NCBI GenBank assembly: GCA_016794785.1
Contig: JAEUHC010000013.1
Location: 1-64,000 of the forward strand
Direction of reading: 5' to 3'
DNA: 64,000 nt
DNA from: Opitutaceae bacterium
GTDB lineage: Bacteria > Verrucomicrobiota > Verrucomicrobiia > Opitutales > Opitutaceae
Shown here piece by piece: positions 1-64,000 of the stretch; the first letter of the stretch is position 1, and each line of letters starts with the position of its first letter. The notes below the pieces were generated by a model. The model was not told the origin of the DNA, made no database searches, and saw nothing but the letters and a program-made list of their open reading frames with translations. The translations under genes and the position numbers were made by a program.

Positions 1-4
1 GCGT

Positions 5-2458
5 TCAGGGGCGCAGTTCGACCGAGTGCAGCTTCGCTCCGGGCAGAAACGGCGTCGGCTCGCCACGCACCCACGCCTCGTGTCCGGCGCGGAAGAACGG
101 CGACAGCGGATGCGCGCTCTGGCCGCCCGGCATGTGAAAGATGCCCTCTGCCTCGTGGCCGGGAGAGACGACGAGCCGTTCGCTCGCGCCGTTGCGCGGA
201 TTCTGGACCCGCGGCATGTCGGCGTCGCCCGGCAGCGGATCGCGCGGCATGTTCAGCCAGCGTCCCAGCCAGGGAAACGCATAGGTGAAGGGGTGCCGGA
301 TCTGCGCGGTGTTGCGCGCGCCCCAGGTGGCGCGGGCAGGTTTCACGCCTTCGCGGGCGAGCTCCGCATTGACATCGTCGGCGGCCGCGAGGAGCAGGTC
401 GTCCCACGATTCGTACTGCGGGCCCAGCAGGTGCAGCGGTTTCTCCCGCAGCAGCGACCACAAGGGCGTCTCGAGCAGGAGGTCCCGGTGGTCAAATTCC
501 GGATACCTTTCGACGCAGGGCGCGAAGATCGGGGCAAAGACGCGCTCGTGCACGGCGGCGCGGAACATCTTCACGAGCCGGAAGCTCACGGCGTCCACGG
601 TGGCGCGCCCTTCCCACTTTTCCGCCGCCGCCCGCAGCGCGGCGCGCGCGCTGTCCCGGGCCGTGGCTGCGGGAGTGAGAGTCTGGAGCAGCAGTCCGTG
701 CCACGGGGTCAGGAACAGCGCGCGATCATCGAGCAGGATTGCCAGGAGGTCGGTCGATCTCGCCTGCGCGAGCGTCGCGAGGCGGTCGCGGATCTGGGCG
801 GCGCGCGCGGGCCGCCGGTATGCGCCGTCGCCCAGTTTCGCCAGGGCGTCGCCGCCGACGTGCCGCTGGTTGCCGGACCACAGCCGGCCGGGGTGCACGG
901 TGTCCGGGCCGAAGACGACGGGAATCTCCGCCGCTGGCAGATAGCCATCCCACTTGCGATCGCCAAAGCCCCAGGTCACGGGCAGCCGGCCGTCGAAGCC
1001 CACGCGCTTCGGCACCCGGCCGGCGATGGTCCAGGCGACCGTGCCGGCACGGTCGGCGATCAGGATGTTCTGCGCCGGGATGCCCGCGCGGTGCGCGATG
1101 GCCACCGCCGCCGCCGTCGTGGTCGCACGCTCCAGGTCGAGCAGCGCGAAATTCGTCGCGTCGGGGTCGTGCGCGACCATGCGCAGGGCGAGCGGCAGGC
1201 CGCGGTCGTCGGCACCGACCACCGGACCCCAGACGGTCCAGTCGTAGTCGACCGAGACGGGTTTCTCGCCCTTGACCGGGATGACTTCCGTTCGCCGCTC
1301 CATCGGCACGAGTTCATCACGGCCGGGCACGCGATAGAGCGTATGCGCGATGCTGTTACGTTCGACGACCACGAGGTCGCCGGTGTCGATGCAGGAGTTG
1401 GTGAAGCCCCACGCGACCTGGCCGTTGCTGCCTGCCACGACCGCCGGCGTGCCGGGCAGCGTCACGCCCGTGACGGTGCGTCCCTCGGCTTCGATCGATG
1501 CGCGGTACCAGATGTTGGGCACGCCGTGGTCGAGGTGCATGTCGTTCGCCAGCATGCCCGCGCCCGAGGCCGTGAACGATCCGGCAAGGGCGATGGCGCT
1601 CGAACCGCGCATGAAATCGGGTTCGCGGGGTTGAAACGGAAACGCCTCGCGCTCCCGCCGCGGGCTGAGGTGGGTGAGCAGGGCGGGAGGCGTGGTCGCG
1701 CCCGGCATCGTGGCGCCGGTCTTCTTCGCGCGCAGGTTGATTATCCTGGGTCCCGGGATCGGGGCCGCCGGGGCCGTCGAGCCGTCGAGCGCCGCGTCGG
1801 CGGGGGTGGCGACCGGGGCGAAGAACGCGAGGGAATCGGCGCCGTATTCGTCGCGCAGCGCCATCAGCGTGCGCTCGTAACCGCCGTCCTCGAACTGCAG
1901 GTCGATCGTCATCGCATAGACGACCAGGACCGAGTCCTCCATGCGCCAGGGCACCGGCGGCTGGCGCAGCAGCAGGTATTCGAAGCTGCGTTCGCCGAGC
2001 GCCGCGACCCCGGCATTCACGCCTTCGCTGTAGGCCGCGAGGAGCGCGCGGTGGCCGGGCTCCAGGCGTTCGACCACCTGGCGGGCGAGCGCGCGGAAGC
2101 CGTGCATTCGGATGCGACGGTCGCGGGGCAGGGCGCGCGGACCGAAGAGCTCCGCGATTTCGCCCGCGGCGGAGCGGCGCAGCAGGTCCATTTGAAAAAA
2201 CCGCTCCTGGCCGTGCAGCCAGCCGAGCGCGCGCGCGGCATCGACGCGGCTCGCGGAGCGGACGGTCGGCACGCCGCGGGCGTCGCGGGTGACGGCGACC
2301 GGCCCGGAAAGTCCGGCCACGGTGGCGGTCCCGTCGAGCTGCGGCAGGCTGGCCCGCACGCGCCAGTGGATCCAGGCGAGCAGCAGTGCCGCCACCACGA
2401 CGAGGAGGCTGACGGCGCTGGCGAGCAGGCGCAGGCGTTGGGAGGCCGCGGGAGTCAT
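5..2458 (-). CDS. Penicillin acylase family protein (Ntn hydrolase)
   Basis: An 817-residue member of the penicillin/acyl-homoserine-lactone acylase family (S45, N-terminal nucleophile hydrolases), which hydrolyse amide bonds in beta-lactams, acylated amino acids or signal lactones. One hydrophobic segment at residues 10-30 suggests export or membrane anchoring. The alpha part carries the family motif GWLHGQERFFQMDLLRR (about 79-95). A short linker precedes Gly285-Ser286-Ser287, where autoproteolysis would expose Ser286 as the catalytic N-terminus of the beta chain. GAGMLANDMHLDH and the Asn-rich ARNTAQIRHPF region near the C-terminus also fit the family. Length is typical (750-850). The stop codon lies just inside the window edge. 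It lies 16 bases downstream of the DUF5069-kinase gene on the same strand, so they may be cotranscribed. The substrate cannot be told from sequence. Confidence 0.9.
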   Translation of the reverse strand: MTPAASQRLRLLASAVSLLVVVAALLLAWIHWRVRASLPQLDGTATVAGLSGPVAVTRDARGVPTVRSASRVDAARALGWLHGQERFFQMDLLRRSAAGEIAELFGPRALPRDRRIRMHGFRALARQVVERLEPGHRALLAAYSEGVNAGVAALGERSFEYLLLRQPPVPWRMEDSVLVVYAMTIDLQFEDGGYERTLMALRDEYGADSLAFFAPVATPADAALDGSTAPAAPIPGPRIINLRAKKTGATMPGATTPPALLTHLSPRREREAFPFQPREPDFMRGSSAIALAGSFTASGAGMLANDMHLDHGVPNIWYRASIEAEGRTVTGVTLPGTPAVVAGSNGQVAWGFTNSCIDTGDLVVVERNSIAHTLYRVPGRDELVPMERRTEVIPVKGEKPVSVDYDWTVWGPVVGADDRGLPLALRMVAHDPDATNFALLDLERATTTAAAVAIAHRAGIPAQNILIADRAGTVAWTIAGRVPKRVGFDGRLPVTWGFGDRKWDGYLPAAEIPVVFGPDTVHPGRLWSGNQRHVGGDALAKLGDGAYRRPARAAQIRDRLATLAQARSTDLLAILLDDRALFLTPWHGLLLQTLTPAATARDSARAALRAAAEKWEGRATVDAVSFRLVKMFRAAVHERVFAPIFAPCVERYPEFDHRDLLLETPLWSLLREKPLHLLGPQYESWDDLLLAAADDVNAELAREGVKPARATWGARNTAQIRHPFTYAFPWLGRWLNMPRDPLPGDADMPRVQNPRNGASERLVVSPGHEAEGIFHMPGGQSAHPLSPFFRAGHEAWVRGEPTPFLPGAKLHSVELRP

Positions 2459-2474
2459 GGGCGCAGGGGGCGGG

Positions 2475-3416
2475 TCACAGGCCGAGGGCGCGCCGGATCT
2501 CCGCGACGAGCTCGTCGGGGGTCCGCGTGATGTCGAGCGTCAGCGCGTTCCGGGGCGCCTCGAGGGTGTCGAACTGCGACTGGAGCATCGCCGGCTTCAT
2601 GAAGTGCTGGCGCTGTTTCATCCGGTCGAGGATCAGGGCGAAATCCCCCGTGAGGTGCACGAGCAGCACGCGCCTGGGGTCGGGAATCGCGGCGGCCCGG
2701 TAAGCCTCGCGCAGCGCGGAGCAGGTGACGATGGCGTTCTCGCCCCGCGCGAGGTGGTGCGCGAGGTGCGCGCGGATCGCCGCCAGCCAGGGCGCGCGGT
2801 CGGTATCATCCAATGGGATACCGGAGCTCATCTTCGCGACATTGGCCGGCGGGTGAAAGTCGTCCGCGTCACGAAAACTCCAGGTCAGCTGCGCCGCGAG
2901 CTTCTCGCCGACCGTCGTCTTGCCGCTGCCGGCCACGCCCATCAGGAGCACGGCGACCGGGTCGCGCAGTTCCCAGGCGCGGTTGACGACGGGATCGCGG
3001 CCCTCGTCGAAGTCGAGGTAGTCGAACATCGTCGTGATCGGCCGGTCCTCGAGCCGGCTTTCGGCGATGCGGCGCGCGAGTGTGCCGGCGCCGGGGTCGC
3101 GCCAGCAGCGTTTCATCATGAAACCGTTCCAGATCTCGCATTCCTCGTCGGTGCGGGGCCCGCCGCGCTGCTCGGCCCACTGCAGCAGTTCGAGGTCGCC
3201 GAGGTCGCCGGCGAGGGTCCGCGTCTTCAGGTCGTCGTAGGCGATGCGCAGGAAGCTGCAGCAGCGCTTGTCGAAACCCTGGCCGAGGTTCTCCGCGTAG
3301 TCGGCGACCGGCAGCTGGCCGGCAGCGTGCAGCCGGATCTTGTCGAGCATCCGGCCGAAATAGACGAGGCGACCCACGCGGGCGTAGGGGGTGCGGAGTC
3401 CGGGGACGTGAGGCAT
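2475..3416 (-). CDS. DUF5069 domain fused to gluconokinase-like kinase
   Basis: A 313-residue two-domain protein. Residues 1-135 match the DUF5069 pattern: the GRLVYFGRMLDKIRLH block, ADYAENLGQGFD, FLRIAYDDL, and EEC-EIWN near 91-97. DUF5069 has no known function. Residues 152-313 form a GntK-type P-loop kinase that would phosphorylate gluconate to 6-phosphogluconate. They show Walker A GVAGSGKTT (160-168), DADDFHPPANVAKMSSGIPL (183-202), the ALREAYR stretch after the second strand, and the QFDTLEAP lid motif that binds gluconate in GntK. Stand-alone gluconokinases are about 165-175 residues, so the kinase half is complete. It lies 16 bases upstream of the acylase gene. I infer that the N-terminal domain regulates or targets the kinase. 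Confidence 0.88.
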   Translation of the reverse strand: MPHVPGLRTPYARVGRLVYFGRMLDKIRLHAAGQLPVADYAENLGQGFDKRCCSFLRIAYDDLKTRTLAGDLGDLELLQWAEQRGGPRTDEECEIWNGFMMKRCWRDPGAGTLARRIAESRLEDRPITTMFDYLDFDEGRDPVVNRAWELRDPVAVLLMGVAGSGKTTVGEKLAAQLTWSFRDADDFHPPANVAKMSSGIPLDDTDRAPWLAAIRAHLAHHLARGENAIVTCSALREAYRAAAIPDPRRVLLVHLTGDFALILDRMKQRQHFMKPAMLQSQFDTLEAPRNALTLDITRTPDELVAEIRRALGL

Positions 3417-3550
3417 GGAGAGAGTCGAGGTAAGGTGTGGGACGCGAGCCGGGGAAGGCGGTTGCCGCCCGGCGCACGATGCTGGGCAAGAGCGTTCCCG
3501 GTCAGATTTCGAACATCAAACCTCAAACCTCGGCCCTCCCGCCCCCGCGC

Positions 3551-3838
3551 TCACTTCCGATACAACCGCCCATAGTACAGCCCCGTCGCCAGCACGCCCA
3601 GCAGCCAGGTCGGGAAATTCACCCACAGCTGGTGGAAGGGCACGGGATAATTCCGGCAGGCCCAGATGATCAGCACGTGTTTCACCGCGATCAGGATCCA
3701 GCAGGCGAGCATCATCCATTCGAGCCGCGGGTTCCGCGGCATCGGCCGGTGGACGCGCACGTCCTGGACGAACGCGTTCCGGTCGACCTCCGGGTGCGAT
3801 GGGCGCCCGGTGATCAACTGGAAGAGATTGGCGAACAT
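3551..3838 (-). CDS. Small two-helix membrane protein, hypothetical
   Basis: Starts at the ATG of MFANLFQLITGRP and encodes 95 residues. The longer upstream extension is low-complexity and runs into the divergent promoter region, so I rejected it. After a polar N-terminus come two hydrophobic segments (about 41-59 and 72-89), ending in a basic tail, GRLYRK. It therefore looks like a small inner-membrane hairpin protein. I recognise no family. It is divergent from the YdeP-like oxidoreductase and shares a 115-base intergenic region with it. Confidence 0.6.
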   Translation of the reverse strand: MFANLFQLITGRPSHPEVDRNAFVQDVRVHRPMPRNPRLEWMMLACWILIAVKHVLIIWACRNYPVPFHQLWVNFPTWLLGVLATGLYYGRLYRK

Positions 3839-3953
3839 GGGTGGGGCGGCACGATGGCTCCGTCGCGGACGAATTGCAAAGGCGGTCTGCAGCGCCTCCA
3901 ACCCCGTGGCGGCGCAGCATTGAACTGCGACCCGGGTTGAGCAGCGTGGAGCG

Positions 3954-6266
3954 ATGGCCGAGAACCCGCCGCCTGCCGCCCAACCGCCCCTGGAAACGAC
4001 GCCGCCGCGCCTGGCGACGCCGAGCGCGACGGCGGCCGGCCTCACGGCCGTGGCGAAGACCGCCCGGCTCGTGGGCCAGGTCGGGGCGGTGCGTGGCACG
4101 CGGTTGCTGCTCGAGGTGAATCAGGTCGACGGCTTCGACTGCCAGTCGTGCGCCTGGCCCAGCCCGGATGGGAATCGGCATGCGTTCGAGTTTTGCGAGA
4201 ACGGCGCCAAGGCGGTGGCCGACGAGGCGACGCCGCACCGGATTGGCCGGGACTTCTTCGCGCGCCGCAGCGTCGCCGAGCTCGCGACCCAGTCCGACCA
4301 CTGGCTCAACGCCCAGGGGCGGCTCGTCGAGCCGATGGTGCTCCGGCCCGGCGCCACCCATTATGCGCCGATCGCGTGGGACGAAGCCTTTCGGCTGATC
4401 GCGGACGAACTCCGGGCGCTGCCGACGCCCGATGCGGCGGCCTTCTACACCTCCGGCCGGACGAGCAACGAGGCGGCGTTCCTCTGGCAGCTCTTCGCGC
4501 GCGCCTTCGGCACGAACAACCTGCCCGACTGCTCGAACATGTGCCACGAATCGAGCGGCGTCGCGCTCAGCGAGAGCATCGGCATCGGCAAGGGCACGGT
4601 GACGCTCGCGGACTTCGAGCACGCCGAGGCGATCTTCGTCATCGGGCAGAACCCCGGGACGAACCACCCGCGGATGCTGTCGGCGCTGGCCGACGCGAAA
4701 GCCCGCGGGGCGAAGATCGTGTCGATCAACCCGCTGCCGGAAGTGGGCATCGAACGTTTCAAGAACCCGCAGGACTTCCTGCATCCGCTCAAGGCCTTCA
4801 AGACCCTGCTCGGCGAGGGGGCACGCCTGTCCGACCTCTGGCTGCAGCCGCGCATCGGCGGCGATCTCGCGCTGTTCAAGGGCCTGATGAAGGCGATGCT
4901 CGAGGCGGAGGACGCGCGGCCCGGCACGGTTTTCGACCCGGCGTTCATCCGTGAGCATACCCACGGATTCGAGGCGCTCGTGGCCGACCTGCGGTCTACG
5001 TCGTGGGACGACGTGGTGGCAGCCAGTGGCGTCGCGCTCGAGTCGATCCGGGCCGCGGCGGCGATCGCCGGCGCGTCGCGCGCCACGATTGCCTGCTGGG
5101 CGATGGGCCTGACGCAGCAGCCCGCCGCGGTGGCGACGATCCAGCAGGTGACGAACTTCCTCCTGCTCGGCGGACATCTCGGGCGGCGCGGCGCCGGCGT
5201 CTGTCCGGTGCGCGGCCATTCGAACGTGCAGGGCGACCGCACCATGGGCATCTGTGAGCGGATGCCGGAGGCCTGGCTGGACCGGCTCGACGCGGAGTTC
5301 GGCGTGCGCTCACCGCGTCACCACGGCCTGGATACGGTGGGGACCATTCGGGCCATGGCGGCGGACCGCGTCGGGGTGCTGGTCGCGATGGGCGGCAACT
5401 TCCTCTCGGCGACGCCCGACACCGAGTTCACCGCGGCGGCGCTCCGGCGCTGCCGGCTCACCGCCCACGTGGCGACCAAGCTGAACCGGGCTCACCTCGT
5501 CACCGGCCGGACGGCCCTGCTCCTGCCGTGCCTCGGCCGCACCGAGCGCGACCGGCAGGCGGGCGGAGAGCAGCTCGTCTCGACGGAGGACTCGATGGGC
5601 GTGATCAACGCGTCCCGTGGCCGGCTCGAACCCGCCGCGCCGACGCTGCTCAGCGAACCGGCGATCGTCTGCCGGCTGGCGCGGGCGGTGTTGGGGGAAA
5701 CGAGTCGAATCCCCTGGACGAAGTTCGAGGGCGACTACGACCTGGTCCGTGAACGGATCGCGCGGGTCGTGCCGGGTTTCGCGGACTACAACCGGCGGGT
5801 GCGCGAGGGGCCGTTCCATCTGCCGAATCCGCCGCGGGACGGGCGGGTGTGGCGGACGCGGACCGGCCGGGCGAATTTCACCGTGGCGCCGATTCCCGGC
5901 GGGGTGACCGGACCGGGCGAGTACCTGATGATGACCATTCGCACGCACGACCAGTTCAACACCACCGTGTACGGCCTCGATGATCGCTACCGCGGCGTGT
6001 TCGGGGGGCGCCGGGTCGTGTTCATGCACGAGGCTGACATCGCGGCCGCGGGCCTGCAGCAGGGGCAGCTCGTCGATCTCACCAACCGGCATGGCGGCGT
6101 GGAGCGCGTGGCCCGCGCGTTCATGGTCGCCCCGTATCGAATCCCGCGCGGCTGCGTGGCAACCTATTTTCCGGAGGCCAACGTGCTGGTGCCGATCGAC
6201 AGCGTGGCGGCGCGCAGCAATACGCCGACCAGCAAGTATGTCGTCGTGACCGTGCAGCCCGCATGA
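3954..6266 (+). CDS. YdeP/FdhF-like molybdopterin oxidoreductase, alpha subunit
   Basis: A 770-residue protein resembling the FdhF/YdeP family of bis-MGD molybdenum enzymes; E. coli YdeP, about 760 residues, is linked to acid resistance. The N-terminus has FDCQSCAWP with Cys63 and Cys66, where YdeP-type proteins keep a cysteine pair instead of the four-cysteine Fe-S motif of FdhF. The core follows: YAPIAWDEAF, FYTSGRTSNEAAFLWQLFARAFGTNNLPDCSNMCHESSG, and GQNPGTNHPRML with VSINPLPE binding the cofactor. The C-terminal dinucleotide-binding domain holds TIRTHDQFNTTVYGLDDRYRG. There is no Tat signal, so it is probably cytoplasmic. A GGAG lies just before the ATG. No accessory Mo genes are adjacent. 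The electron partner and substrate are unknown. Confidence 0.88.
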   Translation: MAENPPPAAQPPLETTPPRLATPSATAAGLTAVAKTARLVGQVGAVRGTRLLLEVNQVDGFDCQSCAWPSPDGNRHAFEFCENGAKAVADEATPHRIGRDFFARRSVAELATQSDHWLNAQGRLVEPMVLRPGATHYAPIAWDEAFRLIADELRALPTPDAAAFYTSGRTSNEAAFLWQLFARAFGTNNLPDCSNMCHESSGVALSESIGIGKGTVTLADFEHAEAIFVIGQNPGTNHPRMLSALADAKARGAKIVSINPLPEVGIERFKNPQDFLHPLKAFKTLLGEGARLSDLWLQPRIGGDLALFKGLMKAMLEAEDARPGTVFDPAFIREHTHGFEALVADLRSTSWDDVVAASGVALESIRAAAAIAGASRATIACWAMGLTQQPAAVATIQQVTNFLLLGGHLGRRGAGVCPVRGHSNVQGDRTMGICERMPEAWLDRLDAEFGVRSPRHHGLDTVGTIRAMAADRVGVLVAMGGNFLSATPDTEFTAAALRRCRLTAHVATKLNRAHLVTGRTALLLPCLGRTERDRQAGGEQLVSTEDSMGVINASRGRLEPAAPTLLSEPAIVCRLARAVLGETSRIPWTKFEGDYDLVRERIARVVPGFADYNRRVREGPFHLPNPPRDGRVWRTRTGRANFTVAPIPGGVTGPGEYLMMTIRTHDQFNTTVYGLDDRYRGVFGGRRVVFMHEADIAAAGLQQGQLVDLTNRHGGVERVARAFMVAPYRIPRGCVATYFPEANVLVPIDSVAARSNTPTSKYVVVTVQPA

Positions 6267-6276
6267 GCCCGACCCG

Positions 6277-6334
6277 GGAGCGCGGCCGCCCCCGGTCGCA
6301 TGAATCGGTAATGCGGCCGGGACGGCCGCGCTCC
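6277..6334. repeat. Intergenic twin-hairpin (REPIN-like) element, GGAG heads
   Basis: Two hairpins in inverted orientation follow the oxidoreductase gene. The left hairpin has head GGAG at 6277-6280 and stem GCGGCCG/CGGTCGC (6282-6299). The right has stem GCGGCCG/CGGCCGC (6313-6329) and the complementary head CTCC at 6331-6334. The arms also pair with each other over about 25 bases. The design is that of REP/BIME elements. It may also slow transcription out of the upstream gene. Confidence 0.65.
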
Positions 6335-6428
6335 GGGGCGGAAAAGTTCCATGATTCTCACCCTGGAAATTTGCGCCGATGATTCCACCCAGGGAACCTA
6401 AGCGGGGCGTTTTCCGTCAGAACTTCGC

Positions 6429-6953
6429 ATGAAAACCAGTCGTTTCCTCCTCCTTACGCTTCTGGGGGCGCTGCCGGCGGTGGCCGCGCAGGAGACCCCG
6501 CACAAGATCGTCGCCCGGGCCGAGGTGAACTTCTTCGAGCCGAAGAAATTTACCGACGTCAAGGACAGCTCGATGGGCGACTATGAACGCACCACGTATC
6601 TCGATCAGATCCGTGATCACCTGCTGGAGCAGGCCAAGTACTACGTGCCGGAAAACCACACCCTCGTCGTGACGTTCACCGACATCGACATGGCGGGCGA
6701 CTTCGAGCCCTGGCGCGGTCCGCGGTTTGATGACATCCGCATCGTGAAGGACATCTATCCGCCGCGCCTGGTCCTCACGTTCCAGCTGCGCGATGGTGAA
6801 GGCCACGTCGTCAAGGAGGGCCGCCGCGAACTGCGCGACCTCGCCTTCCTGATGAAGATCACCATGGCCTTCCGCGACGACCCGGTGCGGCACGAAAAAG
6901 GGCTGATCGATGACTGGCTCCGGGCGGAGTTCCCGCGCGTGCGCTCCAAGTAG
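6429..6953 (+). CDS. DUF3016 family secreted protein
   Basis: A 174-residue protein with a clear Sec signal peptide (MKTSRFLLLTLLGALPAVAAQ, cleavage after about residue 20). The mature part has the DUF3016 features: VNFFEPKKFTDVKDS, a TYLDQIRDHLLEQAKYYVPENHTLVVTFTDIDMAGDFEP block and a closing FLMKITMAFRDDPVRHEKGLIDDWLRAEF. The family is periplasmic and of unknown function. Length is typical. It stands alone between a palindromic element and an intrinsic terminator, so it is probably a single transcription unit. Confidence 0.85.
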   Translation: MKTSRFLLLTLLGALPAVAAQETPHKIVARAEVNFFEPKKFTDVKDSSMGDYERTTYLDQIRDHLLEQAKYYVPENHTLVVTFTDIDMAGDFEPWRGPRFDDIRIVKDIYPPRLVLTFQLRDGEGHVVKEGRRELRDLAFLMKITMAFRDDPVRHEKGLIDDWLRAEFPRVRSK

Positions 6954-6981
6954 ACGGGTGTAGGGGCGAGACGTTGGCGTC

Positions 6982-7025
6982 GGCCGCCGCGCGTTTGACA
7001 ATGCGCGCGGCCGTTTTTGTTTTTG
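6982..7025 (+). terminator. Rho-independent terminator after DUF3016 gene
   Basis: A GC stem (GGCCGC with bulge then GCG, pairing with CGCGCGGCC at 7003-7012) is followed by a U tract, tttttgttttt. It lies 30 bases after the DUF3016 stop and just before the S4-protein gene. Confidence 0.7.
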
Positions 7026-7029
7026 CGGC

Positions 7030-7419
7030 TTGAGCACTCCGCACGCTGCATCCGCCGGCCGGCTCGACAAGTGGCTGTGGGCCGTCCGCGTCTTCCGGAC
7101 CCGGAGTCTGGCGAGCGATGCGTGCCGCGCGGGGAGCGTCGCGGTGAATGAAATTCCTGCTAAACCCGCGCGTGAGGTGCGCGCCGGGGAGACCGTGACC
7201 GTGCAGCAGGGCCTGGTGCTGCGCACCCTGCGGGTGATGGATGTGCCCCGTTCGCGCGTGGGGCCGAAGTTGGTCGCCCAGTTTTGCACCGACCTCACTC
7301 CTCCCTCTGAAATCGCGCGCGCGAAGGAGCAGTCGGTGCAACATTTCCTGGCGCGGGAAAAGGGCAGCGGTCGACCGACCAAGCGCGACCGGCGGCTGCT
7401 CGACGACCTGTTCCGGTGA
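7030..7419 (+). CDS. hslR: S4-domain RNA-binding protein, Hsp15 (HslR)-like
   Basis: A 129-residue protein with an N-terminal S4 RNA-binding domain (about 10-70), including RLDKWLWAVRVFRTRSLASDACRAG and the SVAVNEIPAKPAREVRAGETVTV strand block. The basic tail reads KGSGRPTKRDRRLLDDLF, matching the Hsp15 ending. In E. coli Hsp15 binds stalled 50S subunits carrying nascent chains after heat shock. The TTG at 7030 is the only start giving the full S4 domain. Spacing from the upstream terminator is tight. Function is assigned by family only. Confidence 0.85.
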   Translation: MSTPHAASAGRLDKWLWAVRVFRTRSLASDACRAGSVAVNEIPAKPAREVRAGETVTVQQGLVLRTLRVMDVPRSRVGPKLVAQFCTDLTPPSEIARAKEQSVQHFLAREKGSGRPTKRDRRLLDDLFR

Positions 7420-7630
7420 ATTCCGCGGGTCCGGAGCCGGAACCGGCCGGTCCCGAATTCCCTTGCTTATGCCGGGTCCCCGTGCACGGTGACCTCGCTT
7501 CGTTAGAGAGAAAGCGTTAGGTGACAGTTTCTGGTGAGTCGTTGGCTGAGCGTTTGGCTTAAGTGATGATTTCGAAACCCAATAGTGGGAACGGACTGGC
7601 AGCGGACGGTCGATCTACGAGACATCACAG
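7420..7630 (+). promoter_or_regulatory. Long leader region of the RRM protein gene
   Basis: These 211 bases are noticeably less GC-rich in the second half (7500-7630) than the flanking genes and contain no convincing reading frame. Genes for glycine-rich RRM proteins in other bacteria are often cold-induced with long 5' leaders, so a promoter and structured leader here are plausible. I could not pick out convincing -35/-10 boxes. Confidence 0.25.
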
Positions 7631-8053
<423 letters not shown>

Positions 8054-8085
8054 GCCTTCGCTCTCTCACGAGACGATTTTTCGAG

Positions 8086-8117
8086 GGACGAAGCTCCTCC
8101 GGGGCTTCGTCCTTTTT
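8086..8117 (+). terminator. Rho-independent terminator after RRM gene
   Basis: A perfect 9-bp stem, GGACGAAGC (8086-8094) with GCTTCGTCC (8104-8112), is followed by TTTTT. It separates the RRM gene from the helicase gene 22 bases later; partial read-through would couple them. Confidence 0.9.
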
Positions 8118-8139
8118 CATTTCCAGTCCAGACCCAGCC

Positions 8140-9387
8140 ATGCCTTTCAAAGCTCTCAATCTCTCCGACTCCGTCCTTCGCGGTGTGCAAGCCGCCGGCT
8201 ACACTGATCCGACGCCCATTCAGCTGCGCGCCATCCCGGTCGTGCTCGGCGGAGGCGACCTCGTCGGCTCCGCGCAGACCGGCACCGGCAAGACCGCGGC
8301 CTTCGCGCTGCCCATCCTCACCCGTCTCGGCGCCCACCGCCGCGGCCAGCCGGCCCGCGTGCTCGTGCTTGAGCCCACGCGCGAACTCGCGGCGCAGGTC
8401 GAGACCGCTTTCCGCGACTTTGCCCGCTTCACGGACATCCGCGCGGTCGCCGTCTTCGGCGGCGTCGGCTACGGCGTGCAGCGCTCCGAACTGAAACGCG
8501 GCGTGGACATCATCGTCGCCACCCCGGGGCGCCTCGTCGATTTCCTCAAGACCGGCGAGATCACGCTCAAAGACATCTCGATCCTCGTGCTCGACGAAGT
8601 CGACCGGATGCTCGACATGGGCTTCCTGCCCGTGGTGAAGGACATCATCGCCCGCTGCCCAAAGAACCGGCAGACCCTCTTTTTCTCCGCCACCGTGCCG
8701 CCCGAGATCGCGGCCGTGGCCTCGTTCGCGCTGCGCAACCCGACGCGCGTCGAGTGCGGCGTGAACCGCTCGGTCAACAAGTCCGTCAACCACGCCATCT
8801 ACCCGGTGGCCTTTGATCAGAAGTTCGACTTGCTGGTCGGCCTCCTGCAGCAGACCAATTTCGACAGCGTGCTCGTCTTCTCCCGCACGAAGCACGGCGC
8901 CGACAAAATCGCGCGCCGCCTCAAGGACGCCAACCACTCGGTCGCCGTCCTGCACGCCAACCGCTCGCAGAACCAGCGCATCGAGGCCCTCAACGGCTTC
9001 AAGAGCGGCAAGTATGAGATCATGGTCGCCACCGACATCGCCGCGCGCGGCATCGACGTCGCCGGCGTGACCCACGTGATTAACTACGATGTGCCCGAGA
9101 ATCCCGAGGACTACGTCCACCGCATCGGCCGCACCGGCCGAGCGCAGGCCGTGGGCGACGCCTTCACCCTCGTGTCGCCGGAAAATTTCTCCGATCTCCG
9201 CGACATCGAGCGCTTCATCGGTCAAAAGATTCCCGAGCTGCGCCTCGAAGGTTTCAACTACCGCCCGATTGTGCCGCGCCCAGCGCCGCCTGAGGGCCAG
9301 GGTCAGCAACGGCGCGGCGGCCAAGGCGGCCAGCCCGGCGGAGGGCGCGGACGCCAGGGCCTGCGCCGGTTCGGCAGCCGGCGGTAG
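8140..9387 (+). CDS. DEAD-box ATP-dependent RNA helicase (RhlE-like)
   Basis: A 415-residue DEAD-box helicase that unwinds RNA using ATP. In order it has the Q motif (FKALNLSDSVLRGV... PTPIQ), motif I AQTGTGKT (45-52), motif Ia PTRELA, motif II DEVD (152-155), motif III SAT (183-185), and the second RecA domain with ATDIAARGIDV and HRIGRTGRA. The tail from about 385 is Gly/Arg/Gln-rich and basic, typical of RhlE-type RNA-anchoring tails. The alanine of DEAD is replaced by valine, which is seen in some active family members. It probably acts with the upstream RRM protein in RNA or ribosome remodelling. Confidence 0.93.
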   Translation: MPFKALNLSDSVLRGVQAAGYTDPTPIQLRAIPVVLGGGDLVGSAQTGTGKTAAFALPILTRLGAHRRGQPARVLVLEPTRELAAQVETAFRDFARFTDIRAVAVFGGVGYGVQRSELKRGVDIIVATPGRLVDFLKTGEITLKDISILVLDEVDRMLDMGFLPVVKDIIARCPKNRQTLFFSATVPPEIAAVASFALRNPTRVECGVNRSVNKSVNHAIYPVAFDQKFDLLVGLLQQTNFDSVLVFSRTKHGADKIARRLKDANHSVAVLHANRSQNQRIEALNGFKSGKYEIMVATDIAARGIDVAGVTHVINYDVPENPEDYVHRIGRTGRAQAVGDAFTLVSPENFSDLRDIERFIGQKIPELRLEGFNYRPIVPRPAPPEGQGQQRRGGQGGQPGGGRGRQGLRRFGSRR

Positions 9388-9389
9388 CC

Positions 9390-10007
9390 ATGGCGGGTGT
9401 CGCAGCTGTCGAGCGGCACCTCGCCGCACTGCGCGCGTGCGAACGCTGCCCGCGGATGCACCGGCCCGCAGTCGTGGGCCGGACGGTCGCGAGCCGCGTG
9501 GTGCTCGTCGGCCAGGCCCCGGGCGACAAGGAGCCCAAGCTCGGCCGGCCCTTCGCATGGACGGCGGGCAAGACGCTCTTCAAGTGGTTCCATGGCGCAC
9601 TCGGCTGGAGCGAAGATGAGGTGCGGGATCGGATTTATTTCGCCGCCGTCTGCCGCTGTTTTCCCGGCAAGCGGCCCGAGGGCGGCGATCGGGTGCCCGC
9701 GCCCGAGGAGATCGAGGAGTGCTCCGCCTGGCTCGAGCGCGAGTTTGCGCTCCTGCGGCCCACCCTGGTCCTGCCGGTGGGCAAACTGGCGATCAGCCAG
9801 TTCCTCGGCGAACGTCCGCTGATCGAGACCATCGGAAAAAACTTTCCCATCACCTACCGCGGCCACGCGGTGGAGTGCATTCCGCTGCCGCACCCCTCCG
9901 GCGCTTCGCCGTGGCATCGCATGGAGCCGGGCAAGACGCTACTCGGCTCCGCCCTCACGCTGATCGCGCGCCACCCGGCGATTCGCGAGGCGGATGCATG
10001 CTGGTAG
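9390..10007 (+). CDS. Uracil-DNA glycosylase superfamily protein
   Basis: A 205-residue protein starting two bases after the helicase stop. It has motif 1 VVLVGQAPGDKEPKLGRPFAWTAG (about 37-60), including the GQAPG loop and the GRPF block of family 4-like glycosylases. The motif-3 region has PLPHPSGAS, whose His and Ser contact the extrahelical uracil. A cysteine pair (CERCPRM, about 17-23) could help ligate an Fe-S cluster as in family 4/5 enzymes. It would excise uracil, or be a related superfamily member. The last Trp and stop codon lie inside the palindromic element that follows. Confidence 0.85.
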   Translation: MAGVAAVERHLAALRACERCPRMHRPAVVGRTVASRVVLVGQAPGDKEPKLGRPFAWTAGKTLFKWFHGALGWSEDEVRDRIYFAAVCRCFPGKRPEGGDRVPAPEEIEECSAWLEREFALLRPTLVLPVGKLAISQFLGERPLIETIGKNFPITYRGHAVECIPLPHPSGASPWHRMEPGKTLLGSALTLIARHPAIREADACW

Positions 10008-10077
10008 CCCTGCTCGTGAGAGCAGGGCCTGGGGAGTTGAAACGCGCGATTCATCCCGGCTCTCACGGGCGGGCTAC
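10004..10077. repeat. Intergenic twin-hairpin (REPIN-like) element, GTAG heads
   Basis: Head GTAG at 10004-10007 is followed by the hairpin CCCTGCTC-GTGA-GAGCAGGG. After a spacer, an inverted hairpin (CCCGGCTC-TCAC-GGGCGGG) ends in the complementary head CTAC at 10074-10077. The TAG of the left head is the stop codon of the glycosylase gene. The same family occurs at 39283-39358. Confidence 0.75.
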
Positions 10078-10085
10078 CAGAACAC

Positions 10086-10113
10086 AAAAAAGGCCGCGCG
10101 ATGAAGCACGGCC
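10086..10113 (-). terminator. Rho-independent terminator of the phosphofructokinase gene
   Basis: On the minus strand an 8-bp stem (GGCCGTGC with GCGCGGCC, one G-U pair, loop TTCATC) is followed by TTTTTT. It lies 26 bases beyond the stop codon of the phosphofructokinase gene. Confidence 0.85.
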
Positions 10114-10138
10114 CTGATTGTGATTGGCTTCAAGTGGC

Positions 10139-11395
10139 TCAGACCTCGTAGGCCGGGAGCAGCTTCTCCACGCGCACCTTGTCGAGACGGGCGAAGACCG
10201 GCACGCCGTTGTCGTGGGGAATGGCCACCTCGCCTTGGATGAGCGGCTGGGCGTAGCGGATGAACTGGAAGTTCATGCTCACGCCGTCCTCGTTGATCCA
10301 TTCGCGGGGGAGCTTCTTCACGGAATTCGCGACATCGCTCAGGGGCGCGAGGCCGGTCTCGGTGGTGTATTGGTCGCCGTCGCCCCGGAGGAGCGTGACC
10401 ATCTTGTCGGTCTCGCCGTTGATGGCGGCTTCCACGGCGGCCTGGCCCGCGAGATAGGCTTCGTTGACATCTGTCTTCGACGCGGCGTGCGCGGCGCAGC
10501 GCTGGAGCAAGCCGGGCTTGGCGACGCGGATCTTCACGCCGGGGAGGCCTTGGCCGAGGATTTCGGAGAGCGCGTCGCCGGCGCCGCCGAGCGTGGCGTG
10601 GCCGAAGGCATCGGTCGCACCGTCCGCCGCGACGTAGTTGCCGTCGCCATCGACAAGCCCCTCGGCGACGACGATGAGGCAGTATTTCTCGCGCTTGAGG
10701 ACGCGCTTCACGTCCTCAAGGACCTTCTCTTGGTCGAAGGGAATCTCGGGGAGGAGGATGAGGTGCGGCGGATCGTGCGGGTGGTCGCGGCGCTTGGCGA
10801 GCGCGGCGCCGGCGGCGATCCAGCCGGCGCTGCGACCCATGACCTCGATGATGGAGACGAGATCGCCCTGACCCATGGCCTCGTTGTCGCAGGCGACCTC
10901 GCGCACCGCGGTGGCGAGATACTTCACGGCGCTGGCGTAGCCGGGCGTGTGGTCGGTGATCGGGAGATCGTTGTCGATGGTCTTGGGCACGCCGATGACG
11001 CGCAGCTCGTAGTTTTGCTGCTGGGCGAGCTTGGAGATCTTGTCGGCCGTGTCCTGCGAGTCGTTGCCGCCGAGGTAGAAAAAGTAGCGGATGTTGTGCG
11101 CCTTGAAGACCTCGAGCACGCGCTCGAAGTCCTGCTGTTTCTTGAGCTTGTAGCGGCAGGTGCCGAGGGCGGCGCCGGGGGTATGCTTGAGCGCCCGGAT
11201 CTGCTGCTGGGACTCGGCCGCGAGATCGATCAGCTCCTCTTGGAGGATGCCGAGGACACCGTTGGTCGTGCCGTAGATCTCCTCGATGCACTCGTGGTTC
11301 AGCGCCTCCGAGATGACGCCCGCGACGCTGGCATTGATGACGGAAGTGGGGCCGCCGGACTGGCCCACCAAGACGTTTCCTACGAGTTCAGCCAT
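10139..11395 (-). CDS. pfp: 6-phosphofructokinase, pyrophosphate-type
   Basis: A 418-residue phosphofructokinase converting fructose-6-phosphate to the 1,6-bisphosphate in glycolysis. The N-terminal phosphate loop is GQSGGPTSVINAS (11-23). The donor-site loop reads GGNDS (109-113) and the catalytic loop PKTIDND (137-143). ATP enzymes have GGDGS and PGTIDND; Asp at the second position plus Lys in PKTIDND marks pyrophosphate-dependent enzymes. Here the first Asp of GGDDS, a Mg ligand, is Asn. The MGRSAGWIAAGAAL sugar-binding block is intact. Monocistronic, with its own terminator. The PPi donor is inferred from motifs, not measured. Confidence 0.9.
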   Translation of the reverse strand: MAELVGNVLVGQSGGPTSVINASVAGVISEALNHECIEEIYGTTNGVLGILQEELIDLAAESQQQIRALKHTPGAALGTCRYKLKKQQDFERVLEVFKAHNIRYFFYLGGNDSQDTADKISKLAQQQNYELRVIGVPKTIDNDLPITDHTPGYASAVKYLATAVREVACDNEAMGQGDLVSIIEVMGRSAGWIAAGAALAKRRDHPHDPPHLILLPEIPFDQEKVLEDVKRVLKREKYCLIVVAEGLVDGDGNYVAADGATDAFGHATLGGAGDALSEILGQGLPGVKIRVAKPGLLQRCAAHAASKTDVNEAYLAGQAAVEAAINGETDKMVTLLRGDGDQYTTETGLAPLSDVANSVKKLPREWINEDGVSMNFQFIRYAQPLIQGEVAIPHDNGVPVFARLDKVRVEKLLPAYEV

Positions 11396-11561
11396 GAGAG
11401 TGTTTAGGTAGAGGATTTTGGACTGCGTGAAGGTGCAGGAAAGCGGGTCGCGCCCGGCGGTGGCAAACTCAAATTTCCCCCGCGCGTCATCAAAGCTCGC
11501 GCCGCGAATTCAATTGCGGGCCTCCGGCCGCCAAATTACCGCTGCGTCCGCCGCAAATCCC

Positions 11562-12143
11562 ATGAACCTCCCCTCGCTACCCTCCCCTGCCCTCCTCCCT
11601 CTCCGCACTGCGCTCGCCGCCGTGCTGCTTGCCTTGGCGGCCGCGCCCGCGCGCGCCGCGGACGCCGCGCCCGAAGCCGCCTCGATCTCGGCCGACGCCG
11701 CCGTCCAGAAGGAACTCGCCGAACTCGAGAAGGTGCTCAACGCCAACTCCAAGCTCGAGGAGACACTCCGCGTAAACATCGACCAGCTGATGTCGCAGTC
11801 CTTTCGCGCCCAGAATCCCGACATCGATTCGCTGCTGAAGAAGCAGCCCGGTCTGGCCAACGCCCTCAAGGTGGACCAGCAGTTCCTCCTCCGCCGCGCC
11901 ATCGTCCGCCTCGCGCGCGTGAAGGTCACGCGGCCCGACGCCCTCGCGCTCGACCAGTTCCTCAAGGATCACCCCGACATCCGCAAGGCCCTCCAGAAAA
12001 ACCCCAGCCAGATCGTCGAGAGCAAGTTCCTCATCGCGAATCCGCAGCTGGCCCGTTTCCTGGAGACCCACCCGGTGCTGAGCTCCGTGCTGTTGAAGAA
12101 ACAGGAAGACATGGCGAAAAAGGGCACACCGGCGAAGAAGTAA
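11562..12143 (+). CDS. Secreted hypothetical protein
   Basis: A 193-residue protein starting at the ATG of MNLPSLPSPALL; longer extensions run into the divergent promoter region. Residues 1-32 form a signal peptide ending ARAADAA. The mature part is predominantly helical and charged, with no cysteine and no recognised domain. It contains repeated motifs of the type KQPGLANALK, DHPDIRKALQKNP and THPVLSSVLLK, each a short helix with a Pro turn, suggesting a solenoid of about 25-residue units. It stands alone between phosphofructokinase (divergent) and purU. Confidence 0.6.
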   Translation: MNLPSLPSPALLPLRTALAAVLLALAAAPARAADAAPEAASISADAAVQKELAELEKVLNANSKLEETLRVNIDQLMSQSFRAQNPDIDSLLKKQPGLANALKVDQQFLLRRAIVRLARVKVTRPDALALDQFLKDHPDIRKALQKNPSQIVESKFLIANPQLARFLETHPVLSSVLLKKQEDMAKKGTPAKK

Positions 12144-12277
12144 TCGCGCCGCGCAACCATCCGCTTGGTGGCGGCCCCGCCGGATTGCCCACTGCGGCAC
12201 CTGGCTTTGCACCTGTGCTTCCGCGCAAGTTGGAGCTTGGAGCGGTTGCGCTTTGACGCTGTCTTTTCCGGCCAGCC

Positions 12278-13135
12278 ATGTCCGCGCCCACTCTCATCGC
12301 CCTCCTCCACGGTCCCGACCAACCCGGCCTCGTCGCACGGGTCTCGGGTTGGATCTTTGCACGCGGGGGCAACATCCTGCACGCCGACCAGCACCACGAC
12401 CGCGAGGCGGGGATCTTTTTCCAGCGCGTCGAATGGGCGCCCGTCGGAGCCGAGGGCGTGGCGGAGCGCGATGCGCGGGACTTCGAGGCCTTTGCCGCCT
12501 CGCTCGGCATGCAGGTGCGCGTGGCCGTGACCTCGCACCGCCCACGCGTGGCGATCTTCGTTTCCAAGGCCAATCACTGCTTCCACGACCTCGTGCTGCG
12601 CTGGAAGGCCGGCGATTTCGCCTGCGAGATCGTGGCCATCGTGGGCAACCACGCGGACCTCGCCGCCGCAGCGGCGGGCTACGGGCTGGCGTTTCACCAT
12701 ATCCCGGTCGAAGCAGCCACGAAAGCCGCCGCCGAGGCGCGCCAGCTCGCGCTGCTGCGCGAACTGCGCGCCGACCTCGTGATTCTCGCCCGCTATATGC
12801 AGGTCCTCTCGGCGGAGTTTCTGGAAAAATGCGGCATGCCGGTGATCAACATCCACCATTCGTTCCTCCCCGCCTTTGCCGGCGGCCGCCCCTACCACCA
12901 AGCGCACGCGCGCGGCGTGAAACTCATCGGCGCCACCGCCCACTACGCGACGCGCGACCTCGACGAAGGTCCGATCATCAACCAAGACGTCGCCCGCGTG
13001 ACGCACCGGCACGGGGTTGACGACCTCATTCGCAAAGGCCGCGACCTTGAGAAGACCGTCCTCGCCCAAGCCGTCCGCTGGCATCTCGACAGCCGCGTGC
13101 TCGTCTACGGCAACAAGACCGTGGTCTTCGACTGA
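12278..13135 (+). CDS. purU: Formyltetrahydrofolate deformylase
   Basis: A 285-residue PurU, which hydrolyses 10-formyl-tetrahydrofolate to formate and tetrahydrofolate, balancing one-carbon units and supplying formate to PurT. The N-terminal ACT domain (residues 4-85) begins LIALLHGPDQPGLVARVSGWIF. The C-terminal formyltransferase-fold domain has VINIHHSFLPAFAGGRPYHQAHARGVKLIGATAHY, carrying the Asn-x-His of the active site, and DLDEGPIINQDV with the catalytic Asp. Length matches E. coli PurU (280). Monocistronic. Confidence 0.95.
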   Translation: MSAPTLIALLHGPDQPGLVARVSGWIFARGGNILHADQHHDREAGIFFQRVEWAPVGAEGVAERDARDFEAFAASLGMQVRVAVTSHRPRVAIFVSKANHCFHDLVLRWKAGDFACEIVAIVGNHADLAAAAAGYGLAFHHIPVEAATKAAAEARQLALLRELRADLVILARYMQVLSAEFLEKCGMPVINIHHSFLPAFAGGRPYHQAHARGVKLIGATAHYATRDLDEGPIINQDVARVTHRHGVDDLIRKGRDLEKTVLAQAVRWHLDSRVLVYGNKTVVFD

Positions 13136-13242
13136 GCCCGGCCCACGCGACGAAACCGATCTGGCTACCGTCCCGTTTCCGGCATGGACACAGCCGTGGG
13201 CAGGTGTTTTCGTCCCCGGTTCCAAAACCAAAACCCGTCCGC

Positions 13243-13995
13243 ATGAGCACGCCCGCCACTCCCTCCGCCCCGCAGCCCACCGGTGACGACCGCAACCTCG
13301 TCCCGGCCGACGTATCGCCCGTGCTCACCTTCGAGGACAAGGTCGGCCTGTTCTGGAAAAACAACCGGACCCTCGTCCTCGTGCTCTGCCTGGCGGTCGT
13401 CGCCGGCATTGTCGGCAAGGGCCTGATGGACTACCTCGCCCGCCAAAAAGAGGAAAAGATCGGTGCCGCCTACGCCGCCGCCACGACCAACGACCAGCTC
13501 AAGGCCTTCATCGCCGCCCAGCCGAACCACACGCTCGCCGGCATCGCGCACCTCCGCCTCGCCGACGAGGCCTACGCCGCCAACAAGGCCGCCGACGCCA
13601 TCGCCGGCTACGACCGCGCCGCCGCCATTCTGCCCGACGGCCCCCTCGCCGCCCGCGCCCGCCTCGGCCGCGCCCTCGCCAAGCTCCAGACCGGCAAGAC
13701 GGCCGAGGCCACCACCGAACTCAAGGCCCTCGCCGACGACCCCAAGCAGCCCAAGACCGCCCGCAGCGAGGCCGCCTACCATCTCACCGGCCTCGCCGTC
13801 GAAGCCGGCAACGCCACCGAGGCGCAGAAATTCATCGATCAGCTCGGCCAGCTCGACTCCGGCGGCCTCGGCAACCCGTGGATGCAGCGCGCCATGATGC
13901 TCCGCGCCACGATGCCCGCCTCCGCCACCCCGGCCACCGAGGAAAAGAAAGCCGACGCCACGCCCTCCGTGACGGTCGAGCTGCCGAAGAAGTAA
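13243..13995 (+). CDS. TPR-like membrane-anchored protein
   Basis: A 250-residue protein starting at MSTPATPSAP. A cytoplasmic Pro-rich N-terminus (1-40) precedes one transmembrane segment (about 43-62, TLVLVLCLAVVAGIVGKGLMDYL). The helical remainder has TPR-like repeats such as AGIAHLRLADEAYAANKAADAIAGYDRAAAILP, ARARLGRALAKLQTGKTAEATTELKALADDP and ARSEAAYHLTGLAVEAGNATEAQKFIDQL. This architecture resembles YfgM/BamD-like periplasmic scaffold proteins, but I cannot assign a specific function. No clear operon partner. Confidence 0.65.
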   Translation: MSTPATPSAPQPTGDDRNLVPADVSPVLTFEDKVGLFWKNNRTLVLVLCLAVVAGIVGKGLMDYLARQKEEKIGAAYAAATTNDQLKAFIAAQPNHTLAGIAHLRLADEAYAANKAADAIAGYDRAAAILPDGPLAARARLGRALAKLQTGKTAEATTELKALADDPKQPKTARSEAAYHLTGLAVEAGNATEAQKFIDQLGQLDSGGLGNPWMQRAMMLRATMPASATPATEEKKADATPSVTVELPKK

Positions 13996-14041
13996 GTCGG
14001 CCCGCGCGCCGACGCTCCCGAACCCGGCCGCAAAGCCGTGG

Positions 14042-14851
14042 TCAAGGTGCGCCGCTCACGATGGTTTTCCGCGCCGCGAGATCATAAGTCGCGCCTGCGC
14101 GGAGCAGAATCGCCGGCGCCTCGGGCGCAGCAAAGAATCGCACGCTCCCCGCACCCACAATGTCCGCGCGATCGCCGCGCACGATGAGCGCCGTCGCCTC
14201 GTCGAGCGCGATGCCGAGCAGCGCCGGATGGGCTCGGAGCACAGGCCGCAGGTCCTCGGCGCGTTGGCGCGTGTCCACGTGCTGATCGATCGCGGTGCCG
14301 CGGAGAAAACCAAACCCCACCTCGTGCCCCGGCGACATCATGATCCTGTTGCCCGAGGGCGCGCCCCGCACGAGGTAGCTACCCTGGATTGTCGCGCCGG
14401 CCGAGCTGCCGCCGATCACGCCGCCGCGGGCGAGCAGGGCGAACAGCTCGCGTTGTGTGCGCGTTCCGAGATACGCGTCGGCCAGCCGCCATTGCCGCCC
14501 GCCGCTTATCCAGGCTCCACGCGCTGCGCGCAGTGGCGCGGTGAACACCTCCGTGTCCGCCTCCTTCGGATCGCGAGTGTGGAGCTGCACGACGCGGGCG
14601 ACGCCGAGCGCCCGCAACGCCTTCACCGCGCTGTCGTCACCCGTGATGTTCTCCCCGGCCGTGGGGATCACCACGATGGGCGCGTCGTTGCCGCCGGCGA
14701 GTTCCAGGAAGACCGGCCAGAGTTTCGCCATCGATCCTCCGCCTACGACAAGCAGCGAGCCGTTCGCCGGGCCGACCTGCGTCGCCGGCTCCGCGGCCAG
14801 CGCGGCCCCCGCAATAATTAGTCCCGCGAGGCACGCGCGGATCGCGTTCAT
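14042..14851 (-). CDS. Cyanophycinase-like peptidase S51 family protein
   Basis: A 269-residue protein starting at MNAIRACLAGL, whose ATG overlaps the cinA stop as ATGA, implying translational coupling. It has a signal peptide (1-19, ending LAAEPA), so it is exported. The body shows the S51 fold: GSLLVVGGGSMAKLWPVFLELAGG, the IPTAGENI loop, GAWISGGRQWRLADAYLGT, and the nucleophile elbow GGVIGGSSAGATIQG with Ser at GGSSAG. SPGHEVGFGFL and DQHVDTRQR match the later active-site blocks of cyanophycinase. It probably cleaves Asp-linked dipeptides or cyanophycin-like polymers outside the cytoplasm. The substrate is inferred. Confidence 0.85.
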   Translation of the reverse strand: MNAIRACLAGLIIAGAALAAEPATQVGPANGSLLVVGGGSMAKLWPVFLELAGGNDAPIVVIPTAGENITGDDSAVKALRALGVARVVQLHTRDPKEADTEVFTAPLRAARGAWISGGRQWRLADAYLGTRTQRELFALLARGGVIGGSSAGATIQGSYLVRGAPSGNRIMMSPGHEVGFGFLRGTAIDQHVDTRQRAEDLRPVLRAHPALLGIALDEATALIVRGDRADIVGAGSVRFFAAPEAPAILLRAGATYDLAARKTIVSGAP

Positions 14852-16194
14852 TGCATCACGCCGATGCGCCGCACAGGCGTGGCTTGGCCGCGCTGGGCTC
14901 GCAAAAGTTCGCGGCGCAGCCAGTCGAGGGCGGCGTTCACGGCGCGGACTTTCACGGTCGGGCGCGGGCCAGGGTAGCTGAGTTTCTTTGACCACACGCC
15001 GGCCGGCGAAAAGAGCGCGATGAACATCGTGCCGACCGGATTGCCGTTGGGCGATCCCGCGGCCTCGGCCGCGCCGGCAAAGCCGGTGACGGCGAGCGCG
15101 TAGTCGGCGCCGAGCGTCTCGGCCGCGCCGGTCGCCATCGCGACCGCGGCCTCGTCGCTCACCGCGCCGTGCTGGAGCAGCAGACACTCGGGCACGTCGA
15201 GAAGCTGCATCTTGGCGTCATTGGAGCAGCACACGACGCCGCCGGCGAAAAACTTGCACGCGCCGCACACCTCGGTGAAAGCCTGCGCGAGCATCCCGCC
15301 GGTCGCCGTCTCGACCACCGCCAGTTTCTTCTCCTGTGCGCGCAGCAGCTCCGCGCACACGCGCGCGAGCGAGTCGTGCCCGTGGCACACGAAATCGTCG
15401 CCGAGCAGCGCCACGCACTCGCCCGCGATGCGATCAAGGTCCGAGGGCGCCAGCGTCCCGCTGGGCGAACTCACGCGGCAGTCCACCGCGCCCTGGTGGG
15501 CGCAAAACGCCACGCTCAGCGCCGGTCCCGCGCGGTCAAAGACGGGCTGGAGCTTCGTCTCGAGCGCCGATTCGCCGAGCCCCGCCGTGCGGAGCTGCAC
15601 ATAAGATTCGCGATCCAGGAGCAGCCCGCGCGCGGCGAGCCGCGGCACGACTTGATCGATAAACATCGGCTGCAGCTCGTTGGGCGGGCCGGGCAGCATC
15701 ACGAGGACCTTGCCGTCCTGTTCGGCCCAGAGGCCGGGCGCGGTGCCGTTGGCGTTGGGGAGCACCTCGCCGCGCTCGAAAATGTAGGCCTGCTTGAGAT
15801 TGTTGTCCGTCATCTTGCGGCCAAACCGCGCGAACCGCTCCTCGATCGCCCGCTTGATCGATTCCTCGAACACCAGCTTCTGTCCGAGCACCGCGGCGAC
15901 GACATCGCGCGTGCGATCATCGCAGGTCGGTCCGAGGCCGCCGGTCGTGATCACCACATCCGCGCGCGCCCAGCTCTCGCGGAACTGCGCCTCGATGGCG
16001 TCGGCCTCGTCCGTGATCGTGACGTTACGCTGGAGCAGCGCGCCGCGGCGGCCGAGCTGCGCGCCGATGAAGGTGAGATGGCCGTTGGCCGTGAGGCCGA
16101 GGAGCAGCTCGTCGCCGAGCGTGAGCAATTCATAGCGGACTGGGCGGGCGGGACGGCCCGGGGCGGAGCCATCGGAGTTGTGGGCGGAAACCAT
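14848..16194 (-). CDS. cinA: CinA family protein (nicotinamide-nucleotide amidase-like)
   Basis: A 448-residue two-domain CinA. The N-terminal MoCF/COG1058 domain has LLTLGDELLLGLTANGHLTFIG and TTGGLGPTCDDRTRDVVA. The C-terminal PncC domain corresponds to nicotinamide-mononucleotide deamidase, which recycles NAD by-products. The usual active-site motif AESCTGG reads VETATGG here, so the catalytic Ser is replaced by Thr (codon at 15307-15309). The Tyr of YSNEAK is Cys (CCSNDAK), and TGIAGP reads TGFAGA. Deamidase activity is therefore doubtful, though the fold appears complete. Translationally coupled to the S51 gene; divergent from uvrC across 68 bases. Confidence 0.9.
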   Translation of the reverse strand: MVSAHNSDGSAPGRPARPVRYELLTLGDELLLGLTANGHLTFIGAQLGRRGALLQRNVTITDEADAIEAQFRESWARADVVITTGGLGPTCDDRTRDVVAAVLGQKLVFEESIKRAIEERFARFGRKMTDNNLKQAYIFERGEVLPNANGTAPGLWAEQDGKVLVMLPGPPNELQPMFIDQVVPRLAARGLLLDRESYVQLRTAGLGESALETKLQPVFDRAGPALSVAFCAHQGAVDCRVSSPSGTLAPSDLDRIAGECVALLGDDFVCHGHDSLARVCAELLRAQEKKLAVVETATGGMLAQAFTEVCGACKFFAGGVVCCSNDAKMQLLDVPECLLLQHGAVSDEAAVAMATGAAETLGADYALAVTGFAGAAEAAGSPNGNPVGTMFIALFSPAGVWSKKLSYPGPRPTVKVRAVNAALDWLRRELLRAQRGQATPVRRIGVMQ

Positions 16195-16262
16195 ACTTGC
16201 GGGGCGGGAAATTAGGCGGATTCTCCGAAAATGCCAGAGATGTTTCCGTGCCCGGGCCCGCG

Positions 16263-17774
16263 ATGAGCGACCACCAGCCCATCACCTTGAAGGAGAAAGT
16301 CCGCGCGCTGCCGGACAAACCCGGGGTTTATCTGATGAAGGACCGCCTCGGCCGCATCATCTACGTCGGCAAGGCCAACAGCCTGAAAAAGCGCGTCTCG
16401 TCCTACTTCCAGCGCGGCCGCGCCCGCACCATCGCCCAGCCCAAGATCCGCGCCCTCATCGAGCTCATCGCCGACGTGGAGACCATCGAGGTCAAGTCCG
16501 AGCCCGAGGCCCTGCTGCTCGAGGGCAAGCTGATCAAGCAGTGGCGCCCGCGCTACAACACCGACTTCACCGACGACAAGCGCTTCCTCCTCGTGCGGGT
16601 CGATCCCGGCGAGGAGCTGCCGCGCTTCCGCCTCACCCGGCTGCGCAAAGAGGATCGTTCCCGTTACTTCGGGCCGTTTGCCCACAGCGGCCTGCTGCGC
16701 AAGACGCTCGCGCAGATGCGGCGGCAATTCGGCATTCTCCTGCCCGACAGCACGCCGCAGAAGCTGCCCGACGGCACCTGGCAACTCTACGACGACGTGC
16801 GCGAGGAGCTCTACGGCACGGGCAACCTCGTGACCGCCGAGGCCTACCGCCGCCGCGTCGAGGACGCCTGCGCGTTCCTCGAAGGCAAGTCCCGCGAATG
16901 GCTGGAGACCCTGCGCGGCGAGATGACCGCCGCCGCCGCGCGGCAGGAGTTCGAGAAAGCCGCCGAGCTGCGCGACGTCGTCTTCGCCCTGGAGGAGACG
17001 CTGCGCAAGACCCGCCGCTTCGAGCGCACTGATCCCACGCGGCCCGAGGGCGACACCGGGGCGCTCGCGGCCCTGCAGGATGCGCTGCGCCTGCCCGCCC
17101 CTCCGCGCACGATGGAGTGCTTCGACATCTCGCACATCTCGGGCACCTTTGTCGTCGCCTCGATGGTTCATTTCGCCGACGGCCGGCCCGACAAGGACAA
17201 CTACCGCCGCTTCCAAATCAAAAGCTTCATCGGCAACGACGACTACCGCGCGATGGAGGAGGTCGTGGGCCGCCGCTACCGCCGCCTCGCCGAGGAAAAG
17301 AAACCCCTGCCCGACCTCGTCGTGATCGACGGCGGCCGCGGCCAGATCGGCGCGGCGCTCAAGGCGTTTGTCGCGCTGGAGCTGGAGCCGCCGCCGCTCA
17401 TCGGCCTCGCGAAGCAGCACGAGACGATCATTTTCCCCGACGAGCGCGCGCCGCTCAACCTCCCGCTGAACCACCCCGGCCTCAACCTGCTCCAGCGCCT
17501 GCGCGACGAGGCGCACCGCTTCGCCAACACCTACAACGCCGACCTGCGCTCGAAAAAAATCCGCGAGAGCGTGCTCGACGATTTCCCCGGCCTCGGCCCC
17601 GTGCGCCGCGCCGCGCTGCTCGCCCACTTCGGCGGCATCGACCGCCTCCGCGCCGCGAGCGTCGAGGAGATCGCCGAGGTCGAGGGCTTCGGCGGGAAGC
17701 TCGCGGCGGAGCTGCGGGCTTTCCTGCATGGGACGGCCATCAGCCCCGCACCCCCGGCTCAGGTCTCAGATTGA
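16263..17774 (+). CDS. uvrC: UvrABC excinuclease subunit C
   Basis: A 503-residue UvrC making the dual incisions of nucleotide excision repair. The GIY-YIG domain (about 15-95) has KPGVYLMKDRLGRIIYVGKANSLKKRVSSYF and EALLLEGKLIKQWRPRYN. The UVR segment reads AAARQEFEKAAELRDVV. The RNase-H-like endonuclease domain has MECFDISHISG, VVIDGGRGQIGAA and RDEAH. A C-terminal helix-hairpin-helix pair completes it. It is about 100 residues shorter than E. coli UvrC (610). The segment that normally has four Fe-S cysteines (FPLRTC... PCLxYxIxRCxAPC) has none here (FGILLPDSTPQKLPDGTWQLYDDV). The ATG at 16263 fits the family start better than an upstream alternative. Confidence 0.93.
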   Translation: MSDHQPITLKEKVRALPDKPGVYLMKDRLGRIIYVGKANSLKKRVSSYFQRGRARTIAQPKIRALIELIADVETIEVKSEPEALLLEGKLIKQWRPRYNTDFTDDKRFLLVRVDPGEELPRFRLTRLRKEDRSRYFGPFAHSGLLRKTLAQMRRQFGILLPDSTPQKLPDGTWQLYDDVREELYGTGNLVTAEAYRRRVEDACAFLEGKSREWLETLRGEMTAAAARQEFEKAAELRDVVFALEETLRKTRRFERTDPTRPEGDTGALAALQDALRLPAPPRTMECFDISHISGTFVVASMVHFADGRPDKDNYRRFQIKSFIGNDDYRAMEEVVGRRYRRLAEEKKPLPDLVVIDGGRGQIGAALKAFVALELEPPPLIGLAKQHETIIFPDERAPLNLPLNHPGLNLLQRLRDEAHRFANTYNADLRSKKIRESVLDDFPGLGPVRRAALLAHFGGIDRLRAASVEEIAEVEGFGGKLAAELRAFLHGTAISPAPPAQVSD

Positions 17775-17806
17775 CCGATCGATCGCGCGACGTAGGGTCC
17801 GCCCAC

Positions 17807-18631
17807 GTGGAGCTGCAACGGCCATTCCTGAAGTGGGCGGGAGGGAAGACCAAGCTGGTCTCCGCCATCGGTGCGGTCGCCCCGCCGGGCGCGACCCGCC
17901 TCGTCGAGCCGTTCGTCGGCAGCGGAGCCGTCGCGCTCAACCTCAAGCTGCCCGCCAATCTGCTCGCCGACACCAACGCCGATCTGATCGGGGTCTATGC
18001 CCGCCTGCGCGACACACCCGGGGCCTTTATTGCGGAATGTGCGGACCTCTTTACGCCAGGGGCCAACACCGCCACGGTCTATTACGCCCGGCGCGAGGAA
18101 TTCAACGCCACCGCCGATCCTGCCCGGCGCGCCGCTCTCTTCGTTTACCTGAACCGCCATGGCTACAACGGCCTCTGCCGCTACAACGCCCGCGGCGGGT
18201 TCAACGTCCCGTTCGGCCGCTATGCTGCGCCTTATTTCCCGCGGGAGGAGATGCAGGCATTTCAAACCCTGCTGCAGCGCTGCACGCTCCAACACGCCGA
18301 TTTTCGCACCGTTCTGGCGCAGACGGGCCCGGGCGATTTCGTCTATTGCGATCCGCCGTATGTGCCGGCGAGCGCGACCGCCAATTTCACCGCCTACGCG
18401 CGCACGGCTTTCGGTCCCGCGGAACAACGTGAACTTGCCGCCTGCTGCGAGGGCGCGCGCCGCCGTGGAGCCATCGTCGCGCTCTCCAATCACGACACAC
18501 CAGAGACCCGGGCTCTTTACGCCGGCGCCGACGAATGCCACGAGCTGCTCGTGCGACGCCAAATCAGTTGTCACGGCGCCAATCGCACCAGTGCCCGGGA
18601 GCTGCTCGTGGTTTACCGGCCCGCCGCGTAG
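17807..18631 (+). CDS. dam: DNA adenine methylase, D12 class (Dam-like)
   Basis: A 274-residue N6-adenine methyltransferase. Motif X FLKWAGGKTKL (7-17) and motif I VEPFVGSGAVAL (33-44) bind S-adenosylmethionine. DPPYVPAS (182-189) is catalytic motif IV. RYNARGGFNVPFGRY is the conserved substrate-handling block of Dam proteins. The GTG at 17807 gives the usual short leader before motif X. An in-frame TTG at 17771 overlapping the uvrC stop (TTGA) is the alternative, so coupling with uvrC is likely. No restriction gene is adjacent, so it may be a regulatory or mismatch-repair methylase; GATC specificity is inferred. Confidence 0.9.
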   Translation: MELQRPFLKWAGGKTKLVSAIGAVAPPGATRLVEPFVGSGAVALNLKLPANLLADTNADLIGVYARLRDTPGAFIAECADLFTPGANTATVYYARREEFNATADPARRAALFVYLNRHGYNGLCRYNARGGFNVPFGRYAAPYFPREEMQAFQTLLQRCTLQHADFRTVLAQTGPGDFVYCDPPYVPASATANFTAYARTAFGPAEQRELAACCEGARRRGAIVALSNHDTPETRALYAGADECHELLVRRQISCHGANRTSARELLVVYRPAA

Positions 18632-18639
18632 ATGGGAAA

Positions 18640-18713
18640 GTAGGGCGGGTCTGTGACTCGCCCTTTCGCACGCTAAGCCTCCGAACCGAAGGCAGGTCAC
18701 AGACCCGCCCTAC
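18640..18713. repeat. Intergenic twin-hairpin (REPIN-like) element, GTAG heads
   Basis: Head GTAG (18640-18643) plus hairpin GGGCGGGTC-TGT-GACTCGCCC, then an inverted copy (GGCAGGTCACAGACCCGCCC) ending in CTAC (18710-18713). The two arms are complementary over about 24 bases. On the minus strand the TAG of the right head is the stop codon of the lipoprotein gene. Confidence 0.75.
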
Positions 18714-19348
18714 TTCTTCCCCAGCTCCGTCGCGATTTGGGCGGCGAGGGCCGCCACGGCCTGGCTCAGTTGCGCGGCGAGCGCGGCCTCGCTCTTTCCG
18801 TCCCAGCGCAGATCGGTGGCTTGGAAATCGCCGCGCGCCGCGGGCACCTTCGATTCTGGCAAAGCCGGCGTCAGCTCCCACACGGCGCGGAACGCCACCG
18901 CGCCGCCCGCCTCGCCTTCGCAGGCGAGCACGCGCACGGTCAGGGTGGCGTCGATTTTCGCGGACTCGCGGCGTGAGCCGGCGGTGAGCACCGCGCTGGC
19001 GGCGCCGCGGGCGAGCAGCTCCTCGCGCAGCACGCGGGCGACGCCGGCCTCGAGCGGCTCGCCCCAGCGGGCAAACTCACGGAACTCGACCTCGTTGGTC
19101 CCGCGCCGCACCACCATCGGTCGCGAACGCAGGTAGCTCGCCAGCTCGACCTCGCGCAGCTGCACCGCGGGCGCGCCGGCCGCCGGCGCCGCGCCCGCGG
19201 CGGCGGTCGCGAGCACATAGAATTTCATCGGGTCCGTCCTCGCCTCCGGCACGATCGAGCAGCCGGCCGCGGCGAGCAGCACGGCGGCGGCCAGCGCGCA
19301 CCGGAGCGGACGAGTTTTCAGGGCAGGGGAAAAAGGGGCGGTGCTCAT
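18710..19348 (-). CDS. ABC-type transport auxiliary lipoprotein (PqiC/DUF330-like)
   Basis: A 212-residue lipoprotein with lipobox LLAAAGCS (Cys about 30). The body follows the PqiC/LptO-like pattern of MCE systems: KFYVLATAA near the N-terminus, LREVELASYLRSRPMVVRRGTNEVEFREFARWGEPLEAGVARVLREELLA, and a final amphipathic helix. Such proteins sit on the inner leaflet of the outer membrane and connect to MCE tunnel proteins. It is the last gene of the operon, 7 bases after mlaD. Its stop codon lies within a palindromic repeat. Confidence 0.85.
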   Translation of the reverse strand: MSTAPFSPALKTRPLRCALAAAVLLAAAGCSIVPEARTDPMKFYVLATAAAGAAPAAGAPAVQLREVELASYLRSRPMVVRRGTNEVEFREFARWGEPLEAGVARVLREELLARGAASAVLTAGSRRESAKIDATLTVRVLACEGEAGGAVAFRAVWELTPALPESKVPAARGDFQATDLRWDGKSEAALAAQLSQAVAALAAQIATELGKK

Positions 19349-19355
19349 GGCTGCT

Positions 19356-20357
19356 TCATTGCGGGGCCTTGCGGCCGGTGATGAGGGCGCTCGGATTGCG
19401 CTCGAGGAAATCCGCCAGGCGTTTCACCGCCTCCGCGGCCTCGCCGACTCGCTCAAATGTCACCGCGAGATCGTCGCCGAGGCCGGACTGCGACCTGACA
19501 AAATCGCGCGCGGCCCCCGCGGCGTCGTGGAATGATTTCACGGCCTTCTGCGCCTCGGCGAGCGTTACGTTCACGTCCTTCGCCAGCGGATCGATCTGGC
19601 GGTCGAGCTTGGCCATCGTGCCGCGCAGCTCGGCGATCGCCGCGTTGAGGCTCTCGAACATCCGCTTCACGTCGGGTCCGCCCACGAGCGCCTCCACCTG
19701 CGCCCCGGTCCGCTTCCACTGCTCCGTCATGCCGCGGAGATCGAGCCCCTCGAGATGACGGCGCGCGTCGGCCATCAACGCGGTCAGGCCCTTGGAGATG
19801 CCATCGAAATCGATTTTTCTCAGGCCGGCGAGGATCTCGGTGATGCTCGCCTGGTATTCCGCGATGGCGGAGGGCACGAAGGGAACGATGACAAAGCGGT
19901 CGTCGGGCACCGCGACGATCGGGGGGAATTCCTTGGGATCGAGGAAGTCGAGGCCCACGAAAAGCAGGCCGGTGGCCCAGCCCTGCACCTCGAGCCGCGC
20001 GCGCAGCCCGCGCTGCACCATCGCCTGAAGCTCGGCGCGGTCGGTCACGTTGATCGGCAGGCCGCGGTTGTCGCTGATCACATCCTTGCTGAACTCGCAG
20101 ACCACGGCGACGACCGAGCGGTTGCTCTGCCCGTCGTAGCGGATCGTGAGATCGACCACGCGGCCCACGCGCACGCCGCGCAATTTCACCTGCGAGCCCT
20201 GATCGAGGCCGTGCACCGACTCGTCGAAATACACCACGAAGCGCTGGGGCTTGGCGAAGAAGTTGAACCCGCCAAACGCAAACAGCGCCACGATGCCGAG
20301 CACCACCGCCCCGATCACGAACGCGCCGACGATGGTTGGGCTGACTTTGGTCTTCAT
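19356..20357 (-). CDS. mlaD: MCE (MlaD) family substrate-binding protein
   Basis: A 333-residue MCE protein with one N-terminal transmembrane helix (about 9-30). A single MCE domain follows (about 38-120), with RFVVYFDESVHGLDQGSQVKLRGVRVGRVVDLTIRYD and RGLRARLEVQGWATGLLFVGLDFL. The long helical C-terminus (170-320) has heptad-like pattern and could form the hexameric channel of PqiB/YebT-like or Mce1-like tunnels. It carries phospholipid between inner and outer membranes with the ATPase and permease encoded upstream. Typical length for the single-MCE class. Confidence 0.92.
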   Translation of the reverse strand: MKTKVSPTIVGAFVIGAVVLGIVALFAFGGFNFFAKPQRFVVYFDESVHGLDQGSQVKLRGVRVGRVVDLTIRYDGQSNRSVVAVVCEFSKDVISDNRGLPINVTDRAELQAMVQRGLRARLEVQGWATGLLFVGLDFLDPKEFPPIVAVPDDRFVIVPFVPSAIAEYQASITEILAGLRKIDFDGISKGLTALMADARRHLEGLDLRGMTEQWKRTGAQVEALVGGPDVKRMFESLNAAIAELRGTMAKLDRQIDPLAKDVNVTLAEAQKAVKSFHDAAGAARDFVRSQSGLGDDLAVTFERVGEAAEAVKRLADFLERNPSALITGRKAPQ

Positions 20358-20459
20358 GGCTTCAGCGAACGCACGATGCCGGAGCCTCAGGCAAGGGAGG
20401 CACCGGCCGCAAAGGTTTTTCCGGGCAGGGCGGACGCCGCCGGAGGCAGATCAGGTGGT

Positions 20460-21251
20460 TCATCGTTTCGCAGGCGCGCCGGGTTGGGCGCGACGGAGAA
20501 ACTCCGACACGCGCGGGTCGCCGCTGTTCGCGGCAAGTTCGTGCGGCTTGCCCTCCGCGATGATGCCCTTCTCCGCCCGATCGAGCATGATGAGGCGGTC
20601 CGCGATGGCGAAGAGCGAGGCCAGCTCGTGCGAGACCACGACGATCGTGGTGCCGAAGGTGTCGCGGATGTGGAGGATCAGCTCGTCGAGCTTGCGCGAG
20701 GTCACGGGGTCGAGCCCGGCCGAGGGTTCGTCGAAGAACACGATCTCGGGATCGAGCGCGAGGGCGCGCGCGAGGCCGGCACGCTTTTTCATGCCGCCGC
20801 TGATCTCCGCGGGGTAATAGTCCTCGAAGCCCGCCAGGCCGACCTGCGCGAGCTTCAGGTTGGCGAGGGCTTCGATTTCGCGGCGGGCCAGCGGCGTGTA
20901 GTGTTCGAGCGGGAGCGCGACGTTCTGCCGCAGCGTGAGCGAGCTCCAGAGCGCGCCGCCCTGGAAGAGCATGCCAAAGGTCTTCAGCAGCGCATGGCGA
21001 TCCGCGAGCGTGGCGTCGGAAAACGGCCGGCCGAAGAATTTCACCGTGCCCGCCATCGGGTGGTTCAACCCCACGAGATGCCGCAGCAGCGTGCTCTTGC
21101 CGCAGCCCGAGCCGCCGATAACGAAGAACACCTCCCCGCGCGCGACGGTGAACGTCACGCCATCGAGGATGACGTCGCCGTCGTAGCCGCCGCGGAGCTT
21201 TTCCACGGCGATCGCCGGCGGGGCCGTGGGGGCGGGAGGCGTGAGCTTCAT
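20460..21251 (-). CDS. mlaF: ABC transporter ATP-binding protein, MlaF type
   Basis: A 263-residue ATPase starting at MKLTPPAPT, 7 bases after the permease stop. Walker A GGSGCGKST, Q-loop LFQGGALWSSLT, signature SGGMKKRAGLARAL and Walker B IVFFDEPSAGLDP are intact, followed by a His switch VVSHEL. The SGGMKKR form and DRHALLKTFGMLFQGGALWSSLT are characteristic of MlaF rather than generic importers. It powers MCE lipid transport from the inner-membrane side. Confidence 0.93.
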   Translation of the reverse strand: MKLTPPAPTAPPAIAVEKLRGGYDGDVILDGVTFTVARGEVFFVIGGSGCGKSTLLRHLVGLNHPMAGTVKFFGRPFSDATLADRHALLKTFGMLFQGGALWSSLTLRQNVALPLEHYTPLARREIEALANLKLAQVGLAGFEDYYPAEISGGMKKRAGLARALALDPEIVFFDEPSAGLDPVTSRKLDELILHIRDTFGTTIVVVSHELASLFAIADRLIMLDRAEKGIIAEGKPHELAANSGDPRVSEFLRRAQPGAPAKR

Positions 21252-21258
21252 CGGCGGT

Positions 21259-22401
21259 TCACCAGCCCAGGATGTTGAAGACCACCGCGAACACCGCGTC
21301 CGCCACAATCACGAGCAGGATGGAGGTCACGACGGCCGAGGTCGCCGCCAGGCCGACGCCCGCGGCGCTGCGCTCCGCCTGGAACCCGCGCCAGCAGCTC
21401 GCGACCGCGATGAGCAGGCCGAACACGATCGACTTGAGCAGGCCCGAGTTCAGGTCCGAGAGATCGACGATGCTCTGCGTCTCGATCCAGTAGGCGGCGG
21501 GCGGGATATCGAGCACGCCCGAGCCCACGGCCATGCCACCGAGGATGCCCAGGCCATCGGCGTAGAGCGCAAGCAGCGGCATCATGATCGTCAGCGCCAC
21601 GATCCGGGGCAGCACCAGAAAATCAACCGGAGGGATGCCGAGCGTCTCGAGCGCATCGACCTCCTCGTTGGCCTTCATGTTGGCGAGAGTCGCGGCAAAG
21701 GCCGCCCCGGTGCGCCCGGCGAGGATGATGGCCGCCATCATCGGCCCCATCTCGCGCACGACCGAGAGGCCCACGAGGTCGGCCACGTAGATGTCGGCGC
21801 CAAACTGCCGCAGCTGCACCGCCGCCTGATAGGCCATGATGAGACCCACGAGAAAACTGATCAGGCTGACGATCGGCAGGGCCATCGCGCCGCACTGCTG
21901 CATCTCATGGAGGCAGTCGCCCCAGCGAAAATCGCGAGGGCGGCGGATCAGCCGCGCGACCCCCAGCACGCATTCACCGAGGAACCGCGAGGCGGTCCGC
22001 GCCTGCGCCCAGGTGCCGAACGTCACGTGCCCGACCCCGGCGATGAAGCTGTCCGCCCGAGCCACCGCCGGGCGGGGACGGTGCGCGGCGCCGAATTGAT
22101 CGAGCAGCGCGCCGATTTTTTCCGGGAGGGCCGAGGCATCGCATTCCGCGCCGGCCGCGCGGCACCATTCCTTCACCTCGAAAAGAAACAGCAGCAGCGA
22201 CGTGTCCCAGGTCTCCAGTCCCTCGACGCGCAGCCGCACGCCCGCCGGGCGGGCCGATCCGCGCACCTTGGCCCAGGCCGGCCGTGGCTCGGTGACCTGC
22301 CACACCCCTCCGACCACGACATCAAGCCGGTCGTCGGCCTCGATTGCGGTGGCGCGCGCCTCCCCTGTTTCCAAAGCCTCGGGCATCGCGATGGACTCCA
22401 C
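21259..22401 (-). CDS. mlaE: MlaE-family permease with N-terminal STAS-like domain
   Basis: A 380-residue inner-membrane permease. Residues 150-380 form the MlaE fold with about five membrane segments and the signature EMGPMMAAIILAGRTGAAFAATLANMKANEEVDALETLGIPP. Residues 1-115 look like a STAS (MlaB-like) domain: RLRVEGLETWDTSLLLFLFEVKEWCRAAG has the typical strand-helix with an Asp-Thr-Ser. In E. coli MlaB is a separate protein bound to MlaF; here it appears fused to the permease. First gene of the mlaE-mlaF-mlaD-lipoprotein operon, divergent from the HAD phosphatase gene. Confidence 0.92.
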   Translation of the reverse strand: MESIAMPEALETGEARATAIEADDRLDVVVGGVWQVTEPRPAWAKVRGSARPAGVRLRVEGLETWDTSLLLFLFEVKEWCRAAGAECDASALPEKIGALLDQFGAAHRPRPAVARADSFIAGVGHVTFGTWAQARTASRFLGECVLGVARLIRRPRDFRWGDCLHEMQQCGAMALPIVSLISFLVGLIMAYQAAVQLRQFGADIYVADLVGLSVVREMGPMMAAIILAGRTGAAFAATLANMKANEEVDALETLGIPPVDFLVLPRIVALTIMMPLLALYADGLGILGGMAVGSGVLDIPPAAYWIETQSIVDLSDLNSGLLKSIVFGLLIAVASCWRGFQAERSAAGVGLAATSAVVTSILLVIVADAVFAVVFNILGW

Positions 22402-22563
22402 CCTTCACACCCGCCCGCGCCAAACCAATTCTCGCGGGCTGGGGGGCGGGGGATGCATCGCGCCTTTCGTCCCGTCTGCGCCGCGGCGGTTCCGCGGCCG
22501 GCGCGATTTCTTTGCCGCGCGGGCTTGCGCCGGCCACGACAGCCGGCCGCAATCGCGGGCCCC

Positions 22564-23220
22564 ATGCGCCGCTTTTCCACGCTCCTGCTCGACCTCGACG
22601 GCACGCTCGTCGATGCGTTCACCACGATTCATCGCGGGTATTGCCACGCGCTGCCGCAGTTCGGCGTGCCGGCCCCCACGATGGCGCAGGTCCGCCGCGC
22701 GGTCGGCGGCGGCATCCACCAGGCGATGGCGCATTTCCTGCCCGCCGAGAAAATCCCCGCCGCCGTGGCCCTGCACGTCGCCTACTCGGACTCGATCCTG
22801 CTCGAGGATGTCACCCTCCTGCCCGGCGCGATGGAGCTGCTCCGCGCGCAGCATGCGGCGGGCGTGACGCTCGCGGTGTTCACCAACAAGCGCGGCGAGC
22901 ACGCCCGCCGCATCTGCGATCACCTCGGGGTGACGCCGCTGGTCCGCGGGGTCTTCGGCGCGCGCGACACCGCGTGGCTAAAACCGCAGCCCGAGTTCGC
23001 CGCCCACGTCCTCGCGCAGCTCGGCGCCAGCGCCGAATCGACCATGCTCGTCGGCGACTCGCCCTTCGACGTGCAGGCCGCGCACAACGGCGGCTTCCCC
23101 TGCTGGTGCGTCACCACCGGCACGCATGACGCCGCGGAGCTGCGCGCCGCGCAGGCCGACGCCGTGTTTCCCAACCTCGCCGCGCTCCACCGCGCGCTCG
23201 AAGCGCCGGTCGCGGGCTAA
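22564..23220 (+). CDS. HAD hydrolase, phosphoglycolate phosphatase-like
   Basis: A 218-residue HAD-superfamily phosphatase starting at MRRFSTLLLD. Motif I is LDLDGTLVD (8-16) with both catalytic Asp residues, motif II FTNKR, motif III the Lys in AWLKPQPEFAAHVL, motif IV MLVGDSPFDVQAAHNGG. The helical cap inserted after motif I puts it in the Gph/beta-phosphoglucomutase subfamily. It would hydrolyse phosphoglycolate or a similar small phosphate ester. Its stop overlaps that of the convergent DUF2721 gene. Confidence 0.88.
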   Translation: MRRFSTLLLDLDGTLVDAFTTIHRGYCHALPQFGVPAPTMAQVRRAVGGGIHQAMAHFLPAEKIPAAVALHVAYSDSILLEDVTLLPGAMELLRAQHAAGVTLAVFTNKRGEHARRICDHLGVTPLVRGVFGARDTAWLKPQPEFAAHVLAQLGASAESTMLVGDSPFDVQAAHNGGFPCWCVTTGTHDAAELRAAQADAVFPNLAALHRALEAPVAG

Positions 23221-23678
23221 TCTTCGATCTTCACCCGCGCGCGGTCGACTTCGAGCCGCAGCGCCCAGAGCGACATCCACACATCGCGCAGGAAGGCCAC
23301 CAACGCCGCGAAGAGGCACACCACGCTGCCGAGGAACACCACCACCAGCGGCGCCGCGAAATTCCGCGCCGCCGCCACGTCCACGAAGATCGCCATCACC
23401 AGCAGGCAGGAGAGCAGCATGCTCAGGCCCGCGAGGGTGACCGCGATGCGAATCAGCTTCGCGCGCCGCCAGAGGATGTTGAGCTGATTCTCGAAATGCC
23501 CGCGGTCGGCGGCGTCCGCCGCCCGCACCTTTTCCGCCAGCCCCCGCGTGCGATCGACGATGCGGCCCATGCGGTTGGTCAGCGTGAGCATGAGCGCGCC
23601 GACGCCGGAGATCAGAATCACCGGCGTGATCGCGAGCTGGATGACGGGCAAATAGGAGTTGGCGGACGCGGGTTCCAT
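23217..23678 (-). CDS. DUF2721 family membrane protein
   Basis: A 153-residue integral membrane protein starting at MEPASANSYLPVIQLA. Three hydrophobic segments (about 10-30, 75-95 and 100-125) alternate with the conserved cytoplasmic block LTNRMGRIVDRTRGL and NQLNILWRRAKLIR, which is diagnostic of DUF2721. Function unknown. Convergent with the phosphatase gene, their stop codons overlapping by two bases. Divergent from recD2. Confidence 0.85.
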   Translation of the reverse strand: MEPASANSYLPVIQLAITPVILISGVGALMLTLTNRMGRIVDRTRGLAEKVRAADAADRGHFENQLNILWRRAKLIRIAVTLAGLSMLLSCLLVMAIFVDVAAARNFAAPLVVVFLGSVVCLFAALVAFLRDVWMSLWALRLEVDRARVKIED

Positions 23679-23722
23679 CGCCCGCAGCCTGCCGCGCCCG
23701 CGGCGGTGCGGGCAACACCGGT

Positions 23723-26700
23723 TTGCAACGCCGCCCAAAGCCGTTTCACCTCGGCCTCCCCGTGCCTCCGCCCGCCCCCTCCTCCGCCTCCGCCACGCTC
23801 ACCGGCGTGCTTGAGCGCATCATTTTTCTCAACGAGGAGAACCACTACACCATCGCGGAATTCCGGCCCGACTTGCCGCCCGCGGCGCGCGCTGACGCCA
23901 AGGCCCGCGCCGAGCTCGTCACCATCGTCGGCGCACTGCCGAGCGTGGAGTGCGGCGAGACGCTCCATCTCACCGGCGAGTGGACGCGCCACGCGCAGCA
24001 CGGCGCGCAGTTCAAGATCGCGGCGTTCAAGAGCGAGCTGCCCGCCTCCGTTTACGGCATCCGCAAATACCTCGGCAGCGGCCTCGTGCCCGGCATCGGC
24101 AAGGTTTACGCCAACAAGATCGTCGATGCCTTCGGCACCGACACCTTCCGCGTCCTCAGCGAGGAATCCGGCCGGCTGCGCGACGTCGAGGGCATCGGCA
24201 AGAAACGCGCCACCGCGATCAAGCAGGCCTGGGACGCCAAGCGCACGGAGCGCGAGCTCTACATTTTTCTCCAGACCTACGGCGTCACGCCCTCGCAGTG
24301 CCTGAAGCTCGTGAAGCACTTCGGCCCCGGCGCGAAGACCATCCTCACCACCGAGCCCTACCGCGCCGCCCGCGAGATCGACGGCATCGGCTTCAAGACC
24401 GCCGACCGCATCGCCATCAACCTCGGCTTCGCCAACGACGCCCCCCCGCGGCTCGACGCCGGCCTCATCTACGCGCTCGAGACCCTGCAGGAGGATGGGC
24501 ACACCGCCTACCGCGAGGCCGATCTCGTCACCCACGCCGCCGGCCTGCTGGAAACCGACTCCCGCTTCCTCGAAGCCCGCATCGCGGCCCTCGTCGAGAA
24601 CAAGTCCATCGTCCGCCACTGGCCGATCCTTGGAGACGCGGCGCCCTCGCCGCGTTCGGGCCGCGCCGAGGGCGGCGCGGCTCCAAACCAACCCCTGCCC
24701 GGCTCCGGCCTCGTGCAGCTCCCGCACAACGACCGCGCCGAGCAAAAAATCGCCGGCACCGTCGCCCGCCTCGCGCGCGTGCCCAGCGGCCTCCCGCCCA
24801 TCAAGATCGATGCTGCGGTCGAGTGGGCGGAGAAAAAGGCCGGCTTCGAATTCGCCGAGCTCCAGCGCACCGCCCTCCGCGCCGCCCTCGCGCACAAGCT
24901 CTCGATCCTCACCGGCGGGCCCGGCACGGGGAAAGCCCAGCCTCTCGACGCCCGCGTGCTCACCCCCACCGGTTTCCGCGCCATCGGCGAGCTACGCCCC
25001 GGCGACCTCGTCATCGCTGCCGAAGGCCAAGCCGTCGCCGTGCGCAGCATCCATCCGCAGGGCAAGAAACCGACCTACCGCGTCATTTTCGCCGATGGTC
25101 GCGCCACTCGTTGCTGCGACGATCACCTCTGGCGCGTCTGGACGCGCACCTCCGTTTGGAGCCCGGAGAAAAGGAAAAAAATCCGTTCTCGCGGCTGGCG
25201 GGTCCTCCCCCTCAGCACCATCCGCCGGCGTATCGACCTCGACCGCACCGAGTGTGCTCGCCTCGGCATTCCTCTCCTCACGGCTTCGTTCGGCGAAGCA
25301 CCCGTCCCGCTTCCTATCGATCCCTACATCCTCGGGGCACTCATCGGCGATGGCACCCTAAGCGACGCCGTGCTCATCACCACGACCGATTCCGCCCTCG
25401 TGGCCAGTCTCTCCGCCCGCCTCCAATCGCTCGACTTGCGTCTGAAGCAAGTCATCTCGGCCGGAGTCCCGACGATTTCGTGGCGCATCGTCGGCCGCGG
25501 AAAAGGGTTCCCCAACCCTCTCCGCGAAGCCCTGAAAACCCTCGGCCTCTCCGTCAAATCTCACGCCAAGTTCATCCCCCCCGCTTACCTTTTTGCCTCT
25601 GCCACGCAGCGCCTCGATCTCCTCCGCGGCCTCCTCGATACCGATGGCACAGTCGATAAACTCGGGGTCGTTTCGTTTACCACGTCCAGTCCTCGCCTTG
25701 CTGAAGATTTCCAACACCTCGCCTGGTCCCTCGGCTGCATCGCCACCCGTGGTGTCGTCAAACATCCGACCTACACCCACCGCGGAAAAAAACTCACCGG
25801 GCTCCCCGCGCACACCATTTTTCTCCAACACCCCGCGCCTGGCAGCCTCTTCAGCCTCGAACGAAAAATCCGCCGCACCTGCCGCCCGAAAGCCCGGGCG
25901 CGCCTCGGCCATCGCCTCCGTCTCACGGCCGTCGAGCCCGCCGGCGAAGCCGAATGCTGCTGTATCTCGATTGATTCACCCACCGGGCTCTACGTGACGG
26001 ATGATTACATCGTCACGCATAACACCACCATCCTCCGCGCGCTCGTCGAAATCCTGAAGGCCAAGCAGGTCCGCGTGCATCTCGCCGCGCCCACCGGCCG
26101 CGCTGCGCAGCGGCTCAGCGCCACCACTGGCGGCTTCGCCACCACCATCCACCGCCTGCTCGGCTACGACGCCGCGGCCGGCGGCTTCCTCGCCACTGAC
26201 GACAAGCCCCTCGCCACCGATTTCCTCATCGTGGACGAGGCCTCGATGCTCGACAACCGCCTCGCCGCCGCGCTGCTCCAGGCCGTCCCGTCGCGCGCCC
26301 ACGTCCTCCTCGTCGGCGACACCGATCAGCTCCCCAGTGTCGGCGCCGGCAATGTGCTCAAGGATCTGATCGCGGCCAGTGGCTCGGTTGGGGACGCGGC
26401 GCCCTCGCCGCGTTCCGGCCGCGGCGAAGGCGCCGCAGCTCCAGCCATCCCCGTCACCCGCCTCTCCGTCATCTTTCGCCAGCAGGGCCAGTCGCAGATC
26501 GTCACCACCGCGCACGCGATCAACGCCGGCGAGCCCAAGGCCCCGCCGGTCGCCGCCGAGGTCTCCGCCGCCCAAGTCTGGGCCGATCTCAACTTCATCG
26601 CCGCGAGCGACGCCGAGGACTGCGTGCGCAAGGTCCTCCAGCTCGTGACCGAGTTCATCCCGCAGAAATTGAAATGGCCGCACCCGATCCACGACGTGCA

Positions 26701-27232
26701 GGTGCTCGCGCCGATGCACAAGGGCGTCGCCGGCGTCGCCAACCTCAACACGCAGCTCCAGGCCGCCCTCAATGCCCACGGCCGCGGCCTGCGCGCCGGT
26801 GGCGCGGAGTTTCGCGTGGGCGACAAGGTCATCCAGCTGCGCAACAATTACGACAAGGCCATCTTCAACGGCGACATCGGCACCGTCGTCTCCGCCGATC
26901 CCGCCGCGGGCGCGCTCGAGGTGGACTTCGACGGCACGCGCCAGCCCTTGGAGCGCGGCGAGCTGGGCGACCTCGCGCCCGCCTACGCCATCAGCATTCA
27001 CAAGAGCCAGGGCAGCGAGTATCCCGTCGTGATCGTGCCGCTGCTGAAGGCGCACTTCATGATGCTCCAGCGCAACCTGCTCTACACCGCGATCACGCGC
27101 GGGAAGAAAAAGGTCTTCCTCGTCGGCGACCCCGCCGCCTACGCGATGGCCGTGCGCAACGCGGAGTCGAAGACGCGCTGCACGCACCTCCGCGAGAAAA
27201 TCGCTGCGCTAGCGCAGCGCTCAGCAGGCTAA
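23723..27232 (+). CDS. recD2: RecD2-type helicase (ExoV alpha-like) containing an intein
   Basis: An SF1B 5'-3' DNA helicase of the RecD2/YrrC type. Precursor 1169 residues; about 806 after removal of the 363-residue intein (405-767). The extein has tandem helix-hairpin-helix motifs (LVPGIGKVYANKIV, LRDVEGIGKKRATAIK, AREIDGIGFKTADRIA), then Walker A GGPGTGK-[intein]-TT, Walker B FLIVDEASMLD, motif III VLLVGDTDQLPSVGAGNVL, and the last motif AYAISIHKSQGSEYPVVIVPLL. Two 53-bp palindromic elements are in frame, encoding Gly304-Pro321 and Gly890-Pro907. Starts: TTG at 23723, or GTG at 23762, which fits RecD2 homologues at least as well. Numbering is from 23723. Function depends on intein splicing because the ATP loop is split. 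Confidence 0.95.
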   Translation: MQRRPKPFHLGLPVPPPAPSSASATLTGVLERIIFLNEENHYTIAEFRPDLPPAARADAKARAELVTIVGALPSVECGETLHLTGEWTRHAQHGAQFKIAAFKSELPASVYGIRKYLGSGLVPGIGKVYANKIVDAFGTDTFRVLSEESGRLRDVEGIGKKRATAIKQAWDAKRTERELYIFLQTYGVTPSQCLKLVKHFGPGAKTILTTEPYRAAREIDGIGFKTADRIAINLGFANDAPPRLDAGLIYALETLQEDGHTAYREADLVTHAAGLLETDSRFLEARIAALVENKSIVRHWPILGDAAPSPRSGRAEGGAAPNQPLPGSGLVQLPHNDRAEQKIAGTVARLARVPSGLPPIKIDAAVEWAEKKAGFEFAELQRTALRAALAHKLSILTGGPGTGKAQPLDARVLTPTGFRAIGELRPGDLVIAAEGQAVAVRSIHPQGKKPTYRVIFADGRATRCCDDHLWRVWTRTSVWSPEKRKKIRSRGWRVLPLSTIRRRIDLDRTECARLGIPLLTASFGEAPVPLPIDPYILGALIGDGTLSDAVLITTTDSALVASLSARLQSLDLRLKQVISAGVPTISWRIVGRGKGFPNPLREALKTLGLSVKSHAKFIPPAYLFASATQRLDLLRGLLDTDGTVDKLGVVSFTTSSPRLAEDFQHLAWSLGCIATRGVVKHPTYTHRGKKLTGLPAHTIFLQHPAPGSLFSLERKIRRTCRPKARARLGHRLRLTAVEPAGEAECCCISIDSPTGLYVTDDYIVTHNTTILRALVEILKAKQVRVHLAAPTGRAAQRLSATTGGFATTIHRLLGYDAAAGGFLATDDKPLATDFLIVDEASMLDNRLAAALLQAVPSRAHVLLVGDTDQLPSVGAGNVLKDLIAASGSVGDAAPSPRSGRGEGAAAPAIPVTRLSVIFRQQGQSQIVTTAHAINAGEPKAPPVAAEVSAAQVWADLNFIAASDAEDCVRKVLQLVTEFIPQKLKWPHPIHDVQVLAPMHKGVAGVANLNTQLQAALNAHGRGLRAGGAEFRVGDKVIQLRNNYDKAIFNGDIGTVVSADPAAGALEVDFDGTRQPLERGELGDLAPAYAISIHKSQGSEYPVVIVPLLKAHFMMLQRNLLYTAITRGKKKVFLVGDPAAYAMAVRNAESKTRCTHLREKIAALAQRSAG
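24632..24684. repeat. Intragenic 53-bp palindromic element 1 in recD2
   Basis: Two hairpins in inverted orientation: head GGAG with CGCGGCG-CCCT-CGCCGCG, spacer TTCGGGC, then CGCGCCG-AGGG-CGGCGCG and head CTCC. It encodes GDAAPSPRSGRAEGGAAP in frame, in a loop between the helix-hairpin-helix region and the first RecA domain. It is about 87% identical by eye to the second copy at 26390-26442, with the same length and frame. Confidence 0.8.
24935..26023 (+). mobile_element. Ala1 intein with LAGLIDADG-type homing endonuclease
   Basis: A 363-residue in-frame insertion between Lys404 and Thr768 of the RecD2 Walker A motif; removing it restores GGPGTGKTT. It begins with Ala (AQPLDARVLTPTGF... GELRPGD, splicing block A) instead of Cys or Ser, and block B has a His in CCDDHLW. 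The dodecapeptide motifs are LGALIGDG (537-544) and RGLLDTDG (635-642), both keeping their acidic residues. It ends DDYIVTHN with the splicing His-Asn, followed by Thr as +1 nucleophile. Ala1 inteins bypass the first acyl shift. The DNA is visibly richer in A runs (for example 25170-25185) than the surrounding gene, suggesting transfer. Confidence 0.95.
26390..26442. repeat. Intragenic 53-bp palindromic element 2 in recD2
   Basis: Second copy of the twin-hairpin element, head GGGG/CTCC, stems CGCGGCG/CGCCGCG and CGCGGCG/GCGCCGC with variants. It encodes GDAAPSPRSGRGEGAAAP in the same reading frame as copy 1, between NVLKDLIAASG and IPVTRLSVIFRQ, which are contiguous in usual RecD2 proteins. 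Confidence 0.8.
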
Positions 27233-27245
27233 ACCGATCGCGTCC

Positions 27246-27605
27246 TCAGAAGAAAAACTGCTCCGACACGATCTTACCCTTGTTCACCTGGTAGACGCAG
27301 AGCTCCGCCATCTTCATCCGGCCCTGGCCCTTCATGGTCACGTCCATGGCCATGGTGCAGGCAAACGAATTGTCGGCCACGACGGGTGCCGAGACCTTGA
27401 GCGAGTGCATCTTCTCGACCATCGCGCCGAAGGTGTGGCCCTTCTTGATGATCTTGGCGCGGCCCTTGGTGACCTTGGGGAAGTTCGGCGTGGCGTAGGG
27501 CTCGATGCTCTGGGCGTTGAGCGCGTAGAGTTCCTTGTGGGCGGTTTCCCACTGGGCTTTGCGGCAGAGGGCGACGAGACGTTTGGCAATGGCGGCGGTT
27601 GTCAT
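27246..27605 (-). CDS. SnoaL-like domain protein
   Basis: A 119-residue single-domain protein of the NTF2/SnoaL-like fold. It shows an N-terminal helix (IAKRLVALCRKAQWETAHKELYA), a strand-rich core (AQSIEPYATPN, GRAKIIKKGHTFGAMVEKMHSLKV) and a closing MKMAELCVYQVNKGKIVSEQFFF, the usual last beta strands. No signal peptide. Members are isomerases, cyclases or simple ligand-binding proteins; the reaction is unknown here. Convergent with recD2, 13 bases between the ends. Confidence 0.75.
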   Translation of the reverse strand: MTTAAIAKRLVALCRKAQWETAHKELYALNAQSIEPYATPNFPKVTKGRAKIIKKGHTFGAMVEKMHSLKVSAPVVADNSFACTMAMDVTMKGQGRMKMAELCVYQVNKGKIVSEQFFF

Positions 27606-27738
27606 GGGAGGAGGGGCTGAGGGTTTACCGATCGATGTGGGCCATCATGCTCCCGCAGGGCGGCGCATCGGGCAAGGGTCAAAACCGATCCGCACCGTGA
27701 GCCTTGCGCTCAACGCGACGTCCGCCAACCTCCGCGCG

Positions 27739-28977
27739 ATGCTACCCCGCCGCCGTTTTCTCCAGGCCTCCGGCTTGCTCGCCGCCGGCGCTGCGCTCGA
27801 ACGCGCCTCACTCGCTCGCGCCGCCGATGCGGTCGCCGGCGCCCAAGCGGCCAAGGGCACCACGCTGCCGTTTGCCAATGGCGAACGCGAACTCGTGGCC
27901 TATCCGCAGAAACGCCCGCTCCTCCGCCTCACCGCGCGGCCGCCGCAGCTCGAGACACCGTTCTCCGTGTTCAACGAGGGCGTGCTCACGCCCAACGACG
28001 CCTTCTTCGTCCGCTACCACCTCAGCGACATCCCGACCTCGATCGATCTCTCGACCTTTCGTCTGCGCGTGCGCGGCAAGGTCGCAAACGAACTTTCGCT
28101 TTCGCTCGATGAGCTGAAACGCCTCGCGACGCCCGTCGATCTCGTCGCGGTCAACCAATGCTCGGGCAACAGCCGCGGCTTCTTCACGCCGCGCGTCAAC
28201 GGCGGCCAGCTCGGCCACGGGGCGATGGGCTGCGCGCGGTGGACCGGCGTGCCGCTGCGCGCCGTGCTGGAGAAGGCCGGCGTCGCCGCGGGCGCGCGGC
28301 AGGTGGCCTTCGATGGCCTCGATCGCGCGCCGCTCCCCGGCACGCCGGATTTTGTGAAGGCCCTCGATGTCGATCACGCGCTCGACGGCGACGTGATGCT
28401 CGCCTGGGGCATGAACGGCGCCGACCTCCCCGTGCTCAACGGCTATCCGCTGCGCCTCGTCGTGCCCGGCTACTTCGGCACCTACTGGATCAAGCACGTG
28501 GATGACATCGAGGTGCTCGACCGCGATTTCACCGGCTTCTGGCAGGCGGCGGCGTATCGCATGCCCGACAACCCGAGCCACTCCGTCGAGCCCGGCACCG
28601 CGCCGAAGAAAACGGTGCCCATCACGCGCTTCACGATCCGCTCGTTCATCACGAGCCATGCCGACGGCGCGACGCTCCCCGCCGGCCGCGAGGCGCGCGT
28701 GCGCGGCATCGCCTTCGACAGCGGCCACGGCATCCGCGAGGTCGCGTTCTCCGGCGATGGCGGCCGCTCGTGGCGCGCGGCCGCGCTCGGCGCCGATCAG
28801 GGGCGCTACGGCTTCCGCGAGTGGACGATTCCGTTCACCCCTGCGGCGCGGGGTTCGCACACGCTCATGGCCCGCGCCCTCAACCGACTCGGCGAATCGC
28901 AGCCGCTCGAGCCGCTGTGGAACCCCGCCGGCTACGCCCGCAACGTCGTCGAAACCGTCCGCATCGAGGCCGTATGA
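27739..28977 (+). CDS. Sulfite oxidase-type molybdopterin oxidoreductase (SorA/SoxC-like)
   Basis: A 412-residue periplasmic molybdenum enzyme starting at MLPRRRFLQASGLLAAGA, a twin-arginine signal (RRRFLQA). The Mo-binding domain holds the cysteine ligand in VDLVAVNQCSGNSRGFF (Cys141). The conserved NGYPLRLVVPGYFGTYWIKHVDDIEVLD block and a C-terminal Mo-co dimerisation domain (IRGIAFDSGHGIREVAFSGDGGRSW-type) complete the SUOX architecture. The next gene, overlapping by four bases as ATGA, is a c-type cytochrome, the layout of SorAB sulfite dehydrogenases. It likely oxidises sulfite or a related compound and passes electrons to that cytochrome. The substrate is inferred. Confidence 0.9.
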   Translation: MLPRRRFLQASGLLAAGAALERASLARAADAVAGAQAAKGTTLPFANGERELVAYPQKRPLLRLTARPPQLETPFSVFNEGVLTPNDAFFVRYHLSDIPTSIDLSTFRLRVRGKVANELSLSLDELKRLATPVDLVAVNQCSGNSRGFFTPRVNGGQLGHGAMGCARWTGVPLRAVLEKAGVAAGARQVAFDGLDRAPLPGTPDFVKALDVDHALDGDVMLAWGMNGADLPVLNGYPLRLVVPGYFGTYWIKHVDDIEVLDRDFTGFWQAAAYRMPDNPSHSVEPGTAPKKTVPITRFTIRSFITSHADGATLPAGREARVRGIAFDSGHGIREVAFSGDGGRSWRAAALGADQGRYGFREWTIPFTPAARGSHTLMARALNRLGESQPLEPLWNPAGYARNVVETVRIEAV

Positions 28978-29318
28978 AACCACTCCTCCTCCCCGCCCTT
29001 GCGATCACCCTCGGTGTGGCTGCGCTGCTCGCCGCCGACGCCGCCCCGCGCACCGTCGCCATCACCCTGCCGGCCGAGACCGCCCGCCTCGCCGACTCGC
29101 CGCTGCCCGGCGCCGCGCTCGCGACTTCATTCTGCTTCACCTGCCACTCCGCCGACTACGTGCTCACGCAGCCGCCCGCCTCGTCGCGCGCCTACTGGAA
29201 AAACACGGTCGTGAAGATGCAAAAGACCTTCGGCGCCCCCATCCCCGACAGCGCGATCGATCCGATCACCGACTATTTGGTGAAGACCTACGGAGCCGAA
29301 CGCGCCTCGGGCAAGTAG
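28974..29318 (+). CDS. c-type cytochrome subunit (SorB-like)
   Basis: A 114-residue monoheme cytochrome c with signal peptide (1-23). The heme motif is CFTCH (Cys54, Cys57, His58), and a Met in VVKMQKTFGAP is the probable sixth ligand. ATG overlaps the oxidoreductase stop (ATGA), indicating translational coupling and a fixed partner. It would accept electrons from the molybdenum subunit in the periplasm and pass them to the respiratory chain. Confidence 0.88.
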   Translation: MKPLLLPALAITLGVAALLAADAAPRTVAITLPAETARLADSPLPGAALATSFCFTCHSADYVLTQPPASSRAYWKNTVVKMQKTFGAPIPDSAIDPITDYLVKTYGAERASGK

Positions 29319-29371
29319 CCTCGCGCGCATCCCGTCGCCCGTCCCTGACGTAGCTTTTCTTGCTCCACCCC

Positions 29372-30805
29372 ATGCACCGCCCCTCGTCGTCGCTCACCCG
29401 CCTCGCCCTTTTCATCTTCGCCGTCGCGGCGCCTTTCGCCACCGCCGCCGACACCGCTCGCCGCGGCAAAACCGAGACCGCCATCGATCGCTACGTCGCC
29501 GCGCCCGATTCCAGCTTCTCCTGGAAAAAGGTCGCCGAGTCCCGCGACGAGGCCGCCGGCGCCACCGTTTACACCCTCGATCTCGTTTCGCAAAACTGGC
29601 TCACGCCCGCCGAGGTCAACCGCACCGAGTGGCGCCACTGGCTGCTCATCGTGAAGCCCGACAATCTCGCGCACACCACCGCCCTCCTCACGATCGGCGG
29701 CGGCGCCAACGCCCCCGCCGCCGCGCCGCCCAAGCCCTCGCGCTCGCTCCTCGATCTCGCCACGGGCACCAAGTCCGTCGCCATCGAGCTGCGCATGGTG
29801 CCCAACCAGTCCCTTGTCTTCGGCGGCGACGGCGTGGAGCGCAAGGAGGACGACCTCATCGCCTACACCTGGGACAAGTTTCTCCGCACCGGCGACGAAC
29901 GCTGGCCCGCGCGCCTGCCGATGACGAAGGCCGCGGTGCGCGCGATGGACGCCGTGACCGCCTTCCTCGCCAGTGCGGAGGGCGGCCGGGCGGCCGTGGA
30001 CAAGTTTGTCGTCGCCGGCGGATCGAAGCGCGGCTGGACCTCGTGGGCCGCCGCCGCGGTTGATCGCCGGGTCGTCGCGATCTGCCCGCTCGTGATCAAC
30101 GTGCTCAACCTCGAGCCGTCGATGATCCACCACTTCCGCTCCTACGGGTTCTATGCGCCGGCCGTGGGTGACTACGTGCGCCACGGCATAATGGAGTGGA
30201 GCGGCACGCCGGAGCTGAAGGCCCTCTACGCCATCGAGGATCCGATGTCCTACCTCGATCGCTTCACGATGCCGAAGCTCATGATCAACGCCTGCGGCGA
30301 TCAGTTCTTCGCGCCCGACTCGTCGCGCTTTTTCTTCGGTGAGCTGCCCGGGGAAAAATTCCAGCGCCACGTGCCCAACACCGATCACTCGCTGCGCAAC
30401 AGCGACGCCACCCAAACCCTCCTCGCCTGGCACCACGCCATCGTGAACCGCACGGCGCTCCCGCAGTTCACCTGGAAAACCGGCACCGACGGCTCGATCA
30501 CCGTCACGACCAAGACCAAGCCGGCCTCCGTGCTGCTCTGGCAGGCCACCAATCCCGCCGCGCGTGACTTCCGCCTCGAGACACTCGGCCCGGTCTGGCA
30601 ATCGTCACCCATCGAAGGCGCCGGCACCTACACCGCCACGGTGCCGAAGCCCGCGCAGGGCTGGACCGCGTTCTTCCTCGAGCTGACCTTCGACATCGGC
30701 GCGCCTCATCCGCTCAAGCTCACGACTGACGTGGCCATCTTCCCCGACACCCTGCCCTTCCCCGCCCCCGAGCCCCAGCGCCCGAAGGGTTTCCTCACGC
30801 GCTGA
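29372..30805 (+). CDS. PhoPQ-activated pathogenicity-related family protein (alpha/beta hydrolase-like)
   Basis: A 477-residue secreted protein (signal peptide MHRPSSSLTRLALFIFAVAAPFATA). It matches the PhoPQ-activated pathogenicity-related family (PqaA-like): WRHWLLIVKPDN, GGGAN, ELRMVPNQSLVF, KFVVAGGSKRGWTSWAAAAVDRRVVAICPLVINVLNL and a C-terminal PNTDHSLRNSDA. The GGSKRG segment resembles a nucleophile elbow of an alpha/beta hydrolase, and the closing His fits a triad. The family name comes from Salmonella; nothing here implies pathogenicity. Function is unknown. Confidence 0.88.
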   Translation: MHRPSSSLTRLALFIFAVAAPFATAADTARRGKTETAIDRYVAAPDSSFSWKKVAESRDEAAGATVYTLDLVSQNWLTPAEVNRTEWRHWLLIVKPDNLAHTTALLTIGGGANAPAAAPPKPSRSLLDLATGTKSVAIELRMVPNQSLVFGGDGVERKEDDLIAYTWDKFLRTGDERWPARLPMTKAAVRAMDAVTAFLASAEGGRAAVDKFVVAGGSKRGWTSWAAAAVDRRVVAICPLVINVLNLEPSMIHHFRSYGFYAPAVGDYVRHGIMEWSGTPELKALYAIEDPMSYLDRFTMPKLMINACGDQFFAPDSSRFFFGELPGEKFQRHVPNTDHSLRNSDATQTLLAWHHAIVNRTALPQFTWKTGTDGSITVTTKTKPASVLLWQATNPAARDFRLETLGPVWQSSPIEGAGTYTATVPKPAQGWTAFFLELTFDIGAPHPLKLTTDVAIFPDTLPFPAPEPQRPKGFLTR

Positions 30806-30823
30806 GCTTTTCCCGCTGGCCCG

Positions 30824-32149
30824 ATGCTAAAGCGACTTCGTGCCAGGCTTCCCCGCCGCTCGGTGGTGTATGCCCGCGCGCGCGCGCTCATCTCGCGGCA
30901 TCCGCTGCCGCCCGGTGATCTCGTGCGGCTCGATGTCGTCGAGAAGCAGGACCGCACGTTCCTGCTGCGCCGCGCCACGGAGGTCGGGCCGATCTTCAAG
31001 GCGCTCGCGTGGGGCGATCTCTGGGTCTGCGTGGTCGGCCTTGAGCGCGGCCGCCGTCTCCTCCGCGAGCATGGCGCGGCGCTGCGGCCGGTGACGCTGC
31101 AACTCGAGCCCCTTTTCCCCAAGGGCTTCCTGCGCCAGATGCAGGGCGAGGATCACAGGCGCTACCGCAAGGCCCTGCTCCGCGCGATCCGTGGCGAGGA
31201 TCTCGCCGCCAACCGCCGCGGGCTCGACACCATCGCGGCCGACGCCCTGGCGCGCTACGCCGCGACGCCGCGCGCCGACGAGGATGCCGCGGCCGACTTC
31301 ATCCGCACGCTCAACGCCGCCGCGAGCGGCATGCTGGTGCAGATTTTCTTCGGCTCGCAGTTCGGCACGCCAGCGTTTGACCGCGTGATGGCGGGCTACC
31401 AGCGGCTCGGACCCTATGGCCTCGTGTGGCAGCCCGGCCCGGCGCAGCACGCCGCCTTCGCGGAGATCCGCGACTTCCTGCTCGCCGAGTTCGCCGGGGC
31501 GGCGCCGCCACCCGGTGCGGAAGCCAGTATCCTGGGCCACCTCGTGCGCGAGGGCGCGCTCGATGCCACGCTGCTCGGCAACCTGATCTACATGGTCGAG
31601 ATGGGGCGCTACGACACCTACTCGCTCTTCCGCTGGCTCGCGAAATACGCCGCGGATTTCCCCGCGCTGCTCGAAGCCATCGCGCGCGAGGATGCGTCGG
31701 CCGCGCCGCCCGCCGGCCGTCGTTCGCTCGCCGAGGCCTTTGTCATCGAGGCCCTGCGCACCGACCAGAGCGAGCGGCTCACCCGCGTGGCGCTGCGCGA
31801 CATCGTCTTCGACGGCCTGCTGATCCCGCGCCACGCCACCGTGCGCGTCTGCCTTTGGGAACCGCACCACGCCGCGGCGGTTTTCCCCGATCCCTTCCGC
31901 TTCGATCCGGCGCGGTGGACCGGCGAAAAGGACCCGGGCGCGGACGAATTCGCGCCGTTCGGCCTCGACGCGCACCAATGTCCTTTCGGCGATCTCGCGA
32001 TTGGGCTCGCGGTGATTTTCCTCCGCGCGCTCGCCCGCGCCTGGGTGCCGGTGGCCACCGGCGAAGGGCTGCCGGTCAAGGGCCTGTATCACTGGGAGCC
32101 GGCCAGCCGTTTCGGCGTCAAGCTGCGGCCGCGCGGTCCGATGGCCTGA
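30824..32149 (+). CDS. Cytochrome P450, divergent
   Basis: A 441-residue P450-like protein. ExxR motif EALR (Glu309, Arg312) lies in helix K. An I-helix-like GRYDTYSLF keeps the Asp-Thr pair. The heme loop FGLDAHQCPFGD has Cys386 as the iron ligand. The loop differs from the classical FGxGxHxCxG: the second Gly is Asp and the Gly after Cys is shifted. There is no membrane anchor, so it is a soluble bacterial-type P450 that needs a ferredoxin partner, not found nearby. Its stop overlaps the NRPS start (TGATG), so the pair is translationally coupled, as in P450s that hydroxylate an amino acid held on a carrier protein. Confidence 0.85.
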   Translation: MLKRLRARLPRRSVVYARARALISRHPLPPGDLVRLDVVEKQDRTFLLRRATEVGPIFKALAWGDLWVCVVGLERGRRLLREHGAALRPVTLQLEPLFPKGFLRQMQGEDHRRYRKALLRAIRGEDLAANRRGLDTIAADALARYAATPRADEDAAADFIRTLNAAASGMLVQIFFGSQFGTPAFDRVMAGYQRLGPYGLVWQPGPAQHAAFAEIRDFLLAEFAGAAPPPGAEASILGHLVREGALDATLLGNLIYMVEMGRYDTYSLFRWLAKYAADFPALLEAIAREDASAAPPAGRRSLAEAFVIEALRTDQSERLTRVALRDIVFDGLLIPRHATVRVCLWEPHHAAAVFPDPFRFDPARWTGEKDPGADEFAPFGLDAHQCPFGDLAIGLAVIFLRALARAWVPVATGEGLPVKGLYHWEPASRFGVKLRPRGPMA

Positions 32150-34773
32150 TGTCCATGGCCGGCCCCATCGATTCCAATCTCGCCGCGCTCGTGCTCGCGC
32201 AGGCCGCGGCGACGCCCGACGCCACCGCGATCCTCGCCGAGTCCGGCGCGGTCAGCTACCGGACGCTGGCCGCGCGCGTGGCGGCGATCACGGCGTTTCT
32301 TCGCCGGCGGGGGCTGGCAGACGAGGAGCCCGTGGGCGTGCTGATGAAGCGCACGCCCGACATGATTGCCGCGCTGCTCGCGATCCTGCACAGCGGCGGC
32401 GCCTACGTGCCGCTCGATCCGGATGATCCCTCGGAGCGGAACCGGCGCATCCGCCGGAAATCCGGCGCCGCTCTTGTGCTCACCGATCGCGAGCTCGGGG
32501 CGACGGCGCTGCCGGAGGCGGACCTCGAGTTTGCGGTCGTCGGCGATCTCGTTTCCCCGGAGCCGCTGCCGCCCGCCGCGCCCGGCGGCGCACGGCTCGC
32601 CTACATCCTGTTCACCTCCGGCAGCACGGGCGAACCGAAGGGCGTGGAGATCGAGCACCGCGCCGCGCTCAACCTCCTGTTCGCCGCGCGCGATCTGTTC
32701 GGCTTCACCGCCGCGGACCGCTACCTCGCGACGGCGACCATCGGCTTCGACGTCTCGGTGCCTGAGATTTTCCTGCCGCTGCTCTGCGGCGGCGCCGTGC
32801 TGCTGCGCGACCGCCAGCTCTGGCTCGATCCGCGGGACCTCGCCGCCGAGGTGCGGGCGCAAGGCGTGACCGTGCTGCCCAGCGGGCCCTCCGCGTGGGC
32901 GGTGGCGCTGGCCGAGGTGCCGGATTTTCCGCGTGTGCGCGTGGCGATCACCACCGGCGAGCCCGTGCCACCCGCCCTCGCGCAGCGCCTGCTCGCGGTG
33001 GGCGACACGGTCTGGAATCTCTACGGCCCCACCGAGACGACCGTGTGGTCCACCGCCCATCGCGTCACCGCTGATCGCGCGGGCGACTCGGCCATCTCCG
33101 CGTGCATCGGCCGGCCGATTGCCAACACAACTGTCCATGTCATCGACGCCGAAGGCCATGCCGCCCCGCCCGGCACGGAGGGCGAACTCTGGATCGGCGG
33201 GCTCGGGCTCGCCCGGGGCTACCGCGGCGATCCGACGCTGACGCGCGAGCGCTTCGCGCCGCATCCGGTGCTCGGCCACCGCTGCTACCGCACGGGCGAT
33301 CTGGTCACCCAGCGGCCCGGAGGCGAGCTGGTGTATTTCGGCCGCAACGACGACCAGATGAAAATCCGCGGCGTGCGCATCGAGCCGCGTGAAGTGGAGG
33401 CCGCGATTCTCGCCTGCCCGGGCGTATTGCACGCCGCGGCCACGTGGTTCGAGGGCGCCTCGGGGGCGCGCGCCATCGTCGCCGCCGTCGTGCCGCAGCC
33501 GGGCCGCACGCTGACCGCCGTGCAGCTGCACACCAGCCTGGCCGCGCGGCTCTCCCCGTCGATGGTCCCCTCGCGCTGGATCTTTGCCGACACACTGCCC
33601 CGCACGCCCAGCGGCAAGGTTGATCGCAACGCCATCCGCCGGCAGGCCGACGCGGCCCAGCCGGCCGCCGCGACCGCCGGAGGTCGCGCGCTCTCGACCA
33701 CGGAGGCGGAGCTCGCCGGCATCTGGCGCCGCATCCTCAACCTCGCCACGGTCGCGCCGGACGATCACTTCTTCGCCATCGGCGGCGATTCGCTGGCCGC
33801 GGTGCGCATGGTCACCGAGGCGGAGCAGCGCTTCGGCGTGCGGCTGCCGGTGCAGACGGTCTTCGAGGCACCCACGCTCGCGCGGCTCGCCGCGCTCATC
33901 GGCCGCGCGCAGGGCGACACCGCCTCGGCCCAGACCGGCTACATCTTCCCCCTTGTCGAGGCCGGACGCGGCCGCCCGGTGTTCTTCAGCAATGTGGACC
34001 TGAAGCTCGCGGCGCGGGGCGCGTGGGCGATCGACGCGCCGCTCTACGGCATCTCGCACTGGGCGCAGGGCAGCGGCTTCCTGCAGGCGGACTCCGTGGA
34101 GGCCCTCGCGGCCATCCATCTCGCGGCCATCCGCGCCATCCAACCCGCCGGGCCCTACCGGCTCGCGGGCTTTTCCTTCGGCGGGGTTGTGGTTTTTGAA
34201 ATGGCGCAGCAGCTCCGCCGCGCCGGCGAAACGGTGGAACTGTTGTTTCTGCTCGATCCAATGCATCCGTTTCGCTCGGAGAGCGCCCCGGGCGGCTATG
34301 CGCAGGCCGGGCAGCTGACGCCGCTCGACGAGACCTGGGCCGGCTGGGCCCGCCGCCACGCGCGCGCCCTACGGCGGAATCCCCGCCAGCTCGGCAACTA
34401 CATCGGCGAGAAACTGCGCTGGCATGCGCGCAACAGCCCCGTGAAGCAGTGGCTCGTCTACCACCTCGTGCATCTCCACGGCCGCCGCCCCAATCCCATC
34501 TCGCGCCTCATTGTGCCGCGCAACCGCTGGCCGGGTTTTTGGTATGCGATCCGGCGGCTGTCGGAACACTACGTCGCGCGCCGCTACGACGGACCAGTGC
34601 TGGCGATCTTCCCCGGCGAAGGCGAGCGGCACGCCGCATGGCGCGAGCTGATCGGACCCGCCGGCCGGATCGAGATCGTGGCGGCCCGGCATTGTGATCT
34701 TTTCGAGCCCGCGGAACGGGCCCTGTGGCAGGAGCCGCTGGCCCGCACGCTGGAGGCCGCGCAGCCGCGGTAG
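32149..34773 (+). CDS. Single-module NRPS: adenylation-carrier-thioesterase
   Basis: An 874-residue enzyme with no condensation domain. Adenylation domain: A3 FTSGSTGEPKG (155-165), A4 GFDVSVPEIF (199-208), A5 NLYGPTETTVW and A10 PSGKVD with Lys490. Asp201 matches the residue that binds the alpha-amino group, so an amino acid is the expected substrate; I could not predict which. Carrier domain: FFAIGGDSLAAVRM with Ser548 for phosphopantetheine. Thioesterase: GFSFGG with Ser676 and a late RHCD (His848). An upstream P450 is coupled by a one-base overlap. This suggests an amino acid is activated, loaded, oxidised on the carrier and released. Confidence 0.92.
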   Translation: MSMAGPIDSNLAALVLAQAAATPDATAILAESGAVSYRTLAARVAAITAFLRRRGLADEEPVGVLMKRTPDMIAALLAILHSGGAYVPLDPDDPSERNRRIRRKSGAALVLTDRELGATALPEADLEFAVVGDLVSPEPLPPAAPGGARLAYILFTSGSTGEPKGVEIEHRAALNLLFAARDLFGFTAADRYLATATIGFDVSVPEIFLPLLCGGAVLLRDRQLWLDPRDLAAEVRAQGVTVLPSGPSAWAVALAEVPDFPRVRVAITTGEPVPPALAQRLLAVGDTVWNLYGPTETTVWSTAHRVTADRAGDSAISACIGRPIANTTVHVIDAEGHAAPPGTEGELWIGGLGLARGYRGDPTLTRERFAPHPVLGHRCYRTGDLVTQRPGGELVYFGRNDDQMKIRGVRIEPREVEAAILACPGVLHAAATWFEGASGARAIVAAVVPQPGRTLTAVQLHTSLAARLSPSMVPSRWIFADTLPRTPSGKVDRNAIRRQADAAQPAAATAGGRALSTTEAELAGIWRRILNLATVAPDDHFFAIGGDSLAAVRMVTEAEQRFGVRLPVQTVFEAPTLARLAALIGRAQGDTASAQTGYIFPLVEAGRGRPVFFSNVDLKLAARGAWAIDAPLYGISHWAQGSGFLQADSVEALAAIHLAAIRAIQPAGPYRLAGFSFGGVVVFEMAQQLRRAGETVELLFLLDPMHPFRSESAPGGYAQAGQLTPLDETWAGWARRHARALRRNPRQLGNYIGEKLRWHARNSPVKQWLVYHLVHLHGRRPNPISRLIVPRNRWPGFWYAIRRLSEHYVARRYDGPVLAIFPGEGERHAAWRELIGPAGRIEIVAARHCDLFEPAERALWQEPLARTLEAAQPR

Positions 34774-34817
34774 AAAATTTTCCTTGGAACGACGCCGCGG
34801 GCGGGCCTCATGCCGCC

Positions 34818-37667
34818 ATGTCATTGGGCGTGGTGGGACAACGATGCATCAGCGAACGCGAACCCGAGCTCGGTCTCGGCGTGGTGGAACGCGTCGATCC
34901 GGGCGCCAAGCGCATCGCGATCGCGTTTCCCGCCACCGGCGAGAAGCGCCTCTACGCCCTCGGCACCGCCGTGCTCAAGCGCGTGCTTTTCCGTGCCGGC
35001 GAGACAGTCGCCACGCGCGACGGCGCGACGTTCGTCATCGAGTCGGCCGAGGAGGCCGGCGGCCTCCTCACCTACGCCGGCGGCGGGCGGCGCGTGCGCG
35101 AGGATGCGATCTCGGATGTCGCGGGCGTCAGCTCGCCCTCGGAGCGTTTCCTCGCGGGCCAGACTGATCCGGGCGAGGTGTTTGACCTGCGGCTGCGCGC
35201 GCTGACGGCGCAGGCGCGCTTCCGGCAATCGGAGGTGCGCGGCTGCCTCGGCGGGCGGCTCGATTTGCTGCCCCACCAGTTCTACATCCTGCACGAAGTC
35301 GCGTCGCGGCGCATCCCGCGCGTGCTGCTCGCCGACGAGGTCGGCCTCGGCAAGACCATCGAGGCCTGCCTCATCGTGCAGCGCCTGCTCGTGACCGGAC
35401 AGGCCCGGCGCGTGCTCATCCTCGTGCCCGAGCCGCTCACGCACCAGTGGTTCGTCGAGCTGCTGCGGCGGTTCAACCTTTGGTTCAGCATCTACGACGA
35501 GGCGCGCTGCGCCGCCTGCGAGGCGAGCGATCCGGGCAAGAACCCCTTCCACGCCGCGCAGCTCGCGCTGGGCAGCGTGACGTTTCTGGCGCACCTCGAA
35601 CATCGCCGCGAGCAGGCGATCGCGGCGGGGTGGGACCTCGTCGTGGTGGACGAGGCCCACCATCTCGACTGGACGCCGGACAACGCGAGCCCCGCCTACA
35701 CGCTCGTCGAACGCCTCGCCGCCATCAGCCCCGGCCTGCTGCTGCTCACGGCGACGCCCATGCAGCTCGGCCTCGCCGGGCACTTCGCGCGCCTGCGCCT
35801 CCTCGATCCGCACCGCTACTCGGACCTCGAAAAATTCCGCGCCGAGGCCGAGGGCTTCGGCGCCGTCGCGGCCATCGCGGAGAAGATCGTCGAGCGCCGG
35901 GCGCTCGCGCCGGCGGACCGCGCGGCGCTGGAGAAAATCTTCCACCGCGATCCCGCGCGGCTCGCGCAGCACCTCGACGCGCTCGCCGCCGGCCGGCCCG
36001 GCGCGCCCGAGGCGCTGCTCCAGACGCTCCTCGACCAGCACGGCACGGGGCGCGTGGTGTTTCGCAACACCCGCGCGGCGATGACCGGTTTCCCGCGCCG
36101 CCAGTTCTGCCCGGTGCCGCTCGACGCCGGCGGCAACCTCACGCTCCTCGCCCGCGTCGCACGCGAGCTCCAGGCCGAGGAGACGGGCGCCGACGCGGGC
36201 ATCCGCTACGCATTCCGCGAAGACCCGCGCATCGACTGGCTCGTGGCCTTCCTACTCGCGGACCGCACGCGGAAGGTCCTCCTCATCTGCAAAACCCAGC
36301 GCAAGGTCGCCGCGCTCGAGGCCGCGCTGAAGGAAAAGACCAACGTGAGCATCGGCCTCTTCCACGAGGGCCTGCCCCTCGTGCAACGCGACCGCCAGGC
36401 CGCGTGGTTCGCCGAGCCCGGCGGCGCGCAGCTCCTGCTCTGTTCCGAGATCGGCAGCGAGGGCCGCAACTTCCAGTTCGCCCACGACCTCGTGCTCTTC
36501 GATCTGCCGCTCAACCCCGGCCTGCTCGAGCAGCGCATCGGCCGCCTCGACCGCATCGGGCAGACACAGACCATCCGGCTCCACGCGCCGCACTTCGCGG
36601 GCAGCGCCGAGGCTTGCGTGGTCGCGTGGTATCACCGCGGCCTCGATGCCTTCGAGACCCCGCTGCACGGCGGCAACGACTACCAGGACGCCTTCAAGGA
36701 TCGCCTCCTCGCGCTCGCCCTCGCCCACGACGGCCGGGACGAAGGGCCGCTCAACGCCCTCGTCGCGGAGACCGCGGCCTTCCGCGCCGAACTCACGGAG
36801 AAAATGCGCCGCGGGCGCGACCGCCTGCTGGAGCTCAACTCCTTCAACCGCGAAGTCGCCGAGCGCATCATCGGGCGCGTGCGCGCCGCCGACGCCGATC
36901 CGTTCCTGCGCGCCTTCCTCCTCGCGCTGCTCGATCACTTCGGCGTGCGCGTGAAGGAGCACGAGGAAGGCGACGTCTTCCTCGACCCCAGCCACGCCTA
37001 CATCGAGGGCTTCCCCTCGATCCCGGCTGACGGGATGCTCGCCACCTTCGACCGCCGCCGCGCGATCGCGCGCGAGGACATCCGCTTCCTCTCCGCCGAT
37101 CACGCGCTCGTGCAGGACGCCATCGATCTGCTCATCGACTCGCCGGCGGGCTCGACCGCCTTCGGCCGCATTGTCACCGACGAGCCGAACATCCTCCTCG
37201 AAGCCGTCTTCCTACTCGAGACGGTGGCCGACGCGCGCTGGCAGGTGGATCGCTTCCTCGCCCCCACGCCCGTGCGCACCCTGGTCGATTTGCGCGGCAA
37301 CGATCTCACGGACGAACGACCGGCGAAGGAAATCGCCGCGGATTTCGAGGACGCCGCGCCGCACCGCTTCCTCGAGCTGCCGAGCTTCAACGCCGCCGTG
37401 CTCAAGCGCCTCGTCGAGGCCGCCACCGAATCCGCCGAAATGCGCACGCGCGCCCTCGCCGCCGCCGCCCAGGAGCGCGCCGCCACGACGCTGCAGGCCG
37501 AGATCGAGCGCCTCGTGGATCTCGCGCGCGTCAACGATCTCATCCGCCCCGAGGAAATCGCGCTCGCCCGCGAGCAGCTTGAGCGCACCCGCGCTGCCAT
37601 CGCCGCCGCCCGCCTGCGCCTCGACTCGATCCGCGTGATCCTCGAAGGCGAGCACGACCGGGACTGA
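34818..37667 (+). CDS. rapA: RNA polymerase-associated helicase-like protein RapA
   Basis: A 949-residue Swi2/Snf2 ATPase of the RapA/HepA type; E. coli RapA is 968. N-terminal Tudor-like segments (about 1-105, GLGVVERVDPGAKRIAIAFPATGEKRLY) precede the motor: DEVGLGKTIEA, ILVPEPLTHQW, DEAHHLDW and LTATPMQLG. The second lobe has LLCSEIGSEGRNFQFAHDLVLFDLPLNPGLLEQRIGRLDRIGQ. The RapA-specific C-terminal region follows. It recycles RNA polymerase after termination. ATG at 34818 (MSLGVVGQRC) matches the family N-terminus. It lies 44 bases after the NRPS gene, possibly read through from it. Confidence 0.93.
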   Translation: MSLGVVGQRCISEREPELGLGVVERVDPGAKRIAIAFPATGEKRLYALGTAVLKRVLFRAGETVATRDGATFVIESAEEAGGLLTYAGGGRRVREDAISDVAGVSSPSERFLAGQTDPGEVFDLRLRALTAQARFRQSEVRGCLGGRLDLLPHQFYILHEVASRRIPRVLLADEVGLGKTIEACLIVQRLLVTGQARRVLILVPEPLTHQWFVELLRRFNLWFSIYDEARCAACEASDPGKNPFHAAQLALGSVTFLAHLEHRREQAIAAGWDLVVVDEAHHLDWTPDNASPAYTLVERLAAISPGLLLLTATPMQLGLAGHFARLRLLDPHRYSDLEKFRAEAEGFGAVAAIAEKIVERRALAPADRAALEKIFHRDPARLAQHLDALAAGRPGAPEALLQTLLDQHGTGRVVFRNTRAAMTGFPRRQFCPVPLDAGGNLTLLARVARELQAEETGADAGIRYAFREDPRIDWLVAFLLADRTRKVLLICKTQRKVAALEAALKEKTNVSIGLFHEGLPLVQRDRQAAWFAEPGGAQLLLCSEIGSEGRNFQFAHDLVLFDLPLNPGLLEQRIGRLDRIGQTQTIRLHAPHFAGSAEACVVAWYHRGLDAFETPLHGGNDYQDAFKDRLLALALAHDGRDEGPLNALVAETAAFRAELTEKMRRGRDRLLELNSFNREVAERIIGRVRAADADPFLRAFLLALLDHFGVRVKEHEEGDVFLDPSHAYIEGFPSIPADGMLATFDRRRAIAREDIRFLSADHALVQDAIDLLIDSPAGSTAFGRIVTDEPNILLEAVFLLETVADARWQVDRFLAPTPVRTLVDLRGNDLTDERPAKEIAADFEDAAPHRFLELPSFNAAVLKRLVEAATESAEMRTRALAAAAQERAATTLQAEIERLVDLARVNDLIRPEEIALAREQLERTRAAIAAARLRLDSIRVILEGEHDRD

Positions 37668-37680
37668 GGGCGGCTGCTTT

Positions 37681-39279
37681 TTGACTTCGCCGGGCGGCGG
37701 CGACGCGCCATGGTCGGCTGGCTTGCCCCCTCGCCCCCCAGGTTTCGCCCGCGCCGGCGCCGCGTTGCTGGCCTTCATCGCGCTCGCATGCGCCGCTCCG
37801 CTGCACGCGCAGTTCTGGAGCGACACCCCGTTTGCCCGCGTGGCGTTCTTTCCTCCGACCCCGCCGGTGTATGGCGCCCCGCTGGTTGAGCGCGCGGGCC
37901 AGCGGCCGCACTGGATCGACAACCGGCCGCTGACCGCGCCCGACGGGCTCGCGGCCTTCGTGTCCGAGCCATTCTACCCGCCGCTCAGCACCCGGCTGTT
38001 CAACCTGAAGCTCAACGCCCGGATCGAAGCCCGCCTCCACGCCTATCGCACCGCGCGCCAGCGCGAGACCAACCTGCTGCTCGACCTGCTGCTCGCCGCC
38101 GAGTCCGAGTCCGTCCTCGCCGATCCCGCGGCCCTGCGCGCTCTCGCGGTCGAGCAGGGGCCGCGGCTCGCCGCGCTCGAAGAGGAGGCGGAGCGCCTGC
38201 GGGCGGATTTGATTTCGGGCGGATGGTTTTCCGACGGCAACTGGAACGCCAGCCGCCGCTGGCGACTCGATCCGAAGAAGGACTTTGCCAATGCGGCCGA
38301 CGCCGAGGCGCGCTTTCAAGTCGTGCGGGCGACAGCCTCCTACCAAGGCGGGCTCCTCCCGGCGCAGCGCGGCCTGCTCGGCGAGCTGGCCATCGAACTG
38401 CGCGAAGAGGCGCGCAAAGCCCGCGGCCTCCCGGCGAATCGGGCCGACAGCGACGGGATATTTTTCTCTCCGGAAACGGCGCGTTTCCGCCTCCCCTCCG
38501 GCGCATCGCCGGAATTGCGCGCCAAACTCGCCCTCTACAACGGCCGCAAAGCCGCGCTGAAACGCGACCTCCTGAAAACGATTGTCGACCAAGACGGAGC
38601 CGAGCCCGAGACGCGGGCCGCGGCCTTCGAGGCGCTCGCGGATCGGCAGTGGCCGGAGATTGTCGCCGTCGAGCAGCTCGCGGAGGAGATGCGGCCGGAA
38701 CTCGCCGGCCGCCTCGCGCCCACGCGACCGCCTCCGCCGCCCTGGGTGCCCGCCGGTGTCTTCGAAGCCATCCATGCCTACAACGCGGATCGGGACGAAT
38801 ATTTCTCGGAAATGAAGCTCGCCGCCGAATTCGCGGCGGACCAACTGCCGCGGCCCTCCGGGGAGGAGGGCGACGCGGCCCGGCAGTTCGAAGCCCGCCG
38901 GGCCGCGGCGCGGCGGGCCGCCGCGATGGAATTCCAGCGCACGCACGCCGAGCGCTTCGCCGCGCTTGAGGCGCGCTACCGGGGAATCCGTGACAGCCTG
39001 GCCGCGCTCGCCCAGCATCAGGTCGATCGGAAAACCGGCCGGCCGCTCAGCGCCGACACCCTGCTGCACGCCCACTCGGCCTCCATGGCGGAATTCGAGG
39101 CCTTCGGGCGCGTATCGGCCATCTACACGCACTACCGCATCGCGATGCTGCAGCCGGGACTCTCGCCGGAGCAGCGGCGACTGCTCTTCGGCTATGCGCT
39201 GGCCGGCCTCGCGCAGCCGCTGCCCTTCGGCGAGTTCATGCCACCGAGTTCGGCGAAGCGGCCGTTTGCCACGCCGTAG
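37681..39279 (+). CDS. Secreted helical protein, hypothetical
   Basis: A 532-residue protein from a TTG start, 13 bases after rapA. A hydrophobic segment (about 27-43, LLAFIALACAAPLHAQ) acts as signal peptide. The mature part is rich in Glu, Arg, Ala and Leu, with long stretches of predicted helix (100-185, 230-265, 385-450), probably coiled coils. No catalytic motif or known domain is visible. An internal TPRPPPPPW proline stretch may form a hinge. The start could be later, as the first 20 residues look random. Probably a lineage-specific periplasmic protein. Confidence 0.55.
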   Translation: MTSPGGGDAPWSAGLPPRPPGFARAGAALLAFIALACAAPLHAQFWSDTPFARVAFFPPTPPVYGAPLVERAGQRPHWIDNRPLTAPDGLAAFVSEPFYPPLSTRLFNLKLNARIEARLHAYRTARQRETNLLLDLLLAAESESVLADPAALRALAVEQGPRLAALEEEAERLRADLISGGWFSDGNWNASRRWRLDPKKDFANAADAEARFQVVRATASYQGGLLPAQRGLLGELAIELREEARKARGLPANRADSDGIFFSPETARFRLPSGASPELRAKLALYNGRKAALKRDLLKTIVDQDGAEPETRAAAFEALADRQWPEIVAVEQLAEEMRPELAGRLAPTRPPPPPWVPAGVFEAIHAYNADRDEYFSEMKLAAEFAADQLPRPSGEEGDAARQFEARRAAARRAAAMEFQRTHAERFAALEARYRGIRDSLAALAQHQVDRKTGRPLSADTLLHAHSASMAEFEAFGRVSAIYTHYRIAMLQPGLSPEQRRLLFGYALAGLAQPLPFGEFMPPSSAKRPFATP

Positions 39280-39282
39280 ACC

Positions 39283-39358
39283 GTAGCCCGCCTCGTGAGA
39301 GGCGGGATTTTTGGACCGCGCAACCGCCGTCGGTCCCGGCTCTCACGAGCCGGGCTTC
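39283..39358. repeat. Intergenic twin-hairpin (REPIN-like) element, GTAG head
   Basis: Head GTAG (39283-39286) plus hairpin CCCGCCTC-GTGA-GAGGCGGG, spacer, then CCCGGCTC-TCAC-GAGCCGGG and a right head CTTC (variant of CTAC). It is the same family as the element at 10004-10077, sharing the GTGA/TCAC loops. It lies between two convergent genes. Confidence 0.75.
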
Positions 39359-39366
39359 ACGATCAG

Positions 39367-41442
39367 CTACTTCTTCAGATACCCCGCCAGCCACTCGAAG
39401 ATCGTCCGGTGCCACAGCTCGCTGTTCTGCGGCTTGAGCACCCAGTGGCCTTCGTCGGGGAAGTAGAGAAACTTCGACGGCACGCCGCGCCTCTGGAGCG
39501 TCGTGAAGAGCGCGAGTCCCTGCCCGATGGGCACGCGGAAATCGAGTTCGTTGTGGATGACCAGATTCGGTGTCTTGAACTTCGCGGCGTGCTTGTGCGG
39601 CGACCATTTTTCGAAGTCAGGATTTTCCCATGGGATGCCGTGGTCCCACTCGTCGAACCACGTCTCCTCCGTCGTGCCATACATGCTGACGAAGTCATAG
39701 ACGCCGCAGTGCGTGACGAGGGTCTTGAACTTGTCCGTGTGGCCTTGAAACCAGTTCATCATGTAGCCGCCGTAGCTCGCACCCGCCGCGGCCATGCGCG
39801 TGCGATCAATCCACGGCTGCTTTTCGAGGTGCGCGAGGCACGCCATGAGATCGGTGAAGACCCGGCCGCCCCAGTCGTGCGAGATCTCATCAGTGAATTG
39901 CTGGCCGAAGCCAGTCGAGCCGCGCGGATTCGGCAGCGCAATCACGTAGCCCTGCGCGGCCCAGACCTGCGGGTTCCAGCGCGTGGACCATGAATCGAGA
40001 AACGCGCTCTGCGGGCCGCCGTGGACCCAGAAGACGAGCGGGCATTTTTTCGCCGCCTCGAAGCCCGGCGGCTTGAGGATCCACATCTGCACGGGCGTGC
40101 CACCGGCGCCGGCGACCGTCACGGTCTCGGGACGAGGCAGCGTGAGCGCGGCGACGGCGTCGGCATTGGTTTTCGTTAGTGGCGTCGGCGCCGCCTCGCC
40201 CACGCGCCAACGCGCGACCTCTGGTGGCTGCGTGAGCGATGCCCGTGTGAACGTCAGCCACTGCCCGTCGCGCGCGATCGAGGCCTCGCCATTCACGCCG
40301 CCGGTTACAACGGGGGACGGTGTGCCACCCGTCACGGCGACGCGCCAGATCGGCCGCGTGCCGCGATCCTGCGCCTCAAGGTAGATCGTCTGGCTGTCGG
40401 GCGACCACGTGAAGCTGTCCACCGAGCGGTCCCACGTCGGGGTGAGGGCGCGGGCCTGGCCAGTCGCCCGCTCAATCACGTGCAGCGTCCACTTGTCGGC
40501 CTCGAAGCCGGCGCGGGCCTGCGCGCGGTAGGCGAGCCATTTGCCGTCGGGCGAGTAGCGCGGGCAGCCATCGGCGCCGGGGCTGGCAGCGGTGACGTTT
40601 TTCTTTTCACCGGTCGCGATGTTCACCGTCCAAACATCGTGGTTCGTGCGCCACGCCTGCTCGCGGAGCGGCAGCGGCGGCGCGGTGAACGCGATCTCGC
40701 GGCCATCGGGCGACCAGGCGAATTCCGTGCCCGCGCTGAACGTGCTGGAGGTCGGCACGGCGTCGTTGTCCCCGGGCGTGACGTTGCGCGGCTCGCCGGC
40801 CGCGGTGCCGTCGGTCGCGACGCCGACGACGAAGAGGTGCTGGCGCTTGTCGTCCACCCACGAGTCCCAATGGCGGTAGAGCAGCTGCGTGATCACGCGG
40901 GCCTTGACCTTGGATTTCTCGCGCGCGTCGGACTTCTCCTTGTTGAGTTTATCGGCCTCCTAGAAGGGCCTCGTGGAGAATTCGGGGAAGACCGCCGAGA
41001 CAAACGCGAGCGACTTCCCGTCGGGCGCCCACACCGGCTGAGACGCGCCCGTCGAGAGTGAGGTGAGCTTGCGGGCCTCGCCGCCGCCATCGGCGGGCAG
41101 GAGGAAAATCTGCGTCTCGCCATCGCGCGCCGACTCAAACGCGATCCATTTGCCGTCGGGCGACCAGCGCGGGCTGGCATCGCGCTTGCGGGAAGCGGTG
41201 AGCTTGCGCGTCGCGCCGCTCCCATCCGCCTGCGTGATCCAGATGTCGGCATTGGTGCGGTTCTCGTCCTTCAGCACCTCGGTCACAACGTAAGCGACGC
41301 GCGTGCCATCGGGCGAAACCTGCGGATCCGCGACGCGCTTGAGGCGGAACAGGTCCTCGAGTTCGATGGGCCGGGGCTGCGCGGCGGGCAGGAGCGAGGC
41401 CAAGGCGAGCGCCACGGCGGAGAGGGCAAGGCAGTGGTTCAT
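39367..41442 (-). pseudogene. S9 prolyl oligopeptidase-family peptidase interrupted by an amber codon
   Basis: The frame would encode a 690-residue secreted peptidase (signal peptide in MNHCLALSAVALALASLLPAA) with an N-terminal WD40-like propeller (VSPDGTRVAYV, WSPDGKWIAFE repeats) and a C-terminal alpha/beta hydrolase. The catalytic residues are present: Ser in GASYGGYMM, Asp in NELDFRVP, His in DEGHW. One in-frame TAG at 40960-40962 splits it inside the propeller (STRPF-stop-EADKLNKEK); frame and homology continue directly after it. It may be a recent nonsense mutation, a sequencing error or a read-through site. A GTG restart at 40894-40896 would lack the first blades and the signal peptide. 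Confidence 0.85.
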
Positions 41443-41579
41443 GCCGCCACGCTTTGCCGTTTCTCGGGGGCGAAGCCAGCGTGTTTTGCCGCCCCGCCAT
41501 TCGCCGCAAACGGCTTGGCCTCGCGGCGGCTTGCGGCCAGCCTCGCGGCGCGTTCGTTGTCCCCCTCCTCTCCCGCCGT

Positions 41580-44405
41580 ATGAAGCTCCTCCGCGCCCTC
41601 TGCCTTGCCCTCGCCCTCGCAGCTCCGGTCCTCGCCGCGAGCGCCCCCGTCCCCGCGCTGCCACCGCGCGTGCAGGCCCCGACCGACACCGCGCAGTTCC
41701 GCCGCTTCGTGCTCGAAAACGGCATGCGCGTGCTCCTCGTGTCGGACGCGAAATTCAACAAGTCCGGAGCGGCGATCGTCGTGCCCATCGGCGCCGGCGA
41801 CGATCCGGCGGATCGCGAGGGCATGGCGCACTTCCTCGAGCACATGCTGTTTCTCGGCACGGAAAAATATCCCGACGCCAACGCCTACGGGAATTTCATG
41901 CAGACCAACGGCGGCTACAACAACGCCTACACCGCCTCGGACCACACGAACTACCAGTTCGAGGTGCGGCACGAGGCCTTCGCCGAGGGCGTGGACCGGC
42001 TCGCGCAGTTCTTCATCGCGCCGCTCTTCACGCCCGAGTTCACCGGCCGCGAGATCAACGCCGTGCACAACGAGGCGATGCGCCACGTGCAGAACGACTC
42101 GCGCCGGCGCTTCCTCGTCGCCGCCGGGCTCTACGCGCCGGGCAGCCCGGAGAGCAAGTTCGGCACCGGCAACAAGGACACGCTCGCTGGCGCCACGCCC
42201 GCGCAGGTGCGCGCGTTCTACGAGGCCACGCACACCGCCGACCGCATGGCGCTCGCCCTCTGCGGCAAGGCGCCGCTCGACGAGCTGGAGAAGCTCGCGC
42301 GCGAGAAATTCGGCCCCGTGCCGCGGCGCAACGTCGCCCCGCCGGTGCGCGAGGCGCGTTTCCTCCCGCGCAAGGCCGCGCTGCGCCTCGCGCAGGTCGA
42401 GCCGATCAAGGAGGAGCGCGCGCTCAGCCTCGAGTTCGCCGTGCCCGGCACACGCGCGGACTTCGCGAGCAAGCCCGACGAGCTGCTCACCCAGTTGATC
42501 AGCTACCCCGGTCCCGGCGGTCTGGTGGAGGCGCTCAAGCGCGACGGCCTGATCAACGGACTCAACGCCTTCGTGTGGGAGCGCACGCCCGTCTATGGCT
42601 CGCTCTTCATCGGCGCCGATCTCACGCCGGCGGGCAAGGAGCAGCGGACCCGCGTGCTCGCGGAAATCTTCGCCTACCTCGCGCACCTCAGGGCCTCGCC
42701 GTTTCCCGCCGACTTCTACCGCGACCGCGCGCGCATCGCCGCGCTCAACGAAACCTACAAGGATCGCGGCGAGGGCGCCGCGCTCGCCACGCGCCTCGCG
42801 AACCAGGCGCTCTTCTACCCGCTCGAGATCGCCGAGCGCGCGGCCGATGTCTGGGGCGCGCCCGACGAGGCCGCCTACCGCCGCCTGCTCAACTCGCTCA
42901 CCGCCGACAACGCGCTCGTGATGCTCTCCGCCAAGGGCGTGCCCACCGACCGGAAGGAGCGCATCTACGGCACCGCCTACTCCTACACCGAGGAAACCGG
43001 CGCGGCCTACGCCGCGATCGCGAATCCGGTCTCGAAAAACAAGTTCACCCTGCCCGGCGCCAACCGCTTCATGCCCGCGCAGACCCCGCTGCTCGCCGAG
43101 CGGCCCGTCGTGCTCATCAACGAGCCGGGCCTCGTGCTGCACTACGCGCCCGACACGGAGTTCCAGCGCCCGCAGACGGCGCTGAGCGTGCGCTTCGTGC
43201 CCGTGCGCGAGCTGGGCAGCGCCCGCTCCGCCGCGCTGCTGCGGCTCTACGGCGCATGCCTGGGCGACTTCCTCGCGCCCGCGAGCGCCGATGCCGACCT
43301 GGCCGGCCTCGAGCTCGCGTCGGAATTCACGCTGGAGGGCGCCAAGTTCTCCGCCGCGGGCTACGGCGACTCCGCCGCGCGCTACCTCGCGCACATCGCG
43401 GAAAACCTGAAGACCTTCACCCTCGCCCCCGGCCGCTTCGAGGCGATCAAGGAGGCCGTGCTGCGCAGTCTGCGCAGTTACAATCAGACCGAGGCCTACG
43501 TGCTCGCGCGCGACCGGCGCGACGCGCTGATGCGCGAGTTCCACTATCTCCCCGGCGAAGTCATCGCGATCACGGAGGCTTCCGGGTGGGGCGACGTGCA
43601 GGCGTTCGCGAAGAAATTCTTCGCCCGCGGCGCCCTCGAGGCTGTCGTCCACGGCCACTTCTCCGCCGAGCAGGCGAGCGCCACCGCGCGGCTGCTCGCC
43701 CAGAAAGTCGGCGCCCAACCGGCAGCCCCCGCCGAGCTGCTGCGCCGCCGCCACGTCTCGATCGCGCCGGGCGAGAACATCGTCGACGCCGGCCTGATCG
43801 AGGGCGTGAACTCGGCCTTCATCGGCGACTATGTGCTCGGCGACGACTCGCCCGCGCTCCGCGTCGCGGCCGCTGTCGCCGGGAATTTCTTCGGCGATCC
43901 GTTCTTCAGCGAGCTGCGCACGAAGCAGCAGCTCGGCTACATCGTCGGCTCCTCCGCGAGCGGCTCGCTGCGGCACCGGTATTTCACCTTTGTCATCCAA
44001 TCGAGCGGCTACCCGCCCGAGGAGCTGCGCCGCCGGGCCGAGGCGTTCATCGCCACCCTGCCCGCGGCGCTCGCCGCCGTTTCCGACGAGCAGTGGGCCA
44101 CCCTGATCGCCGGCGCGCGCTCGCAATTCGAGGAAAAGCCGAAAAGCATCCGCGACAAGGCGGAGATCTTCTTCGGCCGCGCCTACAACTACGGCGGCGA
44201 ATGGGATCGGCAGCAGGCCTCGCTCGCGGCGCTCGCCGCGCTCACCAAGCAGCAGGCGGTCGATCTGCTCACGCAGGCGCTCGCCCCCGAGACCGCGCGC
44301 CGCCGCACGATCCTCCTCGGCAGCAAGACCCACCCGCTCGACTCGATGACGAAGCCCGCCTTCTCCGAGCGGGAATTGTGGAAACCCTCGCGCCAATACC
44401 AGTGA
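41580..44405 (+). CDS. M16 zinc metallopeptidase (pitrilysin/insulinase type)
   Basis: A 941-residue secreted zinc peptidase starting at MKLLRALCLALALAAPVLAAS (signal peptide). The inverted zinc motif is HFLEH (84-88), with the downstream glutamate in EINAVHNEAMRH. The order of domains matches pitrilysin (E. coli Ptr, 962): active domain, inactive homologue, and a C-terminal M16-like part with SELRTKQQLGYIVGSSASG, the conserved substrate-binding segment. It degrades short peptides in the periplasm. Followed 19 bases later by another M16 gene. Confidence 0.92.
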   Translation: MKLLRALCLALALAAPVLAASAPVPALPPRVQAPTDTAQFRRFVLENGMRVLLVSDAKFNKSGAAIVVPIGAGDDPADREGMAHFLEHMLFLGTEKYPDANAYGNFMQTNGGYNNAYTASDHTNYQFEVRHEAFAEGVDRLAQFFIAPLFTPEFTGREINAVHNEAMRHVQNDSRRRFLVAAGLYAPGSPESKFGTGNKDTLAGATPAQVRAFYEATHTADRMALALCGKAPLDELEKLAREKFGPVPRRNVAPPVREARFLPRKAALRLAQVEPIKEERALSLEFAVPGTRADFASKPDELLTQLISYPGPGGLVEALKRDGLINGLNAFVWERTPVYGSLFIGADLTPAGKEQRTRVLAEIFAYLAHLRASPFPADFYRDRARIAALNETYKDRGEGAALATRLANQALFYPLEIAERAADVWGAPDEAAYRRLLNSLTADNALVMLSAKGVPTDRKERIYGTAYSYTEETGAAYAAIANPVSKNKFTLPGANRFMPAQTPLLAERPVVLINEPGLVLHYAPDTEFQRPQTALSVRFVPVRELGSARSAALLRLYGACLGDFLAPASADADLAGLELASEFTLEGAKFSAAGYGDSAARYLAHIAENLKTFTLAPGRFEAIKEAVLRSLRSYNQTEAYVLARDRRDALMREFHYLPGEVIAITEASGWGDVQAFAKKFFARGALEAVVHGHFSAEQASATARLLAQKVGAQPAAPAELLRRRHVSIAPGENIVDAGLIEGVNSAFIGDYVLGDDSPALRVAAAVAGNFFGDPFFSELRTKQQLGYIVGSSASGSLRHRYFTFVIQSSGYPPEELRRRAEAFIATLPAALAAVSDEQWATLIAGARSQFEEKPKSIRDKAEIFFGRAYNYGGEWDRQQASLAALAALTKQQAVDLLTQALAPETARRRTILLGSKTHPLDSMTKPAFSERELWKPSRQYQ

Positions 44406-44424
44406 GCCACCGCCCACCTTTGCC

Positions 44425-47196
44425 ATGAAACGCCTGCTTCGCTGCCTCCTCCTTTCCACCCTCTGCCTCTGGTCCGTGCGCGCCGCGACGCCGGCCGGCT
44501 TTACCCACGTGAAGAACCTCGGCGGCATCGCCGAATATCGCCTCACCGGCAACGATCTCAACGTGCTCCTGCTGGAGGATCACTCGGCCCCGGTGCTCAC
44601 CTTCATGGTGACCTACCGCGTGGGCTCGCGCAACGAGGTCACCGGCACCACCGGCGCCACGCACCTGCTCGAGCACCTCATGTTCAAGGGCTCGAAAAAC
44701 TTTCATCCCGGCATCGGCAAGGGCTTCGACACCCTCATGGACCGCATCGGCGGCATCAACAACGCCACCACCTGGCTCGACCGCACCAACTACTACGAGA
44801 ATCTCCCGAGCCAGCACCTCGAGCTCGCGGTCCAGCTCGAGGCCGATCGCATGCGCGGCCTCCTCCTCCGCGAGGAGGACCGCCAGCCGGAGATGACCGT
44901 GGTGCGCAACGAATTCGAGCGCGGCGAAAACGATCCCAGCGAGGCCCTCGACAAGGAGGTCAGCGCCGCCGCCTACCTCGCGCATCCCTACCATCACCCG
45001 ACCATCGGCTGGCGCTCCGACATCGAGAAGGTCTCGATCGAGAAGCTGCGCGAATTCTACGACACGTTCTACTGGCCCGACAACGCGACCGTCACCGTCA
45101 TCGGCGATTTCCAGCCCGCGGCCGCGCTCGCGTTGATTGGAAAATATTTCGGCGCCATCCCGCGCGCGCCCAAACCCATCCCGCAGGTTTACACCGAGGA
45201 ACCCGCGCAGACCGGCCCGCGCCGCGTCGTTGTGAAACGCCCCGGCGAGGTCGGTGTCGTGCAGATCGGTTTCAAGGCCCCCGGTGCGCTCCACGCCGAT
45301 CATCCCGCGCTCGATGTGCTCGCGGCCGTGCTGAGCGACGGCAAGACCAGCCGCCTCTACCGCGCCCTCATTGACCCCAACCTCGCGATCAACGCCGACG
45401 CCGCCAAGGGCTTCTTCCGCGACAACACCCTCTTCAACGTCACCGCCCTCCTCGCCCCGGGCGCCACGCACGCGCAGGCCGAGCAGACGCTCCTCGCCGA
45501 AATCGCCAAGGTGCAGCGCGACGGCGTCGCCCCCGCCGAGGTCGAGCGCGCGATCAACAAGCTGCTCGCGGGCCACGCCTACCGCCGCGATGGCTCCTTC
45601 GCCATCGCCGGCCAGCTCAACGAGGCCATCGCCGTCGGCGACTGGACCTACTACCACACCCTCCTCGAAAAACTGAAAACCGTGACGCCCGCCGACGTGC
45701 AGCGCGTCGCGCAGACCTACTGCATCGAGGACCAGAGCACGACCGGCTGGTTCATCCCGCAGGCCGAGGCGCCGGCGAAGGCGACGAGTTCGATCCTGCG
45801 GGCCGGCGAGATTTCGGGCCACGCGCGCGGGCCGCATTATTATCGCAGACCCGATGAGGCCCGCGGGCGCCCCCAAGGCGCGGCCCTGCAACAATCGGCC
45901 ACCCCCGCCGGCGGTCTCGGTGGCGGCGCCGCCATCGCGCCCAATGTCCGTCGCCGCAGCCTCGCCGGGATCGACGTCGTCACGCTCAAGACTTCGATCA
46001 AGGAAGTCGTCACGCTCCGCGGCATCGTGGGCGCAGGCGATGTGTTCAACCCGCCCGGCAACTCAGCCATCGCCGACCTCGCCGCCGGCATGATCGACAA
46101 GGGCACCGTGCAGCAGGACAAGTTTGCCGTCGCCGCCCAGCTGGAGCAGGCCGGCGCCACGCTCGGCTTCGGCACCGACTCGCACGCGCTCAACATCCAG
46201 GGCAAATGCCTGCGCCGGGATCTGCCCCTCGTGCTCGGGCTGCTTGCCGAGCAGCTGCGCACCCCGCGCTTCGACGCCGAGGAATTCGCCAAGCTCAAGA
46301 AACAGATCGCCGGCCGCTTCAAGCGCCAGCTCGAGGACACCGGCTTCCGCGCCGAGGGGGCCTTTGCCCGCGCCGTCTTCCCCACCGGCCACCCGAACCG
46401 CCCGCCCGCCGACGATCGCTACCTCGCGGATCTCGAGGCGGCGACCCTCGACCAGGTGAAGGCCTTCCACGCCGCGCACTACGGCCCCGCCGCCGCGCGC
46501 CTCGTGCTCGTGGGCGACGTCGATGACGCCGCGATCGATCGCACGCTCACCGAGCGGTTCGCCGGGTGGACGGGCGGCCGCGTGCTGCCAGCCGCCACCC
46601 CTGCCCCGACGCTCACCGCCGGCCGCACGGAGAAAGTGGAGATGCCCGGCAAGACCAGCGTCTCGCTCGTCATCGGCCAGCCTTCGGGCCTGCGCGCGCG
46701 CGATGCCGGTTACCAACCGCTCCACTTTGCCACCGCCGTGCTTGGCAGCGGATTTTTCTCCGCCCGCCTGCTCGACATCATCCGCAACCAGGAAGGCCTC
46801 ACCTACGGCATCGGCGCGCAGCTCGGCGCCGACGCGCACGCGGACGGTTCGTGGAGCATTCAAGCAACGTTCTCGCCCGAGCTGCTCGACCAAGGGCTCG
46901 CCTCCACCCTGCGCGAGCTGCGGCGTTTCCACGCGCAGGGTGTCACGGCCGATGAGCTGGCGAATTTCAAGGTCACGCTCACCGGCACGCACCAAGTCAC
47001 CCTGGCCACCACCGGCGGAGTTGCCTCCGCGCTGCTCAACGCCCTGCGCCGCGGCTACGGCCCCGAATGGGTGGACGACTACCCGCGCCAGCTCCAGGCT
47101 CTCACGCTAACCGAGGTCAACGCCGCCATCAAACAGCGCCTCGATCCCGATCGGATGGTAACGGTGCTCGCGGGCACTCTGCCGGTGGCAAAGTGA
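44425..47196 (+). CDS. M16 zinc metallopeptidase, second copy (tandem domains)
   Basis: A 923-residue secreted protein (signal peptide 1-20). The N-terminal M16 half has the zinc motif HLLEH (80-84) with Glu in MTVVRNEFERGEN. The C-terminal half lacks this motif, being the catalytically silent partner; it has GFFSARLLDIIRNQEGLTYGIGAQL, the usual R/Y substrate-binding block. The linker (about 465-510) is Gly/Ala/Arg-rich and unlike the rest. It differs from the first copy in class (closer to PqqL/YmxG than pitrilysin). Forms a two-gene peptidase operon with its neighbour. Confidence 0.92.
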   Translation: MKRLLRCLLLSTLCLWSVRAATPAGFTHVKNLGGIAEYRLTGNDLNVLLLEDHSAPVLTFMVTYRVGSRNEVTGTTGATHLLEHLMFKGSKNFHPGIGKGFDTLMDRIGGINNATTWLDRTNYYENLPSQHLELAVQLEADRMRGLLLREEDRQPEMTVVRNEFERGENDPSEALDKEVSAAAYLAHPYHHPTIGWRSDIEKVSIEKLREFYDTFYWPDNATVTVIGDFQPAAALALIGKYFGAIPRAPKPIPQVYTEEPAQTGPRRVVVKRPGEVGVVQIGFKAPGALHADHPALDVLAAVLSDGKTSRLYRALIDPNLAINADAAKGFFRDNTLFNVTALLAPGATHAQAEQTLLAEIAKVQRDGVAPAEVERAINKLLAGHAYRRDGSFAIAGQLNEAIAVGDWTYYHTLLEKLKTVTPADVQRVAQTYCIEDQSTTGWFIPQAEAPAKATSSILRAGEISGHARGPHYYRRPDEARGRPQGAALQQSATPAGGLGGGAAIAPNVRRRSLAGIDVVTLKTSIKEVVTLRGIVGAGDVFNPPGNSAIADLAAGMIDKGTVQQDKFAVAAQLEQAGATLGFGTDSHALNIQGKCLRRDLPLVLGLLAEQLRTPRFDAEEFAKLKKQIAGRFKRQLEDTGFRAEGAFARAVFPTGHPNRPPADDRYLADLEAATLDQVKAFHAAHYGPAAARLVLVGDVDDAAIDRTLTERFAGWTGGRVLPAATPAPTLTAGRTEKVEMPGKTSVSLVIGQPSGLRARDAGYQPLHFATAVLGSGFFSARLLDIIRNQEGLTYGIGAQLGADAHADGSWSIQATFSPELLDQGLASTLRELRRFHAQGVTADELANFKVTLTGTHQVTLATTGGVASALLNALRRGYGPEWVDDYPRQLQALTLTEVNAAIKQRLDPDRMVTVLAGTLPVAK

Positions 47197-47204
47197 TGTC
47201 ATTG

Positions 47205-47274
47205 GTAGCGCGAGGCTTCAGCCCGCGCCGAACGTGATGTCGCCTTCCATGCGCGGGCTGAAGCCTCGCGCTAC
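47205..47274. repeat. Intergenic twin-hairpin (REPIN-like) element, GTAG heads
   Basis: Perfect 24-base inverted arms (47204-47227 and 47252-47275) around a 24-base centre. Each arm starts with GTAG and forms its own hairpin (GCGCGAGGC-TTCA-GCCCGCGC, one bulge). A third sequence family with the same design as the other GTAG elements. It lies 8 bases past the M16 stop. Confidence 0.75.
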
Positions 47275-47409
47275 CTCGGAGTCTCGCCTCTCACGGACCA
47301 AGGCTTCAACCCACTCTCGCACCGCGGAAACTTTACTCAACGTTCACGCCGTTGTGCCGATTAGTCTTTGACCGGAGTCGTGCACCGACCCCACCGTTTT
47401 CCCAACGAA

Positions 47410-47712
47410 ATGAACGCAGATCTGACACCGCTGCAAAAAGCCGCCGAGCCGCTCTGGATCCAAATCCAGACGCTGTTCGCCGAGCATCATTTCATCACGA
47501 TCGTGTGCGGGTTCTTCGCCCTGCTGATGACGATCAGCTTCTACAAATTTCTTCGCAACATCAGCCCGGCGCTCGTCGGCTTCGTGCTGCTGCTCCTCGT
47601 GGCCGTGCTCGTGATGCACTGGACGCAGACCCGGACCGAGCCCGTGGTGCTGAAGCCCTTCATCGACGGCCTCGCGCCGTTCTTCCCCACGGTCCCGACC
47701 ACACGAGTCTGA
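47410..47712 (+). CDS. Small membrane protein, hypothetical
   Basis: A 100-residue protein starting at MNADLTPLQK. It has two transmembrane segments (about 28-46 FITIVCGFFALLMTISFYKF and 52-71 ALVGFVLLLLVAVLVMHW) joined by a short basic turn, KFLRNIS. No signal peptide or known family. The ATG at 47410 is preferred to an upstream non-ATG start because the extra residues are random. It is convergent with the PRiA4 gene. Confidence 0.55.
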   Translation: MNADLTPLQKAAEPLWIQIQTLFAEHHFITIVCGFFALLMTISFYKFLRNISPALVGFVLLLLVAVLVMHWTQTRTEPVVLKPFIDGLAPFFPTVPTTRV

Positions 47713-47745
47713 GCGGACCGGCGGAAGGTGAGGCGAACCGGGCCG

Positions 47746-48345
47746 CTACTTCCGGAGTTTTTTCAGCGCCTGGTTGATCTTCGGCAGGCTGACCGCCTCC
47801 GGATCGTAGTCGGGGCCGAGCCACTCGCGCCACTCGCGACCCAGCTCGGTGTGCGGCTCCTTGAGGCAGGCGAGCATGTCGTGATAGGCATCGAGCCCGC
47901 CGCAGTCCTCCGGCGGCCCCGCGCGTTCGCCGCCGAGGCAGGCGGGATAGTAATGCCCCTTTTCCACCGTGCCCACTTTCTCGAGCTTGATCTCGATCTG
48001 CCAGCCGTCGCCGAAGTGGTAGCCGTAGGTGAAACGTTCGCGATGCTCGAGATCGAGCTCGGCAAGAGTGATGTCGCGGTCGTCCTCAATCGTGAGTTCG
48101 TCGCGCTTGAGCGGGTTGCCGTAGCGTAGGTCGTCCACGTTGAAGGCATGGGTCTGGTAGTCGAACCAGTCGAAGGCCACTTGGATGGCATCGTGCAGGC
48201 GCGAGAGCCACATCGACTCGCGCACGAGAAGCCGGCGCCAGACCGGAGGCTGGCAGGCGACGACCTGCAAGCGCAGCAGCAGCGTGCGCTCGGCGGGCTT
48301 CTTCGCGCGCACCTTGGTGCCCTTGCCTTCATGGAGACCAATCAT
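47746..48345 (-). CDS. Plasmid pRiA4b ORF-3 family protein
   Basis: A 199-residue protein of the PRiA4_ORF3 family, of unknown function but widespread in bacteria and often near mobile DNA. The family blocks are present: LLLRLQVVACQPPVWRRLLVRESMWLSRLHDAIQVAFDWFDYQTHAF, RFTYGYHFGDGWQIEIKLEKV, and YPACLGGERAGPPEDCGGLDAYHDML with its conserved PPEDCGG. Ends in a basic KKLRK tail. Single gene. Confidence 0.9.
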   Translation of the reverse strand: MIGLHEGKGTKVRAKKPAERTLLLRLQVVACQPPVWRRLLVRESMWLSRLHDAIQVAFDWFDYQTHAFNVDDLRYGNPLKRDELTIEDDRDITLAELDLEHRERFTYGYHFGDGWQIEIKLEKVGTVEKGHYYPACLGGERAGPPEDCGGLDAYHDMLACLKEPHTELGREWREWLGPDYDPEAVSLPKINQALKKLRK

Positions 48346-48399
48346 GGACCGGCCACTGTGCGCGCCTGCGCCCCGCGATCAACGCTCAACGCGAGGGTG

Positions 48400-50526
48400 C
48401 TACTTCGGCAGCGTGAAGCAGTAGAACATGTCGCCGGCCTTGGTCTCGGGTTTGCCGCCGCCGCCGGCGGCGATGACGACGTATTGGCGGCCGTTGACTT
48501 CGAAGGTGGAGGGCGTCGCGTAGCCGCCGAACTCCATTTGAAATTCCCAGAGCAGCTCGCCGGTATCCTTGTCGAAGGCGTGGAAGCGCTCGTCCATCGC
48601 GGCCCCGATGAATACGAGGCCTCCCTTGGTCACGATGGGGCCGCCGATGTTGAAGGTGCCGGTGGGCGGCAGGCCGCGCGCCTCGAGCTTCGGATAGGTG
48701 CCGAGCGGCACGGACCACTTGACCTTGCCAGCATCGAGATCGACGGCGTGGAGCTGGCCCCAGGGGCGCTTGTTCACCGGAAAGCCCTCGGGGTCCTTCC
48801 ACTCGTGGTGGCCGGTCATGACGAAGGGGATCTCGTTGGCGTAGCTGACCTGGATGTCCCGGGCCTCGATCATCTCGTCCTGGCCGTCGCCGTAGAGGAA
48901 GGCGACGACAGCGCGCTTCTCCTGCGCGCTGAAGCTGGCAAACGACGGCATCTGGCCGCGACCGGTCTCGAGCAAGGCGAGCAACTGCTCGCGCGAGAGG
49001 CGCTCGCGCACCCGTTCGAGCGAGGGTGAGGCGGGATTATGCGGCGAGCCCGTGCCGTGGCAGCCGGCGCACACGCCCTGGTAGCTGCGTTTGCCGAGGT
49101 CGTGCAGGGAGACGCGCGATTCGGGCTTGGACGGCACCATCGCGGTGTATTCGACCTCATTGCTCGTGTTGACGTAAACGAGCCGCGTCTGGGGATCGAA
49201 GGCGGCGCCACCCCATTCGCAGCCGCCGTTGAATTGGGGCAGCACGGCCTTCTTCTGCAAAGAAGGCGGCGTGAACATCGGCGCAGGCTGGATGGTCTCG
49301 AGCTGCTTGAGGACAGCGGCCGTCGCGGCGGGATTGAGATCGGTCACATCGTCGCGCGTGAAGCCCTGCGGCGTGAGACGAAACTCCTCCGGCGGAAAAG
49401 GCTGCGTCGGGTAGCTGATCTCACCCGCGAGATCGCTCCGGGGCACCGGCAGCTCCTCGACAGGGAAGAGCGGCTCGCCGGTCACGCGGTCGAGCACGAA
49501 GAGGTGGCCCATCTTCGTCGGCTGGACGACGCAGTCGATCAGGCGGCCGTCGCGGCGGAGCTGCGCGAGCACAGGCGGCGTGGGCAGATCGTAGTCCCAG
49601 AGATCATGATGCACGGCCTGAAAGTGCCAGAGGCGCTTCCCGGTGGCGGCGTCGAGGGCGAGCGTGCAGTTGCCGAAGAGATTTTTTCCGGGGCGGTTGC
49701 CGCCCCACTTGTCGTTGGACGGCGAGCCGGTGCCCATGAACACGATGCCGCGCTCGTGATCGAGGGTGAAGCCGGACCAGGCGTTGGCGCTGCCGTTTTT
49801 CTTCCACGAATCGGGCGCCCAGGTGTCGTAGCCAAATTCGCCGGGGTGCGGGATGGTGTGGAAAATCCATTTGCGCTCGCCGGTGCGGACATCGAACGCG
49901 CGGATGTGGCCGGGAGCGGTGGGCTGCGGCCCCTCTCCCGTGGTCGAACCGAGGATGAGCAAATCCTGCCAAACGAGGCCGGGGGTGTTGTTGCCGACAC
50001 GGAGATAAAACACATCGGTGTCGAAACCGTCGCGGTGGCTGATGCGCCCGCCGCGACCGAAGGAAGGGATCGGTTTGCCCGTCTTGGCATCGAGGGCGTA
50101 GAGCCAGTCGCCAGCGGAGTGGAAGATGCGCGAGTCGCCGCGCCCGTCGGTCCAATGGGCGACGCCCCGGTTGAGGCCGCCGCCACGCTCGCCCTCCCAC
50201 GGATCGAAGCGCCAGAGGAGCTTGCCGGTCGCGGCGTCGAGCGCGGCGGCGTGCAGGCGCGGCGTGGTGACGAACATCACGCCATCGACCACGATCGGGT
50301 TGCACTCGATGGTGGTGCCCACGTCGCCGGTCTTCCACGTCCAGGCCAGCTGGAGACGCTTGACGTTGGGCTTGTTGATTTGGTCGAGCTCGGAGTAGTG
50401 CGAGCCGCCGTAGTCGCCGTGGTAGATTTGCCACTCGCGGCGGCTCGCTTTGGGATCGGCCGGCGCAGCGGCGGCCAAGGCAGGAGGGAGCACGGCGAGG
50501 CAAGCAAGCAGGCGCGCGGGGTGCAT
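48400..50526 (-). CDS. PQQ-dependent dehydrogenase with inserted cytochrome c domain
   Basis: A 708-residue quinoprotein (signal peptide 1-20, ending ALAAAAPAD). The eight-bladed propeller has WTWKTGDVGTTIECNPIVVDGVMFVTTP, LDAATGKLLWRFDP, LGSTTGEGPQPTAPGHIRAFDVRTGERKWIFHTIP and HHDLWDYDLPTPPVL. A monoheme cytochrome c domain (CAGCH, axial Met in GQMPSF) sits inside the propeller near residues 475-550, before the last blades. This layout resembles PQQ dehydrogenases oxidising sugars or alcohols, passing electrons through the in-chain heme. No PQQ synthesis genes are nearby. The substrate is unknown. Confidence 0.9.
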   Translation of the reverse strand: MHPARLLACLAVLPPALAAAAPADPKASRREWQIYHGDYGGSHYSELDQINKPNVKRLQLAWTWKTGDVGTTIECNPIVVDGVMFVTTPRLHAAALDAATGKLLWRFDPWEGERGGGLNRGVAHWTDGRGDSRIFHSAGDWLYALDAKTGKPIPSFGRGGRISHRDGFDTDVFYLRVGNNTPGLVWQDLLILGSTTGEGPQPTAPGHIRAFDVRTGERKWIFHTIPHPGEFGYDTWAPDSWKKNGSANAWSGFTLDHERGIVFMGTGSPSNDKWGGNRPGKNLFGNCTLALDAATGKRLWHFQAVHHDLWDYDLPTPPVLAQLRRDGRLIDCVVQPTKMGHLFVLDRVTGEPLFPVEELPVPRSDLAGEISYPTQPFPPEEFRLTPQGFTRDDVTDLNPAATAAVLKQLETIQPAPMFTPPSLQKKAVLPQFNGGCEWGGAAFDPQTRLVYVNTSNEVEYTAMVPSKPESRVSLHDLGKRSYQGVCAGCHGTGSPHNPASPSLERVRERLSREQLLALLETGRGQMPSFASFSAQEKRAVVAFLYGDGQDEMIEARDIQVSYANEIPFVMTGHHEWKDPEGFPVNKRPWGQLHAVDLDAGKVKWSVPLGTYPKLEARGLPPTGTFNIGGPIVTKGGLVFIGAAMDERFHAFDKDTGELLWEFQMEFGGYATPSTFEVNGRQYVVIAAGGGGKPETKAGDMFYCFTLPK

Positions 50527-50592
50527 GGGGGCGCACCCACCGTGACGCGAGGCGCCGCCCCGGGCAACTGCGCAGTGGCGGCGCGGGCGCGA

Positions 50593-52707
50593 TCAGAAGC
50601 TCCAGGCCGCGCTCACGCCGAGCTGGCGCGGATCAGCCCGCGTCTCGTAGCGCGCCGGGATGTAATTGGGATCCTCGTTGCCGAAGAAATAGACGCGCTT
50701 GTCGTAGCGCGCATCGAGGAGATTGCGGCCCCAGAGCGTGAAGGTCCACGCACGCCACGCGTAGCCGAGGCTGGCATGCACGACGCGGAAGGCGCGGCGC
50801 GCCTCGTTCTGGTTGTTGGAGTCAAACTGGCTCGCGCGCGCGACGAGCTCGGCGTGGGCGAAGAAGCCTCCGGCGTCGCGGTAGCGCGCGCCAACGGTGT
50901 AGCCGTAGCGCGGGGTGTTCGCGAGCCGGCGGCCGCCGCCGGGGTTGCCGTTGGTCAGCGTGAACCGATCGAGCCCGGATTCCATGTGCGCGAGGGTGGC
51001 ATGGACTGAAAGCGTGTCGGTGAGCGCGTAACGCGCGGAGGCCTCGAGACCGGTGACGTGCGCTTCAAGGGCGTTGGCGGTGAAGAAGCGGTAGTTGCCG
51101 CCGAAGCCGGCAGAGTCACGCACCTGGGTGTCGCGGCGCGCGAGATGAAACGCGGTGAATTCGCCGGTGAGCCGGCGATCGAACCAGTGGCCACGGAGGC
51201 CGAACTCGGTGTTCCAGAGCGTCTCGGTGCCATAAGTGAGCGGATCGGCGGGCGGGTTGATGCGGGCGTCGATATTGACTCCACCGGCCTTGTAGCCGCG
51301 GGTCAGGGAGACGAAACCCACGGTGTGGGCCGCGAGATCGCGCTCAAGGGTGAGCTTGCCGCCGAGGAGCGTGTCGGAAAACGCGGGCGCAAACGTCGCC
51401 ACCGGATCGAAGGTGCCGCGGGTCTTGCGGAAACGCGTCCGGGTGCCGCGGCCGTCGAGGACGACACGTTCGGTGCGGAGCCCGAGCGTAAGGCGGGTGC
51501 GGGCGTCGAAGTGATGGGCCGCCTGGCCGAACAGCGCGAGCTGGTCGGAGGCGTAACGGGTGCGCAGGCCGCGGAGGTTTGCCGGGTCCTCGTTGGTGTA
51601 AGCGCTCGTTTCGTGAGTGGTGGAGCCGTAGGCCCCAACCGTCCAACGATCGATCACACCGAGTGCGGCACGGGTGGCGGTGGAATCGAGGCGGAGTTCC
51701 TGGCTGAAGACCGTGCGGTCGCGCACCAGATCACTGAAGCCGGCGTAGGAGGCGGCGGTCCAGTCGTCGTCGTAGCTGTAACGCGAGTGCGTGCCGCTGA
51801 CGGCGCTGACGCTCGTCAGGCGCGCGGCGGCGAGGCCGTCGAACGAGGCGCGAAAGCTCGCGGCGCGGGAACGCTGCTCGTCGCGGCCGGGCTGGTCGCT
51901 GAAGGTCAGTCGTCCGTTGTTGTTGAGGGCGAATTCGTCGTAACCGTTGTTGAGTTCGGAGAAGAGTAGCGCCCCGTCCCAGCGCCACTGCGCCGTGGGT
52001 TGGCCGGCGAGCCGAAGGCGGGCGGAAAATTCGTCTCGGGCGTTGGTGTCGCGATTGAGGGTGGCGTTGCGGCGGAAGCCGTCGCTCTCGTGCCGGTGAA
52101 TCGCGAGGCGCGCCATGAGGGACTCCGGCCGGGCGAGGAGCGGACCACCGACCGCGAAGCCGCCCTCGCGCAGGGCGTCGCCGCCAGCGCTGGACTCGAC
52201 GCGGCCAGTCCAGAATGGCGTGGGCGCCTGGGTGACGAGGCGCACGAGACCGCCGGCGGCATTGGCCCCGAAGGCCCCGGCTTGAGGCCCCCGCAGAACC
52301 TCGATCTGCCGCAGATCGAACGCACCGCCGAGCGTGCCAAGTCCCGTGAAATCCAAATCGTCGACGAGGAAGCGCACCGCGGAATCGGGCGTCTCACCTT
52401 CGAACTGGGAGTTTTCCCCGATCCCGCGGATCTGGAGATGGCGCGGGCGCGAAGTGCCGCCGGTCCAGGTGAGGTTGGGCACTTGGTCGACAAGGTCGGC
52501 AAAGTGACGGACGGTGCCGGCGCGCAGCGCAGCTTCATCGAAGACTGTCACACTCGCAGGGAGGCGCTCAAGCGGAGTCGCCCAAAGCTCCGAGGTCACG
52601 ACGATCGGCGACAAGGTCACTGGTGGCGCGGAGGTTTGCGCATGGAGCTGGGAGCCGGCGATGGTCGCGGCGGCCAGCGGGAGGAGGCGATGGAGCGGGA
52701 GGTGCAT
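50593..52707 (-). CDS. TonB-dependent outer membrane receptor, probably thiamin-related
   Basis: A 704-residue receptor starting at MHLPLHRLLPLAAATI (signal peptide to HAQTS). The plug domain follows: LSPIVVTSELWATPLERLPASVTVFDEAAL, then LVDQVPNLTWTGGTSRPRHLQIRGIG and EVLRGPQAGAFGANAAGGLVRLVTQ. A 22-strand barrel ends in DPRQLGVSAAWSF, with the aromatic final residue expected of outer membrane proteins. A TPP riboswitch and terminator lie upstream on the same strand, so it probably imports thiamin, thiamin phosphate or a precursor. No other thiamin gene is visible in the window. Specificity is inferred from the riboswitch. Confidence 0.92.
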   Translation of the reverse strand: MHLPLHRLLPLAAATIAGSQLHAQTSAPPVTLSPIVVTSELWATPLERLPASVTVFDEAALRAGTVRHFADLVDQVPNLTWTGGTSRPRHLQIRGIGENSQFEGETPDSAVRFLVDDLDFTGLGTLGGAFDLRQIEVLRGPQAGAFGANAAGGLVRLVTQAPTPFWTGRVESSAGGDALREGGFAVGGPLLARPESLMARLAIHRHESDGFRRNATLNRDTNARDEFSARLRLAGQPTAQWRWDGALLFSELNNGYDEFALNNNGRLTFSDQPGRDEQRSRAASFRASFDGLAAARLTSVSAVSGTHSRYSYDDDWTAASYAGFSDLVRDRTVFSQELRLDSTATRAALGVIDRWTVGAYGSTTHETSAYTNEDPANLRGLRTRYASDQLALFGQAAHHFDARTRLTLGLRTERVVLDGRGTRTRFRKTRGTFDPVATFAPAFSDTLLGGKLTLERDLAAHTVGFVSLTRGYKAGGVNIDARINPPADPLTYGTETLWNTEFGLRGHWFDRRLTGEFTAFHLARRDTQVRDSAGFGGNYRFFTANALEAHVTGLEASARYALTDTLSVHATLAHMESGLDRFTLTNGNPGGGRRLANTPRYGYTVGARYRDAGGFFAHAELVARASQFDSNNQNEARRAFRVVHASLGYAWRAWTFTLWGRNLLDARYDKRVYFFGNEDPNYIPARYETRADPRQLGVSAAWSF

Positions 52708-52742
52708 GGCGTTGTAGCCTGCGAACCGAAACAAGACTCCCG

Positions 52743-52768
52743 AAAAAGAGGGCGCACGCCTCGCACCC
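52743..52768 (-). terminator. Intrinsic terminator, likely riboswitch expression platform
   Basis: On the minus strand the stem GGGTGC/GCGCCC with loop GAGGCGT is followed by TCTTTTT. It lies between the TPP aptamer and the receptor start, 36 bases before the ATG, so it could stop transcription when ligand is bound. Confidence 0.6.
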
Positions 52769-52789
52769 CGGTGGCGCGACTCGCGGCGC

Positions 52790-52890
52790 CTGCTGTTTCC
52801 TTCGTCGGCATGATCCGTTCAGGTTCGAAGGGTCGAGCGGCCGGGCGTGCCACTAATCTCAGCCCCGCGCGCGGGGCTCCCCTACAGGCG
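52790..52890 (-). promoter_or_regulatory. TPP riboswitch (THI box)
   Basis: Read on the minus strand the conserved parts are in order. First CTGT, the outer stem, paired with ACAG at the other end, then GGGGAGCCCC and GGGGCTGAGAT. After a variable loop come ACCC, GAACCTGA, then CGGATCATGCCGACGAAGGAAAC. These match the TPP aptamer (GGGGCTGAGA and GAACCTGATCTGGATAATGCC-type cores). The aptamer ends about 80 bases before the receptor start codon. Confidence 0.93.
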
Positions 52891-52994
52891 CCGGCACGAA
52901 ACGGCGGCCGATTCTGCCGCGCAAGCGCAATCTGCGTCAGAAATGGATCGCAAAGGCAGAGAGAGCCGCAGCCACCCCTGCCCGACGGAGGCCT

Positions 52995-54713
52995 TCAGGG
53001 CAGATCGTAAACTTCAAGGAGCGTTGCACCCGGAGTGCCGTCGCCGCTCTTGACCTGCACGGTGTAGGGCCCAGGCGCCAAGGAGAGGAGCAACACGGTG
53101 TCACGGCTGTTTTCATCAACGAGGCGGAAAGCGCCGGCCCGATCAAAGGCATCAAGGATCGCCTCGGTCGCGGCGGGCGTGGCTCCAGCCCACGAAGTGT
53201 TGGTCGCGACGAGCCGGCTTCCCTGCTGCACCGTGAGTATCGGCCGGGCCAGCGCATCGTTGATACCGAAGGCGGCGAGCGTGGGTCCGATGGCGCGCAC
53301 CAAGACGCGACGCTCGGAAGCGCCCGAAATCACGAAGCCGCTGACCAGCGCATCGTCGCCCGAGGCGATACGGGCCAAGGTGGAGATATTGACGATGGCG
53401 TGATCCTTGGAGCCCTTGGTCGAGCCGCTGAAGATATGCGTGAGCTTCGCACCTTCGCCGACCTTCTTGCCGAGGAAGCGGCAGGCCACGCTGTCACTGC
53501 CGTTGTCGTAAACCTCAAGAATGCCGTATTGCTGGCTGCCCGAGAAGACGCCGCCGGAATAGGGGCCGCCTTTCATCGAGCTGTTGCTGGTGAGCGCCGC
53601 CGCGTGGAGCACCGTCAGCGGGGCGCCGCCACCCGTGGCGTAGTCGGAATTGGTGCCATCGTCGACCGCGAGGCCGTGCATGTCGCCCGAGAGGACCACG
53701 AGATTCGAGATGCGATTATCGCGGATGAAGTTGGCAATCTCAGTGCGCTCGGTCGTGTAGCCTTGCCAAGTATCTTCGCCCGCCACCGCAGCGCCGATCC
53801 ATGGATCGGGATTGACCCAGACGACGAGGGGAAAGCCGTTGTCGCGGGCGTTGATCAGCTCCTGCTTAAACCAAGATTTCTGGGCGGTGCCCATTTTCGT
53901 CTTTGAGGCGTTGTCTTTCTGTGTCGCCGGAGATGAGGCGCTGCGCAGGTCGGTCATGATAAACCGCACACGCCCGATAGTGAACGCTTGCCCAATCGAG
54001 CCACCGGTGGGCCCGATCGCGTAGTGGGGCACCCGCTCACGATAAATCTGCCGAGCGGTATCGCGCCCCAACGAGGTAGTGTCCGAATCATTGCCAGAAA
54101 AATCATGATCGTCCCAGACGTAGGCCATCGGGACGCTGCGATAAAGCGCACCCTGCTCACGATGGCCGGTGACATTGTCGTAATTGGCCCGGTAGTCCTC
54201 AGCATTGGTGCTGTTGGTGTCGCTGTAATGAAGGTCACCCATGTTGATAAACAACAGCGGGCGCTCGCGCATGATGGCGTCGTATGCGCTCTGGTCAGCA
54301 GCGCGGAAATCACCGCAGGAACCAAAGGCGATGCGGAAGGAAGATTTGCCCAAGGGAAAGGTGCGGAAGCGTCCGCGCGAAACCGTCTCCGTCCGCAGCG
54401 CACCGGCCACCTCGATGCCGTAGTAATAATCAGTGTCAGGCTGGAGGCCTTGGATCGTGAGCTTGGCTGTGTGACCACTGCCTGCCGCCGTCGTGACTGC
54501 CGGAGAAAAAACCGCCGGCGTGAGGCTCTCATTCTGGCTGACTTGCAGACGAACCCGAACGCCCGCGGTGTTCAGTCGAATTGTGACGGTCGCCGTAGTG
54601 GCACTCACATTGCCCGACCAAGCGCCACCCACGAAGGAAACACCCGATTGGGCAAATCCCGTGGCACAAACGGTTCCGAGGAACACGGCGGAGATGAGGC
54701 GAAGGAACAACAT
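52995..54713 (-). CDS. phoD: PhoD-like alkaline phosphatase with C-terminal domain shared with CotH neighbour
   Basis: A 572-residue secreted metallophosphatase (signal peptide to GFAQS). An N-terminal fibronectin-like PhoD domain (about 25-120) has LRTETVSRGRFRTFP. The catalytic domain has IAFGSCGDF, LLFINMGDLHYSD, MAYVWDDHDFSGND and VVLSGDMHGLAVD, residues binding the metal ions. It would release phosphate from phosphodiesters or phosphomonoesters outside the cytoplasm. Residues 442-572 are not part of PhoD: NISTLARIASGDDALVSGFVI... LLEVYDLP is a domain found twice in the divergent CotH-like protein. Confidence 0.92.
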   Translation of the reverse strand: MLFLRLISAVFLGTVCATGFAQSGVSFVGGAWSGNVSATTATVTIRLNTAGVRVRLQVSQNESLTPAVFSPAVTTAAGSGHTAKLTIQGLQPDTDYYYGIEVAGALRTETVSRGRFRTFPLGKSSFRIAFGSCGDFRAADQSAYDAIMRERPLLFINMGDLHYSDTNSTNAEDYRANYDNVTGHREQGALYRSVPMAYVWDDHDFSGNDSDTTSLGRDTARQIYRERVPHYAIGPTGGSIGQAFTIGRVRFIMTDLRSASSPATQKDNASKTKMGTAQKSWFKQELINARDNGFPLVVWVNPDPWIGAAVAGEDTWQGYTTERTEIANFIRDNRISNLVVLSGDMHGLAVDDGTNSDYATGGGAPLTVLHAAALTSNSSMKGGPYSGGVFSGSQQYGILEVYDNGSDSVACRFLGKKVGEGAKLTHIFSGSTKGSKDHAIVNISTLARIASGDDALVSGFVISGASERRVLVRAIGPTLAAFGINDALARPILTVQQGSRLVATNTSWAGATPAATEAILDAFDRAGAFRLVDENSRDTVLLLSLAPGPYTVQVKSGDGTPGATLLEVYDLP

Positions 54714-54942
54714 CGGGGTATGTCCCTATCTTTCCAAACAAGCCTCCCGTCGCAAGTAAATTTCTTGCTAAGGCCTAATGGAGCCTACGTATGCAAGCAC
54801 ATGAACGAGAGGTATAAATGCGCGAATTTACCCGCTGCCATACTACGTGCCAGCTGCTTTTCTGGAATTCGCATGTTTTTATTGGCCATCGGCTTTAACC
54901 AACTCGGCCCTGCGGTCGTCATTGGGACGACATCAATTAGCC

Positions 54943-57900
54943 ATGTGCCATCCATCGAAAGCCTATCTGGTCCGCGCAAGCCTCATGTTCATGCTCGCGA
55001 TGGCCACTGCTTCCCTCCACGCGGCCCCCGTAATCAGTGAGTTCATGGCGTCCAACGCCACAACGGTCGCGGATGAAGATGGCGCTTACTCCGATTGGAT
55101 TGAGATTCACAACCCGGATGCCGTGGCCGTGGATCTTGCAGGCTGGTTTCTCACTGACTCCGCCACGAACAAGTCGAAATGGCAGTTCCCTGCCGTTGTC
55201 GTGCCCGCTGGCGGTTATCTTGTGGTGTTCGCGTCGAGTAAAGATCGCCGCATCCCCGGCGCCACCCTGCACACCAACTTTTCCCTGAGCGCCCAAGGCG
55301 AGTATCTCGCGCTAGTGCGTCCGGATGGAGTGACCGCCGCCACCGAATTTGCGCCCAAGTTTCCCCAGCAAGATCCCGACGTTGCCTACGGTCTCGTGCC
55401 CAACGCAACCGGCAGCCTGGGCGGGGCCGGTTTCCTAAGCCGTCCGACACCCGGCGCGGCCAACGCTCCCGCGGGCAGCATCGCACTGCCGGAGACACCC
55501 GCCTTCTCCACAGGCTCCGGCCCTTTCCGCACCGGCTTCAGCCTGCAACTTTCCGGCGCCCGCTCCGGTCAACACATCCGCTACGTCATGGCGCAACCAA
55601 CGAACGGCGCGGTCTTGGCCGAGCCGACGGCCAGTTCTCCGATTTACACCAGCCCCATCGCCGTGAACAACACGGTGGTCGTTCGCGCCGCCGTCTTCTC
55701 GGTCGATGGAACCGCGGCCGGACGCACCACCACCGCTGTTTATACCAAGGTCAGTGCCGGACTCGCTGCTTTCTCCAGCAAACTCCCGCTCCTCGTCCTC
55801 GATACCATGGGCACCGGTCCGCTTGTGAAGGACGGCATCGATCATCCGTCCTGGCTCTTCGCCTACGACGCTCAACCCGGCGGGCAGCCCTCCTTCGGCA
55901 ACGCGCCTTCCTTCACCTCGTCGCTTACCACGTCAGTCCGCGGCTCATCATCCGCCGAATTTCCGAAGAAAAGCTACACGCTCTCACTGACCGATGACGA
56001 TGGCTCCTCGTCCGACCAGCCGCTCCTGAATCTGCCCGCCAACAACAAATGGGCGCTCATCGGCCCGTGGTCGTTCGATTTCAGCTACATCAACAACTCG
56101 TTTCTCTATACCCTTTCCAACAATATCGGCCGCTGGGCTCCGCGCACCAAGTTCGCCGAAGTCTTCTTCAATGCCAACGGCGGTGACCTCGACACCACCG
56201 ACTACGCGGGACTCTACGTCCTCACCGAACGTATTGAGGTAGGCATCGACCGCGTAAACCTGAAGCCCCTCTCCGAAATCGACCTCTCCGCCCCCGCCAT
56301 CACCGGCGGCTACATCCTCAAGATCGACAACCGAGATCCAGACGAGATCGGCTGGCTCACCCACCGCGGCATCCCTGAGAACGGGCAATCCTCCGTAGTC
56401 CTCGTTTACCCCAAGGCCAGCGATGCCGCCCCTGCGCAGGTCGACTACATCCGTAACTACGTCCAGAGCATGGAGGACGCGCTCTACGCCGACAGTGCCA
56501 GCGGCTTCGCCCAACGCTCCTATCTCAACTACCTTGATCGCGCTTCCTGGGTGGATCACCACATCCTCAACACATTCTCATGCAATCCCGACGCCTTCGT
56601 GAAGAGCGCCTACTTCACCAAGGATCGTGGCGGCAAGCTCACCGCCGGCCCGATTTGGGATTTTGATCGTGCCTTCGGCTCATATTGGGATGAGCGCTCC
56701 TTCCGCTGGGACACATGGTTCGGCTTCGGCGGCACCGATGTCTGGAACACCGGCTGGTGGGGCGTCATCGCCCGCGACCCCGAGTTCATGCAGGAGTGGA
56801 TCGATCGCTGGCAATCCCTGCGCAAGAACGAGCTCTCCAACCAAAATCTGCTCAAAGTCGTCGGCGACCAAGGCTCCGAGATCGGGCCCGAGGCCGCGGC
56901 GCGCGACGCCGCCCGCTGGCCGGACAACGTCCCCGTTGTCTATGGCACCCACGCCGCCCAGATCGAACACCTCAAGGGCTGGGTCACGGTCCGCGCCCAA
57001 TGGATCGATCAGCAGTTCCTCGCCGCACCGACCGTCACCGCGGCCGGCTCCAATCTCACATTCACCGCGCCGGCCGGGGCCAAGCTCGCCTACACGCTCG
57101 ACGGCTCGGATCCACGCTCGCTCGGTGGCGAAGTGGCCCCGGGCGCCATCGTGACGGCTTCCACGCTCACCGTATCCGCCGGCGCCAACGTCCACGTCCG
57201 CAGCTATCGCGAGGATCTCCGGAATACCTTCCCCGGCAGCCCGTGGAGTTCCGCTGTCGGCGGCGAGGCCTCGACTCCCCTCACCCCGCGCTCGCGTCTC
57301 ATCAATCTCTCCACCCGCGCCATTGCCGGCATAGGCGAGGATGCTCTCGTGGCCGGCGTCGTCGTCGCCGACACCACGTCCAAGCGCTACCTTGCCCGCG
57401 GCGTCGGACCCGGCCTCACCGCCTTTGGCGTCCCCGGCGCCCTCCCCGACCCGCTGCTGCGGATCACCACCGGCACCGGCACCGAACTCTCCCGCAACCT
57501 CGGATGGGAAACCGGTCCCAGCGCCCTCCTCATGGGCGGCTATGCGCAGTCGGTCGGCGCTTTCCCGCTCTCCTCCGGCGCACGCGATTCCGCGCTTTCG
57601 CCTGAGCTGGCCTCCGGCACCTACACCGTCGAGGTCACGCCCGCCTCCGGCCAGTCCGGCCTCAGTCTCGCCGAACTCTATGAACTCGATGATTCCGGCC
57701 GCACCGTGAATCTCTCCACTCGCGCCCGCGTGCGGTCCGGCGCCGGTGTGCTCATTGGCGGCTTTGTCGTCCAAGGCGCGGCCAGCAAGCGCATGCTCAT
57801 CCGCGCCGTCGGCCCCACGCTCGGTGCCTTCGGTGTCGCCGGCACGCTCTCGGACCCGATGCTCACCGTCTATTCCGGCTCCACCCCGATCGCGTCCAAT

Positions 57901-58095
57901 GATCGCTGGGACGCCGTGGAAAACGCCTCCGCCCTCACCACCGCCACCACGCGGGCCGGCGCCTTCAGCCTCGCCTCGGGCAGCGAGGATGCCGCGCTGC
58001 TCATCACGCTCGCACCCGGCGCCTACACTGTCGAAGTCAAGGGCAAGGCCGGCGCCGAGGGCGTCGCGCTCCTCGAAATCTACGAGGTGCCCTGA
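54943..58095 (+). CDS. CotH kinase-like secreted protein with lamin-tail domain and repeated C-terminal domains
   Basis: A 1050-residue extracellular protein starting at MCHPSKAYLVRASLMF, with a signal peptide ending SLHAA. Residues about 30-140 form a lamin-tail domain (SEFMASNATTVADEDGAYSDWIEIHN). A short chitobiase-like beta domain follows (about 195-280). CotH kinase-like domain (about 290-660): FPKKSYTLSLTD, NNKWALIGPWSFDFSYINNSFLYTLSN, GGYILKIDNRDPDE and GPIWDFDRAFG, with the Asp pair of CotH active sites. Residues 788-922 and 923-1050 are two copies of the C-terminal domain of the divergent PhoD protein. Kinase activity and target are unknown. It has a 229-base AT-richer shared upstream region. 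Confidence 0.9.
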   Translation: MCHPSKAYLVRASLMFMLAMATASLHAAPVISEFMASNATTVADEDGAYSDWIEIHNPDAVAVDLAGWFLTDSATNKSKWQFPAVVVPAGGYLVVFASSKDRRIPGATLHTNFSLSAQGEYLALVRPDGVTAATEFAPKFPQQDPDVAYGLVPNATGSLGGAGFLSRPTPGAANAPAGSIALPETPAFSTGSGPFRTGFSLQLSGARSGQHIRYVMAQPTNGAVLAEPTASSPIYTSPIAVNNTVVVRAAVFSVDGTAAGRTTTAVYTKVSAGLAAFSSKLPLLVLDTMGTGPLVKDGIDHPSWLFAYDAQPGGQPSFGNAPSFTSSLTTSVRGSSSAEFPKKSYTLSLTDDDGSSSDQPLLNLPANNKWALIGPWSFDFSYINNSFLYTLSNNIGRWAPRTKFAEVFFNANGGDLDTTDYAGLYVLTERIEVGIDRVNLKPLSEIDLSAPAITGGYILKIDNRDPDEIGWLTHRGIPENGQSSVVLVYPKASDAAPAQVDYIRNYVQSMEDALYADSASGFAQRSYLNYLDRASWVDHHILNTFSCNPDAFVKSAYFTKDRGGKLTAGPIWDFDRAFGSYWDERSFRWDTWFGFGGTDVWNTGWWGVIARDPEFMQEWIDRWQSLRKNELSNQNLLKVVGDQGSEIGPEAAARDAARWPDNVPVVYGTHAAQIEHLKGWVTVRAQWIDQQFLAAPTVTAAGSNLTFTAPAGAKLAYTLDGSDPRSLGGEVAPGAIVTASTLTVSAGANVHVRSYREDLRNTFPGSPWSSAVGGEASTPLTPRSRLINLSTRAIAGIGEDALVAGVVVADTTSKRYLARGVGPGLTAFGVPGALPDPLLRITTGTGTELSRNLGWETGPSALLMGGYAQSVGAFPLSSGARDSALSPELASGTYTVEVTPASGQSGLSLAELYELDDSGRTVNLSTRARVRSGAGVLIGGFVVQGAASKRMLIRAVGPTLGAFGVAGTLSDPMLTVYSGSTPIASNDRWDAVENASALTTATTRAGAFSLASGSEDAALLITLAPGAYTVEVKGKAGAEGVALLEIYEVP

Positions 58096-58241
58096 GCTCG
58101 CGAGACGGCCCTGGGACGCCCTCGCGCCACGCAAGCGCGAAACGCGCCCACTTGTCCACGTCCGCCCTGCGCGGTTGTGAACGAGTTTCCTTGGACACGG
58201 GCGATGCGCTCCACGACGTCTCGTGGCGCACCCGACCCGCC

Positions 58242-58982
58242 ATGGAAACTTCCTCCCGCCCTCACCTCTTCGGCCTGCTCGCCGGCCTCTTTCTCGCCGC
58301 CGGCCTCGCCTTCGCCTCGCTCACCGTCGCCGGCGCCTGGACTCGCATCGCCGAGACCCAAGTCGTCAACGTCACCGGCTCCGCCCGCAAAAACGTCCGC
58401 TCCGATCTCGTCGTCTGGCGCGCGAGCTTCGCCACCGAGGACGCGTCGCTCCTCGGCGCCCACGAGAAGCTCGCCGCCGATCTCGTCAAGGTGGAGCGTT
58501 TCCTCCGCAGCCGCGGTGTGACCGAGTTCGAGGTTGCTCCGGTGCAATTTCGCGAAGTCACCGCCCGGGCCAAGGACGACGATGGCGAGACCGTGCAGCG
58601 CCGCATCGGCTACCGCCTCATCCAGCGCATTGAGGTCAGCTCTGGCGCCATCGACGCCGTGCCGCGGCTCGGCACCGAGGCCTCTGCGCTGCTCAACGAA
58701 GGCGTCGCCCTCATTTCCGACGGCCTTGAGTTCATCTACACCAAGGCTGGCGAGGCCAAGGTCGAGATGATGGCCGAAGCCACCCGCGACGCCCGCCTGC
58801 GCGCCGAGCAGATCGCCGCGCAAGGACGCCGCACGCTGCGCGAGCTGCGCTCCGCCCGCATGGGCGTGGTGCAAATCAACCCGCTCCACTCCGCCTCCAC
58901 CAGCTGGGAGGGCAACAACGACCGCAGCTCCCTAGAGAAGACCATCACCGCGACCGTCGCCGCGACGTTCTCGCTGCGCTGA
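58242..58982 (+). CDS. SIMPL domain (DUF541) protein
   Basis: A 246-residue protein with an N-terminal membrane anchor or signal (about 8-30, HLFGLLAGLFLAAGLAFASLTVAG). The SIMPL/DUF541 domain follows: VVNVTGSARKNVRSDLVVWRASFATEDASL, the RRIGYRLIQRIEVSS strand and EATRDARLRAEQIAAQGRRTLRELRSARMGVVQINPLHSA, a long helix-strand block typical of the family (E. coli YggE). Members are periplasmic and linked to oxidative stress resistance; mechanism unknown. Starts at METSSRPH. Convergent with kamA, 5 bases between ends. Confidence 0.88.
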   Translation: METSSRPHLFGLLAGLFLAAGLAFASLTVAGAWTRIAETQVVNVTGSARKNVRSDLVVWRASFATEDASLLGAHEKLAADLVKVERFLRSRGVTEFEVAPVQFREVTARAKDDDGETVQRRIGYRLIQRIEVSSGAIDAVPRLGTEASALLNEGVALISDGLEFIYTKAGEAKVEMMAEATRDARLRAEQIAAQGRRTLRELRSARMGVVQINPLHSASTSWEGNNDRSSLEKTITATVAATFSLR

Positions 58983-58987
58983 ACGCC

Positions 58988-60172
58988 TTAAGCCAGCACC
59001 CGCGCCGCGACGATCGGCTCCGCCGGCACCGCGCTCGGATCGGCTTTCAGCGGATAAGTGAAACGCTGGCCCTCGTAGTTGCGGAAGATGATTTCGTCGT
59101 CCGTTATTTTTTCCACGTAGTCCGGGTTCATCGGCACCTTGCCGCCGCCACCCGGCGCATCGATCACGTATTGCGGGACCGCGTAGCCCGTGGTGTGGCC
59201 GCGCAGCGCCTTGATGATCTCCAGGCCCTTGCGGACATCGACCTTGAAGTGCGATCCGCCGGTGATGAGGTCCATCTGATAGAGATAGTAGGGCCGCACG
59301 CGCATCCGCAGCAGGCGATGCACGAGGGCCTTCATCACGTCGGCATCGTCGTTCACGCCCTTCAGCAGCACGCTCTGGTTGCCGAGCGGCACGCCCGCAA
59401 ACGCCAGCCGCTCGCACGCGGCCTTCAGCTCGGCCGTCGCCTCCTTCGGATGATTCACATGGATGCTCATCCAGATCGGGCCGTATTTTTTGAAAATCTC
59501 GCAAAGCTCCGGCGTGATCCGCTGCGGCAGAAACACCGGGATGCGCGAGCCGATGCGGATGAACTCCACGTGCTTGATCGCCCGCAGCCGCGAGATCAGG
59601 TGCTCCAGTTTCTTGTCCGAGAGCAGCAGGGGATCGCCGCCCGAGAGCAGCACATCGCGCACCTCCGGGTGCGCCTCGATGTAGCGGAGGCCCTGCTCAT
59701 ACTCGGGGTGGAAGTTGTAGTCCTGCGCGTTGGAGACGAGCCGGCTCCGCGTGCAATAGCGGCAGTAGGCCGCGCACCGATCGGTCACGAGAAACAGCAC
59801 CCGATCCGGGTAACGGTGCACGAGACCGGGCACCGGCGAGTGGCCGTCCTCATCGAGCGAGTCGAGCATCTCACCCTCGCTGATCACGAGTTCGCCCGCC
59901 CGCGGAATGACTTGCTTGCGAATCGGGCAGTCCGGGTTGTCGCGATCGATGAGGTTGAAAAAATAAGGCGTGATCGCGAGGGCGAGCTTCTGGTTCGCAT
60001 GCTCGCAACCGGCCTTCTCGTCAGCCGTGAGCGTCATGAGGCGCTCCAAGCCCTCGACGGTGGTGATGCGGTTCTTGAGCTGCCAGATCCAATCGCGCCA
60101 GTCGCGCTCCGGGATGTGCTGCCAAAGGCCCTGGCCCTCGAACCAGGTGGCGCGATCTTCAGTGTAAGGCAT
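58988..60172 (-). CDS. kamA: KamA family radical SAM lysine 2,3-aminomutase-like
   Basis: A 394-residue radical SAM enzyme with the Fe-S motif CAAYCRYC (Cys133, 137, 140). The PLP-type aminomutase signatures include LLSGGDPLLLSDKKLEHL, IRIGSRIPVFLPQRIT and HTTGYAVPQYVIDAPGGGGKVPMNPDYV. Both Asp residues that hold lysine in Clostridium LAM appear to be kept (YQMDLITGGSHF and DAPGGGGK). It would convert L-lysine to beta-lysine, either for degradation or osmolyte synthesis. The absence of epmA/efp nearby makes EpmB less likely. Single gene; its products and pathway partners are not in the window. Confidence 0.9.
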   Translation of the reverse strand: MPYTEDRATWFEGQGLWQHIPERDWRDWIWQLKNRITTVEGLERLMTLTADEKAGCEHANQKLALAITPYFFNLIDRDNPDCPIRKQVIPRAGELVISEGEMLDSLDEDGHSPVPGLVHRYPDRVLFLVTDRCAAYCRYCTRSRLVSNAQDYNFHPEYEQGLRYIEAHPEVRDVLLSGGDPLLLSDKKLEHLISRLRAIKHVEFIRIGSRIPVFLPQRITPELCEIFKKYGPIWMSIHVNHPKEATAELKAACERLAFAGVPLGNQSVLLKGVNDDADVMKALVHRLLRMRVRPYYLYQMDLITGGSHFKVDVRKGLEIIKALRGHTTGYAVPQYVIDAPGGGGKVPMNPDYVEKITDDEIIFRNYEGQRFTYPLKADPSAVPAEPIVAARVLA

Positions 60173-60362
60173 CGTAATGAGGCGCGAACGATTAGGGGGC
60201 TAACCACCGCTGTCAAACGACGGAAGCACTCCGCGCGGCGGCACTGGCCGATCATTTGGGGCGGCACAGCGGGCTATTCGCACCGAGCTCCAGCACCTTT
60301 GTCGCACCCCGGCGCACAAAACCCTTGGCACGCGCCACCCGGCGGCTTTTCGTTCGGCTTCA

Positions 60363-61535
60363 ATGTCCACGCCCAAGCCCGCCGTCCTTGCCCTCGAAGA
60401 TGGTTCCGTGTTTCACGGCCGCGCCTTTGGCGCCGCCGCCACCGTCGCCGGCGAATGCGTCTTCAACACGTCGATGACCGGCTACCAGGAGATCCTCACC
60501 GATCCCTCCTACTGCGGCCAGATCGTCACCATGACGGCCGTGCAAATCGGCAACTACGGCGTCACCGCCGCGGACGCCGAGGCCGCTGCGCCCAAGTGCT
60601 CCGGTTTCGTCGTCCGCGAGCTCTCCCCCATCGTCAGCAACTGGCGCAGCCAGATCGCGCTCGGCGACTACCTCGCCAAATACGGCATCCCCGGCATCAG
60701 CGAAATCGACACCCGCGCGCTCACGAAAAAGCTCCGCGTCGATGGCGCGATGAAGTGCTGCCTCAGCACGCTGCCAATCTCCGACGCCGACGCCATCGCG
60801 CGCGCCAAGGCGTGGCGCGACATGGCCGGCGCCGACTACGTGAAGGACGTCTCGTGCAAGACCCCGTTCATCTGGCGCGCCGATGACCCGGCGAACCACA
60901 ACGCACCCTACCTCCCCGTCGGGACGACGATGAACGCGCCGGCCACGCCCGCGAAAAAATTCCGCGTCGCCGCCTTCGACTTCGGCGCCAAGCACAGCAT
61001 CTACCGCAAGCTCGTGAACCATGGCTTCGAGGTGCAGGTCTTCCCCGCCACCGCGACCGGCGAGCAAGTGCGCGAGCACAAGCCCGACGCCGTCTTCCTC
61101 TCCAACGGCCCCGGCGATCCCGCCGCCCTGCCCTACATCCACCAGACGGTCACGAACCTCCTCCCCGATTTCCCGATCTTCGGGATTTGCCTCGGGCACC
61201 AGATGCTCACGCACGCGCTCGGCGGCACGACCTTCAAGCTCAAGTTCGGCCACCGCGGCGGCAACCAGCCGGTTAAAAACCTCGAGACCGGCAAAGTCTC
61301 CATCACCGCGCAGAACCACGGCTTCGCCACCGATCCCAAGTCGCTCGAAAAATCCGGCGCCAAAGTCACAGAGATCAACCTCAACGACAACACCGTCGAG
61401 GGCCTGCGGCACACCAAGCTCCCGGTCTTCAGCGTCCAGTATCACCCCGAGGCCGCGCCCGGCCCCAACGACGCCGATCCGCTCTTCGTGGATTTCTACC
61501 GGATGGTAGAAGCGCGCAAGGCGGGGAAGATTTGA
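60363..61535 (+). CDS. carA: Carbamoyl-phosphate synthase small subunit
   Basis: A 390-residue CarA, the glutaminase subunit that hydrolyses glutamine and channels ammonia to CarB for carbamoyl phosphate (arginine and pyrimidine synthesis). N-terminal domain: LALEDGSVFHGRAFG, VFNTSMTGYQEILTDPSYCGQIV, IPGISEIDTRALTKKLR. C-terminal class I amidotransferase: FGICLGHQML with nucleophile Cys, GHRGGNQPV and the His-Glu pair in SVQYHPEAAPGP. Length matches E. coli (382). carB is not in the window; an IS5-family insertion immediately follows. Confidence 0.96.
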   Translation: MSTPKPAVLALEDGSVFHGRAFGAAATVAGECVFNTSMTGYQEILTDPSYCGQIVTMTAVQIGNYGVTAADAEAAAPKCSGFVVRELSPIVSNWRSQIALGDYLAKYGIPGISEIDTRALTKKLRVDGAMKCCLSTLPISDADAIARAKAWRDMAGADYVKDVSCKTPFIWRADDPANHNAPYLPVGTTMNAPATPAKKFRVAAFDFGAKHSIYRKLVNHGFEVQVFPATATGEQVREHKPDAVFLSNGPGDPAALPYIHQTVTNLLPDFPIFGICLGHQMLTHALGGTTFKLKFGHRGGNQPVKNLETGKVSITAQNHGFATDPKSLEKSGAKVTEINLNDNTVEGLRHTKLPVFSVQYHPEAAPGPNDADPLFVDFYRMVEARKAGKI

Positions 61536-61622
61536 GTTCTCAAGCCTAAGAGGGCGTCGAAAAAGCCCGGTTTGCGCCAGAAAGGGATCGTGCGGCGGAT
61601 CGATTTCTGATCGACACTGGGG

Positions 61623-62422
61623 ATGGCCACCTCTCCGACGACGCAAAACTATCCCAGCGACCTGACCGACGCGGAATGGGCGCTGCTCGACCCGCTCATT
61701 CCGAAGGCGCGCAAGCCGGGCCGCCCGGAAAGCTACCCGAAGCGCGCGGTCTTGGACGCGATCTTCTACCTCGTGCGCAGCGGCTGCGCGTGGCGCATGC
61801 TCCCTCACGACCTGCCGCCGTGGAAACTAGTGTGGCACTACTTTGCCCGCTGGAAAAAGCTCGGCGTATGGGCGCAGCTCAACGACGCGCTGCGCGACGC
61901 CGTGCGCCTGCAAGCGGGTAAAAAAAAGCCCCGACCGCTGCGATCCTCGACGCGCAGAGCGTGCGCACGACTGAGTCAGGCGGGCTTCGCGGCTATGATG
62001 CTGGCAAGAAGGTGGCGGGACGAAAGCGACATCTGCTGGTCGATACCCTCGGCCTGATCTTGCTGGCCAAGGTGCACGCCGCCGACGTGCAGGACCGCGA
62101 CGGCGCGCGCCTGCTGCTGGCCGCGCTGGCCACGCGCTTCGGCTGGCTGCGCTGCCTCTGGGCCGACGGCGGCTACGCCGGCGCGCTCGTGGCGTGGGTG
62201 CGGCAGCTCCGCCCGCGGCGCGGCACCCGCTTGGAGATCGTCAAGCATGGCACCAAGCTCGATCACTTCAAAATCCTGCCGCGCCGCTGGGTCGTGGAGC
62301 GCACCTTCGCGTGGCTCGGCCGCTCCCGCCGGCTCAGCAAGGACTACGAACACACCGTCTGCTCGAGCGAGGCCTTCATCTACCTCGCGATGATCCGCCT
62401 CATGCTCCGCAGGCTCGCCTGA
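61623..62422 (+). CDS. IS5-family transposase, produced by -1 frameshift
   Basis: DDE transposase read in two frames: 61623 to the A8G run at 61920-61928, then the -1 frame to 62422, giving about 266 residues. Frame-0 part: DLTDAEWALLDPLIPKARKPGRP, VLDAIFYLVRSGCAWRMLPHDLPPW and HYFARWKKLGVW, the usual N-terminal helices. The -1 part begins APTAAILDAQSVRTTESGG (first Asp), continues LWADGGYAGAL (second Asp) and WVVERTFAWLGRSRRLSKDYE (Glu, in the Y-R-E context of IS5). Without frameshifting only the first 144 residues are made. Confidence 0.9.
61920..61928 (+). other. Probable -1 programmed ribosomal frameshift site
   Basis: Eight A residues followed by G (AAAAAAAAG) inside the transposase, exactly where the 144-residue frame must switch to the -1 frame to reach the catalytic Asp. 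Such A-runs are the slippage sites of other IS5 and IS1/IS3 transposases. A stop in the zero frame occurs 130 bases downstream. Confidence 0.75.
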
Positions 62423-62443
62423 CGGGACTTTTTCGACGCCCTC

Positions 62444-62538
62444 TAAGCGCAAAGGCGCGAAGGACCGCTTAGAAACGCGAAGGTCCCAGCCTGTCCGGTA
62501 TCTTTGCGAACCTTTGCGATTCGTCGCGTTTTCGCGCT
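62444..62538. repeat. Intergenic short-repeat region between IS and kdsB
   Basis: A 95-base stretch built of short related words (GCGCGAAGGACC and ACGCGAAGGTCC; TTTGCGAACC and TTTGCGATTC; GCGCAAAGGCGCG). A similar word, GCGCAAAGGCGC, occurs at about 63690. The IS seems to have landed at the edge of this region. No gene or clear hairpin was found. Confidence 0.35.
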
Positions 62539-63291
62539 TTATCCGGTCAGCCATTTCTCGAACTTCACCGCGTCCGCCGGCGTGTCCACGCCGATGCCGG
62601 GGTCGTCCGTTGTGCCGACCAGGATGTCGAAGCCGTTTTCCAGCACGCGCAGCTGCTCGAGTTTCTCGATCTGCTCGTAGCGGCCGGGCGGCAGGGCGGC
62701 GAATTTCTCCAGCAGGTCCGCATGATAGGCGTAGAGGCCGAGGTGCTTCAGGCAGGGGTTGGTCGCCACCCAGGCGTCGTCGATCGTGAGGCCGAGGTCG
62801 CGGGAGAATGGCAGGCGCGAGCGCGAGAAGTAGAGCGCGCGGCCGTCGCGGCGCAGCACGACTTTTACCTGGTTGGGATTGTAGAAATCGACGACTCGCC
62901 GGAAGGGCGTCGCGAGGGTAGCCATCGGGACCGGGCCGGTGATGAGGCGCGCGAGTTCGCGGAGTTGCGCGCCCGTCACGAGGGGCTCGTCGGCTTGCAC
63001 ATTGATCACGTAGTCGGCGCCGATCGTGAGGTTGGCCTCGGCGATGCGGTCGGTGCCGCTCTGGTGCGCCTCGCTCGTCATGATGGCGCGGAAACCCGCG
63101 CCGGCCACGACCTCGCGCAGCAGCTCATGATCAACGGCGAAATGGAGCGGAAACTCCGGTGCCTCGCGCGCGATGCGCTCCGCGACCCAGAGCAGCAACG
63201 GTTTGCCGCGGATGGGGTGCAGGAGCTTGCGCGGAAAGCGCGTCGATTCGAGCCGGCAGGGGACGACGATGGCGGTGCGCGACGAGGGCAT
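62539..63291 (-). CDS. kdsB: 3-deoxy-manno-octulosonate cytidylyltransferase
   Basis: A 250-residue KdsB activating Kdo with CTP for lipopolysaccharide inner-core synthesis. Starts at MPSSRTAIVVPCRLESTRFPRKLLHPIRGKPLL, where RLESTRFPRK is the CTP-binding motif (PARxxSTRLPGK-like). The MTSEAHQSGTDRIAEA and VINVQADEPLV blocks, LGLYAYHADLLEKFAALPPGRYEQIEKLEQLRVLENG and GIGVDTPADAVKFEKW complete the family pattern. Confirms a Gram-negative envelope. Its Kdo synthase is not in the window. Confidence 0.95.
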   Translation of the reverse strand: MPSSRTAIVVPCRLESTRFPRKLLHPIRGKPLLLWVAERIAREAPEFPLHFAVDHELLREVVAGAGFRAIMTSEAHQSGTDRIAEANLTIGADYVINVQADEPLVTGAQLRELARLITGPVPMATLATPFRRVVDFYNPNQVKVVLRRDGRALYFSRSRLPFSRDLGLTIDDAWVATNPCLKHLGLYAYHADLLEKFAALPPGRYEQIEKLEQLRVLENGFDILVGTTDDPGIGVDTPADAVKFEKWLTG

Positions 63292-63371
63292 CGGGTGGCA
63301 GATTGGGGCCGGGTTTTTGGGTTGCAAGCCGCCGCCACGGACCGGACTTTGCGCGGCTGTTTTCCGACTTC

Positions 63372-63671
63372 ATGAACAAAAGCGACGCCGCATCTGCCAA
63401 CACTTCCCTGATCAAGGAGCTGATCGTGCAGAACAAGATGGGCATCCACGCCCGCCCGGCGGCCATGATCGTGCGCATCACGAACAAGTTCAAAGCCGAG
63501 GTCTTTGTCGAAAAGGACGAGGAGAAGGTGAACGGCAAGAGCATCATGGGCCTCATGATGCTCGCCGCCAGCGCGGGCTCGAAGGTGCGCTTCCACGTCA
63601 ACGGCCCCGACGCCGTCGCGATGGTCGCCGAACTCGAGGCGCTCTTCGCCCGGAAGTTCGACGAGGCATAG
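63372..63671 (+). CDS. ptsH: HPr family phosphocarrier protein
   Basis: A 99-residue HPr-like protein starting at MNKSDAASAN. The phosphorylatable His is in GIHARPAAMIV (His26), and the regulatory Ser position is KSIMGLMML (Ser57), matching Ser46 of other HPrs. The MGLMMLAASAGSKVRFHVNGPDAVAMVAELEALF ending is typical. No EI, EII or HPr kinase is encoded in the window, so it may act in a regulatory PTS. The N-terminal extension of about 10 residues is longer than usual. Confidence 0.92.
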   Translation: MNKSDAASANTSLIKELIVQNKMGIHARPAAMIVRITNKFKAEVFVEKDEEKVNGKSIMGLMMLAASAGSKVRFHVNGPDAVAMVAELEALFARKFDEA

Positions 63672-63702
63672 GATCGGAACCGAAGCTAGGCGCAAAGGCG
63701 CT

Positions 63703-64000
63703 TCAAAATCCGAAAAACCGCCGCGCGTTGTCCGTGCTGATTTGCACGAGGGTCTCGTAGCTCACGCCGAAGACCTCCTGCGCGGCAAACTCCGCGGTGT
63801 GGCGCACAAAGGCGGGCTCGTTGGGTTTCCCGCGGTGCGGCATGGGCGTGAGATAGGGCGCGTCGGTCTCAAGCATGAAGCGCGCAAGCCCCTGGCCTTT
63901 GGCGGCGGCGCGGATGTTGTCCGCGGTCTTGTAGGTCAAAATGCCCGTGAACGAGCCGTAGCCGCCGCGCCGCGTGAGCTCGGCCATCTCCACCGCGCCC
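63703..64000 (-). CDS. TatD family deoxyribonuclease, partial (5' end outside window)
   Basis: The C-terminal 99 residues or so of a TatD/YcfH-type metal-dependent DNase, open at the window edge. MLETDAPYLTPMPHRGKPNEPAFVRHTAE carries the conserved Glu-Thr-Asp (metal-site Asp) and the LTPxPHRGKxNEP motif. The end, ISTDNARRFFGF, is the usual NARRLFG finish. TatD enzymes hydrolyse DNA 3'-5' with a TIM-barrel metal site; the first half is not visible. Confidence 0.93.
   Translation of the reverse strand, partial: GAVEMAELTRRGGYGSFTGILTYKTADNIRAAAKGQGLARFMLETDAPYLTPMPHRGKPNEPAFVRHTAEFAAQEVFGVSYETLVQISTDNARRFFGF

Follow-up and report, generated by a model that had tools for sequence, protein, structure and literature searches.

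Inspection of a 64,000 nt stretch of an Opitutaceae bacterium genome (contig JAEUHC010000013.1; hereafter the window) located a gene for the helicase RecD2 that carries an in-frame insert in its ATP-binding loop. The features of this locus are listed in Table 1. The RecD2 frame is open throughout and comprises 1169 codons counted from the first possible start; the genuine start may lie further in. The protein scored 738 bits against the TIGR01448 RecD2 equivalog model (cut-off 500), with matching stretches flanking the insert on both sides, and the Pfam domains HHH_RecD2, OB_YrrC, SH3_13 and UvrD_C_2 were recognized in it. The score above the TIGR01448 cut-off and the presence of the HHH, OB and SH3 domains identify the host protein as RecD2. 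The insert corresponds to residues 405-767 of the frame (363 codons), starts with AQPL and ends with VTHN. Translation of the frame places it between the Lys and the Thr of the Walker A motif (GGPGTGK/TT, the slash marking the insertion point).

Table 1. Features of the window mentioned in the text (position 1 is the first nucleotide of the window)
Feature	Position	Strand	Remarks
RecD2 helicase precursor frame (N-extein, intein and C-extein)	23723..27232	+	True start codon uncertain
N-extein, residues 1-404, last residues GGPGTGK	23723..24934	+	Codon of Lys404 (Walker A lysine) at 24932-24934
Walker A, first half, GGPGTGK	24914..24934	+	Loop uninterrupted in 56 relatives
Intein, predicted class 3, with LAGLIDADG homing endonuclease; 363 aa, A1...THN	24935..26023	+	
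Splicing block B, RATRCCDDHLWRVW: C60, C61, catalytic H64, W66 (Trp of WCT)	25100..25141	+	Aligned with class 3 and gp41-1 structures
LAGLIDADG motif 1 (block C), YILGALIGDGT, catalytic acid D139	25325..25357	+	D139 in 17/17
Block D lysine K212	25568..25570	+	Invariant in 17/17 RecD2 inteins and 96/96 relatives
LAGLIDADG motif 2 (block E), LLRGLLDTDGTV, catalytic acid D237	25619..25654	+	D237 in 16/17
Splicing block F, C341-C342-C343, ISIDSPTGLYVTD	25955..26002	+	C343 at 25961-25963, predicted first nucleophile, Cys of WCT (F:4)
Splicing block G, DYIVTHN: T361 (Thr of WCT, G:5), H362, cyclising N363	26003..26023	+	T, H and N invariant in 17/17
Walker A, second half, TT	26024..26029	+	
C-extein, residues 768-1169, first residues TTILRAL; +1 residue Thr768	26024..27229	+	Thr768 codon begins at 26024
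Palindromic element, first copy	24632..24685		Within the N-extein
Palindromic element, second copy	26390..26443		Within the C-extein
TPP riboswitch	52780..52893	-	55.5 bits

When compared alone with Pfam, the insert matched LAGLIDADG_3 (1.8e-9) and, weakly, Hint_2; when compared with the sequences of solved structures, it matched the gp41-1 intein and the M. smegmatis DnaB intein. Among the relatives whose site was readable, 56 that are intein-free showed an uninterrupted GGPGTGKT loop at the insertion site. The insert DNA had a GC content of 64.0%, compared with 69.6-69.7% for the exteins, and the contrast was stronger at third codon positions (0.744 versus 0.91). A search of the same genome for additional intein copies found this single copy only. 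On these sequence criteria the insert in the RecD2 ATP-binding loop is confirmed to be an intein. A preliminary description of the window, made from its letters alone, had proposed just such an intein in an unbroken RecD2 frame, less GC-rich than its flanks, the removal of which would restore Walker A and leave a protein of 806 residues. Its boundaries proved exact to the nucleotide, the spliced length was correct, and the profile and structure searches, the alignment with relatives and the base composition all bore it out.

Full-length relatives of the intein were present in 17 of the 252 Opitutaceae genomes inspected (this copy included; the others were 60-96% identical to it) and absent from the other 235, although some of these calls may be wrong since many of these genomes were probably assembled from metagenomes; the genome studied here is itself listed with 6.4% contamination. 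In all 17 the host is RecD2, the intein lies between GGPGTGK and TT, is 363 aa long and has Ala as its first residue. The 17 sequences aligned without a single gap, and 119 of the 363 columns were invariant, among them A1, H64, W66, D139, K212, D235, C341, C343, T361, H362 and N363.

Class 3 inteins are defined by the lack of a nucleophile at position 1 and by a WCT triplet at positions B:12, F:4 and G:5 (PMC5050341, PMC7664689). No RecD2 intein has Cys or Ser at position 1, and the triplet is complete, with W66 at B:12, C343 at F:4 and T361 at G:5. The register was fixed by alignment to the M. smegmatis DnaBi1 intein (6bs8), in which the third Cys of the CCC run, C343, falls on the known catalytic Cys; the nucleophile of DnaBi1 is Cys118 (PMC6195587). 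The remaining splicing residues are also in place: the block B His (H64), the C-terminal His-Asn pair (H362-N363) and, immediately after it, a nucleophile (Thr768). Among 96 other relatives the His was present in all, and the Trp and the Cys equivalent to C343 in 92 each. An AlphaFold2 model of the intein (mean pLDDT 86.6) showed a HINT fold that VIA-align superimposed on 6bs8 with an rmsd of 1.6 Å over 123 of 125 residues (Z 19.7); among the class 3 DnaB inteins matched, the rmsd of the splicing domain was 1.6-2.0 Å. The best overall fold match was the yeast VMA intein PI-SceI, aligned over the whole chain (about 338 residues, Z 27.4), which likewise combines a splicing domain with a LAGLIDADG endonuclease but is a class 1 intein with Cys1, shares only 18-19% identity and occupies another site in another host. 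Since Ala1 is accompanied by the full WCT signature and by this fold match, the RecD2 insert is predicted to be a class 3 rather than a class 2 intein, with the internal Cys343, and not the +1 residue, as the predicted first nucleophile.

The RecD2 intein resembles the mycobacterial DnaB class 3 inteins (MsmDnaBi1, 6bs8; MchDnaB1, 6rix) in its WCT triplet, block F Cys nucleophile, THN end and non-nucleophilic first residue, and DnaBi1 also in its P-loop location (PMC6195587). Unlike those, which are mini-inteins lacking an endonuclease and hosted by DnaB, it contains a full LAGLIDADG endonuclease. The block B motif also differs, being CxxH instead of the DxxH of the mycobacterial DnaB inteins. 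DxxH has been described as usual for class 3 block B (PMC12245125), although the class definition does not require it. The idea that CxxH might be a speciality of RecD2 inteins was discarded, the motif being common among relatives. Since 65 of the 96 relatives have it too, CxxH looks like a branch-wide variant and not like damage.

The cysteines surrounding the active site invite a regulatory reading, according to which C60 and C61, next to His64, and C341, next to the nucleophile C343, would form a redox or metal trap; their oxidation or metal binding would pause splicing, keeping RecD2 ATP-blind and delaying its activation under stress. H2O2, acting through the catalytic Cys (PMC6195587), and zinc (PMC7360933) both inhibit the class 3 P-loop intein DnaBi1. 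Further, C60, C61, C341 and C343 are invariant in the 17 RecD2 inteins, and C341 is far less conserved elsewhere (30 of 96 relatives). However, C60 and C61 are common across the wider intein family, 235 of the 252 Opitutaceae genomes searched lack the intein, and the movement of the element, described below, is parasite-like. Conditional 'control' of the helicase by its intein, which the preliminary description had stated outright as post-translational control by a parasite, is plausible but speculative, and a stress-responsive trap made of these cysteines seems unlikely. Were it true, an actively homing parasite would double as a sensor.

A class 2 (KlbA-like) route, in which the +1 residue Thr768 would attack the N-terminal junction directly with no internal nucleophile, is far less probable. 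Ala1 is common to class 2 inteins, that of MjaKlbA included, and the +1 residue is a nucleophile, but class 2 is marked by Ala1 without WCT or a block F Cys. MjaKlbA lacks the WCT signature, its +1 residue attacking directly (PMC7664689), whereas in the RecD2 inteins the WCT residues and the block F Cys are invariant in 17 of 17. Exactly this triplet identifies class 3 inteins (PMC7664689, PMC5050341), and the fold matches of the splicing domain include class 3 DnaB inteins. The preliminary description had read a variant splicing route from Ala1; the variant route stands, but Ala1 alone does not fix which one, and it is W66, C343 and T361 that point to class 3.

As a class 3 intein, the insert would be excised as follows. 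Cys343, with His64 and Thr361 as partners and Trp66 holding it, would attack the Lys404-Ala1 bond to give a first branched thioester. The N-extein would then pass to Thr768, cyclisation of Asn363 would release the intein, and an acyl shift would leave Lys404 joined to Thr768, restoring GGPGTGKTT. The predicted targets of the LAGLIDADG endonuclease (D139, D237) are the P-loop codons of recD2 alleles that lack the intein; after cleavage, repair by recombination would copy the intein into them. We infer actual splicing, actual cutting and an ATPase-inactive precursor. Splicing is very probably required before the helicase can bind ATP, given the position of the insert in the P-loop and the precedent of RadA, whose P-loop intein is reported, as cited in PMC6195587, to disrupt ATPase function. 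Taking this predicted splicing and homing account as a whole, we estimate at about 0.9 the probability that the RecD2 P-loop houses a mobile class 3 intein.

The RecD2 exteins of two carriers of the same genus (this genome and that labeled G020) are under purifying selection (dN/dS 0.16-0.20), as expected if the spliced protein is used. dN/dS was similar in the splicing and endonuclease parts of the intein (about 0.10-0.26), which fits an endonuclease still under selection, and cutting is predicted. Both LAGLIDADG-type motifs keep their acids, as the preliminary description had observed, D139 being present in 17 of 17 copies and D237 in 16 of 17. The exception is the intein of genome G070 (L044), in which residue 237 changed from Asp to Gly while the rest of the intein is intact; here the endonuclease is decaying although the splicing residues persist. 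Decay therefore occurs in this intein family, and the insert studied here might be imagined to be a decayed one that fails to splice, or only cleaves, leaving the Opitutaceae bacterium with an inactive RecD2; yet all its splicing residues are intact, the 17 copies contain no stop codon and the exteins are under purifying selection, so this is very improbable.

The mobility of the intein was analysed on a 73-row tree of RecD2, in which 17 rows are carriers and 56 are empty alleles. To explain the presence of the intein, 15 changes were needed, and starred branches forced at least 14 of these; this is no fewer than under random labels, and the parsimony count does not separate gains from losses. 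The intein and extein trees were in conflict: the intein of genome G164 grouped with the inteins of g65 (support 100/99), a grouping that the extein data rejected (p-AU 2e-59), while the intein data rejected the host grouping (p-AU 1e-4); these p-values are optimistic, since the clades were chosen after the trees had been seen. With the nearest carrier, G020, the intein DNA was 97.2% identical, with a dS of only 0.062, while the dS was 0.25-0.27 for the exteins and 0.27-0.36 for four neighboring genes. An intein dS of 0.06 against an extein dS of 0.26 argues for recent horizontal movement, and the best reading of these sequences is that the host genes had long separated when the intein passed between these lineages or reached both of them from a shared source. 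The distribution and phylogeny, as far as the sequences sampled go, are not explained unless the intein was repeatedly gained or lost and was transferred horizontally. The preliminary description had said only that homing may still be possible; this can be strengthened to repeated and recent movement.

It might be argued, instead, that the intein is old, vertically inherited and slowly evolving, so that its low divergence from G020 would not derive from transfer. G020 does belong to the same genus, and the two trees agree there. However, in all ten other pairs tested the intein dS exceeded that of the exteins (ratio 1.1-2.8), the exteins and neighboring genes of the G020 pair have a dS of 0.25-0.36, the trees conflict elsewhere, presence changes 15 times on the RecD2 tree and sister species have empty sites, making slow vertical descent a most improbable explanation. 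Seven occupied/empty pairs of alleles showed no consistent pattern of co-conversion footprints near the junction. Synteny between this genome and G020 breaks just downstream of RecD2 (window 27208-27245 versus G020:C67 about 21449-25067), where about 3.6 kb are present in G020 only.

The 17 RecD2 inteins form a single clade, with full support, separate from phage inteins. A scan of genome contigs with the single protein matched only the record of G020, an Opitutaceae metagenome-assembled genome. A phylum-wide draw of 388 genomes yielded few relatives outside Opitutaceae; these were hosted by other proteins, several of them at GVGK/S. Those labeled L057-L060 and L063 lie at GVGK/ST of a shared P-loop ATPase, which is possibly phage-derived.

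Relatives also occur in phages. A tblastn search matched 501 phage records, many from jumbo phages, the best being about 41% identical over the full length. Scanned against viral contigs, the single protein found five distant matches and the alignment 238, the best 80 of which were taken further. Of 64 full-length relatives in viral contigs, 61 lay at GK/T or GK/S, and most had an AQP start. The Lys-Thr bond of the P-loop is one of the classic sites at which inteins are known to insert (PMC5050341). The phage P-loop inteins of class 3 type, such as those of Pseudomonas phage PhiPA3 (gp233, an SNF2 helicase), Proteus phage 10, Xanthomonas phage LucasX and many IMG/VR contigs, share with the RecD2 intein the AQPL start, the GK/...THN/T or S arrangement in Walker A, the length and the endonuclease motifs, with about 35-41% full-length identity; they differ in their hosts, which in annotated phages are helicases, terminases and other proteins, other ATPases included. 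The terminase intein of Caulobacter phage phiCbK (PMC3556154) likewise lacks Cys or Ser at position 1 and lies between a conserved Lys and a Ser, but starts with Pro. No close or recent phage donor was found, the viral relatives being at most about 41% identical in the tblastn search and at most about 40% among the best 80 of the 238 matches of the alignment scan. A plasmid scan gave 28 records, at most 39% identical. Several of them, from Enterobacterales and an uncultured bacterium (H48-H52), contain a full-length relative with 34% identity, annotated inside traD in one case.

No report of an intein in RecD2 was found in the literature searched, in which papers mentioning RecD2 and inteins together concern other genes; few subscription journals were covered, and 'unreported' is provisional. 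RecD2 is apparently an unreported host protein for class 3 inteins, while the element itself belongs to a known, phage-rich intein kind. The 17 occupied and 56 sampled empty alleles make up an unusually clear natural series, in which a single element recurs at a single bond within one bacterial family and the host gene offers a yardstick for dating the gain, loss and transfer of the intein and the decay of its endonuclease. They also tie a bacterial chromosomal gene to a large pool of phage inteins, nearly all at GK/T or GK/S of unrelated ATPases.

Two minor features of the window deserve mention. The RecD2 gene contains two copies of a palindromic interspersed element of about 55-60 nt (TGGRGACGCGGCGCCCTCGCCGCG...CGCGGCGAGGGCGCCGCGNCTCCA), both translated in frame as GDAAPSPRSGRxEGxAAP and both forming a strong hairpin (z -4.2 and -3.3). 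Its arm had 40 matches (at most two mismatches) in the same genome, compared with none for the reversed pattern, and the element was not seen in the other 72 RecD2 proteins examined. Far downstream, a TPP riboswitch was detected with a score just over the Rfam gathering score.
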